Shown: piece by piece, positions 1 through 64,000 of the stretch
How positions within the stretch are numbered: position 1 is the stretch's first letter
Layout of the letters: the number at the start of each line of letters is the position of its first letter
Assembly (NCBI GenBank): GCA_019638775.1
Contig: JAHBTD010000003.1
Location: forward strand, 372,001 to 436,000
DNA length: 64,000 bases
Direction of reading: 5' to 3'
Source: Fimbriimonadaceae bacterium
Lineage (GTDB): Bacteria > Armatimonadota > Fimbriimonadia > Fimbriimonadales > Fimbriimonadaceae
Made by a program: the position numbers and the translations under genes
Notes under the pieces: model-generated
Told to the model about the DNA's origin: nothing
The model's input: only the letters and a program-made list of their open reading frames with translations
Databases searched by the model: none

Positions 1-1156
1 CTGTTGCGATGGCATCATCGTTGAAGTCAAACATCGGCGTATGCACGTTCGGATAGTGACCCTGCCCAACCGGGACTAGGCCAAGTTGGAAGAAGCATGC
101 CGGGATTTCGTAGCCGTAGTAGCTAAAATCTTCGCCTCCCATCGTTGGCACGGCATTGCTATCGACAAACTCTGGTCCAAGCACACTGCTGGCAACTTTC
201 ACAAAGTGCGCTGTTGCCCCCGGATCGTTCATCGTCACTGGGTAACCCTCATGCCAGTTGATCTCAGCGGTTGCCCCAAATGCCTCGGCGACTGAGCTTA
301 CAATCTCCTTAAAGCGCTTTTCCGCATACGCCCGAGTATCGGGCAGCATCGTACGGATTGTTCCATTGAGCCAGGCAGTCTGAGGGATGATATTCTCGGC
401 GGTGCCCGCCTTAAACTGACCGACGGTAAGCACGATCGAATCGAACGGGTCCGTGTTTCGAGATGCGATCGTCTGCAGTGCAGTGACGATATGTGCAGCC
501 ACGACAACCGGGTCGATCGTGGTGTTGGGAGCGGCGGCGTGCCCGCCTACACCCTTAACGGTTACTTCGAAGGTGTTTGTGGCCGCCATGAGCGCTCCAG
601 TTCGGGTGGCCACGTGCCCGATACGAACGGTTGTCCAACCATGCAGGCCAAAGATCATTTTGGCTTTGTGAGGAAAGATTGAGCCATTGAGGACGCCGTC
701 GTTGCACATCTCTCTTCCACCAGCGCCCCCCTCCTCAGCAGGTTGAAAAACGAGCAGAGTATTGTTGGGTCGATCTTGCGTCTTTGCCAGTGCCCGAGCG
801 ACGCCGATAAGGATGGACGTGTGTCCATCGTGTCCGCAGGCGTGCATCTTCCCAGGGATCGTTGAGCCGTAGAGTTTGCCCGTCTCCTCGTGGATCGGCA
901 AAGCGTCCATATCCGCGCGCAGCGCAATCGTGGATGCGGAGCTGGGGTCTTTGGTGGTCGCAGGAAGAAAGCCCAAGACGCCAGTACCTTTGGCAAGCCC
1001 CGCTTTGAACTCTATGCCTGCTTTGGTCAGCTCGCGTTGGACAAGCTCGCTGGTTCTGTGCTCCTCAAACATCAGTTCGGGGTGCTTGTGGAGATCGTGA
1101 CGAATAGCTACGATTTCAGCGAGTTCACTTTGGACTCTTTCGGCGATGGCACTCAT
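1..1156 (-). CDS. M20-family metal-dependent amidohydrolase (partial, 3' end outside window)
   Basis: Hydrolyses the amide bond of N-acyl amino acids or similar substrates (hippurate hydrolase/IAA-amino acid hydrolase type, peptidase M20D); probably cytosolic with two divalent metals. Reading the minus strand from the ATG at 1154-1156 gives MSAIAERVQSELAEIVAIRH, then the family motif HDLHKHPEL, RADMDALPI, the metal ligand motif ACGHDGHT, QPAEEGGAGG, HGW, GHAAAP, and near the window edge GGEDFSYY and GLVPVGQ. The order and spacing match the family. The stop codon lies beyond base 1, so only the last few dozen residues should be missing. It is divergent from the lipoamide dehydrogenase gene. 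Substrate cannot be deduced from sequence. Confidence 0.9.
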   Translation of the reverse strand, partial: MSAIAERVQSELAEIVAIRHDLHKHPELMFEEHRTSELVQRELTKAGIEFKAGLAKGTGVLGFLPATTKDPSSASTIALRADMDALPIHEETGKLYGSTIPGKMHACGHDGHTSILIGVARALAKTQDRPNNTLLVFQPAEEGGAGGREMCNDGVLNGSIFPHKAKMIFGLHGWTTVRIGHVATRTGALMAATNTFEVTVKGVGGHAAAPNTTIDPVVVAAHIVTALQTIASRNTDPFDSIVLTVGQFKAGTAENIIPQTAWLNGTIRTMLPDTRAYAEKRFKEIVSSVAEAFGATAEINWHEGYPVTMNDPGATAHFVKVASSVLGPEFVDSNAVPTMGGEDFSYYGYEIPACFFQLGLVPVGQGHYPNVHTPMFDFNDDAIAT

Positions 1157-1401
1157 AGAGTGAGCGTACCCCGTGGGGCAATTCGCAATTTTCGCCACTC
1201 AGGATGCTATCGCGTCCTGTTAGGTTCGCGGGCCTCCTGGTAGACTCAGGCTGTGCCGAAAGGCAATTCGAGGGCCGAATGGACCGTGCGGATGAATCGC
1301 TCGAACCTACCGCAAGCGCAACAACCGCGTCCGTGGTTCATCTCTCTGCCCTCATTCAGCAGATTTCCAATATTCCTGCCCCAGAGGAGCAAGAGCAACC
1401 C

Positions 1402-2817
1402 ATGCCCACAGACAACTTCGATGCAGATATCATCGTCATTGGCGCCGGACCCGGCGGCTACGTCGCTGCCATTCGTGCAGCCCAGCTTGGAGCGAAGGTC
1501 ACCGTAGTCGAGAAGGAGTATCTCGGCGGCACCTGTCTTAATTGGGGCTGTATCCCATCCAAAGCTCTGATTGCCTCTGCTGAGGCTTACCAGCACACGA
1601 AGCATCTGGACGCTTTTGGCGTCTCGATCAAAGGCGATGTGACGTTCGATTTCGACAAGATCAACGCACGAAAGGACAAGATCGTCCAAGCCCAGCGTGG
1701 TGGCATTGGCATGTTGTTCAAAAAGAACGGCGTGACCCATGTCGAAGGTTTTGCCTCCTTCGTCGACAAGAACACGATTGAAGTGGAGAAGGACGGCAAG
1801 AAAACGAAGCTCCGAGCTAAGAGCTTCATTCTCGCCAGCGGCTCGACGATCATCGTGCCCAAGATTCCAGGCCTTGAAGGCGGACGAAAGGAAGGCATCT
1901 GGACGAGCGACGATGCCGTCACCGCTCCCCACCTGCCCAAGAAGATGGTTATCATCGGTGGGGGTGTTATCGGGGTCGAATTCAGCTACGTTTTCAATGC
2001 CCTTGGCTGCGACACAACCGTCGTGGAGATGATGCCGAACCTGATCCCCATGATGGACGAGGACTTGAGCAAAGAGCTTGGCAAGCTGCTCGGTCGGCAG
2101 GGCGTGAAGATCATGACCGGCAGCGCAGTCGAGAAGCTCGCCAAGACCAAAAACGGTTGGAAAGTGTCCGTTAAGAGCGGTGGCGAAACTTCCGAGATCG
2201 AGACCGAGGTGGTGCTCGTTGCCGTTGGCCGTCGCGCCTTCACCGACAACCAGAACCTCGACAAAATCGGAGTCAAGACAAGCCGGATGGGTGTGGAAGT
2301 CGATGACACCATGCGAAGCAGCGTGCCGAACATCTTTGCCATTGGAGACGTGAATGGAATCATTCAGCTCGCCCACGTTGCCAGTTATCAAGCCCAAGTC
2401 GCTGCGGAGAACGCCGTGAATGGGGGACAGCGCAAAGCCGACCATAAAGCCATCCCGAACTGTATCTACACCGTTCCCGAAGTCGCCTCTGTTGGGCTCA
2501 CCGAGGGTCAAGCCAAGGAGCAAGGATACGATGTCCAAGTGGGCAAATTCATGTTCCGCCCGCTTGGCAAGGCAATGGCCAGCACCCACCAAGATGGCTT
2601 TGTCAAAGTCGTTGCGGAGAGGAAATATGGCGAGGTCTTAGGTGTCCATATGCTCGGACACGGTGTGACCGATATGATTCATCAGGCCGTAGTTGCGATT
2701 AAGCTTGAGGCAACGCTGGATGTGATGGTGGACACGATCCACGCACACCCGACCATGAGCGAAGCCGTGCTGGAGGCGTATGAAGACGCCATCGGCCACG
2801 CGATCCACAAAATGTAA
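1402..2817 (+). CDS. lpdA: Dihydrolipoyl dehydrogenase (E3)
   Basis: FAD flavoprotein that reoxidises dihydrolipoamide with NAD+ in the 2-oxoacid dehydrogenase complexes and the glycine cleavage system. The product is 471 aa, the usual length. Visible are the FAD-binding GAGPGGYVAAI, the redox-active disulfide GGTCLNWGCIPSKAL, the NAD-binding GGGVIGVEF, the second FAD motif with AIGDVNG, and the C-terminal HAHPTMSEA with the catalytic His-Glu. The ATG at 1402 is preferred because AGAGGAGCAAG lies just upstream and family homology begins there; an in-frame ATG at 1204 would add 66 residues unrelated to the family. No E1 or E2 partner gene is in the window. Confidence 0.97.
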   Translation: MPTDNFDADIIVIGAGPGGYVAAIRAAQLGAKVTVVEKEYLGGTCLNWGCIPSKALIASAEAYQHTKHLDAFGVSIKGDVTFDFDKINARKDKIVQAQRGGIGMLFKKNGVTHVEGFASFVDKNTIEVEKDGKKTKLRAKSFILASGSTIIVPKIPGLEGGRKEGIWTSDDAVTAPHLPKKMVIIGGGVIGVEFSYVFNALGCDTTVVEMMPNLIPMMDEDLSKELGKLLGRQGVKIMTGSAVEKLAKTKNGWKVSVKSGGETSEIETEVVLVAVGRRAFTDNQNLDKIGVKTSRMGVEVDDTMRSSVPNIFAIGDVNGIIQLAHVASYQAQVAAENAVNGGQRKADHKAIPNCIYTVPEVASVGLTEGQAKEQGYDVQVGKFMFRPLGKAMASTHQDGFVKVVAERKYGEVLGVHMLGHGVTDMIHQAVVAIKLEATLDVMVDTIHAHPTMSEAVLEAYEDAIGHAIHKM

Positions 2818-2909
2818 ACCTACGGATGTCGGAGTTTCGGGCGCGAGGTTGCGTCCGAAACCCACACTCACGAGGTAACGTTGAACGGAGCTTGGTGCAA
2901 GGGTTGTCC

Positions 2910-3305
2910 ATGAATGCTCCCCCCGGACTGCTGATCACAATAGACTGGCTGGACAGCCACGACTGGATACCCTACGATCTCCAAGGTGGTGTGTTGGAGA
3001 TCGCTCCCAACGGGCATCAAGGATTCTCGATTACTGTTCAGTCAAGTGGCGCTGGGTTTGACGTAACCTGCCAAGGGTGGAAAATGTACTCAGGCGTACA
3101 GCACGACCAAGTTTCCCAACTCGTGGCTTGGCTGGTTTCCTCAAAAGCACGACTGCAAATCGACCTTGTTGTCGGTTCTCCGGTGTGCTACACCCTCCAG
3201 ACTTTCGACGGCTCAAAGTGGCTTAACTCCAAGGAAGTCAAAAAAGTCAACCTTGGCTTCTGGAAACAAAAGACGACTCAGTTCTTTACAAACGGCTACG
3301 TGTGA
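2910..3305 (+). CDS. Hypothetical protein, 131 aa
   Basis: I do not recognise this protein. It is soluble, with no signal peptide or membrane segment, and rich in beta-type alternation (LLITIDWLDS, FSITVQSSG, LQIDLVVGS). Two cysteines are not in a metal-binding arrangement. The ATG at 2910 is chosen because the 28 residues before it, in an open frame from 2826, look like read-through of an intergenic region. It lies between lpdA and queF on the same strand with gaps of about 90 bases on each side, so it may be its own transcription unit. Confidence 0.6.
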   Translation: MNAPPGLLITIDWLDSHDWIPYDLQGGVLEIAPNGHQGFSITVQSSGAGFDVTCQGWKMYSGVQHDQVSQLVAWLVSSKARLQIDLVVGSPVCYTLQTFDGSKWLNSKEVKKVNLGFWKQKTTQFFTNGYV

Positions 3306-3397
3306 TTCATCTCCCGCTCAGCAGGCGTCATCTCTGAGCAGGTGGGGCCATCGTCACCTGTCAGTTCGGCTGCTCTCTGGTACAACCACCGACAAGC

Positions 3398-3754
3398 ATG
3401 ACAACCATTGAGACCTTTGCCAACCCCGCGCCTCAGCGTGATTACGTGATCTCACACATCTGCCCAGAGTTCACCAGCGTATGCCCCAAGACCGGACTAC
3501 CCGACTTCGCGACCATCGAGCTTGACTATGTTCCCGATCAGGAATGCATCGAACTCAAAGCGCTCAAGTACTACTATTTCAGCTTCCGCGATCAGGGAAT
3601 CTTCTATGAAGCGGTCACAAACCAACTCCTTGACGAACTCTCTGCGGCTTGTAAACCCCGCTGGATGCGCGTCACAGGCCGTTTTGCCGTACGGGGTGGG
3701 ATTAGCTCAGTCATCGTCGCAGAGATGGGCGAACGTCCGTCCCACGTTCGCTGA
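3398..3754 (+). CDS. queF: NADPH-dependent 7-cyano-7-deazaguanine reductase (preQ1 synthase)
   Basis: Reduces the nitrile of preQ0 to the aminomethyl group of preQ1 in queuosine biosynthesis; a cytosolic, T-fold enzyme. At 118 aa this is the short, unimodular type. The motif [16 protein letters not shown] contains the catalytic Cys (about residue 29) that forms the thioimide and the Asp about seven residues later. The signature [20 protein letters not shown] is the NADPH/substrate motif of QueF. queA, a later step of the same pathway, is 23 kb downstream in this window (26402-27415); the two are not in one operon. I saw no convincing preQ1 riboswitch in the 92-base leader. Confidence 0.95.
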
Positions 3755-3857
3755 AGCCTCTGGCTGAGGTATCCTTCGTGATCGTTTGACAGCATTTGTC
3801 GAGGTGTGAACGGTTGGACCGCGTTCCCGCGACAAGTAGAGAGTTTTTAGGTGAAAG

Positions 3858-4157
3858 ATGCGAGTTAAGAACAAAGAGATTCGACAGCGACGCCAGCGCA
3901 AAGAGCAGCGCGTGAGAGAGATCATCAAGCAGCTCAAGGCCGAAGCGGCGGGCAAATCCAAGACCGAAAAGGCAGCCGCAAAGAAGGCCAAGACCGCCAA
4001 GCCTGCTCCGAAGCCCAAGGCCGAGAAAGCCGAAAAGGTAGAAGCGCCCACTGAGGCCGTGGCCGTCGAAGAAGCAGCCGCTCCTGCTCCCGCAGAAAAG
4101 CCCAAGAAGGCCCCGGCAAAGCCCAAAGCCAAGAAAGAAGAAGCACCGTCTGAGTAG
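3858..4157 (+). CDS. Small basic Lys/Ala/Pro/Glu-rich protein, 99 aa
   Basis: Starts with a strongly basic helix (MRVKNKEIRQRRQRKEQRVR) and continues as low-complexity sequence made of K, A, P and E, with alternating basic and acidic patches. It is probably largely disordered. A good ribosome-binding site (AGGTGAAAG) precedes the ATG. The basic N-terminus somewhat resembles small basic proteins of Planctomycetes-type bacteria, and the tail recalls histone-H1-like proteins, but neither assignment is secure. A nucleic-acid or ribosome-associated role is only inferred from composition. A hairpin follows its stop codon. Confidence 0.7.
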   Translation: MRVKNKEIRQRRQRKEQRVREIIKQLKAEAAGKSKTEKAAAKKAKTAKPAPKPKAEKAEKVEAPTEAVAVEEAAAPAPAEKPKKAPAKPKAKKEEAPSE

Positions 4158-4170
4158 CTTAAACTGTTTT

Positions 4171-4218
4171 GAGTGTTTAGTCTTCAAGCCCGCTTGGGCA
4201 CGCCAAGGCTAAACACTC
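4171..4218. terminator. Hairpin between convergent genes
   Basis: GAGTGTTTAG at 4171-4180 pairs perfectly with CTAAACACTC at 4209-4218, with an inner small stem GCCC-GCTT-GGGC. It lies between the basic protein gene on the plus strand and sufE on the minus strand, so it could terminate both. There is no long T run, which lowers confidence. Confidence 0.5.
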
Positions 4219-4222
4219 GAAA

Positions 4223-4648
4223 CTAAGCGCTCTTTGCGAGCGCTTTTGTCATCCTCACAATCCCCATCAGCCCCATGCTCTTGCCCATCGAGAGCTCACG
4301 CCCAAAGATCTCGTAAACGATCTCATCGGGCACCTCCTGTATCTCGTCTGGACTCTTACCGGATAACGCGCCGTCCAGGATCGCGCACAGCGCCATTGCC
4401 GAGACCCCTTGCGGATTGTCAACAGCATAGTACGCCTTGATGCCCTCCCCTACGCGCCTGACCCACACAAAGACCTCTGACTCGCACCCTGGCACTCTAT
4501 TGGCCTCAGGGTAAGGACGCTCAGCGATATCCTTGGGAGGCGCTTGATACTGTTCCGAGTAGGCGATCAGCGTCTGGATGCGATCCTGCTTGTCGGGAAA
4601 CATCGCAAGGGTGTCGAGAACCTCTTGAAGAGCCTCGGGCATCGGCAT
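4223..4648 (-). CDS. sufE: SufE-type cysteine desulfuration protein
   Basis: Accepts persulfide sulfur from a cysteine desulfurase (SufS) and passes it to the SufBCD scaffold for Fe-S cluster assembly. The protein is 141 aa, normal for SufE. It has the conserved pattern of a helical start (LQEVLDTLAMFPDKQDRIQT), the persulfide-accepting Cys in RVPGCESEVFVW, and the C-terminal GREL...GLMGIVRMT helix. The ATG at 4648 begins 2 nt after the stop of the rhodanese gene, so the two are translated from one mRNA. sufC and sufD are 7 kb away on the other strand. Confidence 0.92.
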   Translation of the reverse strand: MPMPEALQEVLDTLAMFPDKQDRIQTLIAYSEQYQAPPKDIAERPYPEANRVPGCESEVFVWVRRVGEGIKAYYAVDNPQGVSAMALCAILDGALSGKSPDEIQEVPDEIVYEIFGRELSMGKSMGLMGIVRMTKALAKSA

Positions 4649-4650
4649 AT

Positions 4651-5514
4651 CTATTTCTCGATCGGAACGCCGACCGTGTTGCCCCATTCCGTCCAACTGC
4701 CATCGTAGTTGCGCACGTTCGGATAGCCAAGCAGGTACTTCAGGACAAACCAAGTGTGGCTGCTCCGTTCGCCAATACGGCAGTAAGCGACAACCTGATC
4801 ATCAGGATCAAGTCCCGCTTCACCCTCATAGATCGCCTTGAGTTCTGCAGCAGACTTGAATGTGCCGTTCTCAGTGTTGACGGCTCGCGCCCAAGGGACG
4901 CTTTTTGCGGTCGGAATATGCCCACCACGAAGCGCTCCCTCGTTGGGATAGTCCGGCATGTGCATTCGTTCACCGGTGAACTCCTCTGGGCTGCGAACGT
5001 CAACCAGCTTGCCTTTGATGTCAAGGTGATGCAAAACGTCGGCGCGGAAAGCGCGGTTACTTAAGTCGTCCCTGTTCTGAGCGTTGTAGACGGCGGACGG
5101 GTAGGTCGGTACTTCCTTGGTTAGCTCGCGCTGCTCGATGAGCCATTTCTGCCTGCCACCATCCATGATCTTGGAGTTGGTGTGCCCAAACAGCGAGAAA
5201 ACCCATAAAGCGTAGGCGGCCCACCAGTTGTTCCGGTCGCCATAGAAAACCACTGTGGTGCTGTTGGAGATACCGTTTCGGGCCATCAACGCCTCGAAGT
5301 CGGCTCGTTGAAGGTAGTCCCTGCGCAGAGGATCGTTGAGATCTCTCGTCCAGTCGATCTCAACTGCACCTGGGATGTGCCCTGACGGGTACAAAAGCGC
5401 GTCTTCGTTAGATTCCACCAGCCGAACATCGGGGTCGTTCGCATGAGCTGCGACCCATTCCGTAGAAACCAGCATATCGGGATTTGCATATCCCCGCGAG
5501 GCGATATCTGACAT
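4651..5514 (-). CDS. Tandem-rhodanese sulfurtransferase
   Basis: Thiosulfate or 3-mercaptopyruvate sulfurtransferase that carries sulfane sulfur on an active-site cysteine. At 287 aa it has two rhodanese domains. The first (about residues 15-130) is structural and lacks the Cys; the second holds the active loop [11 protein letters not shown] (about residues 244-254) and the conserved [17 protein letters not shown] is the thiosulfate-type loop rather than the CGSGVTA type of mercaptopyruvate enzymes. It is directly followed by sufE, so a role in feeding sulfur to Fe-S assembly is a reasonable inference. Confidence 0.93.
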
Positions 5515-5569
5515 GCATTGATTCTAGCGGTTAAAGCCAGCAATTTGCACAGCTCCGAGTAACGAGAGG

Positions 5570-5923
5570 CTATGCAGAGAACGCAAGATCGGGGGCTTCA
5601 CCTGGTTGCTGCCTCACTGTTTCTAACTCCCACTTAAGCTGGGTAAGAAGAACCGCTGCCCGCTCAGCCTGCCCATCTGAAAACGCAATGCTAACACGCC
5701 GTCCGACCAGGGCAACACGCTCAGCTCCGATGCTTGATGCTGCAGTAAGAAGCTCGTTAAGGAGCGATTGAGCCCGCAGGCTAATCCCCTCCTCCATCAC
5801 AAGACCTTCGAGCGCCTCAAGCCTCGTGTATGTGTCTTGAACAAACTCTTCAAGGACCCTTTCCGCCGGCTGATTCTCTCCCTTGGCCCTGTTGTATAAA
5901 CGCTCGTAGTCGACTATTTGCAC
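5570..5923 (-). CDS. Hpt-like four-helix protein lacking the phospho-acceptor histidine
   Basis: 117 aa, all predicted helix, GTG start after a GAGG ribosome-binding site. Residues 56-67 (NELLTAASSIGA) align with the HTLKGSSASIGA signature of histidine phosphotransfer domains, followed by GAERVALVGRRV and a terminal helix LLTQLKWELETV as in Hpt proteins. The phospho-accepting His position is Asn56 and the usual Lys-Gly is Leu-Thr, so it cannot relay phosphate if this alignment is right. It could be a pseudo-Hpt that binds a response regulator, or simply an unrelated helical bundle. It lies between the FAD oxidoreductase and rhodanese genes on the same strand. Confidence 0.6.
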   Translation of the reverse strand: MQIVDYERLYNRAKGENQPAERVLEEFVQDTYTRLEALEGLVMEEGISLRAQSLLNELLTAASSIGAERVALVGRRVSIAFSDGQAERAAVLLTQLKWELETVRQQPGEAPDLAFSA

Positions 5924-6030
5924 AGTTAAATTACCTCACCCAACCATTCTTCATTGTAATCATGGCTATCTGGAGCATTGGATGTGAGGCAACTCCTTGC
6001 TTTAGTAGACGCAATTATGGAGTGCTGGTA

Positions 6031-7659
6031 TTAGAGCGGCCCGTAATCTTGCCAGTGCAGCTCAACACCGGTATCAGCTAATCGCTCTTGTAAATCATTC
6101 AGAAATGCAGGAGTAGCGCGTACACTTCGCGGCAGAACCGCCTTACTCAAACTCATCGCGGCAAGATGTCCGGCAGCCTCTCCAATATTCCACTCAACAG
6201 GATGAAGCCGGTAACAGCCGTTGGTGATGTGGGTGACACCAAGATTCTTGCAAGCCGGAATAAGATTGTCAAGCCTCACAGGCACCAGAGCGCCGAGCGG
6301 GATTTCGAACGGTATCGAACTGATGTCGATGGTGTCATATCCCCCAACACAAGGGTGCAGATCGATCCTGTAAGAGCCAATTCCCACACTGTCATAGAAG
6401 GGCTCTGCTGTTCTCCGCTCAGGATTTGATCCAGTTGCGACGTGTTGCTCCAGAATGGTGAATTCCGCTTTTATTCGACGCGATTCCCTGATGTAAGGCG
6501 CCTGGGCAAACCCGTCTGACGTACCTGTGATGGAAGGCTGTAAGCAAAGCCCGGGATAGCCGTGTCCCCCATCAGGACGTTCAGCTTCGGTTTGCAGCCA
6601 GTAGAGCAGACTCAATGAGAGCTGTTTAGCGTCGGCAAGACGACCATCTACTACATCTTGCGACTGGTCGATAATATTCTCAACAAAGTAATCGTTCTGC
6701 GGCCAGTTGACTATTGTGGTATCGATACGCTTATTATCTTCAAAAAGTGAATTATTTACAATTTGTCGATAGTCGAACAATCCCATATTTCTCGCATGTT
6801 CGTATTTAAACAGGGTCCATGTAAGTGGGTTGCCCGTTTGTGGTTGAATCGTTTTCCAATCAAGGATTGGCCCCGCCCAAAACTCAGGCACAAGGGCTCT
6901 CCACCGTTTGTATTGCTGGGGCTCCTCAATCACATGGTCGCCATTCGGGTCAAAGCCCATCGCAAAGCACCACGTCAGCCCTTGAACACAGTTGGGATCT
7001 GCGTCCCCAGGCAGCGCATGAGGCTCCCCAGTATCCTTTTGCGACTCTGCTCCTGAGACGTATTCTGCTCCCGCAAGTGGAAGCAGGTCTCCTAACTCTG
7101 TCGCATCGAGAACCATCTTCGCCAGGATAGTCTCGGAGCTTCCTGTCTCCATGTTCAAAAGCGTTACCGACTTGATAGTGTCGCCATCAACGTCAACCGA
7201 AATCGGGCGTAAAGGAATCAAAACTTCAAGCCATCCTGCGGCGATGGAAGGCATCATCATCCCACCCAAGACTGCGTGCCCGACTCTTGGCTCGTGGCAC
7301 AACTTCGATACCCATCCCGAGCCAGGATTCAGGAAGTTATCGCTCCGCGCCGCGTAGGTCAACGGATAGTAGTCGCGATAATATCGGCGTACTCGGTTGC
7401 GATACTCGCGATAAGTGGCGGTGCAGCCGCACGTTTCAATCCAGGGATGCTCGTCAGGCGGAACAGCTTGCGAGGTGAGTTGCCCGCCAATCCACGGGTA
7501 CTGCTCGGTCATGATGACTTTGTATCCGTACTGGCTTGCGGCGAGAGCCGCCGCGCAGCCTCCGGTGCCACCGCCAACGATCAGGATGTCGCAACTTCGC
7601 TCGCCCATGGAGCATGAGTTTGGCACGGAATACGGCTTGGGGGAATGACGGGATGACAT
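6031..7659 (-). CDS. FAD-dependent oxidoreductase (FAD_oxidored family)
   Basis: Flavoprotein of unknown substrate. After a short lead it shows the dinucleotide-binding DILIVGGGTGGCAAALAA and the TEQYPWIGGQLTSQAV motif typical of the PF12831-type family, common in Planctomycetes and Armatimonadota. The C-terminal region PLGALVPVRLDNLIPACKNL and GAAGHLAA is also family-like. No signal peptide is evident. The ATG at 7659 is 12 nt after the ppk stop; the ATG at 7608, directly before the Rossmann fold, is an alternative start and neither has a good ribosome-binding site. It is probably co-transcribed with ppk. Confidence 0.85.
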   Translation of the reverse strand: MSSRHSPKPYSVPNSCSMGERSCDILIVGGGTGGCAAALAASQYGYKVIMTEQYPWIGGQLTSQAVPPDEHPWIETCGCTATYREYRNRVRRYYRDYYPLTYAARSDNFLNPGSGWVSKLCHEPRVGHAVLGGMMMPSIAAGWLEVLIPLRPISVDVDGDTIKSVTLLNMETGSSETILAKMVLDATELGDLLPLAGAEYVSGAESQKDTGEPHALPGDADPNCVQGLTWCFAMGFDPNGDHVIEEPQQYKRWRALVPEFWAGPILDWKTIQPQTGNPLTWTLFKYEHARNMGLFDYRQIVNNSLFEDNKRIDTTIVNWPQNDYFVENIIDQSQDVVDGRLADAKQLSLSLLYWLQTEAERPDGGHGYPGLCLQPSITGTSDGFAQAPYIRESRRIKAEFTILEQHVATGSNPERRTAEPFYDSVGIGSYRIDLHPCVGGYDTIDISSIPFEIPLGALVPVRLDNLIPACKNLGVTHITNGCYRLHPVEWNIGEAAGHLAAMSLSKAVLPRSVRATPAFLNDLQERLADTGVELHWQDYGPL

Positions 7660-7671
7660 TCCTATGAGGGT

Positions 7672-9738
7672 CTAGCCGATTAGAATCTTTGTCGTCGGAT
7701 TCGCCATCAAATACTCTTGCGCCGAGAATCTTCCCTCGCTGGTGCGCGGCTGGCGCCGTACGTATTTTCCGTCCGACTTGAGTTCCCATGCCTGACAGTT
7801 GTCCTTCAAGCACACCTCCAAGATTCCATCGCGCAGATGCGCCACAAAGTCAGGATTTTGGACTGGGGTCAGGACCTCTACACGACGGTCCAGGTTACGG
7901 CGCATAAGATCGGCGCTGCCGATGAAGGCTTCTGGAGTCCCGCCGTTCGCAAAATACAGTATTCGGCTGTGTTCTAGAAATCTCCCAACGATTGAGATCA
8001 CCCGGATATTCTCACTCAGCCCCGTCACTCCAGGGCGCAAGCAGCAGATGCCCCGACAGATCAGATCAACCTGCACGCCTGCTTGGCTGGCGTCGTAGAG
8101 GGCGTCGATAATCTCCCCATCGACTACAGCGTTTTGTTTGAAGATGAGTCGCCCGCCCCCGTGCTTGCGGTGCAGGTCTATCTCGCGGTGAATCTTGTTG
8201 AGGATAGCTTGCCGCAAACCAAACGGTGCGACCAGGAGCTTTCGGTAGTTGGTCTGTTTTGAAAAGCCAGTCAAGAAATTAAAAAGCTCAACGACGTCCT
8301 GGGTGATCTCCTCGTCCGACGTGAACAGGCCAAGGTCTGTGTACAGCCTCGCCGTAGAGGGGTTGTAGTTGCCCGTCCCAACGTGGACATAGCTTCGTAT
8401 GCCATCCGGCTCCCGGCGCACGATCAAGCAAAGCTTGGAGTGAGTCTTGAGTTCGGGGAAGCCATAGCTCACGTGGGCACCGCCACGCTCTAAGGCACGC
8501 GCCCATACAAGGTTGTTGCTTTCGTCGAAGCGGGCCTTAAGCTCAACCATCGCTGCGACTTGCTTGCCCTCTTCCGCGGCATCTAGCAGAGCCTCAACGA
8601 TAGGCGATTCGCTGCCGACTCGATAAAGCGTCTGCTTAATCCCGATCACGCTCTTGTCCGTCGAGGCTGCATTAACAAATTGCTGAACTGGACGAAAACT
8701 GTCGTAAGGGTGGTGAAGGAGAATATCGGTTGTCTGAAGAGTCTTGAGCAGCTTTCGTTCGTCATTGATCGCATCTGGCAGATACGGCACATGGTTGGGA
8801 AAGTGCAGCGCCGCCTTATCGATGCCCGTGAACTCCCAAAGAACGTCGAGCCCGATGAGCCCGTCCACGTCAAAGACATCTGACTCTTCCAAGCACAACA
8901 GCTTCATCAGAGTTTTGCGCACCGATTTCGGCATCCCCGTCGCCGCTTCAAGCAGCACAGGATCGCCGAAGCGTCGGCGTCTCAAACTCTCCTCAATGGT
9001 TTCGATCAGGTCTTCAGCCTCAAGTAGCCGAATCTCCACGTCAGCATCGCGGATGACTCGAAACATATGAGCCCCAAGAATCTTCACACCCGGAAAAAGG
9101 AAGTGCAGATTCTCGCGAATAATGTCCTCCATCAGGACGTATTCATGCCGACGCTTGTTTAACCGGATTGCCCTTGGCATCACCGTTGGGATTTTTACGC
9201 GGGCGAGCTTTTGCGCTCCTTCACCATCCTCAAGCAAGACCGCCAAGTTCAGACTTCGGTTCGAGATAAACGGGAGAGACGGGGCCGGGTGAAGAAGCAA
9301 CGGCGTGCAGAGTGGGAAAATGTCCTGCCGAAAGGTTGTGCGTAGGGACTTCTTTTGCCCATCCGTCAGACGGCTGTAGTCGAGGATTTCAATCCCTGCT
9401 TCAATCAACTGCGGTCGGAGCGTCGATTCAAAGAGTTTGCCTGCCTTCGCCCTTAAAGGTCGCGCTTCGCGTGAGATAAGGTCAAGTTGCTCGCTGGGTG
9501 TAAAGCCATCTGGTGTCGCTTCGATGATCCCACTTTCGAACTGCTCGATGAGGCCCGAAACGCGAACCATGTAAAACTCATCGAGGTTCGATTCGAAAAT
9601 GGCGAGAAACTTCAGCCTTTCGAGAAGAGGGTTGCGCTCGTTAGCCGCCTCCTCTAGGACGCGCTCGTTGAACTTTAGCCAACTGTATTCACGGTTGACA
9701 TAGCGATCTGCAAATGGTGATTTCTTCGGTTCTGGCAT
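7672..9738 (-). CDS. ppk1: Polyphosphate kinase 1
   Basis: Transfers the ATP gamma-phosphate reversibly to inorganic polyphosphate; peripheral membrane enzyme. The product is 688 aa. N-domain REYSWLKFNERVLEEA, SNLDEFYMVRVSGL, then the two PLD-like catalytic domains. The autophosphorylated His is His433 in KTHSKLCLIVRR, followed by HVGTGNYNP; the second conserved His is in FLEHSRILYF, and IGSADLMRRNLDRRVE is the usual C-terminal motif. The ATG at 9738 has GAGACGC upstream; a GTG at 9756 would overlap ppx. Paired with ppx, which degrades the same polymer. Confidence 0.97.
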   Translation of the reverse strand: MPEPKKSPFADRYVNREYSWLKFNERVLEEAANERNPLLERLKFLAIFESNLDEFYMVRVSGLIEQFESGIIEATPDGFTPSEQLDLISREARPLRAKAGKLFESTLRPQLIEAGIEILDYSRLTDGQKKSLRTTFRQDIFPLCTPLLLHPAPSLPFISNRSLNLAVLLEDGEGAQKLARVKIPTVMPRAIRLNKRRHEYVLMEDIIRENLHFLFPGVKILGAHMFRVIRDADVEIRLLEAEDLIETIEESLRRRRFGDPVLLEAATGMPKSVRKTLMKLLCLEESDVFDVDGLIGLDVLWEFTGIDKAALHFPNHVPYLPDAINDERKLLKTLQTTDILLHHPYDSFRPVQQFVNAASTDKSVIGIKQTLYRVGSESPIVEALLDAAEEGKQVAAMVELKARFDESNNLVWARALERGGAHVSYGFPELKTHSKLCLIVRREPDGIRSYVHVGTGNYNPSTARLYTDLGLFTSDEEITQDVVELFNFLTGFSKQTNYRKLLVAPFGLRQAILNKIHREIDLHRKHGGGRLIFKQNAVVDGEIIDALYDASQAGVQVDLICRGICCLRPGVTGLSENIRVISIVGRFLEHSRILYFANGGTPEAFIGSADLMRRNLDRRVEVLTPVQNPDFVAHLRDGILEVCLKDNCQAWELKSDGKYVRRQPRTSEGRFSAQEYLMANPTTKILIG

Positions 9739-9743
9739 GCGTC

Positions 9744-10658
9744 TCAAAGAGGACACGGCACGATGTTCCCGTCTTTCAATTCAAGCACGGCCCCCTCTCG
9801 TACTCCGTATTGACTGACCAACATTTCACGATGCTCAAATCGTTCCAATAAGCAACGATACACAATCGAACCGGGTAAAAGGGTCGATGCTCGCTTAGTC
9901 TTAACATTGAAGCGGGCACATATCTCATCAACCGTAAGTCTCGTCGCAGCCCAGGTGAGGTATCGCAGCTCTTCAATACTTAACACTCGATCCCCATCAG
10001 GATGAAGTGCCCGCCAAAGCCCGCGAGCAACGCCCCCACTCACAACTGCCCGCACCGTATCCTGGGGCATTTCACACGCATCCAAAGCAGAATGGATAAT
10101 CTCCTCGATCCGGTGCGCAGTGACCTCGTTTGACGGATAGACAACACTGGCTTGAGCAATCAGCCTGCCCGTGCCTATCGGTAACGAGCATTCGTGCGTG
10201 ATTTGACCATCTACACAACGGGCAATCTGCGCACTCCCCCCTCCAACCTCAATCAGAAGCATCGGTGATGGGCCTAAGCTGTCCAGTGCGACCCCCTTCA
10301 GCGAGAGTTCAGCCTCGCGCTGAGGGCTGATAATGTCAACCTGCAGCCCAATGCGGTCCTTGATTCGATCAAGAAGTTCAACGTGGTTTCGTGCAGACCG
10401 CATCGCCTCCGTAGCGAACGCGTAAACGCCGGTCGCACCGTTGACCTTGGCCCGCTTCTTAAAGGCGTCGAGAGACTGAATGATCCGCTCTGCGGTCGCG
10501 TTAGGAATCTCTCCTGTCCGACTTACAATCTCTCCTAAGGAAAGCCAGTCGCTTTCATTCGTCAGCCGCTTTACTGCGCCGTTATCGACGCTCGCGACGA
10601 GAAGGTGGGTCGTGTTGCTGCCAATGTCGACGGCAGCTAGAACATACGGCATGACCAT
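9744..10658 (-). CDS. ppx: Ppx/GppA-family exopolyphosphatase
   Basis: Hydrolyses terminal phosphate from polyphosphate (or converts pppGpp to ppGpp). ASKHA fold: phosphate-1 loop AAVDIGSNTTHLLVA, then ATEAMRSARN, SPQREAELSLKG and the phosphate-2 loop LLIEVGGGSAQIAR. At 304 aa it is the short form, without the C-terminal HD domain of E. coli Ppx, closer to actinobacterial types. AGGAGA lies upstream of the start; Met3 at 10652 is an alternative start. The stop is 6 nt before the ppk1 start, so ppx-ppk1 form an operon, divergent from a small alarmone hydrolase. Confidence 0.93.
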   Translation of the reverse strand: MVMPYVLAAVDIGSNTTHLLVASVDNGAVKRLTNESDWLSLGEIVSRTGEIPNATAERIIQSLDAFKKRAKVNGATGVYAFATEAMRSARNHVELLDRIKDRIGLQVDIISPQREAELSLKGVALDSLGPSPMLLIEVGGGSAQIARCVDGQITHECSLPIGTGRLIAQASVVYPSNEVTAHRIEEIIHSALDACEMPQDTVRAVVSGGVARGLWRALHPDGDRVLSIEELRYLTWAATRLTVDEICARFNVKTKRASTLLPGSIVYRCLLERFEHREMLVSQYGVREGAVLELKDGNIVPCPL

Positions 10659-10677
10659 CTCATTATGGCGAATCTCC

Positions 10678-10683
10678 TATGCT
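10678..10683 (+). promoter_or_regulatory. -10 element (TATGCT) of the alarmone hydrolase gene
   Basis: TATGCT lies 10 nt before the ATG at 10694. An upstream in-frame ATG at 10679 would sit inside this element, which supports the downstream start and implies a leader of only a few bases. No clear -35 is visible. Confidence 0.4.
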
Positions 10684-10693
10684 AAGATCGGGC

Positions 10694-11284
10694 ATGTCGG
10701 AGAGTGCGTTCCCCCATTTGCATCGGGCCCTGCGATTTGCTCTTGAAGCCCACATGGGGCAAGATCGCGACGGCGAGAACCCTCTGCCGTACATCACTCA
10801 TCCATTTGAGGTCGTGAATACGCTGCGATACATCGGCAACGTCACCAACCAGGAGATTCTATGCGCAGCAGCTCTGCACGACCTTCTGGAGGAGACTTCT
10901 GCCACTCGCGAGGGCATCCTTGCTGCCTTTGGAACGGAGGTCTTGAACCTTGTTCAAGAAGTCACTCGACATGAGCCCTCAACCGCCGACATTCAAGGCT
11001 TGAGCAAGGATGAGATTTGGGTCTTGCGAACTCGCATTTTCATGGATGAGATTCGTAAGATGAGCGAGCGTGCATGGCTTATTAAGCTCGGCGACCGGTA
11101 TTCCAACCTCGGTAACGCCTTTTATACGCGTACACCCGAAAAGCTGGAACGCTATGTGTGGCAAAGCATGATGATTTTGGAGATCATTCCCAAGAGAACA
11201 AACGCTGCGCTTTGGCAGGGCATTCAGGAGATGATTGACCGATTGCCCGTTTCAGAGAAGACACGGCGTCGATTGGCCCTCTAG
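10694..11284 (+). CDS. Small alarmone hydrolase (MESH1/SpoT-type HD domain)
   Basis: An HD-superfamily protein of 196 aa without the synthetase, TGS or ACT domains of RelA/SpoT, matching the size of MESH1-like (p)ppGpp hydrolases. Visible: THPFEVVNTL (first metal His), the HD motif LCAAALHDLLEET (His-Asp, with Glu-Glu in place of the usual Glu-Asp) and the KLGDRYSNLGN motif (usually KxxDRxxN). It would hydrolyse (p)ppGpp to GTP or GDP plus pyrophosphate. It is divergent from ppx-ppk1, linking alarmone and polyphosphate turnover by position. A different nucleotide substrate cannot be excluded. Confidence 0.82.
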   Translation: MSESAFPHLHRALRFALEAHMGQDRDGENPLPYITHPFEVVNTLRYIGNVTNQEILCAAALHDLLEETSATREGILAAFGTEVLNLVQEVTRHEPSTADIQGLSKDEIWVLRTRIFMDEIRKMSERAWLIKLGDRYSNLGNAFYTRTPEKLERYVWQSMMILEIIPKRTNAALWQGIQEMIDRLPVSEKTRRRLAL

Positions 11285-11297
11285 CTATTGGGCATGT

Positions 11298-11309
11298 AAA
11301 GTATACTTT
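11298..11309 (+). promoter_or_regulatory. 12-bp palindrome containing a -10 element upstream of sufCD
   Basis: AAAGTATACTTT is a perfect palindrome that includes TATACT (11302-11307), a good -10 hexamer. It could be a promoter, an operator, or both. It would give a leader of about 110 bases before sufC. It resembles neither the IscR nor the SufR operator consensus that I know. Confidence 0.4.
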
Positions 11310-11425
11310 TCTGTAAATGCGCTGGCTTGCACGTCGCGACGATACTTGTCACCGCCAAGCCGGAACGAACAGTAGCCCCGCCTTCTCCGCATATGTCGCC
11401 GAGAACGCAACATAGGACTCCATTC

Positions 11426-12184
11426 ATGCTTCAAATTACCAATCTGCACGCCAAGGTCGAAGACAAAGACATCCTGAAAGGCCTCAATCTAACCGTCAAA
11501 GCCGGTGAGGTACACGCTATCATGGGCCCGAACGGATCGGGCAAGAGCACACTCGCAAACGTACTCGCCGGACGTAGCGACTATGAGGTGACCGAAGGGC
11601 AAGTTGAGTTCGACGGAAAGGACCTCCTTGAACTAGAACCAGATGAGCGCGCATGCGAAGGTCTCTTTATGGCTTTCCAGTACCCGGTTGAGATTCCCGG
11701 CGTCAGCAACGTCTACTTCCTCCGACAAGCGTTGAACTCAATCCGAAAGTATCGCGGCGAGCAAGAGATCAATGCCGTGGACTTCCTGAAGTACGTTCGT
11801 GAAAAGGCGAAGGAGCTGCACCTCGATCCGACCATGCTGAATCGGTCGATCAACGAAGGCTTCTCCGGCGGCGAGAAGAAGCGCAACGAAATCTTCCAGA
11901 TGGCTGTGCTTGAGCCCAAGCTTTGCCTGCTCGATGAGACCGATTCCGGCTTGGATATCGACGCCCTTCGAGTGGTCTCCGATGGCGTGAACGCATTGCG
12001 CGGACCCGAGCGGGGGATCGTGGTCGTCACTCACTACCAACGGCTTCTAAACTACATCGTCCCCGACTTTGTGCATATCCTGATGGGCGGTCAAATCGTC
12101 CGGTCGGGAGGGAAGGAACTCGCTCTCGAACTCGAAGAGAAGGGCTACGGTTGGATTGAGGAGGAGCTCGCCGCCGCGCGCTAA
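11426..12184 (+). CDS. sufC: SufC, Fe-S assembly ATPase
   Basis: ABC-type ATPase of the SufBCD scaffold that drives conformational change during Fe-S cluster assembly. The protein is 252 aa. Walker A GPNGSGKST, Q-loop FMAFQYPVEIPGV (the SufC-specific sequence), signature NEGFSGGEKKRNEI, Walker B LCLLDETDSGLDID and H-loop VVTHYQRLL are all present. The ATG at 11426 follows AGGA at correct spacing; an open frame extends upstream but without homology. sufD follows after 5 nt. No sufB or sufS is in this window, which is unusual because sufB normally sits beside sufC. Confidence 0.97.
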   Translation: MLQITNLHAKVEDKDILKGLNLTVKAGEVHAIMGPNGSGKSTLANVLAGRSDYEVTEGQVEFDGKDLLELEPDERACEGLFMAFQYPVEIPGVSNVYFLRQALNSIRKYRGEQEINAVDFLKYVREKAKELHLDPTMLNRSINEGFSGGEKKRNEIFQMAVLEPKLCLLDETDSGLDIDALRVVSDGVNALRGPERGIVVVTHYQRLLNYIVPDFVHILMGGQIVRSGGKELALELEEKGYGWIEEELAAAR

Positions 12185-12189
12185 TCTTT

Positions 12190-13518
12190 ATGAACAGCCT
12201 TCAAGAAAAGGAGATCAATTTGGAAGGACACTTCGAGGCGCTTTCGACCGAACTTGAAAAAGTGGCTCCCAGCCTCTTTGAACTGAGGAAGAAAGCATTC
12301 GAAGAGTTCACCGCCGTTGGCCTGCCCACGCGCAAAGATGAAGAGTTTAAGTACACACCCTTCCGTGAAGTATCGGAACTGAGCTTTGGTGTGGCTTATA
12401 AAGCGAACGTCACACGCCAGGAGCTTGGCGAACATACAATCGCGACCAGTATCTGTTGTCCGCTTGTGTTCGTGAACGGGGTCTACGCCCCAGAACTATC
12501 CGAGCCCCTGGAGCTTCCTAGCGGCGTCATTGCCTGCTCACTCAAGGAAGCGCTGGCATCAAACCCAGAACTGGTGCTCAGCCAACTTGGCAAGATCGCC
12601 GATCTTGACGGCAAGCTTGGCTCCACAAACGACGAGCGATTTGCCCGATTGAACGACGCCCTCTGGCTCGATGGCGCATTCGTCTACGTTCCAAAAAGTG
12701 TTGCCCTCGAAAACCCAATCCACATCCTCTTTGTGAACAAGGCTGACGCGGGCGTTTTCGTCGCGCATCCGAGAGTACTCGTCATCGCCGAGGAGAACGC
12801 TCAGGTCAATGTCGTCGAAACTTACTTAGGACTGGACGGCGTTTACATGACGAATGCGGTTTCCGAGGTCGTCGTCGGAAAGAGCGCTCTCGTGGAGCAC
12901 ACTCGAATTCAGGAAGAGAGCGAAAAGGCATTCCACATCGGCACTGTTGCTGCTCATCAGGAAGCCAACTCCACCTACACCTCAACAAACGTCCAGTTCG
13001 GTGGTCACATCGGACGGTGCGACATTAACCTTTGGTTGAACGGTGAGCACACTGAGTCTTGGCTCAACGGAACTTATGTAGGCAACGGAGAGCAGATCTT
13101 GGACAACCACACCCGGATCGACCATGCCCAGCCGAATAGCCACTCTTTCGAGGTTTATAAGGGCATTCTTTCGGACAAGGCGACCGGTGTTTTCAACGGC
13201 AAAATCTTCGTTTACGAAGATGCTCAAAAAACGGACGCGAAGCAGACGAATCAGGCTCTGCTCCTCTCCAAAGAGGCTCAAATCAATACCAAGCCACAGC
13301 TTGAGATCTTCGCCGATGACGTGAAGTGTACGCACGGCGCTACGATTGGGCAGTTGCGCGAAGACGCGATGTTCTATCTGCGAGCTCGTGGAATCTCTCA
13401 GACTGATGCGCGAAATATGCTCGTTTATGCTTTCGCCGCCGAAGTGCTTGAGAAGATCACGGTTGATACCGTGCGCGAGATTCTTGAGCAAGAGCTGTAC
13501 GAAAAGCTAGGGGCATAG
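12190..13518 (+). CDS. sufD: SufD, Fe-S cluster scaffold subunit
   Basis: Beta-helix protein that pairs with SufB and SufC in Fe-S cluster assembly. The protein is 442 aa. N-terminal RKDEEFKYTPFREV, the central beta-helix repeats, and the C-terminal SufB/SufD signature with KCTHGATIGQL and LRARGISQTDARNMLVYAF. The length and the N-terminal KDEEFKYT motif favour SufD over SufB. The ATG at 12190 has no ribosome-binding site; a TTG at 12220 preceded by AAAGGAG is an alternative start that would remove ten residues. It is translated with sufC (5-nt gap). Confidence 0.92.
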   Translation: MNSLQEKEINLEGHFEALSTELEKVAPSLFELRKKAFEEFTAVGLPTRKDEEFKYTPFREVSELSFGVAYKANVTRQELGEHTIATSICCPLVFVNGVYAPELSEPLELPSGVIACSLKEALASNPELVLSQLGKIADLDGKLGSTNDERFARLNDALWLDGAFVYVPKSVALENPIHILFVNKADAGVFVAHPRVLVIAEENAQVNVVETYLGLDGVYMTNAVSEVVVGKSALVEHTRIQEESEKAFHIGTVAAHQEANSTYTSTNVQFGGHIGRCDINLWLNGEHTESWLNGTYVGNGEQILDNHTRIDHAQPNSHSFEVYKGILSDKATGVFNGKIFVYEDAQKTDAKQTNQALLLSKEAQINTKPQLEIFADDVKCTHGATIGQLREDAMFYLRARGISQTDARNMLVYAFAAEVLEKITVDTVREILEQELYEKLGA

Positions 13519-13531
13519 GTCAGGTCCAACC

Positions 13532-14392
13532 CTACGCTGCTTGCTTGGTCTCTTCCGACGTTGATCGAAGCGACTCTGGCGGCTCATTCCCGAGCAACCG
13601 GTAGGCATCGATGAGCTTTTGATGCTTCTGCTCAGTCGTCTGGATTTCGCCGACCAGTTTCTTTTGATGCTCCTTGGCTTGCCTCTCCGCGTGGTCGCAT
13701 GCCGCCTGATACTGCTTGCGAGCCTCGCGAACGACCGCGTTGAGCTGACTCTCAACGGCTGCTCTCTGTGCGCCCTTGGCAAGCTGCATCACCATTCCGA
13801 TGGCCATTGGCAACAGGGCGAGCACCAGCACCCCATAAAGAACCGGTCCTTGAAGGAATCCAGAAGAGCCAATGACGGTCAAGACGACATGAGCAATCAT
13901 CGCGATCACACCAAATCCGCAGCCAATCCCTGCCGTCGCAAAGAAACCACGCTCTGAATCGTTTGCAATCCGATCATAGTGCGCCATCTCCCGCCGCATA
14001 TGTTCTTCGGCCTGGCGAACGACTTGCCGTTGGTCGGCTGTGGCTTTGTCCTTCCAATCATCCATACTGCCGATCTGTCCGCGCAGATGCTTAAGCAGAG
14101 CAAGACTCTTTTCAAGTTCCTTGTGAATCGTCTCCCGCCCGAATCTCAACATCTCATGCGGCTTATCAACGACAGCGGTTGCGCCGTATGCAGCCTCAAA
14201 AAATCCTGTCGCGACTTCGGCTTTGCTCTGATTGCATTCCAATCCCGCAGGAAACTTGGGCTTGAGGCCAGCATCGCTGAGTGCCTTTTTGACCAGATCA
14301 GAAGTGGACTTCCATTCGCTCAATTTGAGGTCTTGCGTACGCGTCCAAAGCTGAATCAGCTCGGCGGTCGATTCGCGAAGAAGCTCTTTCAC
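13532..14392 (-). CDS. Hypothetical membrane protein with coiled coils, 286 aa
   Basis: Not recognised. About 150 N-terminal residues are charged and helical (LKHLRGQIGSMDDWKDKA), then two adjacent membrane helices (about residues 152-174, FATAGIGCGFGVIAMIAHVV, and 183-206, VLYGVLVLALLPMAIGMVM), then a long C-terminal coiled coil (residues about 210-265). The start is a GTG that overlaps the stop of the upstream gene as GTGA, so the two proteins are translationally coupled and probably act together. No enzymatic motif is visible. It converges on sufD with 13 nt between stop codons. Confidence 0.75.
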   Translation of the reverse strand: MKELLRESTAELIQLWTRTQDLKLSEWKSTSDLVKKALSDAGLKPKFPAGLECNQSKAEVATGFFEAAYGATAVVDKPHEMLRFGRETIHKELEKSLALLKHLRGQIGSMDDWKDKATADQRQVVRQAEEHMRREMAHYDRIANDSERGFFATAGIGCGFGVIAMIAHVVLTVIGSSGFLQGPVLYGVLVLALLPMAIGMVMQLAKGAQRAAVESQLNAVVREARKQYQAACDHAERQAKEHQKKLVGEIQTTEQKHQKLIDAYRLLGNEPPESLRSTSEETKQAA

Positions 14393-15294
14393 GCGGCCCA
14401 CCTCACCTGTTCCGCGGTGTCTTGTCCGGCAAGCCATACGATGAGCAAGGGCTGTCTGGAGACGGCGGCGAGCAACATCTGCTTTGACTCACCGGGCAAA
14501 CCCGCTTTCCAGGCGTACGTAGCCGCTTCGGCAAGTGAAAACGGCGTTGAGCACTCCCCACCAAGCTTAAGCAGCTTCATAAATGCCTCATGGGGATTGT
14601 CGAGCTCGGAACTCGCATAGGCAGAGAGCCGGGAGATCAAAGTCGTAATCGGGTCTTTGGTGACCCCTCTTTCGGCGAGCGCTTTGGTCCACAGCTCTGC
14701 CGACTCGTTAAGTTGGTAATCAAGTCGCCACTTGAGCCAACCGAGCAGCATCCACGAAATTGCGTCAGAGTCACCCTTTGAGGTTGCCGTCACTTGCGTG
14801 TACAGCTCGGCAGCCTCCTTAAACAGTTCACGACGCTCAGAGCTCGTTTCTCGCAGGCCCTCACGTACCGCTTGGTCAGCCCTCTTTGCCTCACTGCGCT
14901 CTGCTCCAAGGTGCGTCAGACGTCCCTTCATCGCCATATTCAGGAGCTTTCCAAGGGCCACAACCTCAAGAGCCATGTCATGAAGGTCTTGACTTAGGCC
15001 TTTAGCTAGTGGGCTTGGCTCCGGTCCTTTCTTGGCTTCGATGTCGGCGGGTGAAACCTGAAGAAGCTCGGCGAGAGCTGGGGCAAGAGTGGTGACCAGT
15101 GGCGAATTCGTGGGCTCACCGCGCTTAACTTGGTCCAACGCTGCGTGAACCAGTGTTTGACTTTGTAGCCAATAGAAATCGTAGATGCGCTTTTCGGAAG
15201 TTTGGGCGACGGCAAAGGGAAGACGCGCAACAATATCCGGCACGAAAGCCGGGCGCTCTTCGCTTCGACCAAGGATCAGTTCAAAAAACTCCAT
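14389..15294 (-). CDS. Hypothetical helical (TPR-like) protein, 301 aa
   Basis: Not recognised. Soluble, helix-rich and without signal peptide. The middle (about residues 160-250) has repeat-like helices such as ERRELFKEAAELYTQVTATS, WMLLGWLKWRLDYQLNESAE and LWTKALAERG that resemble TPR repeats, followed by AEAATYAWKAGLPGESKQML. Overlaps the downstream membrane protein by 4 nt. A -10-like GATAAT/TAATAT lies 11-13 nt upstream of the ATG (15306-15313), so the mRNA may have almost no leader. A protein-scaffold role is a guess from the fold type. Confidence 0.72.
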   Translation of the reverse strand: MEFFELILGRSEERPAFVPDIVARLPFAVAQTSEKRIYDFYWLQSQTLVHAALDQVKRGEPTNSPLVTTLAPALAELLQVSPADIEAKKGPEPSPLAKGLSQDLHDMALEVVALGKLLNMAMKGRLTHLGAERSEAKRADQAVREGLRETSSERRELFKEAAELYTQVTATSKGDSDAISWMLLGWLKWRLDYQLNESAELWTKALAERGVTKDPITTLISRLSAYASSELDNPHEAFMKLLKLGGECSTPFSLAEAATYAWKAGLPGESKQMLLAAVSRQPLLIVWLAGQDTAEQVRWAA

Positions 15295-15343
15295 TCAGCC
15301 CGGTGATATTATCGGGACTTCATGGCGGGTTCTTAACCTAGAC

Positions 15344-17419
15344 TCAGCGACGGCTGCCCATCGGTCGCTTTCGCTTGCCTTGACCAATCCTGCCGGATGA
15401 AGCGCCTAAGAATGATCGGAGCCCAACGATCTCATCCCGGACCTCGGCAGCCTTCTCAAACTCCATCGCTTTGGCGTAAGCCTTCATCTGTTTCTCAAGG
15501 TTATCGACAAGCATCGGAATGTCTTCCAGCCGAACAGGAGCGCCGTCCATCCCAATCTGTTCGTTCACACTGTCGGTGTACTGTCCAGAAATCTCGGCGA
15601 CAGCATCTTCACCGTAGGCCCGGATCGTTTCACGGACCTCCTTCTTGACCGTCGTCGGCGAAGTTCCGTGCGTTCTGTTGTATTCAAGCTGAACTTCTCG
15701 GCGACTGTTCGTGACATCGATCGCCCGACGCATCGAGCCAGTGATGTTGTCGGCGTAAAGAATAACCGTGCCCCCAACGTTTCTCGCCGCGCGCCCGATG
15801 GTCTGGATCAAAGACGTTTCCGAGCGCAGGAAACCTTCCTTGTCGGCGTCGAGGATCGCGACAAGAGTGACTTCGGGAAGGTCCAATCCTTCACGAAGGA
15901 GGTTCACGCCGACGACGACATCGTAAACTCCAAGCCGGAGATCGCGCAGAATTTCAGGTCGCTCCAGCGAGTGAACATTGGAGTGGATATAGTTCACCTT
16001 CACACCGAGGTCTTGTAGATACCCGGTGAGGTCCTCTGCCATCTTCTTCGTGAGAGTTGTAACCAGTGTTCGTTCCTTCTTCTCAACCCGAATCTGGATT
16101 TCGTGGATGAGGTCGTCGATCTGGCGGTTGGTGGGCCGAATCTCAACCTCTGGGTCCACAACATAAGTCGGCCTGATAATTTGCTGGACGACTTGAGCCT
16201 GTTGCTCAGCTTCAAACGGGCCGGGAGTCGCGCTCACAAAGATCACCTGAGGCACACGCTCCAAGAACTCCTCAAACTTCAACGGGCGGTTGTCTAAGGC
16301 GCTTGGGAGGCGGAACCCATAGTCCACCAATACCGACTTCCGCTGCTTGTCACCGTTGTACATCGCGCGAACTTGCGGGATCGTCTGGTGCGATTCGTCC
16401 ATAAAGACGATTGCATCCTTGGGTAAGAAGTCGAGCAAGGTGTAAGGCGGCGTCCCCGGCTCTCGACCATCGAAGTATCGCGAATAGTTTTCGATGCCGC
16501 TGCAATAGCCGACTTCGCGCATCATCTCGATGTCAAAAGCAACGCGTTGCTGAAGCCTTTGCGCTTCGAGAAGTTTGCCTTCGGCGATAAAGCTCTTTAC
16601 TCGATCGGCAGCCTCCTGCTCGATGAGCACAATAATCTCATCCATCTTCTCCCACGGAGTCACGTAATGTGTCGCAGGGAAAATGCTGACTCGGTTAGGT
16701 TCATCCAGAACCTCTACCGTGAGTGGATCGAACAGTCGTATTCGCTCAACAGTGTCTCCGAAAAACTCAATCCGAGTGACGATCTCTTCGTCCTTAGGCT
16801 GAATCTCAAGCGTATCGCCACGAACTCGAAAAGTGCCCCGGTCCAGCACGATGTCGTTGCGAGTGAACTGCATATGAATCAGCTTCTGCAAGACTTCATC
16901 CAGCGCGATCGGTTGTCCCTTCTCGAAGGTGATTACCGATTCCGCATAGACATCCGGTGAACCAAGGCCATAAATACAGCTCACCGAAGCGACGATGACG
17001 ACGTCACGACGCTCAAGGAGGGCCTGTGTGGCGGCGTGTCGCAGTCGGTCGATCTCCTCATTGACGCTGGAGTCTTTCTCGATGTAGGTGTCCGACTGTG
17101 GTACGTAAGCCTCCGGCTGGTAATAGTCGTAATAGCTAACGAAATACTGGACTGCGTTTTCGGGAAAGAACGCTCGAAACTCTTGGCAAAGTTGAGCGGC
17201 GAGAGTTTTGTTGTGAGCCATCACCAAAGCCGGTCTCTGAGCCTGAGCGATCACGCTCGCCATCGTGTAGGTCTTACCGGTTCCCGTCGCGCCGAGCAAC
17301 GTCTGGAAGCGGTAGCCTGATCCTAAGCCGTCAAGCAACCCCTCGATAGCGGTTCCTTGATCTCCCTTTGGTTCAAAGTCCCCCGATAGCTGAAACGGTG
17401 AGTCGTACTTAACGATCAT
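15344..17419 (-). CDS. uvrB: UvrB, excinuclease ABC subunit B
   Basis: DNA damage-verification helicase of nucleotide excision repair; loaded by UvrA, recruits UvrC. The protein is 691 aa. Walker [15 protein letters not shown], the beta-hairpin region [24 protein letters not shown]-box equivalent VFMDESHQT, motif [16 protein letters not shown], motif [11 protein letters not shown], and the C-terminal UVR motif [20 protein letters not shown] that contacts UvrC. Met at 17419 matches the family start ([15 protein letters not shown]); an ATG at 17428 lies only 2 nt from the -10 element. uvrA and uvrC are not in the window. Confidence 0.98.
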
Positions 17420-17430
17420 GGCGCACATAT

Positions 17431-17436
17431 AGTATA
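17431..17436 (-). promoter_or_regulatory. -10 element (TATACT) of uvrB
   Basis: TATACT on the minus strand ends 11 nt before the ATG at 17419. Transcription would start about 5 nt before the start codon, giving a nearly leaderless mRNA. No ribosome-binding site is seen and no LexA-type box is recognised. Confidence 0.5.
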
Positions 17437-17489
17437 CGTTTGTGCGGGGGAGATTTGTGAGCAGTCCGAACTATGAACTCAAAAACTGC

Positions 17490-17524
17490 GTTGGCCTGCT
17501 CGACAAGCAGTCGAGCAGGCCAAC
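17490..17524 (-). terminator. Intrinsic terminator of the first PEP-CTERM gene
   Basis: A perfect 15-bp stem (GTTGGCCTGCTCGAC at 17490-17504 with its complement at 17510-17524) and a 5-nt loop. Read on the minus strand it is followed by GCAGTTTTTG, a T run, so it terminates the gene that ends at 17546. Confidence 0.85.
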
Positions 17525-17545
17525 GATCAGAAAATATTGGAGGGT

Positions 17546-18154
17546 TTACGCCTTTTTTCGCCTTCTTGTAACCAGGGCCAATGCGCCGACTCCAAGAATA
17601 GCCATCGAAGCTGGTTCGGGAACAGGATTCGTGTTGAACTTCTGTTGAACCAAGCTAATCTGTGCCAGATCAAAATCGCCAGTTGGCGGCGCATCAAGTC
17701 GGAAAGTCTTCGTGACCTTCACGCGCGTGCTCGACCGGCTAAAGGTGATGAATTCTGAGATGGGCAGTGGAGTTGTATTTGTGTTTGTTGAGAAACTGCC
17801 AATCACGCCTGGGTTTACGAGATCGTCAACCTGCTCGGTAGCAGCGATTAAGCCAGAGCCTGAAACAGCGCCAAGGACGCTGAAGTTAACCGACCACATC
17901 TCTTCGTTCGGTCCGGAATCGGCCTCAAACATCACCGTGATCGACGCAGATGTCCAGATTGAAGGGTCCCCGACAAAAGCATTCGGAAAGAGGAAGTCAA
18001 TGTCGTAGGGGCCGGTGTTCACTGAGTGACCAGCAACGAGGCTGTTGCCTTGGTTATCCGTGACCGAGACGTTTGAGAATGAAATGGCGGCCGAACTCAC
18101 TGCCGACATTGCCAGAACAAACGTGCTTGCCGATAAAACGCGCAGGTTTTTCAC
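17546..18154 (-). CDS. PEP-CTERM sorting domain protein A
   Basis: Exported protein of 202 aa. Signal peptide MKNLRVLSASTFVLAMSAVSSAA, a beta-rich body, and a C-terminal PEP-CTERM signal: VPEPASMAILGVGALALV followed by TRRRKK. By family knowledge it is cleaved and anchored or released by an exosortase and then glycosylated; no exosortase gene is in the window. The body is related to its neighbour at 18329: both have a VKVTKTFRL/VKVKKTFTL strand and an ISLVQQKFN/ISLIQQKIN strand just before the PEP motif. It has its own terminator, so it is likely monocistronic. Confidence 0.88.
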   Translation of the reverse strand: MKNLRVLSASTFVLAMSAVSSAAISFSNVSVTDNQGNSLVAGHSVNTGPYDIDFLFPNAFVGDPSIWTSASITVMFEADSGPNEEMWSVNFSVLGAVSGSGLIAATEQVDDLVNPGVIGSFSTNTNTTPLPISEFITFSRSSTRVKVTKTFRLDAPPTGDFDLAQISLVQQKFNTNPVPEPASMAILGVGALALVTRRRKKA

Positions 18155-18281
18155 ATGTACTCCTAATTCCGCCCAACCGCTCGGGCCTGCCTATTGTCAC
18201 GATTATATGCAAGCCCGCTGCCATAAGCCGAGATTGCCGTGGGATTTAAGCAAAACCCAATAATTCTACGGGGCAAAAACA

Positions 18282-18310
18282 AAATGAGGCGGATCATAGC
18301 CGCCCCATTT
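18282..18310 (-). terminator. Intrinsic terminator of the second PEP-CTERM gene
   Basis: On the minus strand AAATGGGGCGG pairs with CCGCCTCATTT (one G-T wobble) around a short loop and is followed by TTTTGTTTTTG. It lies just after the stop of the gene ending at 18329. Confidence 0.75.
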
Positions 18311-18328
18311 CGCTTAAACCCGCGATCT

Positions 18329-18940
18329 TTACTTCTTCTTTCGACGTCGGGTGATGAGCGCTACTGCGCCAAGGCCGAGCGCCGCCATTGTTCCAGGTTC
18401 GGGAACGACGTTAATTTTCTGCTGGATCAGGCTTATCGACGCTAAGTCGAGGATTTGCGGATCCGTGCTGTCTTCCGCGATCAGCGTGAAGGTCTTCTTG
18501 ACCTTGACATGAGTGACCGCCCGGCTAAAGTTAAACGTCTGCGTATACGAAGGGGGAAGCCAGTTGCCAGCCGTCAGGGTTGCCCCGCCGCTTGCCAAGG
18601 TCCCACCGCCGGGACCAGCATCCTCAATTACCTCGTTGACGATGATCGTGCCCTTGCCGGAAAGCGCACCAAGCAAGCTAAGAACCATCTGGTTCATTGG
18701 CGTGGCGTTGGTTGCTTCGTAAGTGATGATGATATTCCCAAACCGAACCGGCGCTACAGGGTCGCCAACCGAAGCAGGCGGACTCCACAGAAAGTCGATG
18801 TTGTCTGGAAAGATGTTGACCGTGTTCCCTGGAGCAAGACTCCCAGAGACATTCACGTTAAAAAACGTAATCGCATGGGCACCCGAAGCTGCCGCTGCCG
18901 CAATCACGACTATAAATGATTTCCTAATAAAACCCAACAA
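18329..18940 (-). CDS. PEP-CTERM sorting domain protein B
   Basis: Paralogue of the protein encoded at 17546-18154. It has a signal peptide ending in ASGAHA, a body with alternating polar beta strands, and the terminal VVPEPGTMAALGLGAVALI plus TRRRKKK. The start is a TTG: a strong AGGAGGAGA lies at 18948-18956 and the candidate TTG codons are 18946, 18940 and 18937; 18940 has the most usual spacing. Probably a cell-surface or matrix protein; function unknown. Tandem duplication with divergence is the simplest origin of the pair. Confidence 0.85.
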   Translation of the reverse strand: MLGFIRKSFIVVIAAAAASGAHAITFFNVNVSGSLAPGNTVNIFPDNIDFLWSPPASVGDPVAPVRFGNIIITYEATNATPMNQMVLSLLGALSGKGTIIVNEVIEDAGPGGGTLASGGATLTAGNWLPPSYTQTFNFSRAVTHVKVKKTFTLIAEDSTDPQILDLASISLIQQKINVVPEPGTMAALGLGAVALITRRRKKK

Positions 18941-19202
18941 GACCAAATCTCCTCCTCATCGGTCGTTGGAGCACCTAAAATATTGACTCAAACAAGGTGC
19001 CCCGAAGGACGGGGACAAAAACAGTATAGCCAAGTTCGGGCTAAGTGACAAGAGAAAATAGTTCAAATTGCAACTTGTTAACGATGTCTGTTAAAATTAC
19101 CAGTGTCCAACCACCCGTCCTTTGGACCCTCTCAAAACTCTACGACGATACGGCGGGTACTCTTTGCCTCCGCGCGAAAGAGCGTGCATAAGAGAGCAAA
19201 CA

Positions 19203-19526
19203 ATGGTGTTTCGAAGGATTTATTGGGTCACGGAACAGATCGACAACAACGGCAAGAGCCAAGTTACAGGCGTTTATACGTCCATTCACGACCTTGTCGG
19301 GAACGGGTTGCGATGGATTGACGGTGAGCCCGCAGAATTTGCAACGTTTCGGCTGAGCTTGGTAAAGCTCGACTATTCGGGCGGAGTTCTTGGTTGCTGG
19401 GAATCTCCCAATTTTGATACATTGGCCGCCGATCTCCAGCCTTTCGTAGCCACGCAAGAGTTCACAATCGAAGACGTCACCCAACTCCCGCTCCTGCTTG
19501 GCGAATTCATCAATCAAGGTCGTTGA
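19203..19526 (+). CDS. Hypothetical protein, 107 aa
   Basis: Not recognised. Starts MVFRRIYWVTEQIDNNGKSQ and ends with a short helix (DVTQLPLLLGEFIN). Soluble, mixed alpha/beta, one Cys. The start is set by an AAGAGAG ribosome-binding site; the open frame upstream of it does not look coding. Its 3' end overlaps the convergent pxpC gene by 13 nt. The 256-base gap before it holds no recognisable element other than AT-rich sequence. Confidence 0.6.
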   Translation: MVFRRIYWVTEQIDNNGKSQVTGVYTSIHDLVGNGLRWIDGEPAEFATFRLSLVKLDYSGGVLGCWESPNFDTLAADLQPFVATQEFTIEDVTQLPLLLGEFINQGR

Positions 19527-20395
19527 GCGGACGTCCGGATGAGGGAAGCCAGCGAGTTCGTCTCGTTTTGCTGTCGTTCAGACTCAAGCAATGCCTCTTC
19601 AGCTGTCAAAAGCTGAAACGATAGGCTTTGGTTCTCCCTTAGCTGAGAAACTCGGGCAAGGTCGGCCTCAATGACTACCCCCACTTTTGGGTAGCCACCG
19701 ATAGTCGGGCCATCAGGACCAATGACGATCCACTCACCCTTGGGCGTGACCTGAATCGCACCAATACAGGCGGGTTCGCTCGTAATCTCCTGAAAGCCTA
19801 TGCTTGGCTTGCCGCTCAGCCGAGTTCCGACTCGATTTCGTTCGGCGAGTACGGACATGGGGTCCTCTGTCCAAAGACCAGTGTCAAACTGAGGTCCGTG
19901 AGTAGCACGGATTTTGCCTGTCGCAAGACTCTGTGGGGGACGGCTCAAGTGCTGGGCAGTCGCGTTCCCCTGAACAGTCCTCTCATTCGAGACAAGGATA
20001 TCGTTTCGTTTGACATTGGCGGCCGGGTCTCCACTCCAGCCCCCGCTCGCAGCAAGATAAGCGATCGACCCCTCAGAGTAAGCATCAATCTCCAGACGAT
20101 CCCCTTTGTGCAGCGTGAAGGTGCTGTTTGAACTTGCCGTGGTTCCATTCACAGAGACCGGACCATTTCCACCCACCAAGGCGACCCTAATCGTCTCTTC
20201 GGCAATGAAGACGCCGCCATACATAGGCAGCTCCAAGGCTAATTCGGAAAGTGAGTTCCCAAGTAGAGCGTTGGCGAGCAGGTGAGATTCCCTGTCCCAA
20301 GGTCCCCCGTAAGGTACACCAAAGTGTCGTCTGCCAAACCTGCGTTCTCCCTGGAGAGTCGCGGCACCCGAGATTGAGAAAACGCGTAGACTCAA
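19514..20395 (-). CDS. pxpC: 5-oxoprolinase subunit C (biotin-dependent carboxyltransferase-like)
   Basis: Part of the prokaryotic ATP-dependent 5-oxoprolinase PxpABC, which opens pyroglutamate to glutamate. The protein is 293 aa. Family motifs: GRRHFGVPYGGPWD near residue 21-34, LALELPMYGG, ASGGWSG, and RVGTRLSGKP later. The start is TTG, overlapping the pxpA stop as TTGA, so the subunit is translationally coupled. Gene order pxpB-pxpA-pxpC is the common bacterial arrangement. Confidence 0.93.
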   Translation of the reverse strand: MSLRVFSISGAATLQGERRFGRRHFGVPYGGPWDRESHLLANALLGNSLSELALELPMYGGVFIAEETIRVALVGGNGPVSVNGTTASSNSTFTLHKGDRLEIDAYSEGSIAYLAASGGWSGDPAANVKRNDILVSNERTVQGNATAQHLSRPPQSLATGKIRATHGPQFDTGLWTEDPMSVLAERNRVGTRLSGKPSIGFQEITSEPACIGAIQVTPKGEWIVIGPDGPTIGGYPKVGVVIEADLARVSQLRENQSLSFQLLTAEEALLESERQQNETNSLASLIRTSAQRP

Positions 20396-21087
20396 GCCCG
20401 AATCTCCCAGCCCCCAGATTCCAATGCCGTGCGTATTCGTTGGGCAAAATCGACACAGCCTTCGGTGTCGCCATGAAGACAGATGGAATTGACTCGCGAT
20501 GCGAGGTCAAGCGCTTGCCGTACGACCGCTTCGTGATCCGTCAAAACTGCTCCTGGCTGTGTTCGAGGAATCAAAGTTCCAGCCGCTGTGTAGCCACGGT
20601 CAGCAAATCCCTCTGTAATGACCGCTACACCCTGCTGTCGCAGCTCAGAAGCAAACTCAGACCCAGCCAACATCATGATCGGCAGACGATACTCAAGGGC
20701 GATTTCAAGCGCGACCCTCCGAGCCCAATCTCCAGATGGGTTTCCAGCGGGAGTGGTCATTAAGTTGTACCAAGCGCCATGAGGCTTGATGTAGTCAGCC
20801 CCTAACTCAGCGACAAATCGGGCTACCTGCTCTTGCAGGCTCTCTGCCCAAGGCCCCAGCAAGTCGTCGGATGGGTTTCGTCGCCCCATCCCTTCTCGAT
20901 CTGGAAACCCGGGATGGATGCCTACCCGAATCCCCAAGGTTCGACACTGTGCAACGGTTGCCGAGGTCAGATCCCATAAGCCGGCGTGTTCTCCACAACA
21001 AACGTTTGCGGAACTGACGATGCTGAGTAACGCATCATCGTTAGGAAATCCCTCCGCAATATCGACGTTAAGATCAACCCGCTTCAC
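20392..21087 (-). CDS. pxpA: 5-oxoprolinase subunit A (LamB/YcsF family)
   Basis: Catalytic partner of 5-oxoprolinase, a TIM-barrel-like deacetylase-fold protein. The protein is 231 aa, slightly shorter than the usual 250. Motifs DLNVDIAEGFPNDDALL, SSANVCCGEHAG, GIHPGFPDREGMGRR, YIKPHGAWYN and SICLHGDTEGC are all in place. A GTG start overlaps the pxpB stop as GTGA. In the usual protein the first motif is DLNxDxGE; here it is DLNVDIAE, a small change next to the active-site region. Confidence 0.95.
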   Translation of the reverse strand: MKRVDLNVDIAEGFPNDDALLSIVSSANVCCGEHAGLWDLTSATVAQCRTLGIRVGIHPGFPDREGMGRRNPSDDLLGPWAESLQEQVARFVAELGADYIKPHGAWYNLMTTPAGNPSGDWARRVALEIALEYRLPIMMLAGSEFASELRQQGVAVITEGFADRGYTAAGTLIPRTQPGAVLTDHEAVVRQALDLASRVNSICLHGDTEGCVDFAQRIRTALESGGWEIRA

Positions 21088-21728
21088 AAGCGCTCTCCTT
21101 GCAGCCTGGAAAACTCGGCCTCGTCAATCCGCTTAAACTGAACTTGGTCGCCGGCAGTAATCGGAAAGTAGTCATCGTCGACATCAACGATTGTCAGTGG
21201 AGTGCGTCCTAACAACCACCATCCTCCGGGACGTTCCAGCGGGTAAATGCCGGTTTGCCCATTCGCAATCGCAACACTCCCAGGTTCTATGCGCGTTCGT
21301 GGGCTGGGGCGCCGCCCTAACCCTCGGAGATTCTCAGGCAGATAGCCGAGAAACGGAAACCCTGGACAAAAGCCGACGGCGTAGCACAGATAGGAAACGC
21401 TCAAATGGTAATGAATGACCGACTCGGCTGATGTATCCAGCTTGCTCGCAACTTCGGCAAGGTCGATCCCAAGTTCATAGCAGACAGGAATAGAGTGCTG
21501 CCGAACGGACTCATGCGAAGCCTCGGCTGCATCCTCGATAAACCTCTCCACATCCTGCTGCGTGAGTATCCTTCGGTCGGTGTAGATGCCCACCGTTGCA
21601 TAGCTAGGCACAACATCAACGATGCCGTCTAACCGGAGTGTCCGCAAGGCCGCTGCAATCACATAGGCTGGTTGATCGCCAAGTTCAGATACGATCCATG
21701 CGCTCTCTCCCAACCGCTGAACCCGCAT
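21084..21728 (-). CDS. pxpB: 5-oxoprolinase subunit B (KipI family)
   Basis: Protein of 214 aa that forms the kinase-like heterodimer with PxpC in 5-oxoprolinase. Family motifs YATVGIYTD, PVCYELGIDLAEVA, then the strongly conserved VGFCPGFPFLGYLPENL, the RTRIEPGSVAIANGQTGIYP motif and the GGWWLLGRTPL signature. First gene of the pxpBAC operon. Immediately upstream on the minus strand are TACTTT and TATAG, -10-like sequences within 10 nt of the ATG, consistent with a very short leader. Confidence 0.94.
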   Translation of the reverse strand: MRVQRLGESAWIVSELGDQPAYVIAAALRTLRLDGIVDVVPSYATVGIYTDRRILTQQDVERFIEDAAEASHESVRQHSIPVCYELGIDLAEVASKLDTSAESVIHYHLSVSYLCYAVGFCPGFPFLGYLPENLRGLGRRPSPRTRIEPGSVAIANGQTGIYPLERPGGWWLLGRTPLTIVDVDDDYFPITAGDQVQFKRIDEAEFSRLQGERL

Positions 21729-21818
21729 CTATAAAGTATGTCCGAAGCTGGTCGCGGCTGCAAATGGAGCATTGATCGGAATCGACGACTCACCGCGACT
21801 TGTTAAGGTTCGATAGAT

Positions 21819-21824
21819 TAGAAT
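21819..21824 (+). promoter_or_regulatory. -10 element (TAGAAT) of dut
   Basis: TAGAAT ends 10 nt before the ATG at 21835. An in-frame ATG at 21823 lies inside the element and so would probably not be transcribed, which decides the start of dut. Confidence 0.45.
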
Positions 21825-21834
21825 GGGTGACGTC

Positions 21835-22272
21835 ATGGACAAGGTCCCCATTCCGATCACGCTCAGCCCCGATGCCCAGCTTCCGGCCTACGAAACCGAC
21901 GGCGCAGCAGGGATGGACCTTCGATGCACCGAGGATTTTGAGCTTCAGCCGATGGAGAGGAAGGCCGTCCCCACTGGTCTGAAAGTTGCAATCCCTATAG
22001 GATTCGAGGGGCAAGTCCGCCCGAGATCGGGCCTTGCCATTCGTCTTGGCTTGTCGATGGTGAACACTCCGGGAACTATAGACAGCGATTATCGCGGAGA
22101 AATTAAGGTTCTGATGATCAATTTGGGGCAAGAGGTCGTCAAAGTTTCCAAAGGTGAACGGATAGCCCAATTGGTGATCTGTCCAGTCGCACGTGCGGAG
22201 TGGATCGTGACCGAAGAGCTCGAAGACACAACAAGGGGTGTTGGCGGATTTGGCAGTACAGGAACCCAGTAA
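21835..22272 (+). CDS. dut: dUTP diphosphatase
   Basis: Hydrolyses dUTP to dUMP, keeping uracil out of DNA and feeding thymidylate synthesis. Homotrimeric type with all five motifs: GAAGMDLRC (1), RPRSGLA (2), NTPGTIDSDYRGEIKV (3, catalytic Asp and Tyr), KGERIAQLVI (4), and RGVGGFGSTG (5). The start at 21835 (MDKVPIPITL) is preferred to 21823 because the latter falls within the -10 hexamer. The product is 145 aa. A zinc-ribbon gene begins 4 nt after its stop. A type 4 uracil-DNA glycosylase, acting on the same problem, is at the far end of the window. Confidence 0.96.
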   Translation: MDKVPIPITLSPDAQLPAYETDGAAGMDLRCTEDFELQPMERKAVPTGLKVAIPIGFEGQVRPRSGLAIRLGLSMVNTPGTIDSDYRGEIKVLMINLGQEVVKVSKGERIAQLVICPVARAEWIVTEELEDTTRGVGGFGSTGTQ

Positions 22273-22276
22273 AGAT

Positions 22277-23353
22277 GTGATTCTATGCGACCGTTGCTTT
22301 GCAATGGTCAAAGCGGAAGCGGAGTTTTGCCCCGATTGTGGAGCCCCGATTGCCCACGATGACGCACCAAGCGAGGGGAGTGACGCCGCGATCTATCCCG
22401 AACTTGCACGGGCGAACCTGCTGCGCATGCGCGGTGAGTACAAACAAGCCGAGGACATCTGCCTTTCGATCTTGCGCCGATTCCCAAACAACGCCACCGC
22501 GAACGGTCTCCTTGGCGACATGAAGGCTGAACAGGGCGATCTTGAGCAGGCTGCTGAATGGTATGAGCTTGCCTTGGACCTCGTTGACGATACAACGATC
22601 AAGACCAAACTCGTCAATGTCAAAAAGCGCATCCAGGAACGAGAGGTCGCCAACACGGCAAAGCAGATCGGACTGCCTTCGAACAAGCCCAAGACCGGCC
22701 TTTACGTGGTCGTGATTCTCATCCTCATTGGCGGTTCAGCGGCTGCGGCCTACATGATGGGCCAGCAATCGAATATCGCAAATACCAATGGAAAGCAAGC
22801 GATGACCGCGCCATTGAACATTCCCGGAAATTCGAACAAAGGCGACAAGGGAACCGCAAACCCGGACAATGGCGATGAAGGTGCCACGGTGGAACCGCCC
22901 ATTCCATCGGCAAAGCCAGAAGTAGATCGGCAGCTTATCCAGGCTCTTAGTTTGGCCACGACTTTCGGCGCTAAGGTCATCGACGCATTTCAAGACCCTC
23001 GAACGAAGCAGATCACGGTCACGTTTGTTGGCACAGAAGGCGAGAATCTACACACAATCGCCGCTGAGCTTGGAAAGGCCGCTCTTGACAGCCATCTGGA
23101 GTCCCCGAAGGTCACCATCCGCGGGATCGTCTCGAATAGGATTTCTTTGGTAGCCGATATGACACGAGAGTCTCTTCGGAGCCTTGACACTCCCGAATGG
23201 AAGCAGGCACACGAGAGCGACCCCGATGCCTGGGCAAATGCCGTCCTCTCTAACGTTTGGCCACCCACAGCCAACTCCGACGCATCACGTTCGGAAGCAG
23301 CCCCACCTTCTGAACGAGGCGATGCAAGTGGGCAGCCTTTGCAAGGAAACTAA
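22277..23353 (+). CDS. Zinc-ribbon, TPR and single-pass membrane protein
   Basis: Begins with a four-Cys zinc ribbon (CDRC...CPDC), then TPR-like helices (ELARANLLRMRGEYKQAEDI, ATANGLLGDMKAEQGDLEQA), one transmembrane helix (GLYVVVILILIGGSAAAAYM, about residues 140-160), a Gly/Asn/Asp-rich linker and a C-terminal alpha/beta domain (about residues 230-330) that I do not recognise. Topology suggests an N-terminal cytoplasmic zinc ribbon and an external C-terminal domain. The GTG at 22277 is 4 nt after the dut stop; a GTG at 22238 overlapping dut is an alternative. Function unknown. Confidence 0.75.
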   Translation: MILCDRCFAMVKAEAEFCPDCGAPIAHDDAPSEGSDAAIYPELARANLLRMRGEYKQAEDICLSILRRFPNNATANGLLGDMKAEQGDLEQAAEWYELALDLVDDTTIKTKLVNVKKRIQEREVANTAKQIGLPSNKPKTGLYVVVILILIGGSAAAAYMMGQQSNIANTNGKQAMTAPLNIPGNSNKGDKGTANPDNGDEGATVEPPIPSAKPEVDRQLIQALSLATTFGAKVIDAFQDPRTKQITVTFVGTEGENLHTIAAELGKAALDSHLESPKVTIRGIVSNRISLVADMTRESLRSLDTPEWKQAHESDPDAWANAVLSNVWPPTANSDASRSEAAPPSERGDASGQPLQGN

Positions 23354-23400
23354 GCCAAAGCGATAGACATTCGCGCTGTCGGGATGGGCAAAATGGGTCG

Positions 23401-24147
23401 ATGAAGCTTTCGGTCCAACTCTTCACGCTCCGCGACCAGTGCGACGCCGACCTACCAGGAACGTTGAACTGCCTACGCCAAATGGACCTGAATTACGTAG
23501 AGTTGGCCGGGTTTGCGGGACGCTCCGCTTCCGAGTTCCGTAAGCTGCTTGACGATCACGGACTAAAGGCGAGCGGCGCTCACGTCGGAATCGGTGACCT
23601 CGAAAGCGATTTCGATACGACGATCGATGCCTATAAAACGGTCGGGACAGACCAGATTTTTGTCCCGTGGATCGGAAAGGACGCCTACGAGAACGGTTGG
23701 GCTTCGTTTGCCGACCGCATGAACAAGATGGGAGCCCGCGTACAAGCCACCGGTCTGCAGCTTGGCTATCACAATCATGCATTTGAATTCGCGCTAGAAG
23801 GCGGGCGTCCGGGTTTGGATGTCTTTTATGAAGCCGCTAATCCCGAATACGTAAAGGCCCAAATCGATGTCTACTGGGTGCTTGACGGTGGGCAAAACCC
23901 TGCGGAATATGTCCGGAAACTGAAGGGTCGAGTGCCCTCGGTCCACCTCAAAGATGGCGATGGCAAGCAGCCCCCGACCTACCTTGAAGCTGGTCGTGGC
24001 GTCGTCGATTGGGATTCCGTGCTCGCGGCTTGCACCGAAGCCGGAGTCGAATTTGGCTCGATTGAGCTCGACACCTGCATTCGTCCTGGATTAGAAATGG
24101 TCCGTGAATCAGTCGAGTTTTTCCGCAGCAAGGGTGTCTCTGAGTAA
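23401..24147 (+). CDS. Sugar phosphate isomerase/epimerase (xylose isomerase-like TIM barrel)
   Basis: 248-aa TIM-barrel protein of the AP endonuclease 2 / IolE-like superfamily. Starts MKLSVQLFTLRDQC, with YHNHAFEF and the metal ligands expected in FDVYW-like (QIDVYWVLDGG), VHLKDG and IELDTC. This is a very common family in Planctomycetes and Armatimonadota with many uncharacterised members acting on keto sugars or inositols. Substrate unknown. Stands alone; the 24 bases after its stop and before deoB hold no clear hairpin. Confidence 0.85.
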   Translation: MKLSVQLFTLRDQCDADLPGTLNCLRQMDLNYVELAGFAGRSASEFRKLLDDHGLKASGAHVGIGDLESDFDTTIDAYKTVGTDQIFVPWIGKDAYENGWASFADRMNKMGARVQATGLQLGYHNHAFEFALEGGRPGLDVFYEAANPEYVKAQIDVYWVLDGGQNPAEYVRKLKGRVPSVHLKDGDGKQPPTYLEAGRGVVDWDSVLAACTEAGVEFGSIELDTCIRPGLEMVRESVEFFRSKGVSE

Positions 24148-24189
24148 CTCTTTGCAGGATAACGAGACGCAATTATCAGTCGTTTCCAA

Positions 24190-25347
24190 TCAAACCAGAG
24201 AGTGTCCCGTATATTTCCAATCCAAGCCAATATGAGCAGCCACTGAAGCGCCGACGCAACCAAATCCGTCGTTGTCGCCCAAAGCCGCAGTCTGAATCCC
24301 AACCCCTATTGCAACAAAGGGAACGTACTCTCGGGAGTGATCGGTGGAGGTCGTCGTTGGGTCGTTGCCGTGGTCCGCTGTAAGGATCAGAAGATCGTCA
24401 TTCTCTAGGCGATCCAGGGTCCTTCCGAGAAAGACGTCGAACTCCTCAAGGCATTTTGCGAAGCCGACAGGGTCATTGCGATGGCCGAAGAGCATGTCCG
24501 TATCCTCGAAGTTCGCGAACACGAAGCGCGATTCTGAGGACAGCGAATTTAGCACCTTTTTCATATGCTCGGGATTGCTCTGTGTTCGATCGACGAGGTG
24601 AAACCCGCGCCCATTAAAGAGTTCGGGCACCACGCCAACGCCGAAGACATCGCCGATAGAGTCAATAAGGTTTATTGGGGCTTCTATCGGGTAGTCCTTC
24701 CGTTTTTCGGTTCGTGTGAAACCTTCCTCGGGTGTTCCGATGAACGGTCGGGCGATGATCCGCTGAACGTTGTTCGGGGCAACGCAGAGGTCTCGTGCAA
24801 TCTGGCACCACTCGTATAGCTTCTCAATCGGCACGATCCCCTCATGGCAAGCGAGTTGGAAGACGCTGTCGGCGCTGGTATACAGGATTGGAAATCCCGT
24901 TTCTACATGGAGCTTTCCGAGGTCCTCGATGATCTTCGTTCCGCTGGCTGCGCGGTTGCCAAGAGTTTGAGTGCCCGTTGCCTTTTCAAAAGCCTTCACG
25001 AGAGGGATTGGAAACCCATCAGGATAGGTTGGGAATGGCTTGTCAAGGACAATACCCATCATCTCCCAGTGTCCGGTGACGGAGTCTTTGCCACCTTTCG
25101 ATAGCGGTTTTAGGCGTCCGTAGCGAGTCTTCAAGCCGTTGGCAACGATTCCCGGGACGACACCGTCGACATCAATGCCTCCAGCTCGGAGAAATCCACA
25201 TGCCGCAAGGTTCGGGGCGTTAAATCCCCCAACGGCATCCCAAACGTGTTTAAGGGTGCTGGGCTCATCGAGGTCGTGAAACTCGGGTGCATCTGGCGCG
25301 ACCCCTGCACCAACCCCATCCAGCACAATGACGATGGCTCTCTTCAC
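24190..25347 (-). CDS. deoB: Phosphopentomutase
   Basis: Interconverts (deoxy)ribose 1-phosphate and 5-phosphate in nucleoside salvage; alkaline-phosphatase superfamily with two Mn ions. 385 aa. Motifs: VIVLDGVGAGVAPDA (first metal Asp), DSVTGHWEMMGI (nucleophile Thr), TSADSVFQLACHE, FANFEDTDMLFGHRND, LTADHGNDPTTTSTDHSREYVP (metal-binding) near the C-terminus. GTG start. The gene is alone on the minus strand; no deoC or nucleoside phosphorylase nearby. Confidence 0.96.
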   Translation of the reverse strand: MKRAIVIVLDGVGAGVAPDAPEFHDLDEPSTLKHVWDAVGGFNAPNLAACGFLRAGGIDVDGVVPGIVANGLKTRYGRLKPLSKGGKDSVTGHWEMMGIVLDKPFPTYPDGFPIPLVKAFEKATGTQTLGNRAASGTKIIEDLGKLHVETGFPILYTSADSVFQLACHEGIVPIEKLYEWCQIARDLCVAPNNVQRIIARPFIGTPEEGFTRTEKRKDYPIEAPINLIDSIGDVFGVGVVPELFNGRGFHLVDRTQSNPEHMKKVLNSLSSESRFVFANFEDTDMLFGHRNDPVGFAKCLEEFDVFLGRTLDRLENDDLLILTADHGNDPTTTSTDHSREYVPFVAIGVGIQTAALGDNDGFGCVGASVAAHIGLDWKYTGHSLV

Positions 25348-25459
25348 ACTTCAAGATACCTGCCGCGGTTAGGCACGGTCTGGGCTATCCTATCGGGCAT
25401 CCTGATTCTTTATGCCTGTCGTGCAATGCAAAGATGCACTGTTACGTCACGAAAGATAA

Positions 25460-25690
25460 ATGGAACAACTTGGGAGATTGTTGCTCGGGGTAGGCATCGT
25501 CACTGCCGTAATCGGCGCTGGGCTGTGGGCTCTGGGACAACTCCCCATGTTCCGGGGTGGGCGCGGGCTACCGGGCGACATCAGCGTCCAGCGAGATGGT
25601 TTCAGCTTCCAGTTTCCCATCGTTACTTGTATCGTGTTAAGTGCACTCCTGAGCCTCATTTTTTGGCTGATTTCGGCTTGGCGGCGGTAA
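25460..25690 (+). CDS. DUF2905-family small membrane protein
   Basis: 76 aa with two membrane helices (residues about 6-26 and 51-72) linked by a short loop that has the family-typical RGLPGDISVQRDGFSFQFPIV motif (usual form GRLPGDI...NF.FYFPI). Function of the family is unknown. It precedes the HAD hydrolase by 16 nt and could be co-transcribed with it and queA. Confidence 0.85.
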   Translation: MEQLGRLLLGVGIVTAVIGAGLWALGQLPMFRGGRGLPGDISVQRDGFSFQFPIVTCIVLSALLSLIFWLISAWRR

Positions 25691-25706
25691 AGTTCTGCCT
25701 GACGCC

Positions 25707-26414
25707 ATGCCGATCACCTGTATCACTTTCGACTGTGCCGACACCCTTGTTCGGGCAGACTGGAACTCGTCGAGATTCGCCATTGAATCGGCGCGAATGG
25801 CAGGAATGAACCCCGATGAACAGGTCGCGAAGGAGGTCTATGAGCGTCTATTGTTTGGGCGATGGAAGGAGTACGGACAGCTGAATCTGACGAAAGACCC
25901 CGATATCTGCGATGGGTTTTGGATCGAGCTGACGAGAGATTGGATGGCGAAAGTTGGCCTTCCTGCCGATAAGCTTGACCCTCTCATGGAGATTGTACGC
26001 GAGCGTCTTTACGGCCCTGATCAACAGATTTTCAGCTTGTTTGACGATACGTTAGCCTGCCTCGACAAGCTTTCAGCCAAAGGCATCCGACTCGCGATCA
26101 TCAGCAACTGGGACTACAGCCTCCACCGAGTGGTCAAAAATCTGAATATCCAGCACTATTTCGAGAAGGTTTACGCCTCGCTGGAAGTTGGGGTTGAAAA
26201 GCCCGAGTCCTACATTTTCACCAATGCGCTGCAAGAGCTTGGCGTGAAGCCGGATGAAACGCTTCATATCGGCGACAACCCTCTCGACGACGTCCAGGGA
26301 GCACGCGGGGTTGGGATGCACGCTGCGCTTATCGACCGCTCCTGCCAGTCCAGCTACAAAGGAACCCTCTCGACGCTCCACGACATCGAACAGGTCTTCA
26401 CATGGATCGACTGA
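25707..26414 (+). CDS. HAD-superfamily hydrolase
   Basis: 235-aa phosphohydrolase-type protein, subfamily with an alpha-helical cap. Motif I FDCADTLV (nucleophile Asp9 and Asp/Thr), motif II IISNWD, motif III Lys in EKPESYIF, motif IV HIGDNPLDDVQGA. In motif I, DxDxT is replaced by DCADT, still a DxxDT-like core seen in this subfamily. Probably a sugar-phosphate or nucleotide phosphatase. Overlaps queA by 13 nt, so translation is coupled with queuosine biosynthesis, though a functional link is not established. Confidence 0.85.
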   Translation: MPITCITFDCADTLVRADWNSSRFAIESARMAGMNPDEQVAKEVYERLLFGRWKEYGQLNLTKDPDICDGFWIELTRDWMAKVGLPADKLDPLMEIVRERLYGPDQQIFSLFDDTLACLDKLSAKGIRLAIISNWDYSLHRVVKNLNIQHYFEKVYASLEVGVEKPESYIFTNALQELGVKPDETLHIGDNPLDDVQGARGVGMHAALIDRSCQSSYKGTLSTLHDIEQVFTWID

Positions 26415-27415
26415 GCGATTACGACTACGATCTGCCTGTCGAGCTGATCGCCCAGGAAGCCCTCCCCGATCGCTCCGCATCCCGACTGCTTCACATCGAC
26501 AAGCGCACAGGGGCAATCAAACATCGACAATTCCGTGAAGTCGTCGATATCCTCCAGCCGGACGATCTTCTTGTTGTCAACAACACACGGGTCACGGCGC
26601 TGCGACTCTTCGGCAAGAAGCAAACCGGCGGACAGGTCGAGCTCTTGCTTTTACGCGAACACCCCGACGGAGGCTATGAAGCGCTTTCAAAGCCTGCCAA
26701 GCGATTGAAGCCCGGAGCTTTGGTCGAACTAGAAGGAGCTTTGATTGCTCGAATTGAGCACGACCTCGGAGAAGGAAAGAAGCGTATCTCCTTTCCAGAA
26801 GAGGATGACCCCGCTCACAAGCTTCGAGAGATCGGCGAAGTCCCTCTCCCGCCATACATCCACACAAAGCTCAAAGACGCAGGGCGTTATCAAACGGTTT
26901 ATGCGGAAGTGGGCGGTAGCGCCGCCGCACCGACGGCCGGTCTGCACTTTACTCCCCAGATCTTAAACGAACTCCAAGAAAAAGGGGTGCAAACCTCCGA
27001 AGTGACCCTTGATGTTGGGCTTGACACGTTCCGCCCGGTGAGTGTTGAGCGGATCGAAGATCACAAAATGCATGGCGAAAGATGCTCCATGTCGGCGCAA
27101 ACGGCCTGCGCCATTGCTCAGTGCAAGGGTAGAGTGATAGCCGTCGGTACCACTTCCGTTCGCACAATCGAAACTTTTGCTAATTCGCGAAGGGACATCA
27201 CGAACGGGGTACTGGACACAAGCATTTTCATTTATCCCGGCTATTGCTTCAAGGCGGTGGAAGGCATGTTTACAAACTTCCATATGCCCCGAACGACCAT
27301 GCTGATGATGATCAGCGCGATGGTGGGACGCGAGGCTGTGATGAATGCGTATAAGGAAGCGGTCAGCGAGCAATACCGGTTTTTATCTTTCGGCGATTCG
27401 ATGCTGATTTTGTGA
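26402..27415 (+). CDS. queA: S-adenosylmethionine:tRNA ribosyltransferase-isomerase
   Basis: Transfers and isomerises the ribosyl moiety of S-adenosylmethionine onto preQ1 in tRNA, giving epoxyqueuosine. 337 aa, normal length. Start MDRLSDYDYDLPVELIAQEALPDRSASRLL, then LLVVNNTRVTALRLFG, TVYAEVGGSAAAPTAGLHFT (family signature), TLDVGLDTFRPV and GMFTNFHMPRTTMLMM. The last motif is the strongest hallmark. tgt and queG are not in the window; queF is. Confidence 0.97.
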   Translation: MDRLSDYDYDLPVELIAQEALPDRSASRLLHIDKRTGAIKHRQFREVVDILQPDDLLVVNNTRVTALRLFGKKQTGGQVELLLLREHPDGGYEALSKPAKRLKPGALVELEGALIARIEHDLGEGKKRISFPEEDDPAHKLREIGEVPLPPYIHTKLKDAGRYQTVYAEVGGSAAAPTAGLHFTPQILNELQEKGVQTSEVTLDVGLDTFRPVSVERIEDHKMHGERCSMSAQTACAIAQCKGRVIAVGTTSVRTIETFANSRRDITNGVLDTSIFIYPGYCFKAVEGMFTNFHMPRTTMLMMISAMVGREAVMNAYKEAVSEQYRFLSFGDSMLIL

Positions 27416-27483
27416 CCATTGACGTAAGAGGCAGACGCGATGCAGGGGTATCATGACCCTTGCTGTCGCGATTGAGGTACGGG

Positions 27484-28062
27484 TTGAAAAAGAAGGAATT
27501 TGATCCACTGGAATATATCGAACAAGGGTTTTTGGACAACCGTCCCAAGAGCGGGCAACCCCCGAGAACAGTGGATACAGACCTGGACGTAGACGTCCCT
27601 CGTATCACTGAGTACCTTCGATCTGAACATAAGAACGGCGCATCGACGGCTGTTCTTGAACCACCGAAGAAGTATCGCAAAACAGCGATGCGCGCTCCAC
27701 GCCCTCGCAAAGCATCCAAGCCCGCGCTCAAGCAGAACGTCCATCCTCGACTCAAGTCGCTTTGGGAATCGATCCCCCGCAACATTGAGTTTCTTTCGGG
27801 TTTCTTCGACGATAGTGTGACGGCCAACTATTATGGCGGCGACTTCAAAGAGTCACGCGAAGAATTAATTCTCCGATTGCTCGATCCCGAGCTGAGTTTG
27901 GAAGAGAGCAGCCGTCTATTAGGAGTGTGTCCGGCAACGGTTCGTCGGTACACTAATCGAGGATGGCTATCGCATCATCGCACCAAAGGTGGCCAACGAC
28001 GTTTCCGTTTGAGCGACATCATCCGATTCGTCGAGGAGCACGGACGCTTCCCAGAGGAGTAA
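27484..28062 (+). CDS. DNA-binding protein with C-terminal MerR/excisionase-type HTH
   Basis: 192 aa. The N-terminal two thirds are basic and Pro-rich with little predicted order (KKYRKTAMRAPRPRKASKPA); the C-terminal 55 residues form a winged helix: LSLEESSRLLGVCPATVRRY, then NRGWLSHHRTKGGQRRFRLSD, as in MerR-type and Xis-type HTH domains. It probably binds specific DNA as a regulator. TTG at 27484 is preferred because GAGG lies 6 nt upstream; other TTG codons at 27460 and 27472 are possible. The GT4 gene starts 5 nt after its stop, so it may regulate that operon. Confidence 0.75.
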   Translation: MKKKEFDPLEYIEQGFLDNRPKSGQPPRTVDTDLDVDVPRITEYLRSEHKNGASTAVLEPPKKYRKTAMRAPRPRKASKPALKQNVHPRLKSLWESIPRNIEFLSGFFDDSVTANYYGGDFKESREELILRLLDPELSLEESSRLLGVCPATVRRYTNRGWLSHHRTKGGQRRFRLSDIIRFVEEHGRFPEE

Positions 28063-28066
28063 CTCT

Positions 28067-29257
28067 GTGAGTCGCGAGAAGTTGCGGATCGCGATCTTCT
28101 CCGATAGCGCTCTTCCCATCCTGAATGGCGTGAGCATCAGCATTGATGCACTCGTGCGTGGCCTGCGCAATGCCGGACATTCCGTCCACGTTTACACCGC
28201 CGCCGCTCCAGGATACAAAGATTCCGATCCAAACACCTACCGCTTTTGGGCGATGGAAACGCCTTGGACCAAGGGCTACCCGCTCGTCGGCCCGTTCGTG
28301 CACGGGATCCTTGGCGAGTTTCGAAAGAACACTTACGATGTGATCCACACGCACACACCGTTCACTGTTGGCTTCATGGGCCTCAGATGGGCGGATTCCC
28401 ACGAAATCCCCATCGTTTCGACTTACCACACGCTCTATGATCGCTACGCCCACTACATCCCCTTCTTTCCACGGCGATATGTCCGGTTCAAAATCGCGAA
28501 ACATACGAGCTTCTACTACAACTCGGTACGGCACGTGATCGTCCCCAGCGAAGCCGCCAAAAAGTGGCTCAGACGACACGCGGTCACCACCCCAATCAAA
28601 GTCATTCCTACGGGAGCCCCAGATCGGCAGATGATTGACCGGTCCGAGGCAAGGGCTCGGCTAGGCATCCATCCAGTCGAGCTAGTAATGCTCTATGTGG
28701 GGCGTATCGCAAAAGAGAAGAACCTAAGCACCCTCTTCGAGATGGCAGCTCTCGCTATGCGTGAAGAGCCCAACCTGCGGCTCATCCTGGTTGGCGATGG
28801 ACCTTACCGCGAAGAAGCACGCGAGATGGTGCGAGGCCTTGGCATCGGCGACCGCGTTCGTTTTGCGGGGTTCTTGCCGCGCGCAGAAGTGGATCAGTTC
28901 TACTCCGCCGCCGACCTCTTCGTTTTTAGCTCGATTTCGGAGACGCAGGGTTTAGTGCTGCAAGAGGCGATGACCTATGGCGTGCCCGCAGTTGCGGTTG
29001 TAGGCGGTGGGGCAAGTGAGACCATCGTGCCCGATGTGAACGGCTACACCGTGAAGAACGATCCGACCGAGTTTGCCGGAACGATCCTTAAAGTACTGAA
29101 CGACGAAAAGCTGTACGCCAAGCTCTCACAAGGGTCGCTCCAAACGGTCCGTGGGCGTGGGTCAGAAGCTATGGTCGAGTCCGTAGTTGAGGTCTATCGG
29201 CGGGCGATGCGGATACCCACTGAGAAGTCGAAGGGAGGGCGTCTTGTCCCAGTCTAA
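28067..29257 (+). CDS. GT4-family glycosyltransferase (diacylglycerol glucosyltransferase-like)
   Basis: 396 aa, GT-B fold, retaining. N-domain RIAIFSDSALPILNGVSISI, with the acceptor-side motif IHTHTPFTVGFMG, and STYHTLYDRYAHYIP typical of glycolipid synthases (1,2-diacylglycerol 3-alpha-glucosyltransferase group). C-domain LYVGRIAKEKNLSTLFEM, LVGDGPYREE, FAGFLPRAEVDQFYSAADLF and the nucleotide-sugar motif SSISETQGLVLQEAM. Soluble or peripheral membrane. GTG start. Likely makes a membrane glycolipid; sugar donor unknown. It overlaps the presenilin-like gene by 14 nt. Confidence 0.88.
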   Translation: MSREKLRIAIFSDSALPILNGVSISIDALVRGLRNAGHSVHVYTAAAPGYKDSDPNTYRFWAMETPWTKGYPLVGPFVHGILGEFRKNTYDVIHTHTPFTVGFMGLRWADSHEIPIVSTYHTLYDRYAHYIPFFPRRYVRFKIAKHTSFYYNSVRHVIVPSEAAKKWLRRHAVTTPIKVIPTGAPDRQMIDRSEARARLGIHPVELVMLYVGRIAKEKNLSTLFEMAALAMREEPNLRLILVGDGPYREEAREMVRGLGIGDRVRFAGFLPRAEVDQFYSAADLFVFSSISETQGLVLQEAMTYGVPAVAVVGGGASETIVPDVNGYTVKNDPTEFAGTILKVLNDEKLYAKLSQGSLQTVRGRGSEAMVESVVEVYRRAMRIPTEKSKGGRLVPV

Positions 29258-30287
29258 GCCGAATGCGTCTGATGCTGACGCGGTGCCCCAAGTCGACCAG
29301 ACGAATTCTCGTCCCGACCCAACGATGCCTGGCGGCATCGCGATTTTCTTTATCACTTTGGGCTCGCTCGCGCTGCTCCGCGTCGGCCTTGGATACATTA
29401 CATTCCCCGAAGCAGTCCTACTCCCAATCAATGTCCTGCTTACCGCGATCTTCATGGGCGCTCCCATCCTTGCGCTCTTTTACGCGGCAAATGCCCACTG
29501 GAAGAAGTCAACCGCCCTGCTTTTTGTGGCGGGTGGATTAGCGACACATCTCGGTTTGTTCTTCCTCGACAAGCAGCTCACCGGAGGGCACGGCCCGATA
29601 TCAGGCGCCCTCGGCGCGATCTCCCAAGCTGGCCTAAGCACGTGGTGCATTGGACTTGGGGCGTTATTGACGACGATGCTCAAAGATCGGAATCTCCTGA
29701 TTCCGGTCAGCATATTCCTTGCGGCTTACGACGCTTTCTTGGTCCTGACCCCGGTCGGCTTTACCCAGGTCATCTTACAGAAGATGCCCAACGCCCTTCC
29801 GTCCGTGGCGATGCAAATCCCAGCTGCCATCGCAAACACCTCGGCACAGCCGCCCGGCGGGAAAGCAGCGATAGGCGGCTACGTCGGACCTGCTGACCTT
29901 GTGTTCATGGGGATGTTCTTCGTCGCGCTGTTCCGGTTCAAGATGAAGACAAGGCTCACCCTAACGGTGATGATTCCTGTCCTGGTCGCATACATGGGCC
30001 TTGTCGGCTTGACCAGTATGCCTTTGCCCGCGATGGTGCCGATAGGCTTGGTCATCCTCATCGTGAACTGGAGTGAAATCAGACTAACGAAGCAGGAATG
30101 GATATCCACTGCCGCCTTAACCCTACTATGTGGTTTGCTTCTCGGCTGGTCGGCTACTCAGCCAAAGCCAAAGCCGCTAATTGAGATTTTGCCTGAGGTC
30201 CCCGGCCAAGAAGCTGAAGGATCGGTAAGCTCGCCCGAGACAACTTCGCCCAATCAACCCCCGTCTGGACCCCCGAACGCTCCATAA
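29244..30287 (+). CDS. Presenilin-like (GxGD-type) intramembrane aspartyl protease candidate
   Basis: 347 aa, about nine membrane helices and a Pro/Ser/Glu-rich tail. Helix with AAYDAFLVLTPVG (Asp163) resembles presenilin TM6 (YDLVAVLCPKG in human PS1, from memory); after a 50-residue loop comes GGYVGPADLVFMGMFFVALF (Asp218), matching TM7 GLGDFIFYSVL; two helices later MPLPAMVPIGLVIL matches the PAL motif of TM9. Order, spacing and hydrophobic context fit peptidase A22. The third residue of GxGD is Ala instead of Gly (GPAD). One extra helix follows the PAL segment. TTG start at 29244 with GGGAGGG upstream, overlapping the GT4 stop. Proteolysis is inferred, not shown; substrate unknown. Confidence 0.72.
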   Translation: MSQSKPNASDADAVPQVDQTNSRPDPTMPGGIAIFFITLGSLALLRVGLGYITFPEAVLLPINVLLTAIFMGAPILALFYAANAHWKKSTALLFVAGGLATHLGLFFLDKQLTGGHGPISGALGAISQAGLSTWCIGLGALLTTMLKDRNLLIPVSIFLAAYDAFLVLTPVGFTQVILQKMPNALPSVAMQIPAAIANTSAQPPGGKAAIGGYVGPADLVFMGMFFVALFRFKMKTRLTLTVMIPVLVAYMGLVGLTSMPLPAMVPIGLVILIVNWSEIRLTKQEWISTAALTLLCGLLLGWSATQPKPKPLIEILPEVPGQEAEGSVSSPETTSPNQPPSGPPNAP

Positions 30288-31053
30288 AGTAAACCAAGTC
30301 TTCCGTGCTCAGGTTGCCGCCAGCCCCCTTCGCATAAGGGCATCCGCCAAGCCCAGCTGCGCTTGCGTCGAAGGTGGAGTAAACGTTCCACTCGAGTGTC
30401 GTCGCAACATTCGCAATTGCGGTTCCCCGAGTGTCGTGAAAGTGCCAAGCGATCTTGCCAAGGTCGCCCGAAAAGCCATCGCGCAACTCTTGGCAGAGAC
30501 GATTGACTTCGGCTGGAACGGCAACACCGAGCGTATCGCCCAGACTAATCTCATCAACTCCAAGGTCATGCAGCGCGTTGGCAACGGCGACCGTGGTCGC
30601 AGGGTCGATCCTCCCCGCAATGGGACACTCAAACGCCGTACTGACGTACCCCCTGACCCAGCCTTTTGGATGAACGGCTCGGAACGTTGCAATCACTTCC
30701 TCAAAGACTTGAAGGGATTGCTCGACCGACATGTTGATGTTCTTCTGCGTGAACGCGTCGCTAGCAGCGGTGAACAGGGCGATCCTGTCGCATCCAACCT
30801 CCATAGCCCGCTCAAGCCCGCGCACATTTGGGACGAGAGCGCTAAACCGCGCACCAGACGGAAGCTGGGGCCAGAGTTCGGCAGCATCGGCAAGCTGGGG
30901 AACCCATTTCGGGGAAACGAAGCTTGTAGCCTCGATCTCGGTCAGCCCAGCATCAATCAAGTTTTGGATAAAGGCCAGCTTGACATCGGTGGGGATCGGT
31001 GTAGCCTCATTCTGTAAACCGTCCCTTGGGCCAACCTCTACGATGCGGATCAT
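30154..31053 (-). CDS. mvaB: Hydroxymethylglutaryl-CoA lyase
   Basis: Cleaves HMG-CoA to acetoacetate and acetyl-CoA, the last step of leucine degradation. 299 aa. Start MIRIVEVGPRDGLQNEATPI, SFVSPKWVPQLADA, then GDTLGVA, WHFHDTRG (metal-binding His-His) and the active-site signature GLGGCPYAKGAGGNL with the catalytic Cys. The ATG at 31053 is family-consistent; the in-frame 24 residues before it are translations of the 9-bp repeat. The last 45 codons overlap the tail of the presenilin-like gene on the other strand by 134 nt. Confidence 0.95.
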   Translation of the reverse strand: MIRIVEVGPRDGLQNEATPIPTDVKLAFIQNLIDAGLTEIEATSFVSPKWVPQLADAAELWPQLPSGARFSALVPNVRGLERAMEVGCDRIALFTAASDAFTQKNINMSVEQSLQVFEEVIATFRAVHPKGWVRGYVSTAFECPIAGRIDPATTVAVANALHDLGVDEISLGDTLGVAVPAEVNRLCQELRDGFSGDLGKIAWHFHDTRGTAIANVATTLEWNVYSTFDASAAGLGGCPYAKGAGGNLSTEDLVYFMERSGVQTGVDWAKLSRASLPILQLLGRGPQAKSQLAALALAE

Positions 31054-31081
31054 AGTTTGAATGTACTTGATTTGTGAGCTG

Positions 31082-31110
31082 GAGCCGTAAGGACCGTAAG
31101 GATCGTAAAG
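31082..31110. repeat. 9-bp tandem repeat, inverted copy
   Basis: About three units of CCGTAAGGA type (CCGTAAGGA, CCGTAAGGA, TCGTAAAG). It is the reverse complement of the array at 31227-31266, so the two could form a stem about 25 bp long with a loop of about 115 nt. Confidence 0.7.
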
Positions 31111-31226
31111 CGTCAGGAACAACATGAACGGGACTGGGGCACCATCTCAGGGAGTGGGTTTGAGTGACGAGCGTTGAGCTTGTAGCTTCGCCATAACCCG
31201 ATTCCGATACTCTGTGCTCTTCTTTA

Positions 31227-31266
31227 CTCCTTACAATCCTTACGATCCTTACGATCCTTACAATCC
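31227..31266. repeat. 9-bp tandem repeat, direct copy
   Basis: Four and a half units of TCCTTACAA/TCCTTACGA, upstream of the BCCP-like gene. Inverted relative to the array at 31082-31110. Purpose unknown; might be a slippage-generated repeat or a regulatory or structural element. Confidence 0.7.
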
Positions 31267-31296
31267 CTGCCCATTACGCCCCTGCCTCCCGACTGG

Positions 31297-31302
31297 TAGA
31301 AT
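31297..31302 (+). promoter_or_regulatory. -10 element (TAGAAT) of the BCCP-like gene
   Basis: TAGAAT ends 8 nt before the ATG at 31311, which places the likely transcription start within a base or two of the start codon, so the mRNA would be leaderless or nearly so. Confidence 0.5.
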
Positions 31303-31310
31303 AGAGGCCC

Positions 31311-31718
31311 ATGTCCGAACTGCAGCTCGATCAAATCCGGCACGCGCTCACCGTTGCGCGGCAGCTTGGGTGTACAGAGGTTGAACTGGAGGCTGGTGAC
31401 CTGGAGTTTAGCGCTCGGCTAAGCGCAAAGAGAGCGAATCCAGCAGTAACTTCACCCGATCCGGCTCGTGATGTGATGACCTCCCCCGAATCGCCCTTCA
31501 GGGAGATTACTGCACCCTGCGTCGGTTACTATCAGGATGGAAAGACCCCCCTGAAAGCAGGCGATGAGATCAAAGTTGGCGATTTGGTGGGTGTGGTTTC
31601 GGCTCTCGGGTTAGGGAACGACGTGGAGTCTTCGTTCTCGGGAACGATCGAAGAGGTGTTAGTCAAGGATGGCGATCCGGTCGAATACGGGCAAGCGCTT
31701 GCCCGTGTGAGGAGCTAA
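31311..31718 (+). CDS. BCCP-like (AccB-type) protein lacking the biotinyl lysine
   Basis: 135 aa with the two-part AccB architecture: an N-terminal helix and sheet (QIRHALTVARQLGCTEVELE), a Pro/Ser-rich linker, and a C-terminal biotinyl-lipoyl fold (ITAPCVGYYQDGKTPLKAGD ... GTIEEVLVKDGDPVEYGQAL). The site that should read EAMKM reads SALGL (residues 97-101), so Gly100 replaces the Lys that carries biotin. The codons are clear (TCG GCT CTC GGG TTA). It cannot be a carboxyl carrier. Plant BADC proteins share this trait and inhibit acetyl-CoA carboxylase; the location one gene upstream of accC supports a similar regulatory or structural role, by inference. Confidence 0.85.
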   Translation: MSELQLDQIRHALTVARQLGCTEVELEAGDLEFSARLSAKRANPAVTSPDPARDVMTSPESPFREITAPCVGYYQDGKTPLKAGDEIKVGDLVGVVSALGLGNDVESSFSGTIEEVLVKDGDPVEYGQALARVRS

Positions 31719-31720
31719 CA

Positions 31721-32089
31721 ATGAAAACCAAACGTGGATTTGGCCTGGTTGAAATTTTGGTTGTGATCGGGATTCTCGCACTCTTGGCGGGTGCGATGTA
31801 CATGGGCTTTGGCAATAACGGCGGAAGCACACGCGCCGATGGAAAGGGCAACACCATCATCGGCAAGTCGATGTATAAGGCAAAAGACGAGGTGTGCAGA
31901 AACAATCTCCGCCAATTGCGCCTTGGAATCGAAGCGCGGCACACGACTGACGATATGTATCCGGTGAAGCTCGAAGAGCTTCGCATAGGCAACGATTTCT
32001 ATAGTTGTGCAGTCGGGCAGGAGCCGTACGAATACGACCCAGAGACGGGCGAGGTGAAGTGTCCGCATGCCGGGCATGAGAAGTATTGA
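31721..32089 (+). CDS. Prepilin-like protein (type IV pilin/type II pseudopilin)
   Basis: 122 aa. N-terminal class III signal: KRGFGLVEILVVIGILALLA, with a basic leader, Gly-Phe cleavage site and Glu5 of the mature protein, followed by a single hydrophobic helix. The C-terminal globular part has a Cys pair (about residues 47 and 102-113 region, including CPHAGHEKY). Such short pseudopilins are frequent in Armatimonadota and Planctomycetes. It sits 2 nt after the BCCP-like gene and overlaps accC by one base (TGATG), so a membrane pilin-like protein is embedded in a fatty acid synthesis operon. Confidence 0.88.
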   Translation: MKTKRGFGLVEILVVIGILALLAGAMYMGFGNNGGSTRADGKGNTIIGKSMYKAKDEVCRNNLRQLRLGIEARHTTDDMYPVKLEELRIGNDFYSCAVGQEPYEYDPETGEVKCPHAGHEKY

Positions 32090-33453
32090 TGTTTAAGACA
32101 GTCCTCATCGCAAACCGTGGCGAAATCGCATGCCGCGTCATCCGTGCATGCCGCGAACTCGGCATCAATAGCGTCGCGATCTATTCGCAGGCGGACAGGG
32201 ATAGCCTGCATGTGAAACTCGCCGACCAGGCGATTTGCGTTGGGCATGGCACGAACACCGATTCGTATCTGAACTTAGCCAACGTCTTGATGGCGGCGCG
32301 CATCTCGGAAGCAGATGCCGTTCACCCAGGCTACGGTTACTTCAGCGAGCGCTCTCAGTTTGCCGAGGCTCTCGGACAGATTGGAGTGACCTTCATCGGT
32401 CCACCCCCCGCAGCAATCGAGGGCATGGGCGATAAAGCCAAGGCCAAGCAAGCGGCAATTGCTTCGAACTGCCCAGTCGTTCCTGGCTCCGATGGCCCCG
32501 TTGCCACCGATCAAGATGCCCTCAAAGTCGCCGACCAAATCGGCTATCCGGTTCTGCTCAAGGCTGTAGCTGGCGGAGGGGGCCGCGGCATCCGCCGTGT
32601 CGATAGCCCCGAAGAGCTTGCCGGGGCTTGGCGCACGGCCCAGGCCGAAGCAGCCGCTAGCTTTGGCAGCGACGAAATGCTTGTTGAGAAGTGCGTCCTG
32701 CGTCCAAGGCACGTCGAGATTCAGCTAATCGGTGACCAGCACGGGAATCTGGTCTACCTCGGCGAGCGCGAATGCTCTGTCCAAAACCTTCGACACCAGA
32801 AGATCGTCGAAGAAGCGCCCTACGCTCAGCTCCCTGCCGAAGTGCGAAAATCGATGGGCGAAGCTGCGGTCCGGGTGGCCTGGAGCGTGGGCTATCAAAA
32901 CGCGGGGACGGTCGAATTCCTCGTCGATGACGACTTCAACTACTATTTCTTGGAGATGAATACCCGACTGCAGGTGGAGCACCCAGTAACCGAGGAGATC
33001 ACCGGAATCGACTTGGTGCATACGATGCTCAAGGTCGCGGCAGGGGACAAGCTTCCGTTCAAACAGGAAGACATTCGGCTCAGTGGACACAGTATCGAGG
33101 CCCGAGTCACCGCCCAAGACCCCGACAAGGATTTTGCCCCCAGCACCGGAGCCATTACGATGTGGCGAGCGCCGATGGGACGTGGAGTCCGGATGGAGAG
33201 CCATTGTTACGCGGGGTTCTGCGTCAGTCCATATTACGACCCCCTTCTCGCAAAGCTCATCTGTACCGGGAAGGACAGAACCGACGCCGTCAAGAAGCTT
33301 CAAGCCGCTCTTCACGAGTTCCACGTCGAAGGCGTCATGACGAATATCCCGTTCTTGCGCAGGCTCGTCGCTCATCCCGACTACGTCGCGGGCAACTTCG
33401 CAACCGACTTTGTACCGCGATTCCTCGCGGAGGAAACCGCCGGTGCCCGTTAA
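32089..33453 (+). CDS. accC: Acetyl-CoA carboxylase, biotin carboxylase subunit
   Basis: ATP-dependent carboxylation of the biotin on BCCP, first half of acetyl-CoA carboxylase and first step of fatty acid synthesis. 454 aa. N-domain VLIANRGEIACRVIRACREL, HPGYGYFSER, ATP-grasp glycine loop KAVAGGGGRGIR, HVEIQLIGDQHGN, ECSVQNLRHQKIVEEAP, and the catalytic EMNTRLQVEHPVTEEITGID. Complete. The ATG overlaps the pilin stop. The neighbouring BCCP-like protein cannot carry biotin, so a true accB must be elsewhere in the genome. Confidence 0.97.
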   Translation: MFKTVLIANRGEIACRVIRACRELGINSVAIYSQADRDSLHVKLADQAICVGHGTNTDSYLNLANVLMAARISEADAVHPGYGYFSERSQFAEALGQIGVTFIGPPPAAIEGMGDKAKAKQAAIASNCPVVPGSDGPVATDQDALKVADQIGYPVLLKAVAGGGGRGIRRVDSPEELAGAWRTAQAEAAASFGSDEMLVEKCVLRPRHVEIQLIGDQHGNLVYLGERECSVQNLRHQKIVEEAPYAQLPAEVRKSMGEAAVRVAWSVGYQNAGTVEFLVDDDFNYYFLEMNTRLQVEHPVTEEITGIDLVHTMLKVAAGDKLPFKQEDIRLSGHSIEARVTAQDPDKDFAPSTGAITMWRAPMGRGVRMESHCYAGFCVSPYYDPLLAKLICTGKDRTDAVKKLQAALHEFHVEGVMTNIPFLRRLVAHPDYVAGNFATDFVPRFLAEETAGAR

Positions 33454-34075
33454 GAGTCGGAGAAAAGCCAGAGAGGCCGCACTCCGTGCGATGTACGCGA
33501 TAGAAATAGGGAAGATCGCCTTGCCTGAGGCGATGATGGAGATGCAGGAACACCTTGAGCTCGACCGCGAGCTTATTTTTTTTGCAGAAGAGCTGGTACG
33601 AGGCTTTCAAGAAGGCAAATCCGAAATTGACACGATTGTCAGCGACCACCTGAGCAGCTATAACATGCAGAGGCTGGCAGCCGTGGACAGAAACCTGCTG
33701 AGACTCGGCGCTTACGAACTGCTGCACTGTCCGCAGGTGCCGCCCGCAGTCACCCTGAACGAGTACATCGAGATTGCTAAAAAGTACAGCACAGCAGAAA
33801 GCGGAAAATTTGTAAACGGCGTCCTCGCGCAGATTTTGAAAGGAAGCCCGAAAGCGGACTGGGCGGGTTCTCCAGCGGAAAAAGAGGCCGTTGAAGAAGC
33901 CCCGCCAGAGGTCGAAGCGCCCGTCGCTATTGAAGAGGTAAGGCCGGGTACGCCAGAAGCGGATGAACTGATGAAGATCGGCCTTTGGAAGATCAAATCT
34001 GACGAACTGACCCCCGATCCTGAAGTTGTCGAACCGGTGTTAGGCGAGGACAAGGTGGAGGATCAGCCGGAATGA
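33443..34075 (+). CDS. nusB: NusB transcription antitermination factor with C-terminal extension
   Basis: Binds boxA RNA with NusE to support rRNA antitermination. The first 135 residues are the NusB fold (KSRRKAREAALRAMYAIEIG, NMQRLAAVDRNLLRLGAYEL, TLNEYIEIAKKYSTAESGKF, VNGVLAQIL). A 75-residue acidic, Pro/Glu-rich tail follows, absent from standard NusB (about 140 aa), and looks disordered. GTG start at 33443 with GGAGGA upstream, overlapping accC by 11 nt. Followed by folD in ATGA overlap. Confidence 0.94.
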   Translation: MPVKSRRKAREAALRAMYAIEIGKIALPEAMMEMQEHLELDRELIFFAEELVRGFQEGKSEIDTIVSDHLSSYNMQRLAAVDRNLLRLGAYELLHCPQVPPAVTLNEYIEIAKKYSTAESGKFVNGVLAQILKGSPKADWAGSPAEKEAVEEAPPEVEAPVAIEEVRPGTPEADELMKIGLWKIKSDELTPDPEVVEPVLGEDKVEDQPE

Positions 34076-34932
34076 GCGCGCAAATCCTCGACGGCAAAGC
34101 CCTTTCCCAACAGATCAGGGCAGAGCTAAAAGAGCGCGTGGCCGTCCTTGCCGCAAAAGGCATCGTTCCCCGGCTGGATGTTCTTGTCGCCGCTCAAGAC
34201 CCGGCAAGCTGGGCTTATGTTCGCATGAAGCGAAAATGGGCTGAAACGGCTGGGATGCTCGGTGAGATTTATGAGATCGACGAGAACACGACTCAAGAAG
34301 AGCTGATCAACCGGATCGAACAGCTCAATGGCGATCCAGACGTCCACGGAGTGCTGATTCAGCACCCTCTGCTAGCGCACCTTGACGAAAAGGCAGCTTT
34401 GCTCGTCCTTGGCGCGGAGAAGGATGTCGATGGGATCACTCCCGCGTCGCTCGGGCGCTTGGTCTCTGACCTCCCCGGCTTTCGATGTGCAACCCCCCTC
34501 GGCATCATGAAGATGATCGAGCACTACGGCATCGACTGCGCTGGAAAAAACGCGGTGGTTATTGGCAGAAGCGTGATCTTGGGCAAGCCCGCCGCACTAA
34601 TGCTTTTGCAGAAGAATGCAACCGTAACCATCGCCCACAGCCGAACCCAAAATCTCGCCGACCTTTGTCGCACCGCCGACATTCTTGTCGCTGCCGTGGG
34701 CCGAGCCGAAATGGTGAAAGGCGACTGGATCAAGCCTGGGGCCGTGGTCTTTGATGCGGGCTACAACAAGGTCGAAGGACGAACGCACGACGTCGGCGAC
34801 GTGGATTTTGAGTCGGCAAAAGAGATTGCAAGCTGGATCACGCCGGTCCCTGGTGGAGTTGGCCCGATGACGGTAGCAAGCCTGCTGTCGAATTGTGTGG
34901 AAGCCGCAGAACTGGTTGCCTCAAAAAGGTGA
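34072..34932 (+). CDS. folD: Bifunctional methylenetetrahydrofolate dehydrogenase/cyclohydrolase
   Basis: Interconverts 5,10-methylene-, methenyl- and 10-formyl-tetrahydrofolate. 286 aa. Tyr and Lys of the active site in SWAYVRMKRKWAETAGM, GVLIQHPLLAHLDEKAAL, KDVDGITPASLG, the NADP-binding VIGRSVILGKPAALML, and the C-terminal TPVPGGVGPMTVASLL. Tightly coupled to nusB by ATGA. Completes the accC-nusB-folD operon. Confidence 0.97.
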   Translation: MSAQILDGKALSQQIRAELKERVAVLAAKGIVPRLDVLVAAQDPASWAYVRMKRKWAETAGMLGEIYEIDENTTQEELINRIEQLNGDPDVHGVLIQHPLLAHLDEKAALLVLGAEKDVDGITPASLGRLVSDLPGFRCATPLGIMKMIEHYGIDCAGKNAVVIGRSVILGKPAALMLLQKNATVTIAHSRTQNLADLCRTADILVAAVGRAEMVKGDWIKPGAVVFDAGYNKVEGRTHDVGDVDFESAKEIASWITPVPGGVGPMTVASLLSNCVEAAELVASKR

Positions 34933-35024
34933 CTTGGCCTAGGCAACGTGAAAGCAACTTGCCGCAATTCGAAAACGCACTTTTTGGTATCATTCCTGCA
35001 ACTGTCAGTTTCGGAGAATTTGAG

Positions 35025-35447
35025 ATGAAGAAGATTTTTGTACTTATGTCGATGATGACTCTCGCCGTCAGCTTTGCTGCCGCGCAGGATGACTGTTGCA
35101 AAGAAGCCGTGAAGCCCAAGGTTCAAGCGAAGCAGGATTCCTGCTGTGCAGCAGGCAAGCAAGTGAACTCAGAGGAGGCGTTCATGGCTGAGGCTCGCCG
35201 AATGATGGCTGCCGCCGAAGCAAAGAAGGAGTGCTGCAAATCGACCGCCGAAAAGCCACAAGCCAAGGGTGAGGGCGATTGCTGCAACGCCAAGGGCGCT
35301 GAAGCGAAGTTCAAGGTCTTTGTGGCTGGCGCAGGCTACAAGTTCTTCGGATGCAAAGATTCTGCTGCTGAAGGTCGTGCTGAGCTGTTGGCCAAAGGCG
35401 CGATTGTCGGAAAGGTTCAGAAAGTCACTGGCAAAGTGATGATCTAA
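35025..35447 (+). CDS. Secreted Cys-pair-rich protein
   Basis: 140 aa. Signal peptide MKKIFVLMSMMTLAVSFAAA then a mature part with four CC pairs (DDCCKE, DSCCAA, KECCKS, GDCCNA) spaced about 20-35 residues, and a C-terminal domain (about residues 95-140: FKVFVAGAGYKFFGCKDSAA) that looks like a small YHS-like metal fold but is not assignable. The CC pairs suggest metal binding (copper, zinc) or disulfides in the periplasm. GGAGA ribosome-binding site. Followed by an intrinsic terminator. Its function is unknown. Confidence 0.75.
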   Translation: MKKIFVLMSMMTLAVSFAAAQDDCCKEAVKPKVQAKQDSCCAAGKQVNSEEAFMAEARRMMAAAEAKKECCKSTAEKPQAKGEGDCCNAKGAEAKFKVFVAGAGYKFFGCKDSAAEGRAELLAKGAIVGKVQKVTGKVMI

Positions 35448-35469
35448 GCTTGCGAGAATTCAGAAAGCT

Positions 35470-35504
35470 AAAGAGCCCCCACCGTTGCGGTGGAGGCTCT
35501 TTTT
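35470..35504 (+). terminator. Intrinsic terminator of the Cys-pair protein gene
   Basis: AAAGAGCC and GGCTCTTT arms enclose a second stem CCACC/GGTGG and loop GTTGC, followed by TTTTTG. It lies 22 nt after the stop codon. Confidence 0.85.
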
Positions 35505-35593
35505 GTTGGAGATATGATCTGCTGGCAGAGGCGTTCTTAGTGCGTTGAGGCACCATTTTTCTACCGCGTGTGTTCGCTAATTTGGAGAGAATC

Positions 35594-36718
35594 ATGAAAT
35601 CAAGCAAAGTGCTTCGGTTGATTGTATGGTGTTTGACCACATGTTTCGCGGTCATCCAGCTAACTGGCTGCGGTGGACTTGACTTCTCACCAGACGGGAA
35701 GCGAATCGTGTTCGACACCATCGCTGTCGATGACCTCCTGCCAAACAATGTAAGAGCCGGGTTGGCGGTTGTCAATGTCGATGGTACTGGCCTGAAGCTC
35801 TTGCCCAATACTGAGTCGGCAGAGAATGCGCTTTGGTCGCCCACAGGACGTTGGATATCTTACTCGGTTGGCAGTGACACCTTCTTGTTTGATTTAGAAA
35901 AGCAGAAATCCAGCTTTCTCATCGCAAATGCTCGAGATCCCCAATGGAACAAGAGCGGAAGCAAACTCATTTGCTTGCGAGCAAATGCCCCAGGTGATGC
36001 CGATGTGATTTGGATCGAAGTCCCATCGGGCAGAATCTCGTCTCGCGCCAATCTCCCTCTTAACCTGTTCGATGTGTCCCACGAAGCCTATCTCCCAGGG
36101 TCGGACGGACTTGCTGTTGCAGGCAGGGGCACCCTATACATTGCCGAACCAAATCGAGTCCTCAAGATTGCCACCGTCGGTGATATTGTCGGTCTCGCAG
36201 CTTCTGTGGACGGGAGAAGAATTGTTTGGGCCAGCGGCACGAAGAACCCAAGACAGACGATTCTCACTCTCTATGAATACGATTTGCGTACAAAGACTAC
36301 GCGGAGGTTGCCTTTCCCAGACCTCGTCCCAGGCGTCAACACCGGCTTGAAACATGCTCCTGTTGGATTAAGCAGCGTGGGGTTTAGCCCGAATCTTCAG
36401 CGCATGGTTGTGACCTGTAAGTACGACATCCCCGATGAAGCACGAAAGTCAAGGAGTATAGGCGCGTTTGCCATAAATATTGATGGTTCTAACCTTGTGA
36501 CAATGGTTGACGCCGAAAAGGAGTATGCAGACTTGATTGGGCCCGTTTGGTCCCGCGACGGCACAAAAATGGCAACCATCAAAGGCACTACCTTCTACAA
36601 GGATGGGGTTGAAGTGTCCCGTGTCCAACTTCAGCTCAGGCAAGCGGACGGCAATCCATTGCAGACTCTTAGCGAATGCTTCATGATAGGAGACCGCAAG
36701 GCACAACCACCAAGATAA
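35594..36718 (+). CDS. TolB-like beta-propeller lipoprotein
   Basis: 374 aa. Signal peptide with a lipobox (IQLTGC, Cys about 26) anchors it to a membrane. The rest shows WD40-like/TolB-type repeats: FSPDGKRIVFDTIA, LWSPTGRWISYS, QWNKSGSKLICLR, VGFSPNLQRMVV and VWSRDGTKMATIKG, i.e. about five to six blades. Such proteins often bind other proteins or sugars in the periplasm. GGAGAG ribosome-binding site. No neighbour on the same transcript is evident. Confidence 0.82.
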   Translation: MKSSKVLRLIVWCLTTCFAVIQLTGCGGLDFSPDGKRIVFDTIAVDDLLPNNVRAGLAVVNVDGTGLKLLPNTESAENALWSPTGRWISYSVGSDTFLFDLEKQKSSFLIANARDPQWNKSGSKLICLRANAPGDADVIWIEVPSGRISSRANLPLNLFDVSHEAYLPGSDGLAVAGRGTLYIAEPNRVLKIATVGDIVGLAASVDGRRIVWASGTKNPRQTILTLYEYDLRTKTTRRLPFPDLVPGVNTGLKHAPVGLSSVGFSPNLQRMVVTCKYDIPDEARKSRSIGAFAINIDGSNLVTMVDAEKEYADLIGPVWSRDGTKMATIKGTTFYKDGVEVSRVQLQLRQADGNPLQTLSECFMIGDRKAQPPR

Positions 36719-36873
36719 GCCCAATTCGTACACAGCGAAGAGCCAGACCCTGACCCAACCCAAACCCCTCCCCTACTCCCATCTCGACCTAATTCCGCGA
36801 ACATCCGTATTTTTGCTTGGTATTTGCAAGCGTACGCGTGGAACACATACTCTGGCGCAGGTGAAGTGAATCT

Positions 36874-36893
36874 CGTTCGTGGCTACACGAACG
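36874..36893 (+). other. Short hairpin in the leader of the che cluster
   Basis: CGTTCGTG pairs with CACGAACG around GCTA, 45 nt before cheC. No known riboswitch match was seen. Confidence 0.3.
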
Positions 36894-36938
36894 GACCGCT
36901 ACACAGAGGAGATACGACGGTAGGCCCCGTCGGACTGG

Positions 36939-37574
36939 ATGTGGAGTATGGGTTCGGAGAATCTAAAACTTGGGCTGTTAGAGCTATCTGCGGTGCGTGA
37001 GCTGGCCAATATCGGCCTGGGCCACGCAATGACCGCACTCACAGAGCTAACCGGCAGGTCGTTCAACATGAGCGTGCCCTATGCCGAGAACGTAGCCCTC
37101 ACAAACCTTCCCGAAATGTTGGGTGATCGCGACGGCATCAACGTCGGCATCTACATGCCGGTTGAGGGTGATGTCGAAGGCCACATGGCTTTTCTTTTTC
37201 CATGGGCCGCCGCGCAGCGCATCTGGAAGATGCTTCTCGGAAGCGCCCCCGAAAGCATCGAAGACGTTTCCGAACTTGAGGCATCGGCAATGCTGGAAGT
37301 CGGAAACATCATCAACTCAAGCTTCTTAAACGCGATTTCCGACATGACGAATTATCGACTTCATGCAACTCCTCCATACGTCTCAGTGGACTATGGGGTG
37401 AGCATCTTGTCCGCAATCGTGACGGAGGCGAGTTACGAAGAGCACGCCGCGCTTGCGATCGAGACAGATATTTTCGACGACCAGAACGAAGCGAGTGGAA
37501 TCTTCCTGTACATTCCGACCGTGGGCGGCCTAAAACTGATGTTCAACGCGTTGGGCATCGTGGAGGCTGCGTAG
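36939..37574 (+). CDS. cheC: CheC-type CheY-P phosphatase
   Basis: 211 aa. Dephosphorylates CheY-P in Bacillus/Thermotoga-type chemotaxis. Two active-site copies with the E...N signature: ELANIGLGHAMTAL (about residues 21-34) and LEVGNIINSSFLNAI (about 118-132). Both Glu and Asn are kept, so two active centres are likely. ATG at 36939; an ATG at 36948 is also possible. Followed by cheD after 2 nt; CheD binds CheC in the classic adaptation system. Confidence 0.93.
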   Translation: MWSMGSENLKLGLLELSAVRELANIGLGHAMTALTELTGRSFNMSVPYAENVALTNLPEMLGDRDGINVGIYMPVEGDVEGHMAFLFPWAAAQRIWKMLLGSAPESIEDVSELEASAMLEVGNIINSSFLNAISDMTNYRLHATPPYVSVDYGVSILSAIVTEASYEEHAALAIETDIFDDQNEASGIFLYIPTVGGLKLMFNALGIVEAA

Positions 37575-37576
37575 CC

Positions 37577-38083
37577 ATGACGGCTACATCAATCGTCGTG
37601 GGGATGGCGGAAATTCACGTGGCCAAGGGGCCGGCAAAATACACTTGTCTCGGGTTAGGCAGCTGCATCGGGCTTTGTGCGCTGGACAAAGTTTCTAACG
37701 TAAGTGGGTGCGCACATATCATGCTTCCCGAAGCATATGCCGATAAGTCTATTGAGAGGCCAGGAAAGTTTGCAAATACGGCTGTCCCGGAGCTTCTCAC
37801 AATGCTTGAAAGGCTTGGAGCACACCGATCGCGCATGGTTTGGGCGATGGCGGGTGGCGCTCAGGTCTTTAAATTTAGCGCCAATACGGCGGGGAAGCTG
37901 GATATTGGGGTTCGCAATGCGGAGGCGGTTGAGACACTTTTTAAGAGTCTTGGCCTGAAGTGCATCGCCAGGGAAGTCGGGGGCAATCTCGGCCGAACGG
38001 TGATGATGGATGCAGAGACCGGGCTAATTACGGTTCGAACGGTCTCTCTCGGTGAAAAGCCGCTTTGTAACCTGAGGGGATAA
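37577..38083 (+). CDS. cheD: Chemoreceptor glutamine deamidase CheD
   Basis: 168 aa. Deamidates receptor glutamines and regulates CheC. Catalytic Cys in CLGLGSCIGLCAL, His in SGCAHIMLPEA, and the conserved GGAQVF and GKLDIGVRNAE segments. Cys/His catalysis intact. It is sandwiched between cheC and the HDOD gene (2-nt gaps), so it is part of one transcription unit. Confidence 0.94.
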   Translation: MTATSIVVGMAEIHVAKGPAKYTCLGLGSCIGLCALDKVSNVSGCAHIMLPEAYADKSIERPGKFANTAVPELLTMLERLGAHRSRMVWAMAGGAQVFKFSANTAGKLDIGVRNAEAVETLFKSLGLKCIAREVGGNLGRTVMMDAETGLITVRTVSLGEKPLCNLRG

Positions 38084-38085
38084 TC

Positions 38086-38955
38086 ATGGTCCAGCCATCA
38101 TTCACCATCGAACAAATCGTCGCAAAGACGGCGGACCTGCCAACGATTCCGGCAGCGGCGCTGGCTGTGATGCGCGAGACCAACCGGCCCGAATCCTGTG
38201 CCCGAACCGTAGCCCAGCACATCAAGAAAGACCAAGCATTAACGGTGCGCGTCCTTCGACTGGCAAACAGCGCCTATTACGGACTATCACGCCGGGTTGT
38301 TGATGTGAACGATGCCGTTGTGATGCTCGGTATGAAGGCCGTCCACAACTTGTCGATGGTCGCCTCTACATATCCTTGGCTAAGTCGTCCGTTAAAAGGC
38401 TATGGCCTTGGACCAAAGGAGATGTGGACACATTCGTTCGCCGTCGCTACCGGCAGTGAGCTTGTCGCCAAGCACTCAGGGCGAGTCGATCCTTCAGTCG
38501 CATTTACGGCAGGGTTGCTGCATAACGTCGGCAAGGTTGCCCTAAGCATCTGGCTCGAAAATCGGGTTCAGGCGTTTATTGCTTTGGCGATTCGGGACAA
38601 CCTCACCTTCGACGAGGTTGAGCGCAAAGTGTTGGGATTCGATCACTGCGAAGTTGGTGGCTATCTCGGCGAACTCTGGAATCTTCCAGAGGACATCGTC
38701 GCCGCGATTCGATGGCATCACCATCCGAACGAAGCCGATCCGGTGAACCTAACCGTCGATGCCGTCCATATGGGCGACTTCATGACCATGAGCATGGGCT
38801 TCGGTCTAGGGGCAGATGGGCTGCGATACGATTTTTGTGAAGATACGATGGTTCGATTGGGCATTCGCCACGACGAACTTGATGAGCTGCTGGGCGCCTT
38901 TATCGAGGCATACGAAGATTACGAAAGATTGTTTGAGGGGTTTGATTCGAAATGA
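38086..38955 (+). CDS. HDOD-domain protein
   Basis: 289 aa, a single HDOD domain (residues about 15-210): LPTIPAAALAVMRETNRPES, IKKDQALTVRVLRLANSAYY, DAVVMLGMKAVHNL, FTAGLLHNVGKVAL. HDOD domains are HD-like but lack the catalytic metal site; here the HD dyad is His146-Asn147. By family knowledge they are signalling adapters, often with c-di-GMP or chemotaxis proteins. Embedded between cheD and cheB and overlapping cheB by ATGA, so probably a chemotaxis or motility regulator. Confidence 0.88.
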   Translation: MVQPSFTIEQIVAKTADLPTIPAAALAVMRETNRPESCARTVAQHIKKDQALTVRVLRLANSAYYGLSRRVVDVNDAVVMLGMKAVHNLSMVASTYPWLSRPLKGYGLGPKEMWTHSFAVATGSELVAKHSGRVDPSVAFTAGLLHNVGKVALSIWLENRVQAFIALAIRDNLTFDEVERKVLGFDHCEVGGYLGELWNLPEDIVAAIRWHHHPNEADPVNLTVDAVHMGDFMTMSMGFGLGADGLRYDFCEDTMVRLGIRHDELDELLGAFIEAYEDYERLFEGFDSK

Positions 38956-39983
38956 AACAGAGAATTTTGGTCTGTGACGACTCTCCGCTGATTCGGAAGA
39001 TGCTTTCCGAGATCATTGGTGCGGAGGCTGATCTTGAAATCGTGGGCATGGCTCATGACGGCGAGGAGGCGGTAAAGCTCGCCTTGGAACTGAAGCCCGA
39101 CGTCATCACCATGGACGTCGAGATGCCTCGTAAGTCCGGCCTCGCCGCGCTTCAAGAGATTATGAAAGCGCGTCCAACCCCAATTATCATGGTGAGCAGC
39201 ATCACCACAAAGGGAGCCGAGGCGACTCTTACCGCCCTTGAGCACGGCGCATACGACTTCGTAGCCAAACCCAGCGGGGGATCAACACTCCACTTCCGAC
39301 AGGTCCAAGAGGAGCTCCTCGGAAAGATTCGGGCTGCCCTTAGCGCTCGCGTTGGACTAAGACCGGCAATAGCTCTCAAGGCGGGGATGCCCACTCAGAA
39401 GACGGACAAAGTTGTCCTGATTGCGAGCTCCACCGGAGGCCCCAAGGCCCTTCAAACACTGTGGCAATCGCTTCCTCAAGGCTTTAATGCGCCGATTCTT
39501 ATCGTGCAGCACATGCCCGCTGGATTCACGGCAAGCCTTGCCGCGCGGCTGCATCGGCTTGGCACAGTTCCGTGCCGCGAGGCCAAGGCTGGCGATAAGG
39601 TCATGCCAGGCGTTGCGCTCATCGCGCCGGGTGGCGTGCATATGAAGGTGGATAAGAACGGAAGCATTATCTTTGAAGATACGCCGACGATACATGGCGT
39701 CAAGCCCGCCGCCGACCACCTCTTCATGTCCGCAATCCAGACCTTTGGAGCACGCTGTGTAGGCGTTGTCCTCACGGGTATGGGCCGGGACGGAGCTGCT
39801 GGAGCAAAGGCCATCCGCGAAGCTGGCGGCCTTTGCTACGGAGAAAGCCAGGCTACCTGCACGATCTACGGAATGCCAAAAGCAGCATACGAGGTTGGGG
39901 GCATCGACGCCGAATTTGGAATTCATGAAATGGGGAGCGCAATCGTTGCATCCCTATCGGGGAGGAAGGCACGTGCATCTTAA
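38952..39983 (+). CDS. cheB: CheB, protein-glutamate methylesterase
   Basis: 343 aa. N-terminal receiver domain (phospho-acceptor Asp54 in DVITMDVEMPRKSGLAAL) and C-terminal CheB catalytic domain with ASSTGGPKAL (Ser), QHMPAGFTASLAARL (His) and GMGRDGAAGAKAIREAGG (Asp). Removes methyl groups from receptors. ATGA overlap with the HDOD gene; cheR overlaps its 3' end. Confidence 0.96.
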   Translation: MKQRILVCDDSPLIRKMLSEIIGAEADLEIVGMAHDGEEAVKLALELKPDVITMDVEMPRKSGLAALQEIMKARPTPIIMVSSITTKGAEATLTALEHGAYDFVAKPSGGSTLHFRQVQEELLGKIRAALSARVGLRPAIALKAGMPTQKTDKVVLIASSTGGPKALQTLWQSLPQGFNAPILIVQHMPAGFTASLAARLHRLGTVPCREAKAGDKVMPGVALIAPGGVHMKVDKNGSIIFEDTPTIHGVKPAADHLFMSAIQTFGARCVGVVLTGMGRDGAAGAKAIREAGGLCYGESQATCTIYGMPKAAYEVGGIDAEFGIHEMGSAIVASLSGRKARAS

Positions 39984-40785
39984 CGAGCAGGATTGGCAAA
40001 GTTTTTATTCGAACTTTAAGCGCGCTGCAAATCTGGACTTAAACCAGTATAAGCAGGAGCAGCTTCGACGACGCATCATCAGCATGGCGGACACAAAGGG
40101 CTGCAAGAAGCTTGACGACTTTTGGCTCTATCTAAAGAAGTCACCGGAAAACATCCAGTGGTTTCAAGACAAGATGGCGATCAACGTTTCGGAACTGTTT
40201 CGTAACCCAGAGAAGTGGGTCGAGATGCAGGATAAGGTTCTGCCCGAATTGATTCGACGCAACAACAAGCTTAAAGTCTGGAGCGCAGGCTGCAGCTATG
40301 GCGCAGAAGCGCACACACTTGCTGCGATCTTGCAGCATAAGTTCAAAGGATTTCACAGCATTGTCGGCTCAGATATCGATGACGCAGCTTTGGCACAAGC
40401 TCGAAGCGGTGAGTTCAATGAAGCCGATATGCGTTGTGTACCTGCCGAGATCAAAGGCAAATACTTCACCAAAGAAGGCGATATCTGGCGCGCCAGCCCA
40501 GAGATTAAGAAGTGTCTCACCTTTAGAAAGGCAAACCTTCTCGAAGAGCCCTTCGATGCGAATTTTGATCTAATTATGTGCAGAAACGTTGTGATCTACT
40601 TCAACGATGATGCCAAAGATAAGCTTTATGAGAGATTTTTCCGGGCTCTGAAGCCCGGAGGCGTCCTATTTGTGGGAAGCACAGAACGCATTTTCAATGG
40701 AAAGCAGATTGGCTTTGAACAGCCGATTTCGTTTTTCTACCAGAAACCTATGCACGGAGAAACTGAATGGCGAAACGCATCTTAA
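39973..40785 (+). CDS. cheR: CheR, chemotaxis protein methyltransferase
   Basis: 270 aa. SAM-dependent methylation of receptor glutamates. N-domain with basic patch YKQEQLRRRI, NVSELFRNPEKW, SAM-binding KVWSAGCSYGAEAHTLA (GCSxGEE-type), DLIMCRNVVIYF and RALKPGGVLFVGSTE. Start at GTG 39973 (VHLNEQDWQSFY), preceded by GGAGGA and overlapping cheB by 11 nt. Family alignment agrees with this start; the longer open frame from 39766 is not real. Confidence 0.95.
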   Translation: MHLNEQDWQSFYSNFKRAANLDLNQYKQEQLRRRIISMADTKGCKKLDDFWLYLKKSPENIQWFQDKMAINVSELFRNPEKWVEMQDKVLPELIRRNNKLKVWSAGCSYGAEAHTLAAILQHKFKGFHSIVGSDIDDAALAQARSGEFNEADMRCVPAEIKGKYFTKEGDIWRASPEIKKCLTFRKANLLEEPFDANFDLIMCRNVVIYFNDDAKDKLYERFFRALKPGGVLFVGSTERIFNGKQIGFEQPISFFYQKPMHGETEWRNAS

Positions 40786-41129
40786 TCACGGACGATGCCC
40801 TCTTTATGAGGGTTACATTGAAGAACATTCTGACTCAGGCAGGATATGAAGTCGTTGGCGAAGCCGCAAACGGCGTCGAATCTGTCCAGCTCTACAAAGA
40901 GCTTACGCCTGATGTCGTGACCATGGACATCACCATGCCCGAGATGGACGGTCTGGCTGCTCTCAAAGAGATCAAGTCGCACGACCCGGGCGCTCGAGTA
41001 ATCATGTGCACCGCAATGGGGCAAAAGAACATGGTGGTCGAGGCAATTCAAGCTGGAGCGAAAGACTTTATCGTCAAACCATTCCAGCCCGATCGAGTTT
41101 TGGAGGCTGTCTCGAAAGCAGCTGCGTAA
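40767..41129 (+). CDS. cheY: CheY-like response regulator
   Basis: 120 aa, receiver domain alone. Acid pocket ITDDA (Asp9, Asp10), phospho-acceptor Asp in VVTMDITMPEMDG (about residue 54), switch Thr in MCTAMGQKNM and Lys in IVKPFQPD. It is the output regulator of chemotaxis that binds the flagellar motor or, in pilus-type systems, a pilus ATPase regulator. Overlaps cheR by 19 nt. Confidence 0.95.
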   Translation: MAKRILITDDALFMRVTLKNILTQAGYEVVGEAANGVESVQLYKELTPDVVTMDITMPEMDGLAALKEIKSHDPGARVIMCTAMGQKNMVVEAIQAGAKDFIVKPFQPDRVLEAVSKAAA

Positions 41130-41213
41130 ATGTCACGCAGCCGAAGCCAAGGCGATTTGGGTAGGCGTCGGATGTTTGGGTGAGTGAAGTTTATTGTTTG
41201 AGGTTTTGTTGAC

Positions 41214-41696
41214 ATGAAAGTCGAATATATCAATCCCTTTGCGGAAGCGTGTATGAACGTAATGCAGCAGGTTATCGGGCTAACCCCGGAACGCGGCAAC
41301 CTTACAGCGCGCCCGCAAATGTTCACAACGCAACAGGTCAACGTCATGTGTGGCGTCACAGGCGCTGTGGAGGGTCTCGTCATCTACGGTCTGTCATCGC
41401 ACACGGCGGATAAAATCGCCGGTCTGATGATTGGCCAGCCCGTCCAAACGTTTGATCAGCTTGCTGCCAGCGCGATCGCTGAGCTTGGCAACATGATCAG
41501 CGGTAACAGCGTTGCCGGTCTAGCCGCCAAAGGCTTCGTTTGCGACATTACGCCGCCCACGATTATTCGTGGTGCGAACGTAAAGATCTCAACTCTGAAC
41601 ATTCCCGCCATCTGCATCCCCTTGCAATTGGCGAATGTGGGGACATTTGAGATCAATATCAGTCTCCAGGAGCGACGGGTCAGCTCCGCCGCGTAG
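41214..41696 (+). CDS. cheX: CheX-type CheY-P phosphatase
   Basis: 160 aa. Single active-site helix with ELGNMISGNSVAGLAAKG (about residues 90-107), matching the ExxN signature of the CheC/CheX/FliY family, after a beta-rich N-terminal half. Removes phosphate from CheY-P. The gap of 84 nt from cheY holds no clear promoter; a terminator follows. Confidence 0.9.
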   Translation: MKVEYINPFAEACMNVMQQVIGLTPERGNLTARPQMFTTQQVNVMCGVTGAVEGLVIYGLSSHTADKIAGLMIGQPVQTFDQLAASAIAELGNMISGNSVAGLAAKGFVCDITPPTIIRGANVKISTLNIPAICIPLQLANVGTFEINISLQERRVSSAA

Positions 41697-41714
41697 GTTT
41701 CCCTAACATAAAGT

Positions 41715-41750
41715 AATGCGCTCAAGTCGTGAAAACGACTTGAGCGCATT
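41715..41750. terminator. Bidirectional terminator between cheX and the VOC gene
   Basis: Perfect 16-bp stem (AATGCGCTCAAGTCGT at 41715-41730 with its complement at 41735-41750) and GAAA loop. On the plus strand it is followed by TTCT, on the minus strand by ACTTTATG. Stem and location between convergent genes support termination of both. Confidence 0.85.
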
Positions 41751-41752
41751 TT

Positions 41753-42151
41753 CTATTCATCCTTGGGCAGCCAAGCAAACAGATCAATGCCAACTCCGTT
41801 CGGGTCCTCAACATGGGCGTATCTTTGCCCCCAGAACGCATCCCAAGGCTCTTTCTGCCCCTTAAAGCCCGCATCGACGATCTGCCGATAAAGCTCGTCC
41901 ACGTGCTCTGCCGAATCACAAAGAAACGCAAGGCCCGTTCGCCCTTGAGTTTGTCCGTGATACTCCGGATAAAAAGACCGCACCATATCAAGGCTGTCGA
42001 GTGCGAATCGCATGCCGTTTGGAAGTCGCGATTCCACGTGGTCCTCACCCTCTGAACCCGGCTCAAACTCTAAACCGAGCATCCTATAAAATCGAATGGA
42101 GGCCGTCATGTCCTCTGTGACAACTCCGATTAAGTCCAATTTCAAAGCCAT
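41753..42151 (-). CDS. VOC-family (glyoxalase/bleomycin-type) protein
   Basis: 132 aa. One vicinal-oxygen-chelate domain: LDLIGVVTEDMTASIRFYRM, LGLEFEPGSEGEDHVE, RMRFALDSLDMVR, then WGQRYAHVEDPNGVGIDLFA with the C-terminal metal-binding Glu/Asp-type motif. Substrate unknown; may be a lyase or resistance protein. Met at 42151 (MALKLD) is preferred, 42160 is possible. It has a near-consensus promoter. Confidence 0.88.
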   Translation of the reverse strand: MALKLDLIGVVTEDMTASIRFYRMLGLEFEPGSEGEDHVESRLPNGMRFALDSLDMVRSFYPEYHGQTQGRTGLAFLCDSAEHVDELYRQIVDAGFKGQKEPWDAFWGQRYAHVEDPNGVGIDLFAWLPKDE

Positions 42152-42169
42152 AGCATTCACCGAAAGAAT

Positions 42170-42198
42170 AGTATATATAAGTCTACATATATTGTCAA
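42170..42198 (-). promoter_or_regulatory. Near-consensus sigma-70 promoter of the VOC gene
   Basis: TTGACA (42193-42198, minus strand) and TATACT (42170-42175, minus strand) separated by exactly 17 bp. Transcription would start near 42163, giving a leader of about 3-12 nt before the start codon. This is the strongest promoter match in the window. Confidence 0.85.
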
Positions 42199-42298
42199 CT
42201 ATAGAATTGGAAATCGGACATCAGATATCGGAAATCAGCAGGCGTAAAACGTAAACCGGAAACTTGCATTCTCGATTCACATCGTTGAATCATTCACT

Positions 42299-42423
42299 CG
42301 CTGATCGCTGATCGCTGATCGCTGATCGCTGATCGCTGATCGCTGATCGCTGATCGCTGATCGCTGATCGCTGATCGCTGATCGCTGATCGCTGATCGCT
42401 GATCGCTGATCGCTGATCGCTGA
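42299..42423. repeat. Heptamer tandem repeat (CGCTGAT)n, about 18 copies
   Basis: 125 bases of perfect 7-bp units, bordering the stop codon of the nitrilase-like gene. Not a CRISPR array (no spacers). The unit length is not a multiple of three and every frame translates to an open repeated peptide, which explains a spurious open frame here. Confidence 0.95.
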
Positions 42424-42425
42424 AT

Positions 42426-43289
42426 TCAACCATCCATCCGGTCGATAACCTGCTTCAACGTGGGCCATGAGCTTCGAAGATCGGCCGCAAGGGGAAGGTT
42501 GGCCCGCGCGATATCGATCAAATCCAAGTCAATCTCACCCATCAGCAGATGTTCTTCGATTATCGGCGACTCGGCAATGAGGTCGCCTGTCGGGCCGTAC
42601 ACCAAGCTGCCCCCAATAAATCCCTTGCCCCCTTCAAATCCTGCGAGTTGACAGTTGACGGCAAAGACGCGGTGCTCCTCCGCAGTCCCTCGAATCATCC
42701 GGCGATAACGGTCGTGGTTGTCCACGTCCTCGCCCCAGAATCCTCTGCCGGGGGACGCGCTAAGCACCAAGATCATCCTCGCCCCATCCAGTGCAGTCAA
42801 GGTTGCGCTGATGGAGTGCCATACGTCTTCGCAGATGAGCATCCCCACTTTGCCAAAGCGCGTCTCGAATGCTCCGAACTCAGTCCCCCGAGTTACATAC
42901 CGTTCGTCATCGAACACCCCGTAGGTCGCCAAAAAGAACTTCCGATAAGCGCCACGCAGCGTCGAAGCCTCAGGCGAGAACTCGATATAGGCAGCGCTGT
43001 TGTAAAGGGTTCCATTGTCCGTTTCATAAAACCCAATGACTGCGTCCACAGATTTCGTGAGTCTTGATGAAAGGCGCGTGGCTAACTCTGCCCGAAGGCT
43101 CTCCGTTGTGATAGAGAGTTCAAAGGTGGCAGATTGGACGATGTAGCCCGTCGTTGCCGTTTCTGGAAAGACGACAAGGTCAGCCCCCTCTTCGGCAGCT
43201 TGCACGATCGTATCGGCGATCACGTCGAGATTGGCAGAAAGCTGGCCTTTCTTCGGCGCGATCTGCGCGCAAGCTACGGTGAGGTTCAT
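42426..43289 (-). CDS. Carbon-nitrogen hydrolase (nitrilase superfamily amidase)
   Basis: 287 aa, one domain. Glu/Lys/Cys triad: Glu in DLVVFPETATTGY, Lys in RGAYRKFFLATYG, Cys in VGMLICEDVWHSIS. The remaining signature is LVLSASPGRGFW, RAPPL-like sequence replaced by RYRRMIRGTAEEHRVF. Probably an omega-amidase or N-carbamoyl amidohydrolase; also resembles the glutaminase domain of NAD synthetase, but no synthetase is fused. Starts at Met 43289 after the first 9 residues of the open frame. Confidence 0.88.
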   Translation of the reverse strand: MNLTVACAQIAPKKGQLSANLDVIADTIVQAAEEGADLVVFPETATTGYIVQSATFELSITTESLRAELATRLSSRLTKSVDAVIGFYETDNGTLYNSAAYIEFSPEASTLRGAYRKFFLATYGVFDDERYVTRGTEFGAFETRFGKVGMLICEDVWHSISATLTALDGARMILVLSASPGRGFWGEDVDNHDRYRRMIRGTAEEHRVFAVNCQLAGFEGGKGFIGGSLVYGPTGDLIAESPIIEEHLLMGEIDLDLIDIARANLPLAADLRSSWPTLKQVIDRMDG

Positions 43290-43450
43290 GCCTGGAGTGT
43301 ACTTAGGAGTGCACACTGCAGGCAGGGCCTATCGCTTCATTGCCCTAGATGAAGGGGAAGGGAGTGGTGCAGTCTTTTGTGGTGCAGGCATCTTGCTTGC
43401 GCCGAGAGCATAGCATGTCCTCAGCCCAGCAATCCTGCCGCCATCGCCGT

Positions 43451-43498
43451 AATTCCCAAATCCCAAATCCAAAATCTAAAATCCAAAATCTAAAATCC
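43451..43498. repeat. Heptamer tandem repeat (AAATCCA/AAATCTA)
   Basis: About six units of 7 bp (AAATCCC, AAATCCA, AAATCTA, AAATCCA, AAATCTA, AAATCC). It reaches into the last codons and stop of the prolyl oligopeptidase gene (stop at 43490-43492). Second heptamer array of the window. Confidence 0.8.
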
Positions 43499-45622
43499 TG
43501 CCGGTAGCTTCCAACCGAGGCTCTTCACGCAGAAAGCCCACTTATCGGCCACTTCTTCGATGATCTTGGAAGTCGGCTTTCCTGCGCCGTGCCCTGCTTG
43601 GGTCTCCACCCGAATCAGGATCGGATTCGGCCCCGACTGCGCCCACTGAAGCTCAGAAGCGAACTTGAAGCTATGCAGGGGCACAACCCGGTCGTCATGA
43701 TCACCCGTAGCGATCAAGGTTGGCGGGTAGCTTGTGCCCTTCTTGACATTGTGATAAGGCGAATACTTGATCGAAACATCGAAGTCCTCCTTCTTATCGG
43801 GGTCGCCATAGTCGCTCTTCCAAGCCCAACCAATGGTGAACTTGTGGAACCGGAGCATATCCAGCACTCCAACATCGCATAGGACAGCTCCCCAAAGGTC
43901 AGGCCGCTGTGTCATCACCGCGCCCATCAAGAGCCCTCCGTTTGAGCCACCGTTAATCGCAAGCTTGGGGGTCGAGGTGTACTTTTGATCGATCAGCCAC
44001 TCACCTGCCGCGATGAAGTCGTCAAAGGTGTTTTGTTTGTTCTTCAGCCGACCGCCATCGTGCCAAGCCTTGCCGTACTCGCCGCCACCACGAATACACG
44101 CGACGGCCGAGATTCCACCCATCTCCATCCACACCAAGCGAGAAACCGAGAAGAATGGCGTTTGCGAGATATTGAATCCGCCATAGGCATAGAGCAGAGT
44201 TGGGTTCGACCCATCCATTTTCAAGCCTTTCTTGTACGTGAGGAACATCGGGACTCGGGTTCCATCCTTGCTGTTGTAGAAGACCTGCTTCGTCTCAAAC
44301 TTGTCGGGATCAAAGTCCACCGTCGGTTGAAAGACCTTTGTGCTCTTCGCCGTCTTCACGTTGTAGCGGAAGATCGTGGACGGGTAGCCAAAGCTGGCAT
44401 AGCTATAGAAGAATTCTGTGTCGTCGGACTTTCCGTCAAAAATCCCCGCGCTTCCGATTCCCGGAAGATCAACCTCGCCTTCCGGTTTTCCTTTAATGGA
44501 GAACACCCGAACAGCAGAGTGGGCGTCGCTAAGGTAGCTCGCAAAGAATTTTCTTCCGATCAGGTTCACCCCAACGAGCGTTTCTTTCGACGAAGGGATA
44601 ACAGTGGTCCAGTTCTTTCGGTCCGGCTTGCGAACGTCGATGGAGATCAAAGCTCCAAGGGCAGCATTCTTGTCCGTAAAGAAGAAGAAGACAGGGCCAG
44701 AGTTGCCAACGAAACTGTACTGTGCGTCGAATCCCTTCAGCAGTTCGACAACCTTCCCGTTCTTGCTTTGTAGGTCCTTGTAGAAAATCTGGTTCTCGCG
44801 GTCTGTCCCTTTCCAAACCGAGAGCACGAGATACTTGCCGTCGTCAGTGACCTCTCCGCCAAAGCCCCATTCCTTTTGGTCCTTGCGCTCGTAAACGAGG
44901 ACATCTTTGCTTTGGGCGGTGCCCAGCTTGTGATAGTAAATCTTCTGATAGTAGTTCTGCTCGGCAAGCGCTTGGCCCGCCTTGGGCGCATCATAGGCGC
45001 TGTAATAGAAGCCCTTGCCGTCCTTATCGAAAGCCGCCCCGCTGAACTTGCTCCAAGAGATGACATCCTTCAGATCCTTGCCGGTATCGATGTTGCGAAC
45101 GTGCCACTCCTGCCAGTCCGAACCTCCCTTGGAAACGCTGTAAGCGAGCCATTTGCCATCGTCGGAGATCGCCGTTCCGCTCAGGGCGACCGTTCCGTCC
45201 TTCGATAGCTTGTTCGGGTCGAGAAGCACCTTGGCCTTTGCTCCGAGCGACTTTGCCCAGTAAAGCACCGATTGATTCTGCAGCCCGTCGTTCTTCGACC
45301 AGATGTACTTGTCGCCGACCTTGCTGGCGCTCTCGTAACGTTCAAAGTTAAAGAGTTTCTCATAGCGCTTCCGAATGGCATCACGAGCAGGGATATCGCT
45401 CAAGTATTGGCTTGTGACCTTGTTCTGCGCCGCAACCCAGGCTGCGACTTCGGGAGAGTTCATATCCTCCATCCACCGATAAGGGTCCGCTACCTCAACC
45501 CCGTGCAGGGTCTCTTTGAAGTCGGTACGTCGAGTTTCGGGATATTGCAGCTGCATAGTAGTTTCTGTAGCGATAGCCGAGCCAGCGAAGGCGGCTAACA
45601 GGGCAAGGACTGGTAGTTTCAT
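43490..45622 (-). CDS. Secreted prolyl oligopeptidase (S9A)
   Basis: 710 aa. Cleaves peptides after proline. Signal peptide MKLPVLALLAAFAGSAIA, N-terminal strand PETRRTDFKETLHGVEVADPYRWMED typical of S9A, a seven-blade propeller, then the alpha/beta hydrolase domain with the nucleophile GGSNGGLLMG, Asp in ATGDHDDRVVPLHS and His in GHGAGKPTSK. Exported, probably to the periplasm. Its stop codon is inside the heptamer repeat. Confidence 0.95.
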   Translation of the reverse strand: MKLPVLALLAAFAGSAIATETTMQLQYPETRRTDFKETLHGVEVADPYRWMEDMNSPEVAAWVAAQNKVTSQYLSDIPARDAIRKRYEKLFNFERYESASKVGDKYIWSKNDGLQNQSVLYWAKSLGAKAKVLLDPNKLSKDGTVALSGTAISDDGKWLAYSVSKGGSDWQEWHVRNIDTGKDLKDVISWSKFSGAAFDKDGKGFYYSAYDAPKAGQALAEQNYYQKIYYHKLGTAQSKDVLVYERKDQKEWGFGGEVTDDGKYLVLSVWKGTDRENQIFYKDLQSKNGKVVELLKGFDAQYSFVGNSGPVFFFFTDKNAALGALISIDVRKPDRKNWTTVIPSSKETLVGVNLIGRKFFASYLSDAHSAVRVFSIKGKPEGEVDLPGIGSAGIFDGKSDDTEFFYSYASFGYPSTIFRYNVKTAKSTKVFQPTVDFDPDKFETKQVFYNSKDGTRVPMFLTYKKGLKMDGSNPTLLYAYGGFNISQTPFFSVSRLVWMEMGGISAVACIRGGGEYGKAWHDGGRLKNKQNTFDDFIAAGEWLIDQKYTSTPKLAINGGSNGGLLMGAVMTQRPDLWGAVLCDVGVLDMLRFHKFTIGWAWKSDYGDPDKKEDFDVSIKYSPYHNVKKGTSYPPTLIATGDHDDRVVPLHSFKFASELQWAQSGPNPILIRVETQAGHGAGKPTSKIIEEVADKWAFCVKSLGWKLPAGF

Positions 45623-45702
45623 GGGGTCGTCACCTGAATAAGGTCAGTTTACTTGAGCAGACTTAGGATGGGCATTGGTCTGTCCCAGCCGCAATGAGAA
45701 GT

Positions 45703-46818
45703 CTAGGCAGAGGTCCAGGCCTCATAGAATCGCATTCGCGCAGCCTTGGCCTTTTCTACGCAACCCTCACCGACCGCATTGAGGTGCCCCATCTTTCGCC
45801 CCGGCCTCGACTCGGCCTTGCCATACCAGTGGAAACGAATGCTCGGATCCTCCAAGACGGCTGTGAGCCCGCAACGAAAGTCATTCGCTCCCGCTTGTCC
45901 AAGGAGGTTCGCCATGCAAACGTCGTTGCCTTGTGGCCTTACTGTCGGCAGTCCCATCGCCAGCCGCACATGCTGCTCAAACTGAGTGATGCCACCCCAA
46001 TCGAGGGTGTAATGTCCGGTGTTGTGGGGACGTGGGGCAAGCTCGTTGATCAGGAACTGCCCATCTTCCAATTCAAACATTTCGACTCCAAACAGACCAT
46101 AGCCGCCAACTGCCTCAACCGCGGCGATGGCGACAGGAGTGGCGTCAACTCCGCTCGGGAAGACGAGGTCGCAAACGTGGTTGGTCTGGATGGTCTCCAT
46201 CGTTGGAAAGGCTCCCGCGCCCCACTCCGAGATATAAACCATGGCCGCAACTTCGCGCTTGAAGGGCACAAAATCCTCAGCAAGCCAACCACCCTTCCCC
46301 CAAAGATCGCGATAAGAATCGAACTCGTCGCGAGTCTTTGCGTAGCGGGTTCCCTTGCCGTCATAGCCGCCAAATCGCGCCTTCAGGACCATAGGAAAGC
46401 CAATCGTTTCAATCGCCTGTTCGCCGTCGCTTTCAATGGCAAGGGCATTTGGCGAAGGCACCCCGGCCTGTTTCATCGCGTGGCGCTGGAGTAGTTTGTC
46501 CTGAATAATCTCAAGCGTTTCGATGCGAGGAACGATATCGTGGGCGTTAAACTTGGCTATCTCGCAGGCCTCACGGATGGCGTCAGCCGGGATGAATTCG
46601 TTTTCAAGGGTGACGCGGCGGCTCACTTGAAGAACCTCGGCGACCTTTTTAGGGTCGTCCAACTTTCCTATGATCGCTTCGGCTATCTGCGATGCCGGAG
46701 TATCTTCGCCTGGGTCAAGCGAGATGCACTTCAAGCCCATCCGTTGGGCAGCCTGAATCGACATTCGGGCGAGTTGCCCGCCACCGAGAAATCCGAGATC
46801 GAAGTCTTTATGTGACAT
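45703..46818 (-). CDS. purK: N5-carboxyaminoimidazole ribonucleotide synthase
   Basis: ATP-grasp enzyme of purine synthesis: AIR plus bicarbonate and ATP to N5-CAIR. 371 aa. LGFLGGGQLARMSIQAAQRM, DPGEDTPASQIAEA, NEFIPADAI, the ATP-grasp ARFGGYDGKGTRYAK, ELAPRPHNTGHYTLD and LLGQAG. Sits 56 nt after ftcD on the same strand, apparently the last gene of fabI-ftcD-purK. purE is not seen here. Confidence 0.95.
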   Translation of the reverse strand: MSHKDFDLGFLGGGQLARMSIQAAQRMGLKCISLDPGEDTPASQIAEAIIGKLDDPKKVAEVLQVSRRVTLENEFIPADAIREACEIAKFNAHDIVPRIETLEIIQDKLLQRHAMKQAGVPSPNALAIESDGEQAIETIGFPMVLKARFGGYDGKGTRYAKTRDEFDSYRDLWGKGGWLAEDFVPFKREVAAMVYISEWGAGAFPTMETIQTNHVCDLVFPSGVDATPVAIAAVEAVGGYGLFGVEMFELEDGQFLINELAPRPHNTGHYTLDWGGITQFEQHVRLAMGLPTVRPQGNDVCMANLLGQAGANDFRCGLTAVLEDPSIRFHWYGKAESRPGRKMGHLNAVGEGCVEKAKAARMRFYEAWTSA

Positions 46819-46874
46819 GAGCTGAAGTTACGAAAGAAGGTACCAGCATCCGATAGCCGGTCTCAGGCCAAGGA

Positions 46875-47777
46875 TCACGGATCGCTTACTTCTGCCTCTT
46901 CTTCAACCGCATCCACAATCTGACTCTTGTTCACAGTCAAATGAGTTGCCGTGTCCATATCCCGTTGACGGATAACCCCGATCAGTTCAGTCTCCGCGAA
47001 CTGCACTCCCGCCTTGCCCGCTTCTTCTATGATCAATTCAACAATCGGATCAACCGGAGTGAGATCGGGAAGGGTCAAATTCAACGACACCTGACTCAGC
47101 TCTCTGCTTGCCAAGTAAAGGCCGAGCGCACGCACCCCCAAAAAGCGCTCGTCGCCCTCACGGCGCAACCCACGTATCTTGCGAGCGGTGCGTTCGGCAA
47201 AGCTGCCATCGTCGTGCTTAAAATCAACATTCATCGCGATCAAGAAATCGCGAACGCCCATCACGGTCACACCAAGTCTGGGGTGGGCGCGAACTGGACC
47301 GTAATCCGGGTTCAACTCTTGGTCGAAGAGTCCTCCGAAACCGCCCTTGCGCAAGCTCGGCAGGTCCGCTTCATGACGCCCCCGTTCTGATTTCTCATAA
47401 AGAAAAACGGGCAAATCATACGTGGTCGCAATTTCCTCTGCGAAGCGATCGACCATCTCTTGAAGGTCAGTTGCGCTGAGGCTCAACTCGTTCTCAAGCA
47501 CCACGAAGGGGCAAACGTCAAGAGCTCCGACCCTTGGGTGAACGCCAATATGTCGGTTCAGATCGACAACGTCAAATGCCTCTTCGCACAGAGTCAGCAG
47601 CGTCTTCAAGACCCTTTCGGGTGGCCCACTAAACGCCGATACAGTGCGGTTATGGTCGATATCGGAGTCGCAAAAATGAAGTCTGTGGCCGTCGCAGAGG
47701 ATCGTGTCCTGGAAGGTCTGAAGGAGCCGGCGGTCGCGGCCGAAAGACCAGTTCGGGACGGTGAGCAGACGGGACAT
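46875..47777 (-). CDS. ftcD: Glutamate formimidoyltransferase
   Basis: 300 aa. Transfers the formimino group from formiminoglutamate to tetrahydrofolate in histidine degradation. Signature RHIGVHPRVGALDVCPF, NLTLPDLTPVD, and the N-terminal VPNWSFGRDRRLL. Only the formiminotransferase half is present; the cyclodeaminase domain that is fused in animals is missing. Starts 4 nt after fabI stops, an unusual partnership with lipid synthesis. folD in this window handles the product folate. Confidence 0.9.
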   Translation of the reverse strand: MSRLLTVPNWSFGRDRRLLQTFQDTILCDGHRLHFCDSDIDHNRTVSAFSGPPERVLKTLLTLCEEAFDVVDLNRHIGVHPRVGALDVCPFVVLENELSLSATDLQEMVDRFAEEIATTYDLPVFLYEKSERGRHEADLPSLRKGGFGGLFDQELNPDYGPVRAHPRLGVTVMGVRDFLIAMNVDFKHDDGSFAERTARKIRGLRREGDERFLGVRALGLYLASRELSQVSLNLTLPDLTPVDPIVELIIEEAGKAGVQFAETELIGVIRQRDMDTATHLTVNKSQIVDAVEEEAEVSDP

Positions 47778-47781
47778 TTTT

Positions 47782-48546
47782 TCACATGCCTACGATGTTG
47801 TATCCGTTATCAATATAGATGACCTGTCCAGAGACTCCCTTGCCGAGGTCACTCAAGAGATAGACGGCTGATCCAGCCACCTCATCTTGCCCAAATTCAC
47901 GTTTTAGCGGCGCACGCTCATGAACGTACTCGATCATTCCCAGCAGCCCTTTCACGCCACGAGCAGCCACGGTATTGATCGGCCCTGGGCTCAGAGTGTT
48001 TACGCGAATGCCGCGTACACCCAAATCGACAGCCAGATAGCGAACCGACGCCTCCAGAGCGGCCTTGGCAACGCCCATGACGTTGTAGTTTCCGACCGCA
48101 CGGACCGAGCCGAGGTAGCTCATCGTCAGCACGCTGGCATCGTCATTGAGGATAGGCTCAAGCGTGTGACACAGCTTCACGAGGGAATAAGCAGAGACAT
48201 CAAGCGCCGTCTTGAATCCCTCGCGGGAAGTCTCGATAAAACGTCCGGCAAGGTCTTCACGGTTGGCAAAGGCGGCGGAATGAACGAGGAAGTCAAGCTT
48301 CCCATACTTTGCCGCCGCAGCATCTCGTAGCGCTTCCAGCTGATCGTCAAACGAAAAGTCGATCATGAAGGGGGTCATGCGCTCGAAGCCGGAAGCAAGC
48401 TCTCCGACCTTTTCCATCATGCGTTCGTTTTGCGCGCCGACGCCTACATCGGCGCCGTGATTGTGCGCATGTTCGGCTATCGCCCAGCCGATGGAGTTCT
48501 TGTTCGTGACGTTGAGGACGAGACCCTTCTTACCTGCAAGAAGCAT
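47782..48546 (-). CDS. fabI: Enoyl-ACP reductase (NADH)
   Basis: 254 aa. SDR-fold reductase of fatty acid elongation, target of triclosan. VLNVTNKNSIGWAIAEH (cofactor motif), SYLGSVRAVGNYNVMGVAKA with active-site Tyr and Lys in the FabI-type YxxxxxxK (Tyr-Asn-Val-Met-Gly-Val-Ala-Lys), and LSPGPINTVAARGVKG. Met 48546 is the family start; the 37 codons upstream in the same open frame are the sigma gene terminator region. The TATACT directly upstream means the mRNA is probably leaderless. Confidence 0.95.
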   Translation of the reverse strand: MLLAGKKGLVLNVTNKNSIGWAIAEHAHNHGADVGVGAQNERMMEKVGELASGFERMTPFMIDFSFDDQLEALRDAAAAKYGKLDFLVHSAAFANREDLAGRFIETSREGFKTALDVSAYSLVKLCHTLEPILNDDASVLTMSYLGSVRAVGNYNVMGVAKAALEASVRYLAVDLGVRGIRVNTLSPGPINTVAARGVKGLLGMIEYVHERAPLKREFGQDEVAGSAVYLLSDLGKGVSGQVIYIDNGYNIVGM

Positions 48547-48552
48547 GCCCCG

Positions 48553-48558
48553 AGTATA
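48553..48558 (-). promoter_or_regulatory. -10 element (TATACT) of fabI
   Basis: TATACT ends 6 nt before the ATG at 48546, so the first transcribed base should be at or next to the A of the start codon. It lies just after the terminator of the upstream sigma factor gene. Confidence 0.55.
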
Positions 48559-48563
48559 GCGGA

Positions 48564-48590
48564 AAAGCGGGCGCTTAGGCCGCCCGCTTT
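48564..48590 (-). terminator. Terminator at the end of the sigma-GGDEF gene
   Basis: Perfect 10-bp stem (AAAGCGGGCG with CGCCCGCTTT) and 7-nt loop. The stop codon of the sigma gene falls in the loop and the last codons (KAKRAA) encode the left arm, followed by TTTTCC on the minus strand. Confidence 0.6.
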
Positions 48591-49849
48591 GCTTTCGAAG
48601 ATTCTGGATTAGGCTTCGGACTTGCGCTCTCGATGAGCTGCTCTGCCGACTTTCCATTCTCTGGGAAAGAGGAGTGCAGAACTTCGATGCGCACCTGTCC
48701 GGCTTGTGCCAAACGATCAGACATCCATGCTTCGATCTTTTGCGTCAATCGCTGACGGACGATCAGAGCGTTCGTTCCTGTCGCAGGCAGAATGATTCCG
48801 AACGTTGACGCCCCGCATCGACAGACCAAGTCGAGTCGTCGAATCTGACCCTTCAAGAAGTCAGCAATGTCAGCCAGGAAGTCCGTGACGCTGTCGGGAC
48901 CATAGAAAGCGCGCATCGACTCCAGTCCTGTAACGTGGACCATGGTCAGAGCTACCGCGCCGCCTTCAGACGAAGCGCGATGAACCTCTTCCTGCAATCG
49001 AGAGTTGAAGTACCCTTCGGTATAGACTCCAAGTTCGGGGTCGATCACATCGTAATCCAGTTCCGAAGCCTGTCGTCGCAGAACTCGATCCTTAACTTCC
49101 TCAGCCGACATAATCTTGCGCAGCTTTGCAAGCGACTGTCGCAGGATGTGCGAAACATAGTTGCACGAGATTCCAAGCTTGCTCGCAATCTCAGTCTGGT
49201 TCATGGCATCGAAGTGAAAATGCACGAGAACCTGGCGCTCAAGATCGCGAAGTTGGGCCATCGCACTTTCCAGCAGAACTCTGTCCTCAACGCTCAGCTG
49301 CTCAGGGCAGAAGTCGGAAGCATCAAGCCTCTCGACATCGGCATCGGAGTCGTCGTCAGTCGGCGCTGAATCCAAGGAAGCCACTTTAAGAAGCTCTTGA
49401 GTTTGGAACACCTCGCGGATGGCAGTTTCGCTAACCCCGATCTCTTCCGCAATCTCAGCCTCGCTGGGGTTGCGTCCAAGATTCTGCTGCAAAATTCCCG
49501 CAGCGCGGTTCACCTTGTGCCGCAACTCTTGCAGCCAAGCGGGTTGGCGAATCGTTTGGGAACGATCGCGTAAATAGTGCTTTATTTCTCCGGCGACAAG
49601 ATAGGTGGCGTACGTCGTAAAACGAACACCTGCCGTCGGATCGAACTTAGATAATGCGTTGAGCAGTCCGATAAACCCAACTTGTACAAGGTCCTCTTGG
49701 GGCTCAAGTCCGCTGAAGCGTCGGGCGACGCGCTCAACGAGGCTCCCATAGTGGACAAGAATTAAGTCTTTAAGATCGGCACGAGGATTATCCAAGTACC
49801 GTAAGACCAAACTTTCAGGATCTTCATTTAGACCAAATGCCTGCGACAT
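48575..49849 (-). CDS. Sigma-70 family factor fused to a degenerate GGDEF domain
   Basis: 424 aa. Residues 28-98 are sigma region 2 (LVERVARRFSGLEPQEDLVQ, VRFTTYATYLVAGEIKHYLRD), 105-165 region 3 and 195-247 region 4 (MNQTEIASKLGISCNYVSHI), most like SigB/SigF/FliA-group factors. Residues 266-400 align with a GGDEF domain: DPELGVYTEGYFNSRLQEEV, ALTMVHVTGLESMRAFYG, ADIADFLKGQIRRLDLVCRC, and GASTFGIILPATG in place of GGDEFxxLLPGT. The catalytic GGDEF is GASTF (346-350) so no cyclase activity is expected, but ligand or protein binding is possible. ATG after GGAG. Confidence 0.85.
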   Translation of the reverse strand: MSQAFGLNEDPESLVLRYLDNPRADLKDLILVHYGSLVERVARRFSGLEPQEDLVQVGFIGLLNALSKFDPTAGVRFTTYATYLVAGEIKHYLRDRSQTIRQPAWLQELRHKVNRAAGILQQNLGRNPSEAEIAEEIGVSETAIREVFQTQELLKVASLDSAPTDDDSDADVERLDASDFCPEQLSVEDRVLLESAMAQLRDLERQVLVHFHFDAMNQTEIASKLGISCNYVSHILRQSLAKLRKIMSAEEVKDRVLRRQASELDYDVIDPELGVYTEGYFNSRLQEEVHRASSEGGAVALTMVHVTGLESMRAFYGPDSVTDFLADIADFLKGQIRRLDLVCRCGASTFGIILPATGTNALIVRQRLTQKIEAWMSDRLAQAGQVRIEVLHSSFPENGKSAEQLIESASPKPNPESSKAKRAA

Positions 49850-50054
49850 TCATCACTCCATTGATGTTCTGACCAGTGTCTGCTATCCTTGCTGACACTC
49901 GAAGGCTACATCTGCCTTCTCTACCACTATTTGACTTTTGAGAGTGGCCGCTCCCCAATCTATGATCGGCTTCTCCCTCTTGCTACAATTATCAGTGCAA
50001 TTCTCCGATCTTCGGTTCTTCCCCATCCTAGGGTTTCTCCGGCAATCGGACCGA

Positions 50055-50074
50055 GGCAGCAGCAATCTGCTGCC
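50055..50074 (-). terminator. Possible weak terminator after pilC
   Basis: GGCAGCAG pairs with CTGCTGCC around CAAT, 13 bases past the stop codon of pilC. There is no T run, so this is only a candidate. Confidence 0.3.
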
Positions 50075-50086
50075 CCGAAAATCGTT

Positions 50087-51292
50087 CTACTTCACGCTGT
50101 TGACGAGCTTGAAGATCGGCGTCATAACCGAGATCGCAATAAATCCGACGACGCATCCCATAAAGATGATGAGCATCGGTTCGATCATCGAGGTCAGTCC
50201 CTTTACCGTGGCTTCAACCTCGCTGTCGTAAAAGTCGCCAACCTTGACGAGCATCTCCGACAGGCGTCCTGACTCTTCACCGATGTCGATCATGGTCGTA
50301 ACCATGGTCGGGAAGAGCTTCGACTCGGTGAGCGGTGCGGAGAGCTTCTGCCCTTCGCGGATCGCTTCTCGAGTTGTGTCGATAGCCTCGCTCAAAACGA
50401 CATTGCCCAGGGTTTCGCCGACGATCTCAAGGCTCCGCATGATCGGAACACCCGAGTTAATCAACGTTCCGAAAGTTCGGGAGAATCGGGCGACGCTCAT
50501 CTTGAGCGTCAACTCTCCCACAATCGGAATCCTAAGCTTGATCGTATCAAGCTGATACCGGCCCTTGGGCGTCTTGCCCCAGGCCTTGAGGCCAAAAAAT
50601 GTTCCGACGGCGGCCATGACGATCACATACCAGAACTGGTTCATGAAGTCGCCGATGGCAAACAGGCCAGCGGTGACGGGCGGAAGTTCGACGTCCATAC
50701 CCGTGAAAATCTCTTTAAACTTCGGCAAAACGAAGCTAAACAGAGCAAAGAGCATGACGACGGAGAAGCAAAGGACGAGGACGGGATACATCATCGCCGC
50801 CTTGATCTTGCCTCGGATTTCGTTCTCATACTCCAAGAAGCCTGCCAGACGGTCGAGGATCTCATCCAAAATACCGCCGAGCTCAGCCGCTCGAATCATG
50901 TTCACAAAGAGCTTGTTGAACACGACCGGATGCTTCACCATCGCTTCGTTCAGGGCTGTACCCCCTTTAACGTCCAGACTCATCTGCTCAATGGCTTGCT
51001 TCAAAGTTGGGTCTTTGCACTGCCCAGCCAGAATGTCCAGACATCGAAGAATGGGAATACCGGCGTCGATCATCGTTGCGAACTGTCGCGAAAAGACGAC
51101 GAGGCTCTTTGGCTTCATCTTCTTCTTGCCGTAAGATTTGGCGACCTTCGCCTTCTTCGATGTTTTGATGTCGGTACAGTGCAGCGACATGTCGCGCAGC
51201 TTGGCAAGCACGAGAGACTCGCTCTCTGCCTCCATCACCGACTTTACGGTTCGACCTCCGGCATCAACCGCCGTGTAAGCGTACAATGGCAT
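50087..51292 (-). CDS. pilC: Type IV pilus / type II secretion inner-membrane platform (PilC/GspF)
   Basis: 401 aa. Inner-membrane platform for pilin assembly. N-terminal YAYTAVDAGGRTVKSVMEAES, then FSRQFATMIDAGIPILRCLD, LYENEIRGKIKAAMMYPVLV, and the duplicated second half FSRTFGTLINSGVPIMRSLE and FYDSEVEATVKGLTSMIEPM. Three to four membrane segments at 175-200, 218-240 and 370-395. The start at 51292 has AGGAGAAAGGA. The rest of the pilus operon is not present; one pilin-like protein is at 31721. Confidence 0.95.
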   Translation of the reverse strand: MPLYAYTAVDAGGRTVKSVMEAESESLVLAKLRDMSLHCTDIKTSKKAKVAKSYGKKKMKPKSLVVFSRQFATMIDAGIPILRCLDILAGQCKDPTLKQAIEQMSLDVKGGTALNEAMVKHPVVFNKLFVNMIRAAELGGILDEILDRLAGFLEYENEIRGKIKAAMMYPVLVLCFSVVMLFALFSFVLPKFKEIFTGMDVELPPVTAGLFAIGDFMNQFWYVIVMAAVGTFFGLKAWGKTPKGRYQLDTIKLRIPIVGELTLKMSVARFSRTFGTLINSGVPIMRSLEIVGETLGNVVLSEAIDTTREAIREGQKLSAPLTESKLFPTMVTTMIDIGEESGRLSEMLVKVGDFYDSEVEATVKGLTSMIEPMLIIFMGCVVGFIAISVMTPIFKLVNSVK

Positions 51293-51490
51293 TCCTTTCT
51301 CCTGGGTACAGCAGCCCCGCCGATCATGTTCGGCGTAACCTACATAAGTGATTCTCGGCAAACGGCATTCGGAAGCCCACGCGAAATACCAGGAGTTTTT
51401 CAAAAAACAGCATTCTGGCAAATATACGTTAGCCCCTTTCCTGCCAGAATTTGAACCTGACGTACGATTGGCGGCACGTTCCAAATCCCT

Positions 51491-53569
51491 ATGAAATCGA
51501 GTTTTCCACACGGTCCCACCCTGTCTCTTGAAGAAGGGTTGACGGTGCTGCGTACAGCATTTGGTGAGGAAGCAGACTTTAGGGACGGTCAATGGGAAGC
51601 GATCACCAAGACTCTTCAGCCGACTTCTCGCCTCCTCGTCGTCGAAAGTACGGGTTGGGGGAAGAGCGCGGTCTACTTCTTGGCGACCCTTGCTCTGCGC
51701 CGTCAAGGCTCGATGGCGCTGATCGTCAGCCCACTGCTTGCCCTCATGCGCAACCAGCTTGAGCTTGCCGAAAAAATGGGAGTTCGTGCGGCGGCGATCA
51801 ACTCAGCTAACGTCAAGGACTGGGAAGGGGTCGAAGCCCGAATCTTGACAGGCGAAGTCGATGCTCTTTTCGTCTCTCCCGAGCGTCTCGCCAACGAGCG
51901 CTTTCGCTCCAAAATTCTCGGTTCCATCATTCCAAAAGTCGGGCTGTTGGTGATTGACGAGGCCCATTGTGTGAGCGATTGGGGACACGACTTCCGACCG
52001 GATTACAAGCGCGTCATGCGCATCGTGCCCGACCTACCCTCGTCTGCATCGGTCCTCGCCACAACCGCCACCGCAAACGAGCGTGTCATCCAAGACCTGA
52101 AATCACAATTTGGCGAAACGCTGCAGATTCAACGCGGCAAGTTAATGAGAAAAAGCATCCGGCTCTCTGCGTTCGACCTCCCGTTGCCTGAACAGAGGCT
52201 TGCATGGCTTGCCAAGTATCTGCCTCGCTTCGACGGAACCGGCATCGTCTACACCCTCACCATTCACGATGCCGAAATGGTGTCCGCGTGGCTAAAGCAA
52301 CAGGGCCATGAAGTGGAGGCGTACCACGGAGTGCTTGACCCTGAAGAACGACTGCGTCTGGAAGACGCCTTCTCCCAAAATCAGCTCAAAGCGTTAATCG
52401 CAACCTCAGCGTTGGGAATGGGTTATGACAAGCCGGACGTTGGGTTTGTCGTCCACTACCAAATGCCCGGATCACCCGTGGCATATTATCAGCAGGTCGG
52501 GCGTGCCGGGCGGGGTCTGGAGACGGCCTTTGGTGTGCTGCTCGTGGGCCAGGAGGATGAGGACATCGCCGAGCACTTCCGATCCACATCAAGCCCACCC
52601 AAATCCGCCTTCGAAGCGGTCTTCCGAGCTCTGAGCGCAAGTCCGTTGCCCTTGCACGAAATCGTGGAGCAGGCAAGACTCCGGCAAAGCATCGTCCAGC
52701 AATGCCTCGACATTTTGGATGCAGAGGGGCATATCCGGTCGGGTCCAGACGGGCATACCCTTTTGCCATCTGTGAGCAGCTTCGACCTCGAAAGAAGTGA
52801 GCGAGTACGAGCGCAGCGTGAAGAAGAGATGCAGCAGATGAAGGCCTATGCCCAAACGCAAAAATGCCGGATGGTCTCTCTTGCCCAACTCCTCCACGAC
52901 GAAGCAAATGAAACGTGCGGTCGCTGCGACAACTGCAAGCCGTTGAGTCCGATCAAGCTCGACGAAGATTTCATCGAGGCCGCGCGCCGATTCATGATGG
53001 GCCTCGCCTATGAGATCGAAGCGAAGAAGATGCTTCCCATCGCTCAGGCGAACATGAAATCTCGGCGAATCCCAGCCGAGCAGCAAGTGAGCCCCGGCCT
53101 TGCGTTGAGCAGCTATGGCGATCCCGAGTGGGGACGCATGGTACGCGAAGGGAAGTATCAGGAAGATGCGTTCGGAAAGGAGCTGATCGACGCGTCATTG
53201 GTGGCATTGCGGCGCTACGAGATCAAACCGGATTGGGTGACGTGGGTCCCCAGCTCGCGGCATCCTCATCTCTTAAAGAGGTTTGCTGAGCAGATTGCCG
53301 CCGAGCTTGGCGTGCCTGCGACAGAAGCCGTAACCAAGGTCGAAAGCAACCAGCCCCAAAAGCTCATGCTGAGCACGGCAGCCCAATTCTCCAATGTTTG
53401 GGATGCCTTTGAAGTGTCAGGGGCCAGACCTGGGACGGTGCTACTGGTGGACGACGTCGTCGATTCCGGCTGGACTCTCTCGGCGATTGGCCGCAAGCTC
53501 CGGCTCGCAGGGGCTGACAAGGTGATCCCCTTCGCGCTGGCAACGGCACGTCCACGGAGGCAGCGATGA
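51491..53569 (+). CDS. RecQ-family DNA helicase with C-terminal phosphoribosyltransferase domain
   Basis: 692 aa. RecQ helicase: Walker A STGWGKS (53-59), VIDEAHCVSDWGHDFRPDY (DEAH 156-159), TATA motif III, motif V ATSALGMGYDKPDV, motif VI QQVGRAGRG, and a Cys zinc cluster (Cys459, CGRCDNC 476-482). After residue 560 a second domain with the PRPP loop TVLLVDDVVDSGWTLSAIG (649-667) of the type I PRTase fold, as in ComF and orotate PRTases. The hinge between them is Cys-poor and not clearly RQC or HRDC. ATGA overlap with dprA. Role uncertain: repair, competence or anti-phage defence are all possible. Confidence 0.9.
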   Translation: MKSSFPHGPTLSLEEGLTVLRTAFGEEADFRDGQWEAITKTLQPTSRLLVVESTGWGKSAVYFLATLALRRQGSMALIVSPLLALMRNQLELAEKMGVRAAAINSANVKDWEGVEARILTGEVDALFVSPERLANERFRSKILGSIIPKVGLLVIDEAHCVSDWGHDFRPDYKRVMRIVPDLPSSASVLATTATANERVIQDLKSQFGETLQIQRGKLMRKSIRLSAFDLPLPEQRLAWLAKYLPRFDGTGIVYTLTIHDAEMVSAWLKQQGHEVEAYHGVLDPEERLRLEDAFSQNQLKALIATSALGMGYDKPDVGFVVHYQMPGSPVAYYQQVGRAGRGLETAFGVLLVGQEDEDIAEHFRSTSSPPKSAFEAVFRALSASPLPLHEIVEQARLRQSIVQQCLDILDAEGHIRSGPDGHTLLPSVSSFDLERSERVRAQREEEMQQMKAYAQTQKCRMVSLAQLLHDEANETCGRCDNCKPLSPIKLDEDFIEAARRFMMGLAYEIEAKKMLPIAQANMKSRRIPAEQQVSPGLALSSYGDPEWGRMVREGKYQEDAFGKELIDASLVALRRYEIKPDWVTWVPSSRHPHLLKRFAEQIAAELGVPATEAVTKVESNQPQKLMLSTAAQFSNVWDAFEVSGARPGTVLLVDDVVDSGWTLSAIGRKLRLAGADKVIPFALATARPRRQR

Positions 53570-54447
53570 GAACACTCTTCACGGTCGCCCTAACGACGCA
53601 CCTGATCCCAGGCCGGAACTCCGTCCCCCCCAAAATTTGGCGTGAATTGCGAGGCTGTGTAGCCAGTGCGTCCTCCGCCGAGGAGGTCATCGAGTATTCC
53701 AACCGAGTCCTAGCCCCCACCGATGCGACGCGAGTCGCCGCCTGTTTTGAGGACCTTCACGAATACGAAGACGCTTTGGCAACTCTGAGTGAGACCGACA
53801 TCTCTTGCGTGACTGAATTCGACGATAACTATCCGCAAAATTGGATTCGGAAGTTAAGCGGGAAACATCCTGCCGCGATCTTTGGCTCCGGAAATCTCCC
53901 CTTGCTCAACGCGCGATCAATCGGTATCGTAGGCTCACGGGCGGTCGACGATGCCGGGGCGGCCTTCGCGCGCCAGGTTTCTCAAGAGGCGGTACGCCTG
54001 GGCTTCATTGTGATTTCTGGCGGCGCCAAAGGTGTGGATCAAGTGGCGACAGAAGCCGCAATCGCTGCGGGTGGGGAAGCGGTTGAGATCGTTCCCGATT
54101 CCATGCTTCGGCGGGTTCTTGCTGGCCTGTCAGGTCCTAATCGATTGCTAGTCACGCCCTACCAGCCCGATGCTGGATTCTCGGCGGGGAACGCGATGGG
54201 CCGCAACAAGTTGATCTATGCGCTGTCGTCAGGAACGGTGGTGGTCTCTTCGAGTCTTGGAACTGGCGGGACGTGGTCAGGCGCAAAAGAGGCGATCATG
54301 AAGCGGTTTTGTCCGGTGCTGGTGCGGTCTGCGGAGAATGCACCTCCCGGGAATCGTGCGCTAATAGAGTTGGGGGGCAGGCTTTTGGGGGACGTTGGGG
54401 AGTTGGAGGCTGTTCTTGAGAGCAGTGAGCCAGGGGCGTTGTTTTGA
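53566..54447 (+). CDS. dprA: DprA/Smf-like DNA-processing protein
   Basis: 293 aa. Rossmann fold core: GIVGSRAVDDAGAAFARQVS, ISGGAKGVDQVATEAAIAAG (SGxAxGID-like), LLVTPYQPDAGFSAGNAMGR and NKLIYALSSGTVVVSS. In other bacteria DprA loads RecA on incoming single-stranded DNA. An N-terminal domain of about 100 residues is not standard for DprA (no clear SAM domain) and the usual C-terminal winged helix is absent. Overlaps the RecQ-PRTase by 4 nt (ATGA), so the two proteins are likely functional partners. Confidence 0.88.
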   Translation: MRTLFTVALTTHLIPGRNSVPPKIWRELRGCVASASSAEEVIEYSNRVLAPTDATRVAACFEDLHEYEDALATLSETDISCVTEFDDNYPQNWIRKLSGKHPAAIFGSGNLPLLNARSIGIVGSRAVDDAGAAFARQVSQEAVRLGFIVISGGAKGVDQVATEAAIAAGGEAVEIVPDSMLRRVLAGLSGPNRLLVTPYQPDAGFSAGNAMGRNKLIYALSSGTVVVSSSLGTGGTWSGAKEAIMKRFCPVLVRSAENAPPGNRALIELGGRLLGDVGELEAVLESSEPGALF

Positions 54448-54570
54448 TGCGAAGGCAGGAAAGTCCGAGTAGGCTCACTCAACTCTCACGCACTCTGCAC
54501 AAATAGCATTCTCTCCACCCCAACCACGCCCGCACACCCTCGCCGTAGCGCCCGACTTGACCCGTGGGTC

Positions 54571-54576
54571 TATAAT
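54571..54576 (+). promoter_or_regulatory. -10 element (TATAAT) upstream of the DnaA-N-like gene
   Basis: TATAAT ends 12 nt before the ATG at 54589. A TTGACC at 54557 is only 8 bp upstream, too close for a -35. Leader of about 5 nt. Confidence 0.5.
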
Positions 54577-54588
54577 TGCCTGCAAGCT

Positions 54589-55197
54589 ATGGCGGATATC
54601 GTTCAGGTCTGGCAAGAGGCTCTCCCCGAAATCAAGAAGAGTGTCACGGGCGTTGGTGTTTGGGCGGCGCTCAACACATGCAGGCCCGTCGCCTTCGAGG
54701 AAGGCACCTTCGTGCTTGGCTTGCCGTTCGACGCCACGGAGCTCTCCGGGCATCTGCGTATCCCAGCCACTCAGCGTACGATGGAGGTTCAACTCGCCCA
54801 GCTTTTGAACGAACCCGTCAAGGTACGCATCATCGACGGTGTCACTTCAACGGAGTGGGAGCTTGCCAAAAAGCGCGACTCCGAAACAAGACGGCTGCAG
54901 GAACACGCCATCGCCAAGGCCCGCGCCGAAAGCGAAGCCCGGATGAGCTGGGAAGGGTTGTACGAGCAGGTGAACCGGCTGTACTCCTCCATCCAGAACA
55001 AGTCGCTGCCCCAAAACCGCGCGAAGTTCTACCTTGAGGCGGTCCGTCTACTTGGTGAGGCACGCAAAGCTCAGCCTTCGCATGACGACCTTAGCGAGCG
55101 GAACTTTGCTCGATGTATCGAGCGAGTGTCGCAATACAGCGAAGTCAGCAGCACCGTCGTTGCCATTGAGGTCTTGCGCGCCGCAGGCGAGTTGTGA
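54589..55197 (+). CDS. Protein with a DnaA N-terminal-like domain
   Basis: 202 aa. The first 85 residues (MADIVQVWQEALPEIKKSVT, then GTFVLGLPFDATELSGHL and LLNEPVKVRII) match the DnaA_N fold pattern, which in DnaA binds DnaB and DiaA, or the related tau subunit C-terminal domain. The rest is helical with Glu/Arg-rich sequence and a small C-terminal helix bundle (about 120-200). No AAA+ or DNA-binding domain, so not DnaA. Possibly a helicase-loading or replication accessory protein. Overlaps the PhnP-like gene. Confidence 0.7.
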   Translation: MADIVQVWQEALPEIKKSVTGVGVWAALNTCRPVAFEEGTFVLGLPFDATELSGHLRIPATQRTMEVQLAQLLNEPVKVRIIDGVTSTEWELAKKRDSETRRLQEHAIAKARAESEARMSWEGLYEQVNRLYSSIQNKSLPQNRAKFYLEAVRLLGEARKAQPSHDDLSERNFARCIERVSQYSEVSSTVVAIEVLRAAGEL

Positions 55198-55961
55198 TGG
55201 CCGAGGTCGTCGTTCTGGGCTCCGGCACAAGCAACGGTGTGCCGATGCTCGGCATGGACTATTCGCCCGATTTCCTCGCTAACCCTAAAAACCACCGCAT
55301 GCGGTGCAGCATTGTTCTCAAGGGGCCAGAAGGGAATGTGTTGGTGGATTGTTCGCCCGAAATGCGTTTGCAGATGATCCGCGCCGACATCAAGCGCATC
55401 GAGGGCGTCATCATCACCCACACCCACGCGGACCACATCATGGGGATGGACGATTTGAGATCGTTTTGCGTGGCTCACCGGATGGATATTCCGGTCTTCA
55501 CGTACGAGCGATATCAGGACGACATTCGCCGGATCTTCGCCTATGCCTTTCAAGATCACGGAGACCCCGAAATCCTCGTGCCCAGGTTTATCCTCCAAGA
55601 GATGCCGCCCGTGCTCGAAATGGCTGGGCTGGAGATCGAACGTCTGGACATCTGGCACGGCGAATGGCCGGTTATCGGGCTAAGGATCAACGATTTTGCT
55701 TACCTGACCGATGTGAACCGCATCCCCGACGAAGTCATGGCGAGGCTGTCTGGGCTTGATACTCTCATCCTTGATGCCGTGCGGTACCGGCCCCATCCGA
55801 ACCACTTTAACTACGATCAGGCGATTGTAGTTGCCCAGACGATTGGCGCAAAGAAAACATACTTCACCCACTTGAGCGCCGACTACGATCACGACATCGT
55901 CAATGCCGAATTGCCAAAGGGCATCGAATTGGCATACGATGGGCTATCGATAGGCCTTTGA
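55197..55961 (+). CDS. MBL-fold metal-dependent hydrolase (PhnP-like)
   Basis: 254 aa. Begins VVVLGSGTSNGVPMLG, with Cys/His near MRCSIVL, HTHADHIMGMDDLR (metal motif), YLTDVNRIPDE and ILDAVRYRPHPNHFNYDQAI, then YFTHLSADYDH. This is the PhnP/phosphodiesterase-like group that hydrolyses cyclic phosphate diesters. ATG overlaps the previous stop as TGATG. Operonic with the DnaA-N-like gene; substrate unknown. Confidence 0.9.
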   Translation: MAEVVVLGSGTSNGVPMLGMDYSPDFLANPKNHRMRCSIVLKGPEGNVLVDCSPEMRLQMIRADIKRIEGVIITHTHADHIMGMDDLRSFCVAHRMDIPVFTYERYQDDIRRIFAYAFQDHGDPEILVPRFILQEMPPVLEMAGLEIERLDIWHGEWPVIGLRINDFAYLTDVNRIPDEVMARLSGLDTLILDAVRYRPHPNHFNYDQAIVVAQTIGAKKTYFTHLSADYDHDIVNAELPKGIELAYDGLSIGL

Positions 55962-55985
55962 GCAAAATCTGAGCGATTACTATAG

Positions 55986-56016
55986 GTTTTTTAGCGAGAA
56001 ACCTCGCAAAAAGCCT
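55986..56016 (+). terminator. Possible terminator after the PhnP-like gene
   Basis: AGGTTTTTTAGCGAG pairs with CTCGCAAAAAGCCT (one G-T pair and one bulged base) around AAAC. No distinct T run after the stem, so only a candidate. Confidence 0.4.
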
Positions 56017-56100
56017 GCACAAACCCTAAAGTAACCTGCGAAAGTTGCCAGGATTTAACGTGAGGCTTAGCCTTGGTTCCGGCGTACGGAGATTGGATCG

Positions 56101-56328
56101 ATGCCTAAACTGATCGGAGGACTGACTGCACTAATAGCTCTATCGGGCGGAATTCTTGCTCAGGTCGATCCTATGACGACGGTCGTCAGAGCGGGTATCG
56201 CATTCTTGGTAGCGTACGTTCTCACCATGGTTTGGTATGTTTTCTTTGCAACCCAGGTGCAACCGATCCGATTGAATCCGGTTAAGCGAAGAAAAGCCGA
56301 CCCAGAGGCCGAGGCAAAGGTAGTCTAG
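56101..56328 (+). CDS. Small membrane protein, 75 aa
   Basis: Two membrane helices (residues 5-21, IGGLTALIALSGGILAQ, and 27-52, VVRAGIAFLVAYVLTMVWYV), then a basic tail (RLNPVKRRKADPEAEAK). Not recognised; located 78 nt upstream of the FliA-like sigma gene and possibly co-transcribed. Confidence 0.7.
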   Translation: MPKLIGGLTALIALSGGILAQVDPMTTVVRAGIAFLVAYVLTMVWYVFFATQVQPIRLNPVKRRKADPEAEAKVV

Positions 56329-56406
56329 TAATTCTTCGAGTAAAGAATCAAGAAATCTTAAAAGGGTGGAATAAGGTTCATAGAACCTACAAGAGGTGGA
56401 GTTAGC

Positions 56407-57186
56407 GTGGCACTGTCAGCCGAACAACTAAAACGAGCGTGGATCGACTTCAAAGTTTACAAGAGACTTGATGCACGCAGCGAACTGATCAATCATTATG
56501 CGTACCTGGTCAAGATCACATCTGGACGTCTGGTAACAAGCTTGCCCGGAGGACTGGATCGTGAAGACCTGATCGGCTCCGGAGTTATAGGATTGATCAA
56601 GAGTGTCGATCAGTTTGACCCCACCCGAGACGTAAAGTTTGAAACATATGCGATCGCACTCATTCGTGGCGCGATTCTCGAAATGCTTCGAGATGAAGAC
56701 TGGGTGCCGCGTTCCATCCGCGAAAAGCTCAAAGCGCTCGACCGTACGGTAATGCGATTGGAGACAACGCTGGGAAGACCCGCCACCGAGAAAGAGATTT
56801 CCGACGAGATGGGCATCCCCGCTCAAGACGTATCCGAACTCCTCGTCCGAATGGGCCGCACCAACGTTTACAGCCTCGACGACATTTTGACTACTGGCGA
56901 CGGCGACGATCATATCCACTTCGTCGAGCTGATCGTCGATGAAGACTCCAATCCAGCCGGAGAGATCGAAGGCCGCGAGGTCCGCCGAGTACTCGCTTCC
57001 GGCGTTGACAAGCTTCCCGATCGCGAGCGGCTCGTCGTTGCCCTCTACTACTTCGAAGGTTTGACATTCAAAGAGATCGGCAAAGTGCTGGGCGTGAGCG
57101 AGTCTCGCGTTTATCAGCTCCATACACAAGCCATGAACCGGCTTCGAAACCACATGCATTCGGAGGGGACGGTTCCGGCAAGGTAG
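56407..57186 (+). CDS. fliA: FliA/WhiG-type sigma factor
   Basis: 259 aa. Region 2 INHYAYLVKITSGRLVTSLP, EDLIGSGVIGLIKSVDQFDP, VKFETYAIALIRGAILEML, region 3 VPRSIREKLKALDRTVMRLE, region 4 DKLPDRERLVVALYYFEGLT and IGKVLGVSESRVYQLHTQAM. The DWVPRS motif is characteristic of FliA/SigD/WhiG. Directs flagellar, chemotaxis or developmental promoters. GTG start after AGAGGTGGAG. Followed by a short gene after 10 nt. Confidence 0.93.
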   Translation: MALSAEQLKRAWIDFKVYKRLDARSELINHYAYLVKITSGRLVTSLPGGLDREDLIGSGVIGLIKSVDQFDPTRDVKFETYAIALIRGAILEMLRDEDWVPRSIREKLKALDRTVMRLETTLGRPATEKEISDEMGIPAQDVSELLVRMGRTNVYSLDDILTTGDGDDHIHFVELIVDEDSNPAGEIEGREVRRVLASGVDKLPDRERLVVALYYFEGLTFKEIGKVLGVSESRVYQLHTQAMNRLRNHMHSEGTVPAR

Positions 57187-57196
57187 GTAACAGCCC

Positions 57197-57430
57197 ATGG
57201 CTGACATCATCCGTGTTCAGCCGACCACTGCGATACCGAAGGTCCAGAACCAGACCTACAGAGTCCAAGGCTCCGACGGAGCCGAGGATCATCGACGCCA
57301 GCATGAGGAGCAAGAAGCGCCTCATGATAAGCTCGAACTTCACGACGAAATCGTCGAGTCCGAAACGCCGCCCGAGACCCTCAATCCACCAACCTCATCT
57401 GAGGACAACGGTCTCGATATCGCCGTCTAA
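57197..57430 (+). CDS. Small acidic hypothetical protein, 77 aa
   Basis: MADIIRVQPTTAIPKVQNQT followed by acidic, probably disordered sequence with a short KLELHDEIVE helix. Starts 10 nt after the sigma gene with AGGTAGG upstream, so likely co-translated. Could be an anti-sigma or partner protein of the sigma factor, but no motif supports this. Confidence 0.6.
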   Translation: MADIIRVQPTTAIPKVQNQTYRVQGSDGAEDHRRQHEEQEAPHDKLELHDEIVESETPPETLNPPTSSEDNGLDIAV

Positions 57431-57554
57431 CTTAGGCGGTGGCACTATTCTTGCCCATCAACGGTTGTAACGTTTGGGTCAGAAGAGAGATATGCCGGTA
57501 ATTTCACCAGGCTGGTATCCTATTCTGAACTCAATGAAAGAAGGATTAACCTTG

Positions 57555-58580
57555 ATGAAGTACTTGACGATAGCGCTCGCAGCCGGTGCTGCATTGGCGA
57601 TAGTTGGTTGTGGTTCGAAGGGAGCCGCGCCGTTGGCGACGATCAACGGCGAAGACGTGTTCACCGAAGAGTATTACAAGACTCTTGAGCGATTGCCCAC
57701 AGTTCGTGTGCAAACCGCGCAAGGTGCGCAGGACGTCCAGGTTTCAGAATCGCTGGCATTTCAAGCCCTCAAGCAGACCGTTTATAACAAGGTCTTGCTG
57801 CAGCTTGCAAAGGACGAAGGCGTCTATCCCACCAGCAAAGACATTCTCGACGAACTCGAATTCCAGAAAGAGGTCGATAAGTCGTTCGGGGACCGCCTCA
57901 AGCAGTCGGGATTGACCATCGACATGGTGAAAGAGCAGATCCTCATTCAGCTTGCTCAGGAGAAGCTGGTCACAAAGGGCATCAACGTCACCATCCAAGA
58001 CGCTGAGAAGTTCATTAACGACAATCCCAAGCAGTTTATGCAGCCCGCGACGATCAATGCGAGCTGGATCTTTGTCAATTCCGACGCCAAGAAGGCACAG
58101 GCCGATCAGGCGCTTTCGACAGGACAAGCTTTTAGCACTGTCGCAATGCAGTACAGCGAAGCGCCCCAAGCCAAAGAGCTCGGTGGACGTTTCCCAGTCG
58201 AGAGACTAGATACGGTTGGCCCGCCCTTTGACAAGGTTCTCAAGGAGACCAAAGAAGGAACGATGTCCGAATGGGTCAAGGCAGAGAATTCGTGGGCGAA
58301 GTTCTATATCGAGCGACGAACCGAAGAGCGCCCGCTCGTTGTTGACGACCTGCTGAAGCGCCGAGTTCGCCGCCAGCTTGCCCTGCAAAGAGGAGCGCTC
58401 GCCGTCGATCTTGAGCGACGCGTCACCGACAAGATCGTAGCCAGCAAAATCACGATCGAAAGGACCGATCTTCAAGAACCCTGGAAGCGTTTGGTCGATG
58501 AGGTCAAAAAGCAGCGGGCTACCGTTGGAACCACGGGCCCAACGCCGGGTTCAGAAGCCGGTACACCCCCCGGACAGTAA
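57555..58580 (+). CDS. PrsA/SurA-like peptidyl-prolyl isomerase lipoprotein
   Basis: 341 aa. Lipoprotein signal MKYLTIALAAGAALAIVGCG, N-terminal SurA_N-like helices (about 55-140), then a parvulin-type domain (about 165-255: ATINASWIFVNSDAKKAQAD and ELGGRFPVERLD ... WVKAENSWAKFYIERRTEER). The foldase helps exported proteins. ATG at 57555 with AAGGA; an ATG at 57534 upstream is an alternative. Ends with Pro/Gly/Thr-rich tail; followed by a strong terminator. Confidence 0.88.
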   Translation: MKYLTIALAAGAALAIVGCGSKGAAPLATINGEDVFTEEYYKTLERLPTVRVQTAQGAQDVQVSESLAFQALKQTVYNKVLLQLAKDEGVYPTSKDILDELEFQKEVDKSFGDRLKQSGLTIDMVKEQILIQLAQEKLVTKGINVTIQDAEKFINDNPKQFMQPATINASWIFVNSDAKKAQADQALSTGQAFSTVAMQYSEAPQAKELGGRFPVERLDTVGPPFDKVLKETKEGTMSEWVKAENSWAKFYIERRTEERPLVVDDLLKRRVRRQLALQRGALAVDLERRVTDKIVASKITIERTDLQEPWKRLVDEVKKQRATVGTTGPTPGSEAGTPPGQ

Positions 58581-58606
58581 AGTCTGCTACTTCACCAAAT
58601 ACATCC

Positions 58607-58641
58607 GTCTCCCCAGAAGTAAATTCTGGGGAGACTTTTTT
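58607..58641 (+). terminator. Strong intrinsic terminator of the PrsA-like gene
   Basis: Perfect 12-bp stem GTCTCCCCAGAA / TTCTGGGGAGAC around GTAAA, followed directly by TTTTTT. Confidence 0.92.
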
Positions 58642-58775
58642 GGGTTTTGCATGATGAGCGACTCTTCGAACACCGACAATCTCCTATAGAGACACGGTAT
58701 GCCGTCAGCAATCGAAATCGATAGCATCGGCAGATGCGTGTCCCTAAAATCTCTGAGGAGGGAAGGACGCATTTT

Positions 58776-58820
58776 GATGCCGATTGATCATCAGTGTGTT
58801 CAGAACGGGAATGGGGCTTG
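58776..58820 (+). other. Possible 14-codon leader ORF before the diguanylate cyclase
   Basis: MPIDHQCVQNGNGA with a strong GGAGGGAAGG upstream. It overlaps the start of the cyclase gene in another frame. May be a leader peptide or coincidence. Confidence 0.3.
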
Positions 58821-61345
58821 AGGAGGCAAAGCCATCCCAGGGTGAACGGGCTATGGCCGAACGAATAAACGAGCTGGAAGGCCAGGTTGCAAGCGCTAAA
58901 TCGGCGCAGAAGATGCACTGGTATGCCGCACGCAGGTTCGAGGAACTGTTTCATGCAGTTCCGGCAGCGTGCTACACGCATGATGCCTCCGGCAAGATCT
59001 ACGAGTTCAATCGTGCCGCCGAACACTTGTGGGGTATCGAAGCCTTCGAGATTTTTGAGAAATCGGTTTATGGCAACCTCGTAGGGCCCAAGGCAACCGC
59101 GAGCTATATCCAGGTGGTCGAGAGAGTTCTCCGAGGAGAATCCGTCACCGAATTTGAGTGGGAGTTCGATGCCAGAGACGGCACCACCCACTACCTCATC
59201 TCCAATTTCTTCCCCGCGCGTAATTTGCAAAACGAGATCGTGTCCGTCAGTTGCGCGACTCTCGACGTTACCCAGATCAAAGTCGGCGAAATCGAGCGAT
59301 ATCGCACGTCAGAATTGGTAAGACAGTTTGTCCAACACTCCCCAGCGCCAATCGCAATGTTCGATACTGACATGCGATTCCTGGTCGCCTCAGATCGCTG
59401 GAAATCCGAGTTTATCGGACACGCGATGGAGCTCGAAGGGCAGGAGCTTAAGGACGCAAGCCCGAACCTTGCCGAGCGTTGGCAAACCCAGATCGTAAGA
59501 GCGCTCCACGGAGTCGCAAGCTCAAAAGAGGACGATCCGTTTGAGGATGTCGTTACCGGGGGAACCTCCTACTACCGTTGGGATATTCGCCCTTGGAGAG
59601 ACCAAAGTGGAGAGGTCGGCGGCTGCATTATTCTCTGCGAAGATGTCACAGATCGCTGGCAGGCAAACCAAACAATCCTCGAAGGCAAGGCCAAACTTGC
59701 CGAGGCGCAAAGAGTTGCCAAACTTGGCTATTGGAGCTATGACGTCCAGTCGGATCGAGGCGAGTGGGCCGAAGAGCTCTATGCCATCCACGGTCTTGCA
59801 AAGCCCGATTGCATTCCACTTGACCAAGAGAAGTTTTTCAGTCTGATTCTTCCAGAGGATGTCGAGCGCGCGAAAACGGTCGTCGAGAAAGCAAAGAAAA
59901 GCGAAACAGAGTTCACCCTGGAATATCGCATCCATCGCAGCGACGGCGAAACGCGATATGTCCTTTGCCGCGGTAAAAGCAGGAAAACCCAATCGGGAAT
60001 GTTGCTCGAAGGCACGGCCCAAGACATCACCGACCTTAAAGAGAACGAGCTTCGACTGATAGAGGCCCAAAGCCGGATCGCATCGTTCATCGCGACGAGC
60101 CCAACCATTCTGTACTGCGTCTCGGCGGACGGCACATTCGCCTGCACCTACGTGAGTGAGAACGTTGAGCGGGTTTTGGGATATGCCCCAGAGCAGTTCT
60201 GCGGTGATCTCAAGAGTTGGACAGATCGCATCCACCCCAACGATAAAGCGGCCTTTGACACTCAGTGGCAGGGAGTCGCGGAAGGCAAGCCCTTCCGATG
60301 CGAGTACCGCTCTGAACACGCCGACGGTTCGTATCGTTGGATCGTCGACGAGATCAATCTGGTCAGAGATTCATCTGGCGACCCCTTCGAGTACGTCGGT
60401 TCAAGAACCGACATCACCGAACAAAAGCAAGCCGAGGAGAATCTGCGACTGCTCTCCAGCGTTGCCGAAACATCTTCGAGCGGCATCTTCGTCTTTGACG
60501 CCAGCTTCCGACTCAAGTACGTAAACACCGCCTTTGTCAAGCTCGTGTCTTCCGATGCCGAAGACCTGGTGGGCAAATCTGCAGAGGAAATCCTAACGCA
60601 GTTCGGCTCCGAGGAGCATGCGATTCGTGTCCTACGGCAAGTCTTTAGAAACCCCAAACCCACCGAGCTTGAACTGAGCGTGAATGACCGTTACGGCGAC
60701 AAGTATTGGTTCGAACTCGTGCTCAACCCGGTCTTAGACCCCGAAGGAAAGCTAACACACTTTATCGCCGTTGCACACAACATCACCGACCGAAAGCTCG
60801 TTGAGCACGAATTGCAAACCGCAAACAAACGGCTTGAGGCGTTGGCATCCACAGACGGCCTGACGGGTGTTCAAAACAACCGCGCATTCAGAGGTTTTCT
60901 GGAACTTGAGTTGCAAGCGGCACATGCTGCAAAAAGACCGCTGTCGATTATCCTTCTCGACGTTGACAAGTTCAAAAGCTTCAACGACAGCTTTGGGCAT
61001 CTTGCTGGTGATGAGGTTCTCAAGGGAGTTGCCGACACTCTCCTCGATGCGTGCCGCGCGGGCGATTTCGTCGCTCGGTACGGTGGCGAAGAGTTCGTGG
61101 TTGTCCTGCCAGGAGCGGACGAAGAAAGGGCAATCGCAGCCGCAGAAAGAATTCGCACAGCTATCGAACGGGTGGTTTGGCCTCATCGACAGGTCACCGC
61201 CAGCTTTGGCGTCGCGACCGTCGTCGGTCGATGCAAGGATATCGAAAAGATCATCAGCGAAGCCGACAAGGCTCTCTATGCGAGTAAGGACGCCGGACGC
61301 AACTGCACGACGCATTTCCGACACTTGGCAAAGAAAGCGGCGTAG
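58811..61345 (+). CDS. Diguanylate cyclase with five PAS domains
   Basis: 844 aa. Cytosolic. Five PAS/PAC units (about 45-160, 170-290, 295-405, 410-530, 540-655), with PAC endings such as CATLDVTQI, CEDVTDRW, AQDITDLK, RTDITEQKQAEE and AHNITDRKL. Then a GGDEF domain: DGLTGVQNNRAFRGFLELEL, ILLDVDKFKSFNDSFGHLAG, ARYGGEEFVVVLPGA, with an RxxD inhibitory site (RAGD) 5 residues before GGEEF. Active c-di-GMP synthase expected, with multi-input sensing. Start uncertain: TTG 58784, ATG 58811 or ATG 58853. Confidence 0.93.
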   Translation: MGLEEAKPSQGERAMAERINELEGQVASAKSAQKMHWYAARRFEELFHAVPAACYTHDASGKIYEFNRAAEHLWGIEAFEIFEKSVYGNLVGPKATASYIQVVERVLRGESVTEFEWEFDARDGTTHYLISNFFPARNLQNEIVSVSCATLDVTQIKVGEIERYRTSELVRQFVQHSPAPIAMFDTDMRFLVASDRWKSEFIGHAMELEGQELKDASPNLAERWQTQIVRALHGVASSKEDDPFEDVVTGGTSYYRWDIRPWRDQSGEVGGCIILCEDVTDRWQANQTILEGKAKLAEAQRVAKLGYWSYDVQSDRGEWAEELYAIHGLAKPDCIPLDQEKFFSLILPEDVERAKTVVEKAKKSETEFTLEYRIHRSDGETRYVLCRGKSRKTQSGMLLEGTAQDITDLKENELRLIEAQSRIASFIATSPTILYCVSADGTFACTYVSENVERVLGYAPEQFCGDLKSWTDRIHPNDKAAFDTQWQGVAEGKPFRCEYRSEHADGSYRWIVDEINLVRDSSGDPFEYVGSRTDITEQKQAEENLRLLSSVAETSSSGIFVFDASFRLKYVNTAFVKLVSSDAEDLVGKSAEEILTQFGSEEHAIRVLRQVFRNPKPTELELSVNDRYGDKYWFELVLNPVLDPEGKLTHFIAVAHNITDRKLVEHELQTANKRLEALASTDGLTGVQNNRAFRGFLELELQAAHAAKRPLSIILLDVDKFKSFNDSFGHLAGDEVLKGVADTLLDACRAGDFVARYGGEEFVVVLPGADEERAIAAAERIRTAIERVVWPHRQVTASFGVATVVGRCKDIEKIISEADKALYASKDAGRNCTTHFRHLAKKAA

Positions 61346-61355
61346 AGATTTTCGT

Positions 61356-61361
61356 TAGAAT
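61356..61361 (+). promoter_or_regulatory. -10 element (TAGAAT) upstream of the small membrane protein gene
   Basis: TAGAAT lies just past the cyclase stop codon, 17 nt before the TTG start and 7 nt before the AGGAGA ribosome-binding site. The hexamer overlaps the left arm of the inverted repeat at 61347-61391. Confidence 0.35.
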
Positions 61362-61378
61362 GCGTTCAGGAGAATGCA

Positions 61379-61882
61379 TTGAACGAAAATCAAAACCCAA
61401 AGCTGCTCCAGGATTGGACGCAAGAACTCGACGCGTATCTCATTAGCATCAAATCCAAACGTCGTTCGAGTGACTTCAAAGGTTCCGAACTCGCCGTAGC
61501 GGCGATGGAGCGTCAAAAGCCCGCAGACTTTGTCTTATATGGGCCTCGTTCGTGCTTTGTCGAAGTCGACCGAGAGCCTGAAACCGAATCCACTCAACAA
61601 GAGATTGCCCTCTATAGGCGCATTCGCGAAATCGAACGACGTCTCGAAGCCAACGAGCGAAAGCGCAGGTGGTTTGAACGTCGGTTTTCGCTTGTGTTTG
61701 TACTTGCCGGCATGATCTGGATGTGGATCGCGCAGGGCCAGTTCATACGTTACGACTCAACACTGAGCGAGGTGGACACACGAAGCGTCAACACCCGCAA
61801 AGGCTCGCTTGAGCGTGAACAGCAGTTGATTTCCAAGATGACGAATCTGGAAAAGCGAGTGAAAGAGCTGGAGAACCGCTAA
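61379..61882 (+). CDS. Single-pass membrane protein with coiled coil, 167 aa
   Basis: TTG start after AGGAGA. N-terminal charged helix region, then RRIREIERRLEANERKRRWF (coiled coil), one membrane helix (FSLVFVLAGMIWMWIAQGQF, about 105-124), and a second coiled coil with EREQQLISKMTNLEKRVKEL. Function unknown. Ends 4 nt into the convergent NanE-ROK gene. Confidence 0.72.
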   Translation: MNENQNPKLLQDWTQELDAYLISIKSKRRSSDFKGSELAVAAMERQKPADFVLYGPRSCFVEVDREPETESTQQEIALYRRIREIERRLEANERKRRWFERRFSLVFVLAGMIWMWIAQGQFIRYDSTLSEVDTRSVNTRKGSLEREQQLISKMTNLEKRVKELENR

Positions 61883-63330
61883 GCCTGCGCGAAAAGCGCA
61901 AGTGCAGCCGCGCCATATAGCCCCGCATCGGCCCCTAGTGGACTTGGAAGAATATCCGGCTTCACCCATCCCTCAGCAATATCGGAGTTCAAGTTATAGA
62001 TCATCTCTTGCAGCCAGTCGGAGAGCCCAACCCCACCACCGACAACAATCACATCCGGCATCCACAGCGCGGCAAGAGTTCCGATGGCTGTCCGTGCCGC
62101 TTGAACGGCCCTATCTTTTTGCGATTCCGTTGGGGTCGGCGTCAACGCCGCTCCGCCGAGAAGCTCCTCAAATGATTCCGAGCCTGCAAGCAGATCGTTG
62201 AGCCGAGGGTACTCACCATAGGGCCCTCTCCAGATAGCTCCGTTCGCGACCAAGCCGCAGCCAACCCCCGTGCCCAGGCTAAGCGTTGCAACCCGCATGC
62301 CCGCAAACTGGGGCAGGTTAGCGTGCCCCCAAGCCGTCGCCAAGCCGTCATTGAGGACAACCGTATCAAGCCCATCCCAATCGTAACTTGCGCCTTCGTA
62401 ATCTGGAATGATCGGCTTCGCTTCAATTACCACCTTAGAAGCGGGATCGACGGTTCCCCCGGTTGAGATTCCGATCCTCCTGACAGAAAACTCACCGGCT
62501 TGCTCGCGAATCCAGGCCTCACGTTCTCCTTGCGATTTTGGAAGTGCAATCCGCGACGAAGAAAGCAGTTTCCAATCGCTGCTGAAGTAGCCAAAGCGCA
62601 GCCAAGTTCCCCCGATGTCCACTGCCCCAACGTTAGCTTTGCTTCGAGCTGTAGCCGCAACAAACCGGCGAGTCTGCTTTACCGGATCGTTTAGGGCCCC
62701 ACCGATCACAACCCCAGCTGCCCCAATCCGCAAGGCAGCCTGAGCTTGCCAAGGCTCCTGAAAACGACCTTCTGCCAAGACTGGGGTACTCCCCGCAATG
62801 CGCACCGCTTCGCGCAGAAACTCAAGGTCTGGACCGGAACTGCCCCAACTCTCCTGCGTGTATCCGGCGAGCGTCGTGCCGATAATGTCCGCCCCTGCCT
62901 CAAGCGCGTGACGAACCGAATCGGGACTGTCGCAATCCGCCATCGCAAGGAGTCCGCGGCGATGTATGTATTCGATAAGGGAACGCAAAGGAGCCCTATC
63001 CGGTCGAGCGCGACGTGTTCCATCAAGGGCGATAACTTCGCATCCTTCTTCAATGAGGGCATCGACTTCGGTAACAGTAGGTGTTATATAAACCTCGCTG
63101 CCCGCGTAGGCCTGCTTGATCAGGCCGATAACCGGCACCCCCGTGCCACTTTTGATCGCGAGGATGTTCTCAACCCCCTGCAACCGCAGGATTTGCGCAC
63201 CTTCTTGGAGGCTCGCAAAGGCAAGCCTTAGCAGGGTGAGCGGGTCCTCTGTCGGCGACCCATCGCTTGCTTGTACACTTGCCACGACCGGGCATCGCCG
63301 GAGGCTCTCTTCAAACTCTTCAATCCGCAT
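61879..63330 (-). CDS. NanE-ROK fusion: N-acylmannosamine-6-P 2-epimerase plus sugar kinase
   Basis: 483 aa. Residues 1-228 are a NanE-type TIM barrel (VVASVQASDGSP, VPVIGLIKQAY, ITPTVTEVDALIEEG, EVIALDGTRR, MADCDSPDSVRHALEAGADI, GTTLAGYT, PVLAEGRFQEPWQAQAALR, GAAGVVIGGAL). Residues 233-483 are a ROK-type kinase (GAVDIGGTWLRFG, LNDGLATAWGHA, LSLGTGVGCGLVANG). The usual ROK zinc motif (CxCGxxGC) is not present. Together they would convert ManNAc to GlcNAc-6-P. Overlaps the UDG stop by one base (TAATG). Confidence 0.9.
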   Translation of the reverse strand: MRIEEFEESLRRCPVVASVQASDGSPTEDPLTLLRLAFASLQEGAQILRLQGVENILAIKSGTGVPVIGLIKQAYAGSEVYITPTVTEVDALIEEGCEVIALDGTRRARPDRAPLRSLIEYIHRRGLLAMADCDSPDSVRHALEAGADIIGTTLAGYTQESWGSSGPDLEFLREAVRIAGSTPVLAEGRFQEPWQAQAALRIGAAGVVIGGALNDPVKQTRRFVAATARSKANVGAVDIGGTWLRFGYFSSDWKLLSSSRIALPKSQGEREAWIREQAGEFSVRRIGISTGGTVDPASKVVIEAKPIIPDYEGASYDWDGLDTVVLNDGLATAWGHANLPQFAGMRVATLSLGTGVGCGLVANGAIWRGPYGEYPRLNDLLAGSESFEELLGGAALTPTPTESQKDRAVQAARTAIGTLAALWMPDVIVVGGGVGLSDWLQEMIYNLNSDIAEGWVKPDILPSPLGADAGLYGAAALALFAQA

Positions 63331-64000
63331 TAGAACAGGCTCTCCTGTTCCGAAACCTGTTCATCCGTGGATGATTCCTTCGCCGGCTCAGCCTCCTGCC
63401 CTTCAACCAGAAGCTTCTGTGCTGCTGCCCACGCGCGTGCGATGTCGGCAACCAGCAGAGAGTATCCGCCATCGTGGGTGCTTGAGGATTGCCGAAGGAT
63501 ATATGCCGGATGCAACGCCGCAATAGCCGTCCGAGCGTAGGCACACGGAAAGTACTTCCCGCGCTCTGCCGTGATCTTGAAGTCTTTCTTGATGATCAGC
63601 TTTGCGCTCGGCGCTCCGATACAAAGTACAACCTTGGGAGCGATAATCTCAAGCTGGGGTTTAAGCCATTGAGAGCAGGCAAGAACTTCCTCGTCTGTTG
63701 GCGGGCGATTGAATGCTTTTCCCTCCCGCCAATCGCATGCCCGACACTTGACCACGTTGCAGATATAAACGATTTCGCGGCTTAACCCATTGTCTCGCAG
63801 AGCCCGATCCAGCATCTGCCCAGCACGACCTACAAACGGACGCCCTGTGTGGTCTTCCGTCTCGCCTGGCCCTTCCCCCACCAACACCAACGGAGAAGCT
63901 GGATTGCCCTCACCAAAGACGACATTGTTTCTCCGCTCCGCGATGGCACAGGTCTGACAACAAAGCGCCCGCTGTCGTAGTTGGAGGAGGTCTTGAGGCC
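63330..64000 (-). CDS. Type 4 (Fe-S) uracil-DNA glycosylase, partial
   Basis: Excises uracil from DNA. Reading from the window edge, an open frame gives CCQTCAIAERRNNVVFGEGN then LVLVGEGPGETEDHTGRPFV, the family motif, KCRACDWREGKAFNRPP, CIGAPSAKLI and ALHPAYILRQ. The Cys residues match the [4Fe-4S] ligands. The N-terminus is beyond base 64000. The C-terminal tail is acidic. Followed by the NanE-ROK gene with a TAATG overlap. Confidence 0.93.
   Translation of the reverse strand, partial: PQDLLQLRQRALCCQTCAIAERRNNVVFGEGNPASPLVLVGEGPGETEDHTGRPFVGRAGQMLDRALRDNGLSREIVYICNVVKCRACDWREGKAFNRPPTDEEVLACSQWLKPQLEIIAPKVVLCIGAPSAKLIIKKDFKITAERGKYFPCAYARTAIAALHPAYILRQSSSTHDGGYSLLVADIARAWAAAQKLLVEGQEAEPAKESSTDEQVSEQESLF

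Follow-up and report, generated by a model that had tools for sequence, protein, structure and literature searches.

A phylum-wide family of Armatimonadota membrane proteins as candidate SPP-like A22 intramembrane proteases

To our knowledge, A22 proteases have been described mainly from archaea and eukaryotes, and Raut et al. in 2021 reportedly dealt with the archaeal roots of the presenilin/SPP class. The described members that stand closest to the locus considered here are SPP/SPPL2A (MEROPS A22B; PDB 9k92/9k93), presenilin-1 of gamma-secretase (A22A) and the archaeal PSH MCMJR1 (PF06550; PDB 4HYC). One substitution in presenilin-1, G384A, is a disease mutation. Replacement of Gly by Ala at the third position of the GxGD motif slows PSH as well as presenilin (PMC2947513). 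The active sites of SPP and the SPPL proteases have the SPP orientation, in which type II segments are cut, and presenilin has the reverse orientation (PMC7768045).

The window, a stretch of 64,000 nucleotides from a Fimbriimonadaceae bacterium, contains a gene that the original prediction had proposed to encode a bacterial presenilin-like intramembrane protease. Profiles, motif order and predicted structure support this proposal, and we consider it probable that the product is a diaspartyl intramembrane protease, a divergent A22-type member from bacteria that is SPP-like in kind and would cut N-in TM segments. The A22 assignment is based on sequence, conservation, profile similarity and resemblance of the predicted fold, from which we infer catalysis, orientation in vivo and substrates. 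The gene and its motifs are as follows.

29244..30287, + strand: gene for an A22-like polytopic membrane protein of 347 aa, with a TTG start; homologue in 269 of 291 genomes of the phylum
29727..29732, + strand: YD motif, with the first catalytic Asp candidate, D163 (D in 94 of 94 sequences)
29886..29897, + strand: GPAD motif (residues 215-218), the GxGD equivalent, with the second catalytic Asp candidate, D218 (G215 and D218 in 94 of 94)
30024..30041, + strand: LPAMVP (residues 261-266), the PAL-motif equivalent at the start of TM8 (P262 in 89 of 94)

The TTG start at 29244 lies within the last 14 bases of the glycosyltransferase gene before it (end at 29257), and a Shine-Dalgarno-like sequence, AAGGGAGGG, is found just 5' of it. 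In the matching frame, the reverse strand of 29244-30287 contains many stops. Translation of the forward strand gave all three of the predicted segments, YDAFLVLTPVG (D163), VGPADLVF (D218) and PLPAMVPIG (P262), with the residue numbering originally proposed, and confirmed a membrane protein with YD163, GPAD218 and PAM264 in A22 order.

The protein resembles SPP/SPPL2A around its Asp residues (YDxFxVxxxP and GxGDxxxxxxxxAxxxRF), in the VP of the loop, in the PAL segment, in the predicted location of the Asp loop outside and in a Foldseek match (9k93), with an identity of approximately 20-28% over the aligned core. It differs from them in having GPAD instead of GxGD, no PA domain, four helices rather than five before the first Asp, and an additional C-terminal helix. 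With presenilin-1 it shares YDxxxVxxPxGP and LPAL(V)P, and presenilin-1 in substrate- or inhibitor-bound states gave the best Foldseek matches; Presenilin was also the sole Pfam family matched in runs with the full-length family consensus. However, the match falls below the Pfam cut-off, the Asp-Asp loop is short (55 residues) and lacks the long cytosolic loop of presenilin-1, and the predicted orientation is opposite. Archaeal PSH is likewise a single prokaryotic protein, with D162/D220 as compared to D163/D218 here, and VVVP (P at D+29) as compared to QIP (P at D+30). In contrast to these similarities, PSH alone aligns at background, and a profile search found PF06550 in none of 151 Armatimonadota genomes, indicating that no recognisable archaeal-type PSH occurs alongside the family there.

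Conservation of the motifs in homologues, which had been suggested as a check, was found across 94 diverse members. D163, D218, G215, A217, P262 and P266 were invariant in 28 sequences, and G139, P154, D163, G215, D218, N275 and E285 were strictly invariant in 79 and in 94 diverse sequences. The YD motif as first described holds for its Asp, present in every member, but its Tyr occurs in only 6 of 94, with F, V, I or L being commoner. Similarly, the PAL equivalent retains P262 and its place at the start of TM8, but the window copy reads PAM, a conservative variant of the PAL that is found in 71 of 94 members.

Position 217 is occupied by Ala in 70 and by Gly in 24 of the 94 sequences, and by no other residue. 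All 61 Fimbriimonadia sequences have GxAD (59 GPAD, 1 GAAD and 1 GDAD), while among the 33 members from other classes 24 have strict GxGD, as GPGD, GLGD, GVGD, GFGD or GIGD; outside Fimbriimonadia, either residue can stand at position 217. One distant member (L127) reads GLGDFIF, which is identical to PSEN1 in that stretch. The Ala of GPAD had been called atypical, and strict GxGD is indeed absent from the window protein, but Ala is fixed only in Fimbriimonadia and most members of other classes have GxGD. Thus, Ala is the fixed state of one class, and we infer that it is also the derived state. Judged by sequence, the Fimbriimonadia GxAD is the equivalent of PSH G219A and PS1 G384A, and the naturally occurring division between GxGD and GxAD members allows the role of the Gly before the catalytic Asp to be tested directly.

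Fixation of GxAD in 61 of 61 Fimbriimonadia, together with the slowing of PSH by the Gly-to-Ala exchange (PMC2947513), would also fit a true A22 homologue in which GPAD marks catalytic loss, protease activity is lost or weak and the Asp pair serves another membrane role. We regard this as unlikely: both Asp residues are invariant in all 94 members, including every one with GxAD, G and A are both accepted at position 217 in other classes, and in PSH the G219A substitution slowed cleavage considerably without abolishing it (PMC2947513).

Similarity to characterised A22 members was assessed with a reference set consisting of PSH (4HYC), SPPL2A (9K92) and the PSEN1 core, all checked against PDB chains, and an SPP fragment, checked only indirectly through its match to SPPL2A. 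An A22-only HMM built from PSH, PSEN1, SPP and SPPL2A alone showed significant similarity, with the window protein ranking first (E=5e-4; next 0.16) among the 2005 ORFs of a 1.26 Mb portion of the genome it comes from, which served as the control. When the same HMM was run on 2476 ORFs, ranks 1-40 were all family members (best E 6.9e-6; window protein 6e-4). The first rank among 2005 ORFs and the invariance of D163, D218 and G215 in 94 sequences place the motifs beyond chance. In hhalign, the family profile scored 37.3 against the four-sequence A22 profile, as compared to a maximum of 21.2 for 200 column-shuffles and 17.1 for the reversed profile, and the alignment paired YD with YD, VP with VP and GPAD with GxGD. 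Against a two-sequence PSEN1+SPP profile, the score was 38.7 (P 1.6e-5) over 99 columns across the three motifs. Single sequences scored 29.4 (SPP), 25.2 (PSEN1), 21.7 (SPPL2A) and 19.5 (PSH), and the best of 84 unrelated polytopic ORFs reached 19.6; the match to PSH alone is therefore not significant. The VP element of the Asp-Asp loop, which the original prediction had not used, was also aligned: I192-P193 here, with P193 in 92 of 94 members, corresponds to the VP of PSH (P191) and SPPL2A (P390).

Among the curated Pfam models, the family consensus matched Presenilin best, at the YD region (E 0.0035-0.08), with 16.6 bits against PF01080, for which the cut-off is 34.3. An HMM match to an unrelated transporter family, which would have spoken against the prediction, did not appear. 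No family member, including the window protein, exceeded any cut-off in the Pfam/NCBIfam scans; PF04258 (Peptidase_A22B) was not matched in the Pfam scans, PF01080 and PF06550 gave no match in the window's own genome, and a PDB sequence search with the window protein gave no significant match.

An AF2 model made with 94 sequences (pLDDT 94.9, pTM 0.91, as compared to 86.6 and 0.82 for an earlier model) has nine TM helices, of which the following elements concern us here.

29331..29672, + strand: N-terminal four TM helices (30-49, 56-82, 88-112, 117-143), AF2 model
29688..29747, + strand: TM5 (149-168), presenilin TM6 equivalent, AF2 model and hhalign register with PSH/PSEN1
29811..29885, + strand: beta hairpin (190-198, 205-214) in the Asp-Asp loop, containing I192-P193, AF2 models
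29889..29936, + strand: short TM6 (216-231), presenilin TM7 equivalent, AF2 model
29949..30014, + strand: TM7 (236-257), presenilin TM8 equivalent, AF2 model
30090..30158, + strand: TM9 (283-305), extra C-terminal helix after the PAL helix, AF2 model

The YD motif with D163 lies near the end of the fifth helix, and D218 lies at the start of the short sixth, where the window protein has GPAD in place of GxGD with the D and the first G invariant. The PAL equivalent, LPAM-VPIG, is at the start of a C-terminal TM helix, TM8, which begins at residue 264, and the invariant N275 and E285 are at the TM8-TM9 turn. The A22 nine-TM fold has its Asp residues on the sixth and seventh helices, and relative to presenilin the model lacks one helix ahead of the first Asp and has an additional one behind the PAL helix. 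Circular permutation was considered as the source of this shift and rejected, because the added helix at the C-terminus would cross the membrane in the direction opposite to that of presenilin TM1 when both are oriented by the Asp loop. A C-terminal tail of approximately 40 residues (30159-30284, + strand) is Pro/Ser-rich, modelled with low confidence and predicted to be outside, and is present in many but not all members.

In Foldseek searches against the PDB, the first nine matches of model 1 were PSEN1 in ligand- or substrate-bound gamma-secretase, and the top matches of model 2 were PSEN1 (8k8e, prob 0.98) and SPPL2A (9k93, prob 0.89). Every match with prob > 0.5 was PSEN1 or SPPL2A, and among the matches listed no non-A22 structure exceeded prob 0.2. 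The comparison with archaeal PSH that had been proposed was borne out in part, in that the only credible matches were presenilin and SPPL2a, but PSH itself was absent among the matches listed. The best matches had E 0.04-0.1, TM-score 0.3-0.4 and rmsd 15-21 Å; given these modest E-values and low TM-scores, the resemblance is clear at the local level but not established for superposition of the whole fold, and the global arrangement of helices may differ.

Upstream of the family gene, the window contains three genes of a block that is kept, with the membrane protein gene, across Fimbriimonadia.

26402..27415, + strand: queA, with which the conserved block opens (40 of the 52 loci)
27460..28062, + strand: gene for a DNA-binding protein of HTH_17/MerR type, apparently in one operon with the family gene and upstream of it (41 of the 52 loci)
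28067..29257, + strand: GT4 glycosyltransferase, upstream and overlapping (adjacent to the family gene at 43 of the 52 related loci)

The nearest NCBIfam model for the GT4 protein was alpha-monoglucosyldiacylglycerol synthase, below cut-off. The glycosyltransferase and HTH context described in the original prediction is thus present here, but its conservation does not extend beyond the lineage of the window. In ten distant genomes, the neighbours include LeuRS (three), Dus (two), a trypsin-PDZ (HtrA-like) protease, PBP and a PP2C phosphatase. Because the queA-HTH-GT4 block is lineage-specific and the neighbours in other classes are housekeeping genes, a substrate clue from neighbours was rejected; the varied neighbours fit a housekeeping role and not a dedicated substrate pair.

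The conserved GT4 linkage in this lineage might point instead to an unrelated membrane protein, such as a transporter or a glycolipid glycosyltransferase partner, with A22 resemblance by convergence or chance. The low TM-scores and large rmsd to PSEN1, the different helix count before the first Asp and the family-specific invariance of N275 and E285 are consistent with this idea. It appears improbable to us, since the profile scores exceed those of shuffled, reversed and real polytopic controls, the three motifs and the VP site are in register, the Foldseek matches listed contain no non-A22 structure above the low probability given above, and in other classes the family gene adjoins LeuRS, Dus, HtrA-like or PBP genes, not GT.

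The distribution of charges was used to predict membrane orientation. Over 94 sequences, mean K+R was 1.36, 1.93, 2.98 and 3.15 in loops 2, 4, 6 and 8, and 0.38, 0.41 and 0.35 in loops 1, 3 and 7; the Asp-Asp loop, with K+R of 3.0 over 42 residues, has a low density. This distribution places the N-terminus inside and the Asp loop outside, and so predicts an SPP-like rather than a presenilin-like orientation, with the exoplasmic catalytic loop of SPP/SPPL (A22B). The N-terminus is predicted inside, unlike that of SPP, because there is one helix fewer before the first Asp. A presenilin-like protease in the presenilin orientation, having a cytosolic Asp loop and type I substrates, would agree with the best single Foldseek and Pfam matches, both of which are presenilin, but we think it very unlikely in view of the positive-inside pattern across the 94 sequences. 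The other kind of membrane Asp protease with GxGD, type IV prepilin peptidase (A24), can be set aside with near certainty in spite of the GxGD-like motif and a pilin-like gene 1.4 kb away, as no A24 Pfam/NCBIfam match was found in any member scanned and no A24 structure was among the Foldseek matches listed.

In the SPP-like A22 protease that we favour, D163, carried on one helix, and D218, where the following helix begins, would activate water and cleave a peptide bond within the membrane. The hairpin of the Asp-Asp loop could pair with unwound substrate, as in substrate-bound presenilin, and LPAMVP would sit where the PAL motif flanks the active site. Given the SPP-like orientation, the expected substrates would be TM segments with N-in/C-out topology, such as leftover signal peptides.

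A protein search found a homologue in 41 of 41 relatives, in two of which it is split in two pieces, and searches with alignments as queries found one in 265 and then 269 of 291 genomes of the phylum. The family gene is present in 186 of 194 good-quality Armatimonadota genomes, nearly always as a single copy, and it is missing from two genomes of reduced size (1.5 Mb) in the taxonomic family to which the window genome belongs. A contig scan with two restrictive peptide patterns yielded 51 loci, and every named record was from Armatimonadota (Fimbriimonadaceae, Chthonomonas and others). A plasmid collection searched with the window protein and an SPP fragment gave no relevant match. Literature searches, covering freely readable papers, found no report of the Armatimonadota family, and we provisionally regard it as previously undescribed and missed by curated models. 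On whether it is a bacterial branch of the presenilin/SPP class that is of long standing and spans the phylum, of SPP type in Armatimonadota, in which one class fixed the Gly-to-Ala change equivalent to PS1 G384A and kept both Asp residues, our judgement is evenly balanced. If true, the occurrence of such a family in almost all members of a bacterial phylum would bring bacteria into the A22 class, provide small single-chain A22 models and inform the question of how SPP and presenilin originated.

SppA (Peptidase_S49), an unrelated serine protease, is a possible functional counterpart, acting in signal-peptide degradation in bacteria. It was undetected in the window genome and in 38 of 41 near relatives, a count that includes the window genome; the remaining three had marginal S49 matches. 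If the proposed activity is true, the family would offer an extra route for signal-peptide clearance in a lineage mostly without SppA. However, a clean replacement of SppA is weakened as an explanation, since SppA coexists with the family in most other Armatimonadota classes and M50 (RseP-type) proteases are present in 41 of 41 near relatives.

Several further features of the loci were observed. In one genome of another class (G061), the family gene is tandemly duplicated (L178:4138-5088 and 5113-6018). In the window, a pilin/pseudopilin-like ORF (31721-32089, + strand; Pfam N_methyl, E 4.4e-7) lies 1.4 kb from the family gene, between the genes for biotin carboxyl carrier (31311-31718) and biotin carboxylase (32086-33453). 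At locus L180 (3401-4429, 4507-5535), a trypsin-PDZ (HtrA/DegP-like) gene directly follows the family gene in the same orientation, and the two might constitute a possible pair of shedding and intramembrane proteases.

Follow-up and report, generated by a model that had tools for sequence, protein, structure and literature searches.

A group-3 sigma factor fused to a degenerate GGDEF domain with conserved I-site residues: a candidate c-di-GMP-responsive regulator of the Armatimonadota

Signals carried by c-di-GMP usually reach transcription through separate transcription factors or riboswitches, or in one known case through an anti-sigma factor. RsiG–WhiG has been termed the sole known sigma/anti-sigma complex targeted by c-di-GMP (PMC8325347). 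For the GGDEF fold itself, PleD is the structural reference: three residues of one GGDEF domain, together with R313 of a neighbouring one, bind intercalated (c-di-GMP)2 at the I-site (PMC7288161, a review). Sigma factors under c-di-GMP control (WhiG–RsiG) and degenerate GGDEF receptors (PopA, PelD) each have a precedent; the literature searched yielded no example of the two joined in a single polypeptide, and no description of a sigma–GGDEF fusion.

The window analysed here, a stretch of 64 000 nucleotides from a Fimbriimonadaceae bacterium, encodes a SigB/FliA-like (group-3) sigma factor joined to a degenerate GGDEF-fold domain (table 1). The initial annotation had described a SigB/FliA-type factor with regions 2–4, followed by a GGDEF-like part with a GASTF signature. 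Pfam matches confirmed both halves and the gene coordinates proved exact, to which we add the strand, minus. All three sigma regions score above the Pfam cut-offs and region 1.1 is absent, the arrangement of a group-3 sigma-70 factor. The best sigma profile is TIGR02980 (SigB/SigF/SigG; E 1.7e-53), although its 181.7 bits lie below the curated cut-off of 234.35; the score for TIGR02479 (FliA/WhiG), 120.9 bits, is likewise below its curated cut-off of 189.6. Foldseek matched the N-terminal part to SigB and other sigma factors. No RsbW-like partner gene was seen adjoining the fusion gene, and no small conserved partner gene was seen beside it among ORFs of at least 150 aa. A second, stand-alone FliA-like sigma factor is encoded approximately 7 kb away (56407–57186, plus strand).

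Table 1. Features of the fusion gene and its surroundings, in window positions.
Feature	Position	Strand	Details
Sigma–GGDEF fusion CDS	48575..49849	-	424 aa, ATG start, stop codon included
Sigma-70 region 2, residues 33-97	49559..49753	-	Pfam PF04542, E 1.1e-15
Sigma-70 region 3, residues 108-173	49331..49528	-	Pfam PF04539, E 1.5e-11
Sigma-70 region 4, residues 196-245	49115..49264	-	Pfam PF04545, E 1.1e-11
Degenerate GGDEF domain, residues 270-410	48620..49042	-	Pfam PF00990, AF2, PleD superposition
R291, equivalent to PleD R313 (I-site residue supplied by the partner GGDEF)	48977..48979	-	77/78 homologues
RRLD, RxxD primary I-site motif; R337 and D340 equivalent to PleD R359 and D362	48830..48841	-	
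GASTF, degenerate A-site signature, residues 346-350	48800..48814	-	
R367, equivalent to PleD R390, third primary I-site residue	48749..48751	-	74/78 homologues
C-terminal Ala-Ala, candidate ClpXP C-degron	48578..48583	-	fusion C-terminus reads -KRAA
Predicted leader hairpin CAUCA-AUGGAG-UGAUG, loop with GGA and Shine-Dalgarno	49851..49866	-	
Predicted leader hairpin, AAGGAUA loop, CsrA-like site	49876..49898	-	
Predicted leader hairpin CCC-UAGGAU-GGG, CsrA-like site	50021..50035	-	
pilC (T2SSF family), putative operon partner, start at MPLYAYTAVDAG	50087..51292	-	PF00482, E 1.7e-63
Promoter-like element: -35 GCGTGGGCT, 15 nt, -10 CCGAGAAT	51351..51382	-	66 nt before pilC

The assignment of the C-terminal part rests on several lines of evidence. 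The PF00990 match spans residues 274–409 (E 5.9e-14; 52.6 bits against a cut-off of 23.8), and single-sequence phmmer searches of the PDB retrieved diguanylate cyclases (best E 8e-7). Structure prediction, suggested at the outset as a check, returned a GGDEF fold: in an AF2 model built from 78 homologues the domain has pLDDT values mostly of 85–95, and the structure it matches best is that of PleD bound to c-di-GMP (PDB 2wb4; Z-score 19.1, rmsd 2.6 Å over 150 residues, 23% identity). The catalytic motif, on the other hand, is degenerate in every homologue that could be aligned, with GG[DE]EF in none of 131, and the equivalents of the PleD A-site residues D327, N335, D344, G369, E370 and E371 vary among the 78. 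A GASTF signature and variable metal and GTP positions are not those of an active diguanylate cyclase, and catalytic activity of the domain was rejected on the loss of the A-site in all homologues. The best explanation is that the domain descends from a diguanylate cyclase, having lost GTP and metal binding and kept the I-site. The crystallization of PleD with c-di-GMP plus (p)ppGpp (PDB 9g85 and 9g86) leaves room for a domain that senses another guanine nucleotide, GTP or ppGpp, through the I-site or what is left of the A-site, but the A-site positions that would contact guanine, metal and phosphate are unconserved and we consider this very improbable.

The I-site had been overlooked in the initial annotation. 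When the 78 aligned homologues were mapped onto PleD, R337 and D340 were each found in all 78 and, with R291 and R367, are among the nine most conserved of approximately 140 domain positions. The resulting four-residue signature, RRDR, is found in approximately 35 GTDB families, and RxxD is retained in nearly all aligned rows across the phylum. Retention of R291, R337, D340 and R367 is the pattern of a PopA/PelD-type receptor and suggests c-di-GMP as the likely ligand, rather than a generic nucleotide. As a control, we inspected the eight other GGDEF proteins of the genome: GG[DE]EF is intact in all eight and RxxD is present in only three, so the pattern of the fusion is not general among the GGDEF domains of this organism. 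Against a c-di-GMP receptor, it may be argued that a persistent RxxD reflects structural or interaction constraints. The domain would then be a ligand-free module for dimerization or for docking a partner (an anti-sigma factor or a diguanylate cyclase, for instance), and its arginines and aspartate would be retained as an interaction surface. Conservation is just as high (77–78 of 78) at E287, E288 and R284, which do not belong to the I-site of PleD; these three may form a family-specific interface, and they indicate that another surface is constrained too. A docking role does not readily account for the retention of exactly the four known I-site residues next to a randomized A-site, and we regard it as improbable.

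We then consider how widely the fusion is distributed. Full-length homologues (38–67% identity) are present in 58 of 61 relatives, and the fusion occurs in approximately 188 of 291 Armatimonadota genomes, a count of related and hence not independent genomes that uses a best E < 1e-48 and leaves out family f17, whose matches are apparently unfused. The homologue survey called for initially thus shows the same fusion recurring phylum-wide, and this spread indicates that the fusion is old and vertically kept rather than a local accident. An assembly or frameshift artefact was considered and rejected, given full-length homologues in those relatives and across the phylum. Named homologue records come from Fimbriimonadaceae, Chthonomonas and other Armatimonadetes, and the best 80 matches of a genome scan are nearly all labelled Armatimonadota. 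One contig titled ‘Methanoregulaceae archaeon’ (L173; JADZEW010000016.1) contains pilC as well as a copy of the fusion with 64% identity, and is probably misbinned or mislabelled. In a plasmid collection, none of 331 sigma-factor matches covered 80% of the fusion. In one complete genome (L166; CP021423.1) the frame stops at approximately residue 332, inside the GGDEF domain and just before RxxD, either through sequencing error or through natural loss of the receptor. Such a broken frame, like the lost catalytic motif, might be expected if the protein were simply an alternative sigma factor with a decaying domain of no function attached to it; that reading is contradicted by a full-length domain with invariant residues in approximately 188 genomes from dozens of families, and we give it almost no credence.

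The host genome encodes, besides its eight other GGDEF proteins, 10 HD-GYP matches and 5 PilZ matches; no EAL phosphodiesterases were found in the genome, and c-di-GMP is probably degraded by the HD-GYP proteins. The window itself encodes a multi-PAS diguanylate cyclase (58784–61345, plus strand) with intact GGEEF and RxxD motifs, which ends in -KKAA. With canonical GGDEF presence defined at E <= 1e-28, 29 of the 291 genomes lack one (for nine of these 29, identity was inferred by elimination). The fusion occurs in just one of the 29, a genome that is 64% complete (G117), compared with approximately 187 of the 262 genomes with a canonical GGDEF (Fisher p 3e-13, a value that ignores shared ancestry). 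Fusion and cyclases are jointly absent in several separate genera (in families f1, f5, f10, f12, f13, f32 and f35), and there are many cyclase-bearing genomes without the fusion, in part of genus g19 and in families f25 and f40–f45. Near-absence from genomes without a canonical GGDEF counts further against the ligand-free docking module. The initial annotation had proposed that a GGDEF-derived module might tie a second messenger to promoter choice. This is partly supported: the conservation side of the case is strong, resting on an I-site kept and an A-site lost phylum-wide, a matching fold and co-occurrence with diguanylate cyclases. Neither of the two outcomes named at the outset as refuting the idea, a C-terminal part without the GGDEF fold or a fusion lacking homologues, was encountered.

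We therefore favour, at a probability of about two in three, a group-3 sigma factor that carries its own c-di-GMP receptor and is gated by c-di-GMP, with ligand binding inferred from the residues described above. Intercalated (c-di-GMP)2 would be bound through R337, D340 and R367 in one chain and through R291 in another, so that two sigma factors would be paired by the ligand, by analogy with the cross-linking of GGDEF domains in PleD. Pairing would alter the ability of the fusion to join RNA polymerase. Most likely, high c-di-GMP would switch the sigma factor off with no need for a separate anti-sigma protein. The off-direction is favoured only as a guess, at roughly 60:40, since in the analogous WhiG–RsiG system c-di-GMP serves to hold the sigma factor off.

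The genomic neighbourhood offers a candidate target. On the minus strand the gene order in the window is pilC, the sigma–GGDEF gene and an enoyl-ACP reductase gene, and among the 71 loci with sufficient sequence there are 55 in which pilC, in the same orientation, directly precedes the fusion gene. Pilus genes are abundant, and motility absent, in the genome of Fimbriimonas ginsengisoli (PMC4072686). Upstream of pilC, by approximately 46–82 nt, the sequence CCGACAAT makes up a -10 element; a -35 box stands 15 nt ahead of it. This FliA/WhiG-like -10 resembles that of WhiG, GCCGATAA (PMC8325347). The -10 pattern was present in 33 of 54 loci, compared with 11 on the antisense strand and 4.3 in shuffles. 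In 152 pilC-linked loci the interval separating pilC from the sigma gene contained no promoter-like match, which is consistent with co-transcription of the two genes. The statistics for promoter, leader and degron are all post hoc, with a held-out test, a weak one, for the promoter only: a matrix trained upstream of pilC and then applied to 42 loci without pilC placed the element before the sigma gene in nine on the sense strand, against five antisense and 0.45 in shuffles (control 44/732, training sites included). Among these loci the element is clearest in family f19 and in L079 and L205. This hints at autoregulation of the sigma–GGDEF gene, and is suggestive rather than decisive. The pilC element could also serve a different FliA-like sigma factor, for example the stand-alone one mentioned above. 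Elsewhere, a matrix match scoring 19.6 lies 27 nt before a gene whose product has a PilB/GspE ATPase-like N-terminus (L201:10109, plus strand), and a similar site in the window, at 58672 (score 16.6), lies approximately 110 nt upstream of the multi-PAS cyclase gene. For the c-di-GMP-gated sigma factor, the regulon would probably include further type IV pilus genes besides the pilC operon.

A further layer of control is predicted in the mRNA leader between pilC and the fusion gene. This leader, in which the three hairpins of table 1 are predicted, folds more stably than any of 200 shuffles (z -3.9), and Rfam yielded no family at gathering level in 48400–51600. Hairpins with an AGGA loop occur at 5.85 per kb in pilC–sigma intergenic DNA (window 49850–50086, minus strand, and loci L132–L211) versus 0.21 per kb elsewhere in the intergenic DNA of the same loci, an enrichment of approximately 28-fold, and none is seen on the opposite strand. 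Their stems vary by species while the AGGA loop is constant. Within 150-nt leaders, a GGA hairpin is present in 54 of 76 cases compared with 88 of 659 controls, and one lies over the Shine-Dalgarno sequence in 21 of 76 leaders compared with 11 of 659; these hairpins are clear mainly in pilC-linked lineages. For these counts, and for the C-terminal ends considered below, the controls are neighbouring genes from the window and from 80 loci, and gene starts were taken from mechanical ORF calls. Leaders repressed by CsrA carry GGA loops, one of which covers the ribosome-binding site. The layout predicted here, several GGA-loop hairpins with one over the Shine-Dalgarno sequence in a csrA-bearing host, corresponds to this arrangement; csrA was found in the host genome and in all 28 fusion genomes tested. 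In one genome (G005, contig C1), csrA (8176–8331, plus strand) lies approximately 1.3 kb from the fusion gene (9658–10896, minus strand). The AGGA-loop hairpins are likely to be CsrA sites in this little-studied phylum, and CsrA would probably repress translation at those that cover the ribosome-binding site.

The C-terminus of the fusion is also distinctive. An -AA end was found in 71 of 79 homologues versus 12 of 670 neighbouring genes at the same loci; five more end in -VA, bringing the totals to 76 of 79 versus 18 of 670. The tail that follows the GGDEF domain is short and cannot be aligned among homologues. Among the degrons of ClpXP, a C-terminal Ala-Ala is a classical one (PMC8119881); LAA, NAA, PAA and EAA are entries in its C-motif-1 list (PMC9775585). 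With its xAA-COOH end on an unalignable tail, the fusion is a candidate C-motif-1 substrate; clpX is present in the genome, and we infer that the -AA end probably makes the fusion a ClpXP substrate in the Fimbriimonadia and Chthonomonadia lineages. These observations give some weight to a PopA/CtrA-like alternative, in which the state of the I-site gates the -AA degron for ClpXP, so that c-di-GMP would control how much sigma factor there is rather than its affinity for RNA polymerase. Indeed, PopA couples c-di-GMP binding at its I-site to ClpXP degradation of CtrA (PMC12564702). However, the degron may be constitutive, and deep families without -AA keep the I-site, so there the domain needs another role. 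The absence of the -AA end from deeper families also suggests a later addition and places proteolysis outside the ancestral mechanism. We consider this alternative possible, though unlikely as the principal mode of action. For a sigma factor gated through its own receptor, regulated stability via -AA would be the main alternative, or else an added output where -AA is present.

A broader picture can be sketched, in which a one-component sigma factor binds c-di-GMP through a captured GGDEF I-site, is regulated from one locus in its translation by CsrA, in its activity by c-di-GMP and in its stability by ClpXP, controls type IV pili phylum-wide and arose independently of WhiG–RsiG; taken as a whole this is tentative, and we lean slightly against it. 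Should c-di-GMP binding be shown, the fusion would represent a new class of sigma factor, and a sigma factor with a built-in receptor would be the shortest path from messenger to promoter choice. It would also mean that c-di-GMP had come to control a FliA-like sigma factor linked to type IV pili a second time, independently, which would suggest that such wiring is favoured repeatedly. The fusion is conserved throughout a phylum that has hardly been studied experimentally, and the proposal makes specific predictions: four residues, one ligand and one regulon.

The fusion can be compared with several known systems. It shares regions 2, 3 and 4, in order, with SigB/SigF/SigG and FliA/WhiG, but falls below the subfamily cut-offs and carries an extra C-terminal receptor-like domain. 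With PleD it shares the GGDEF fold and all four I-site residues; PleD, in contrast, is an active enzyme with a Rec input and uses its I-site for product inhibition. PelD and FimX also employ a non-catalytic GGDEF fold as a sensor, and PelD binds c-di-GMP at the I-site, but they act on polysaccharide secretion or pilus proteins rather than on RNA polymerase. PopA of Caulobacter has a degenerate A-site and a retained RxxD through which it binds c-di-GMP (PMC12564702), and is likewise tied to an -AA ClpXP-degron substrate, CtrA (PMC12564702, PMC8119881). It is, however, a Rec-Rec-GGDEF adaptor acting in trans, whereas the fusion unites receptor, regulator and candidate degron in one polypeptide. 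A further relative in logic is WhiG–RsiG of the Actinobacteria (Streptomyces and Rubrobacter), where a FliA-type sigma factor with a FliA/WhiG-like -10 is under c-di-GMP control and, in Rubrobacter, governs type IV pili (PMC8325347), as the link of the fusion to pilC would suggest here. The difference lies in the receptor: WhiG is controlled by a separate coiled-coil anti-sigma factor that binds c-di-GMP through E(X)3S(X)2R(X)3Q(X)3D motifs, whereas the fusion carries a built-in GGDEF I-site.
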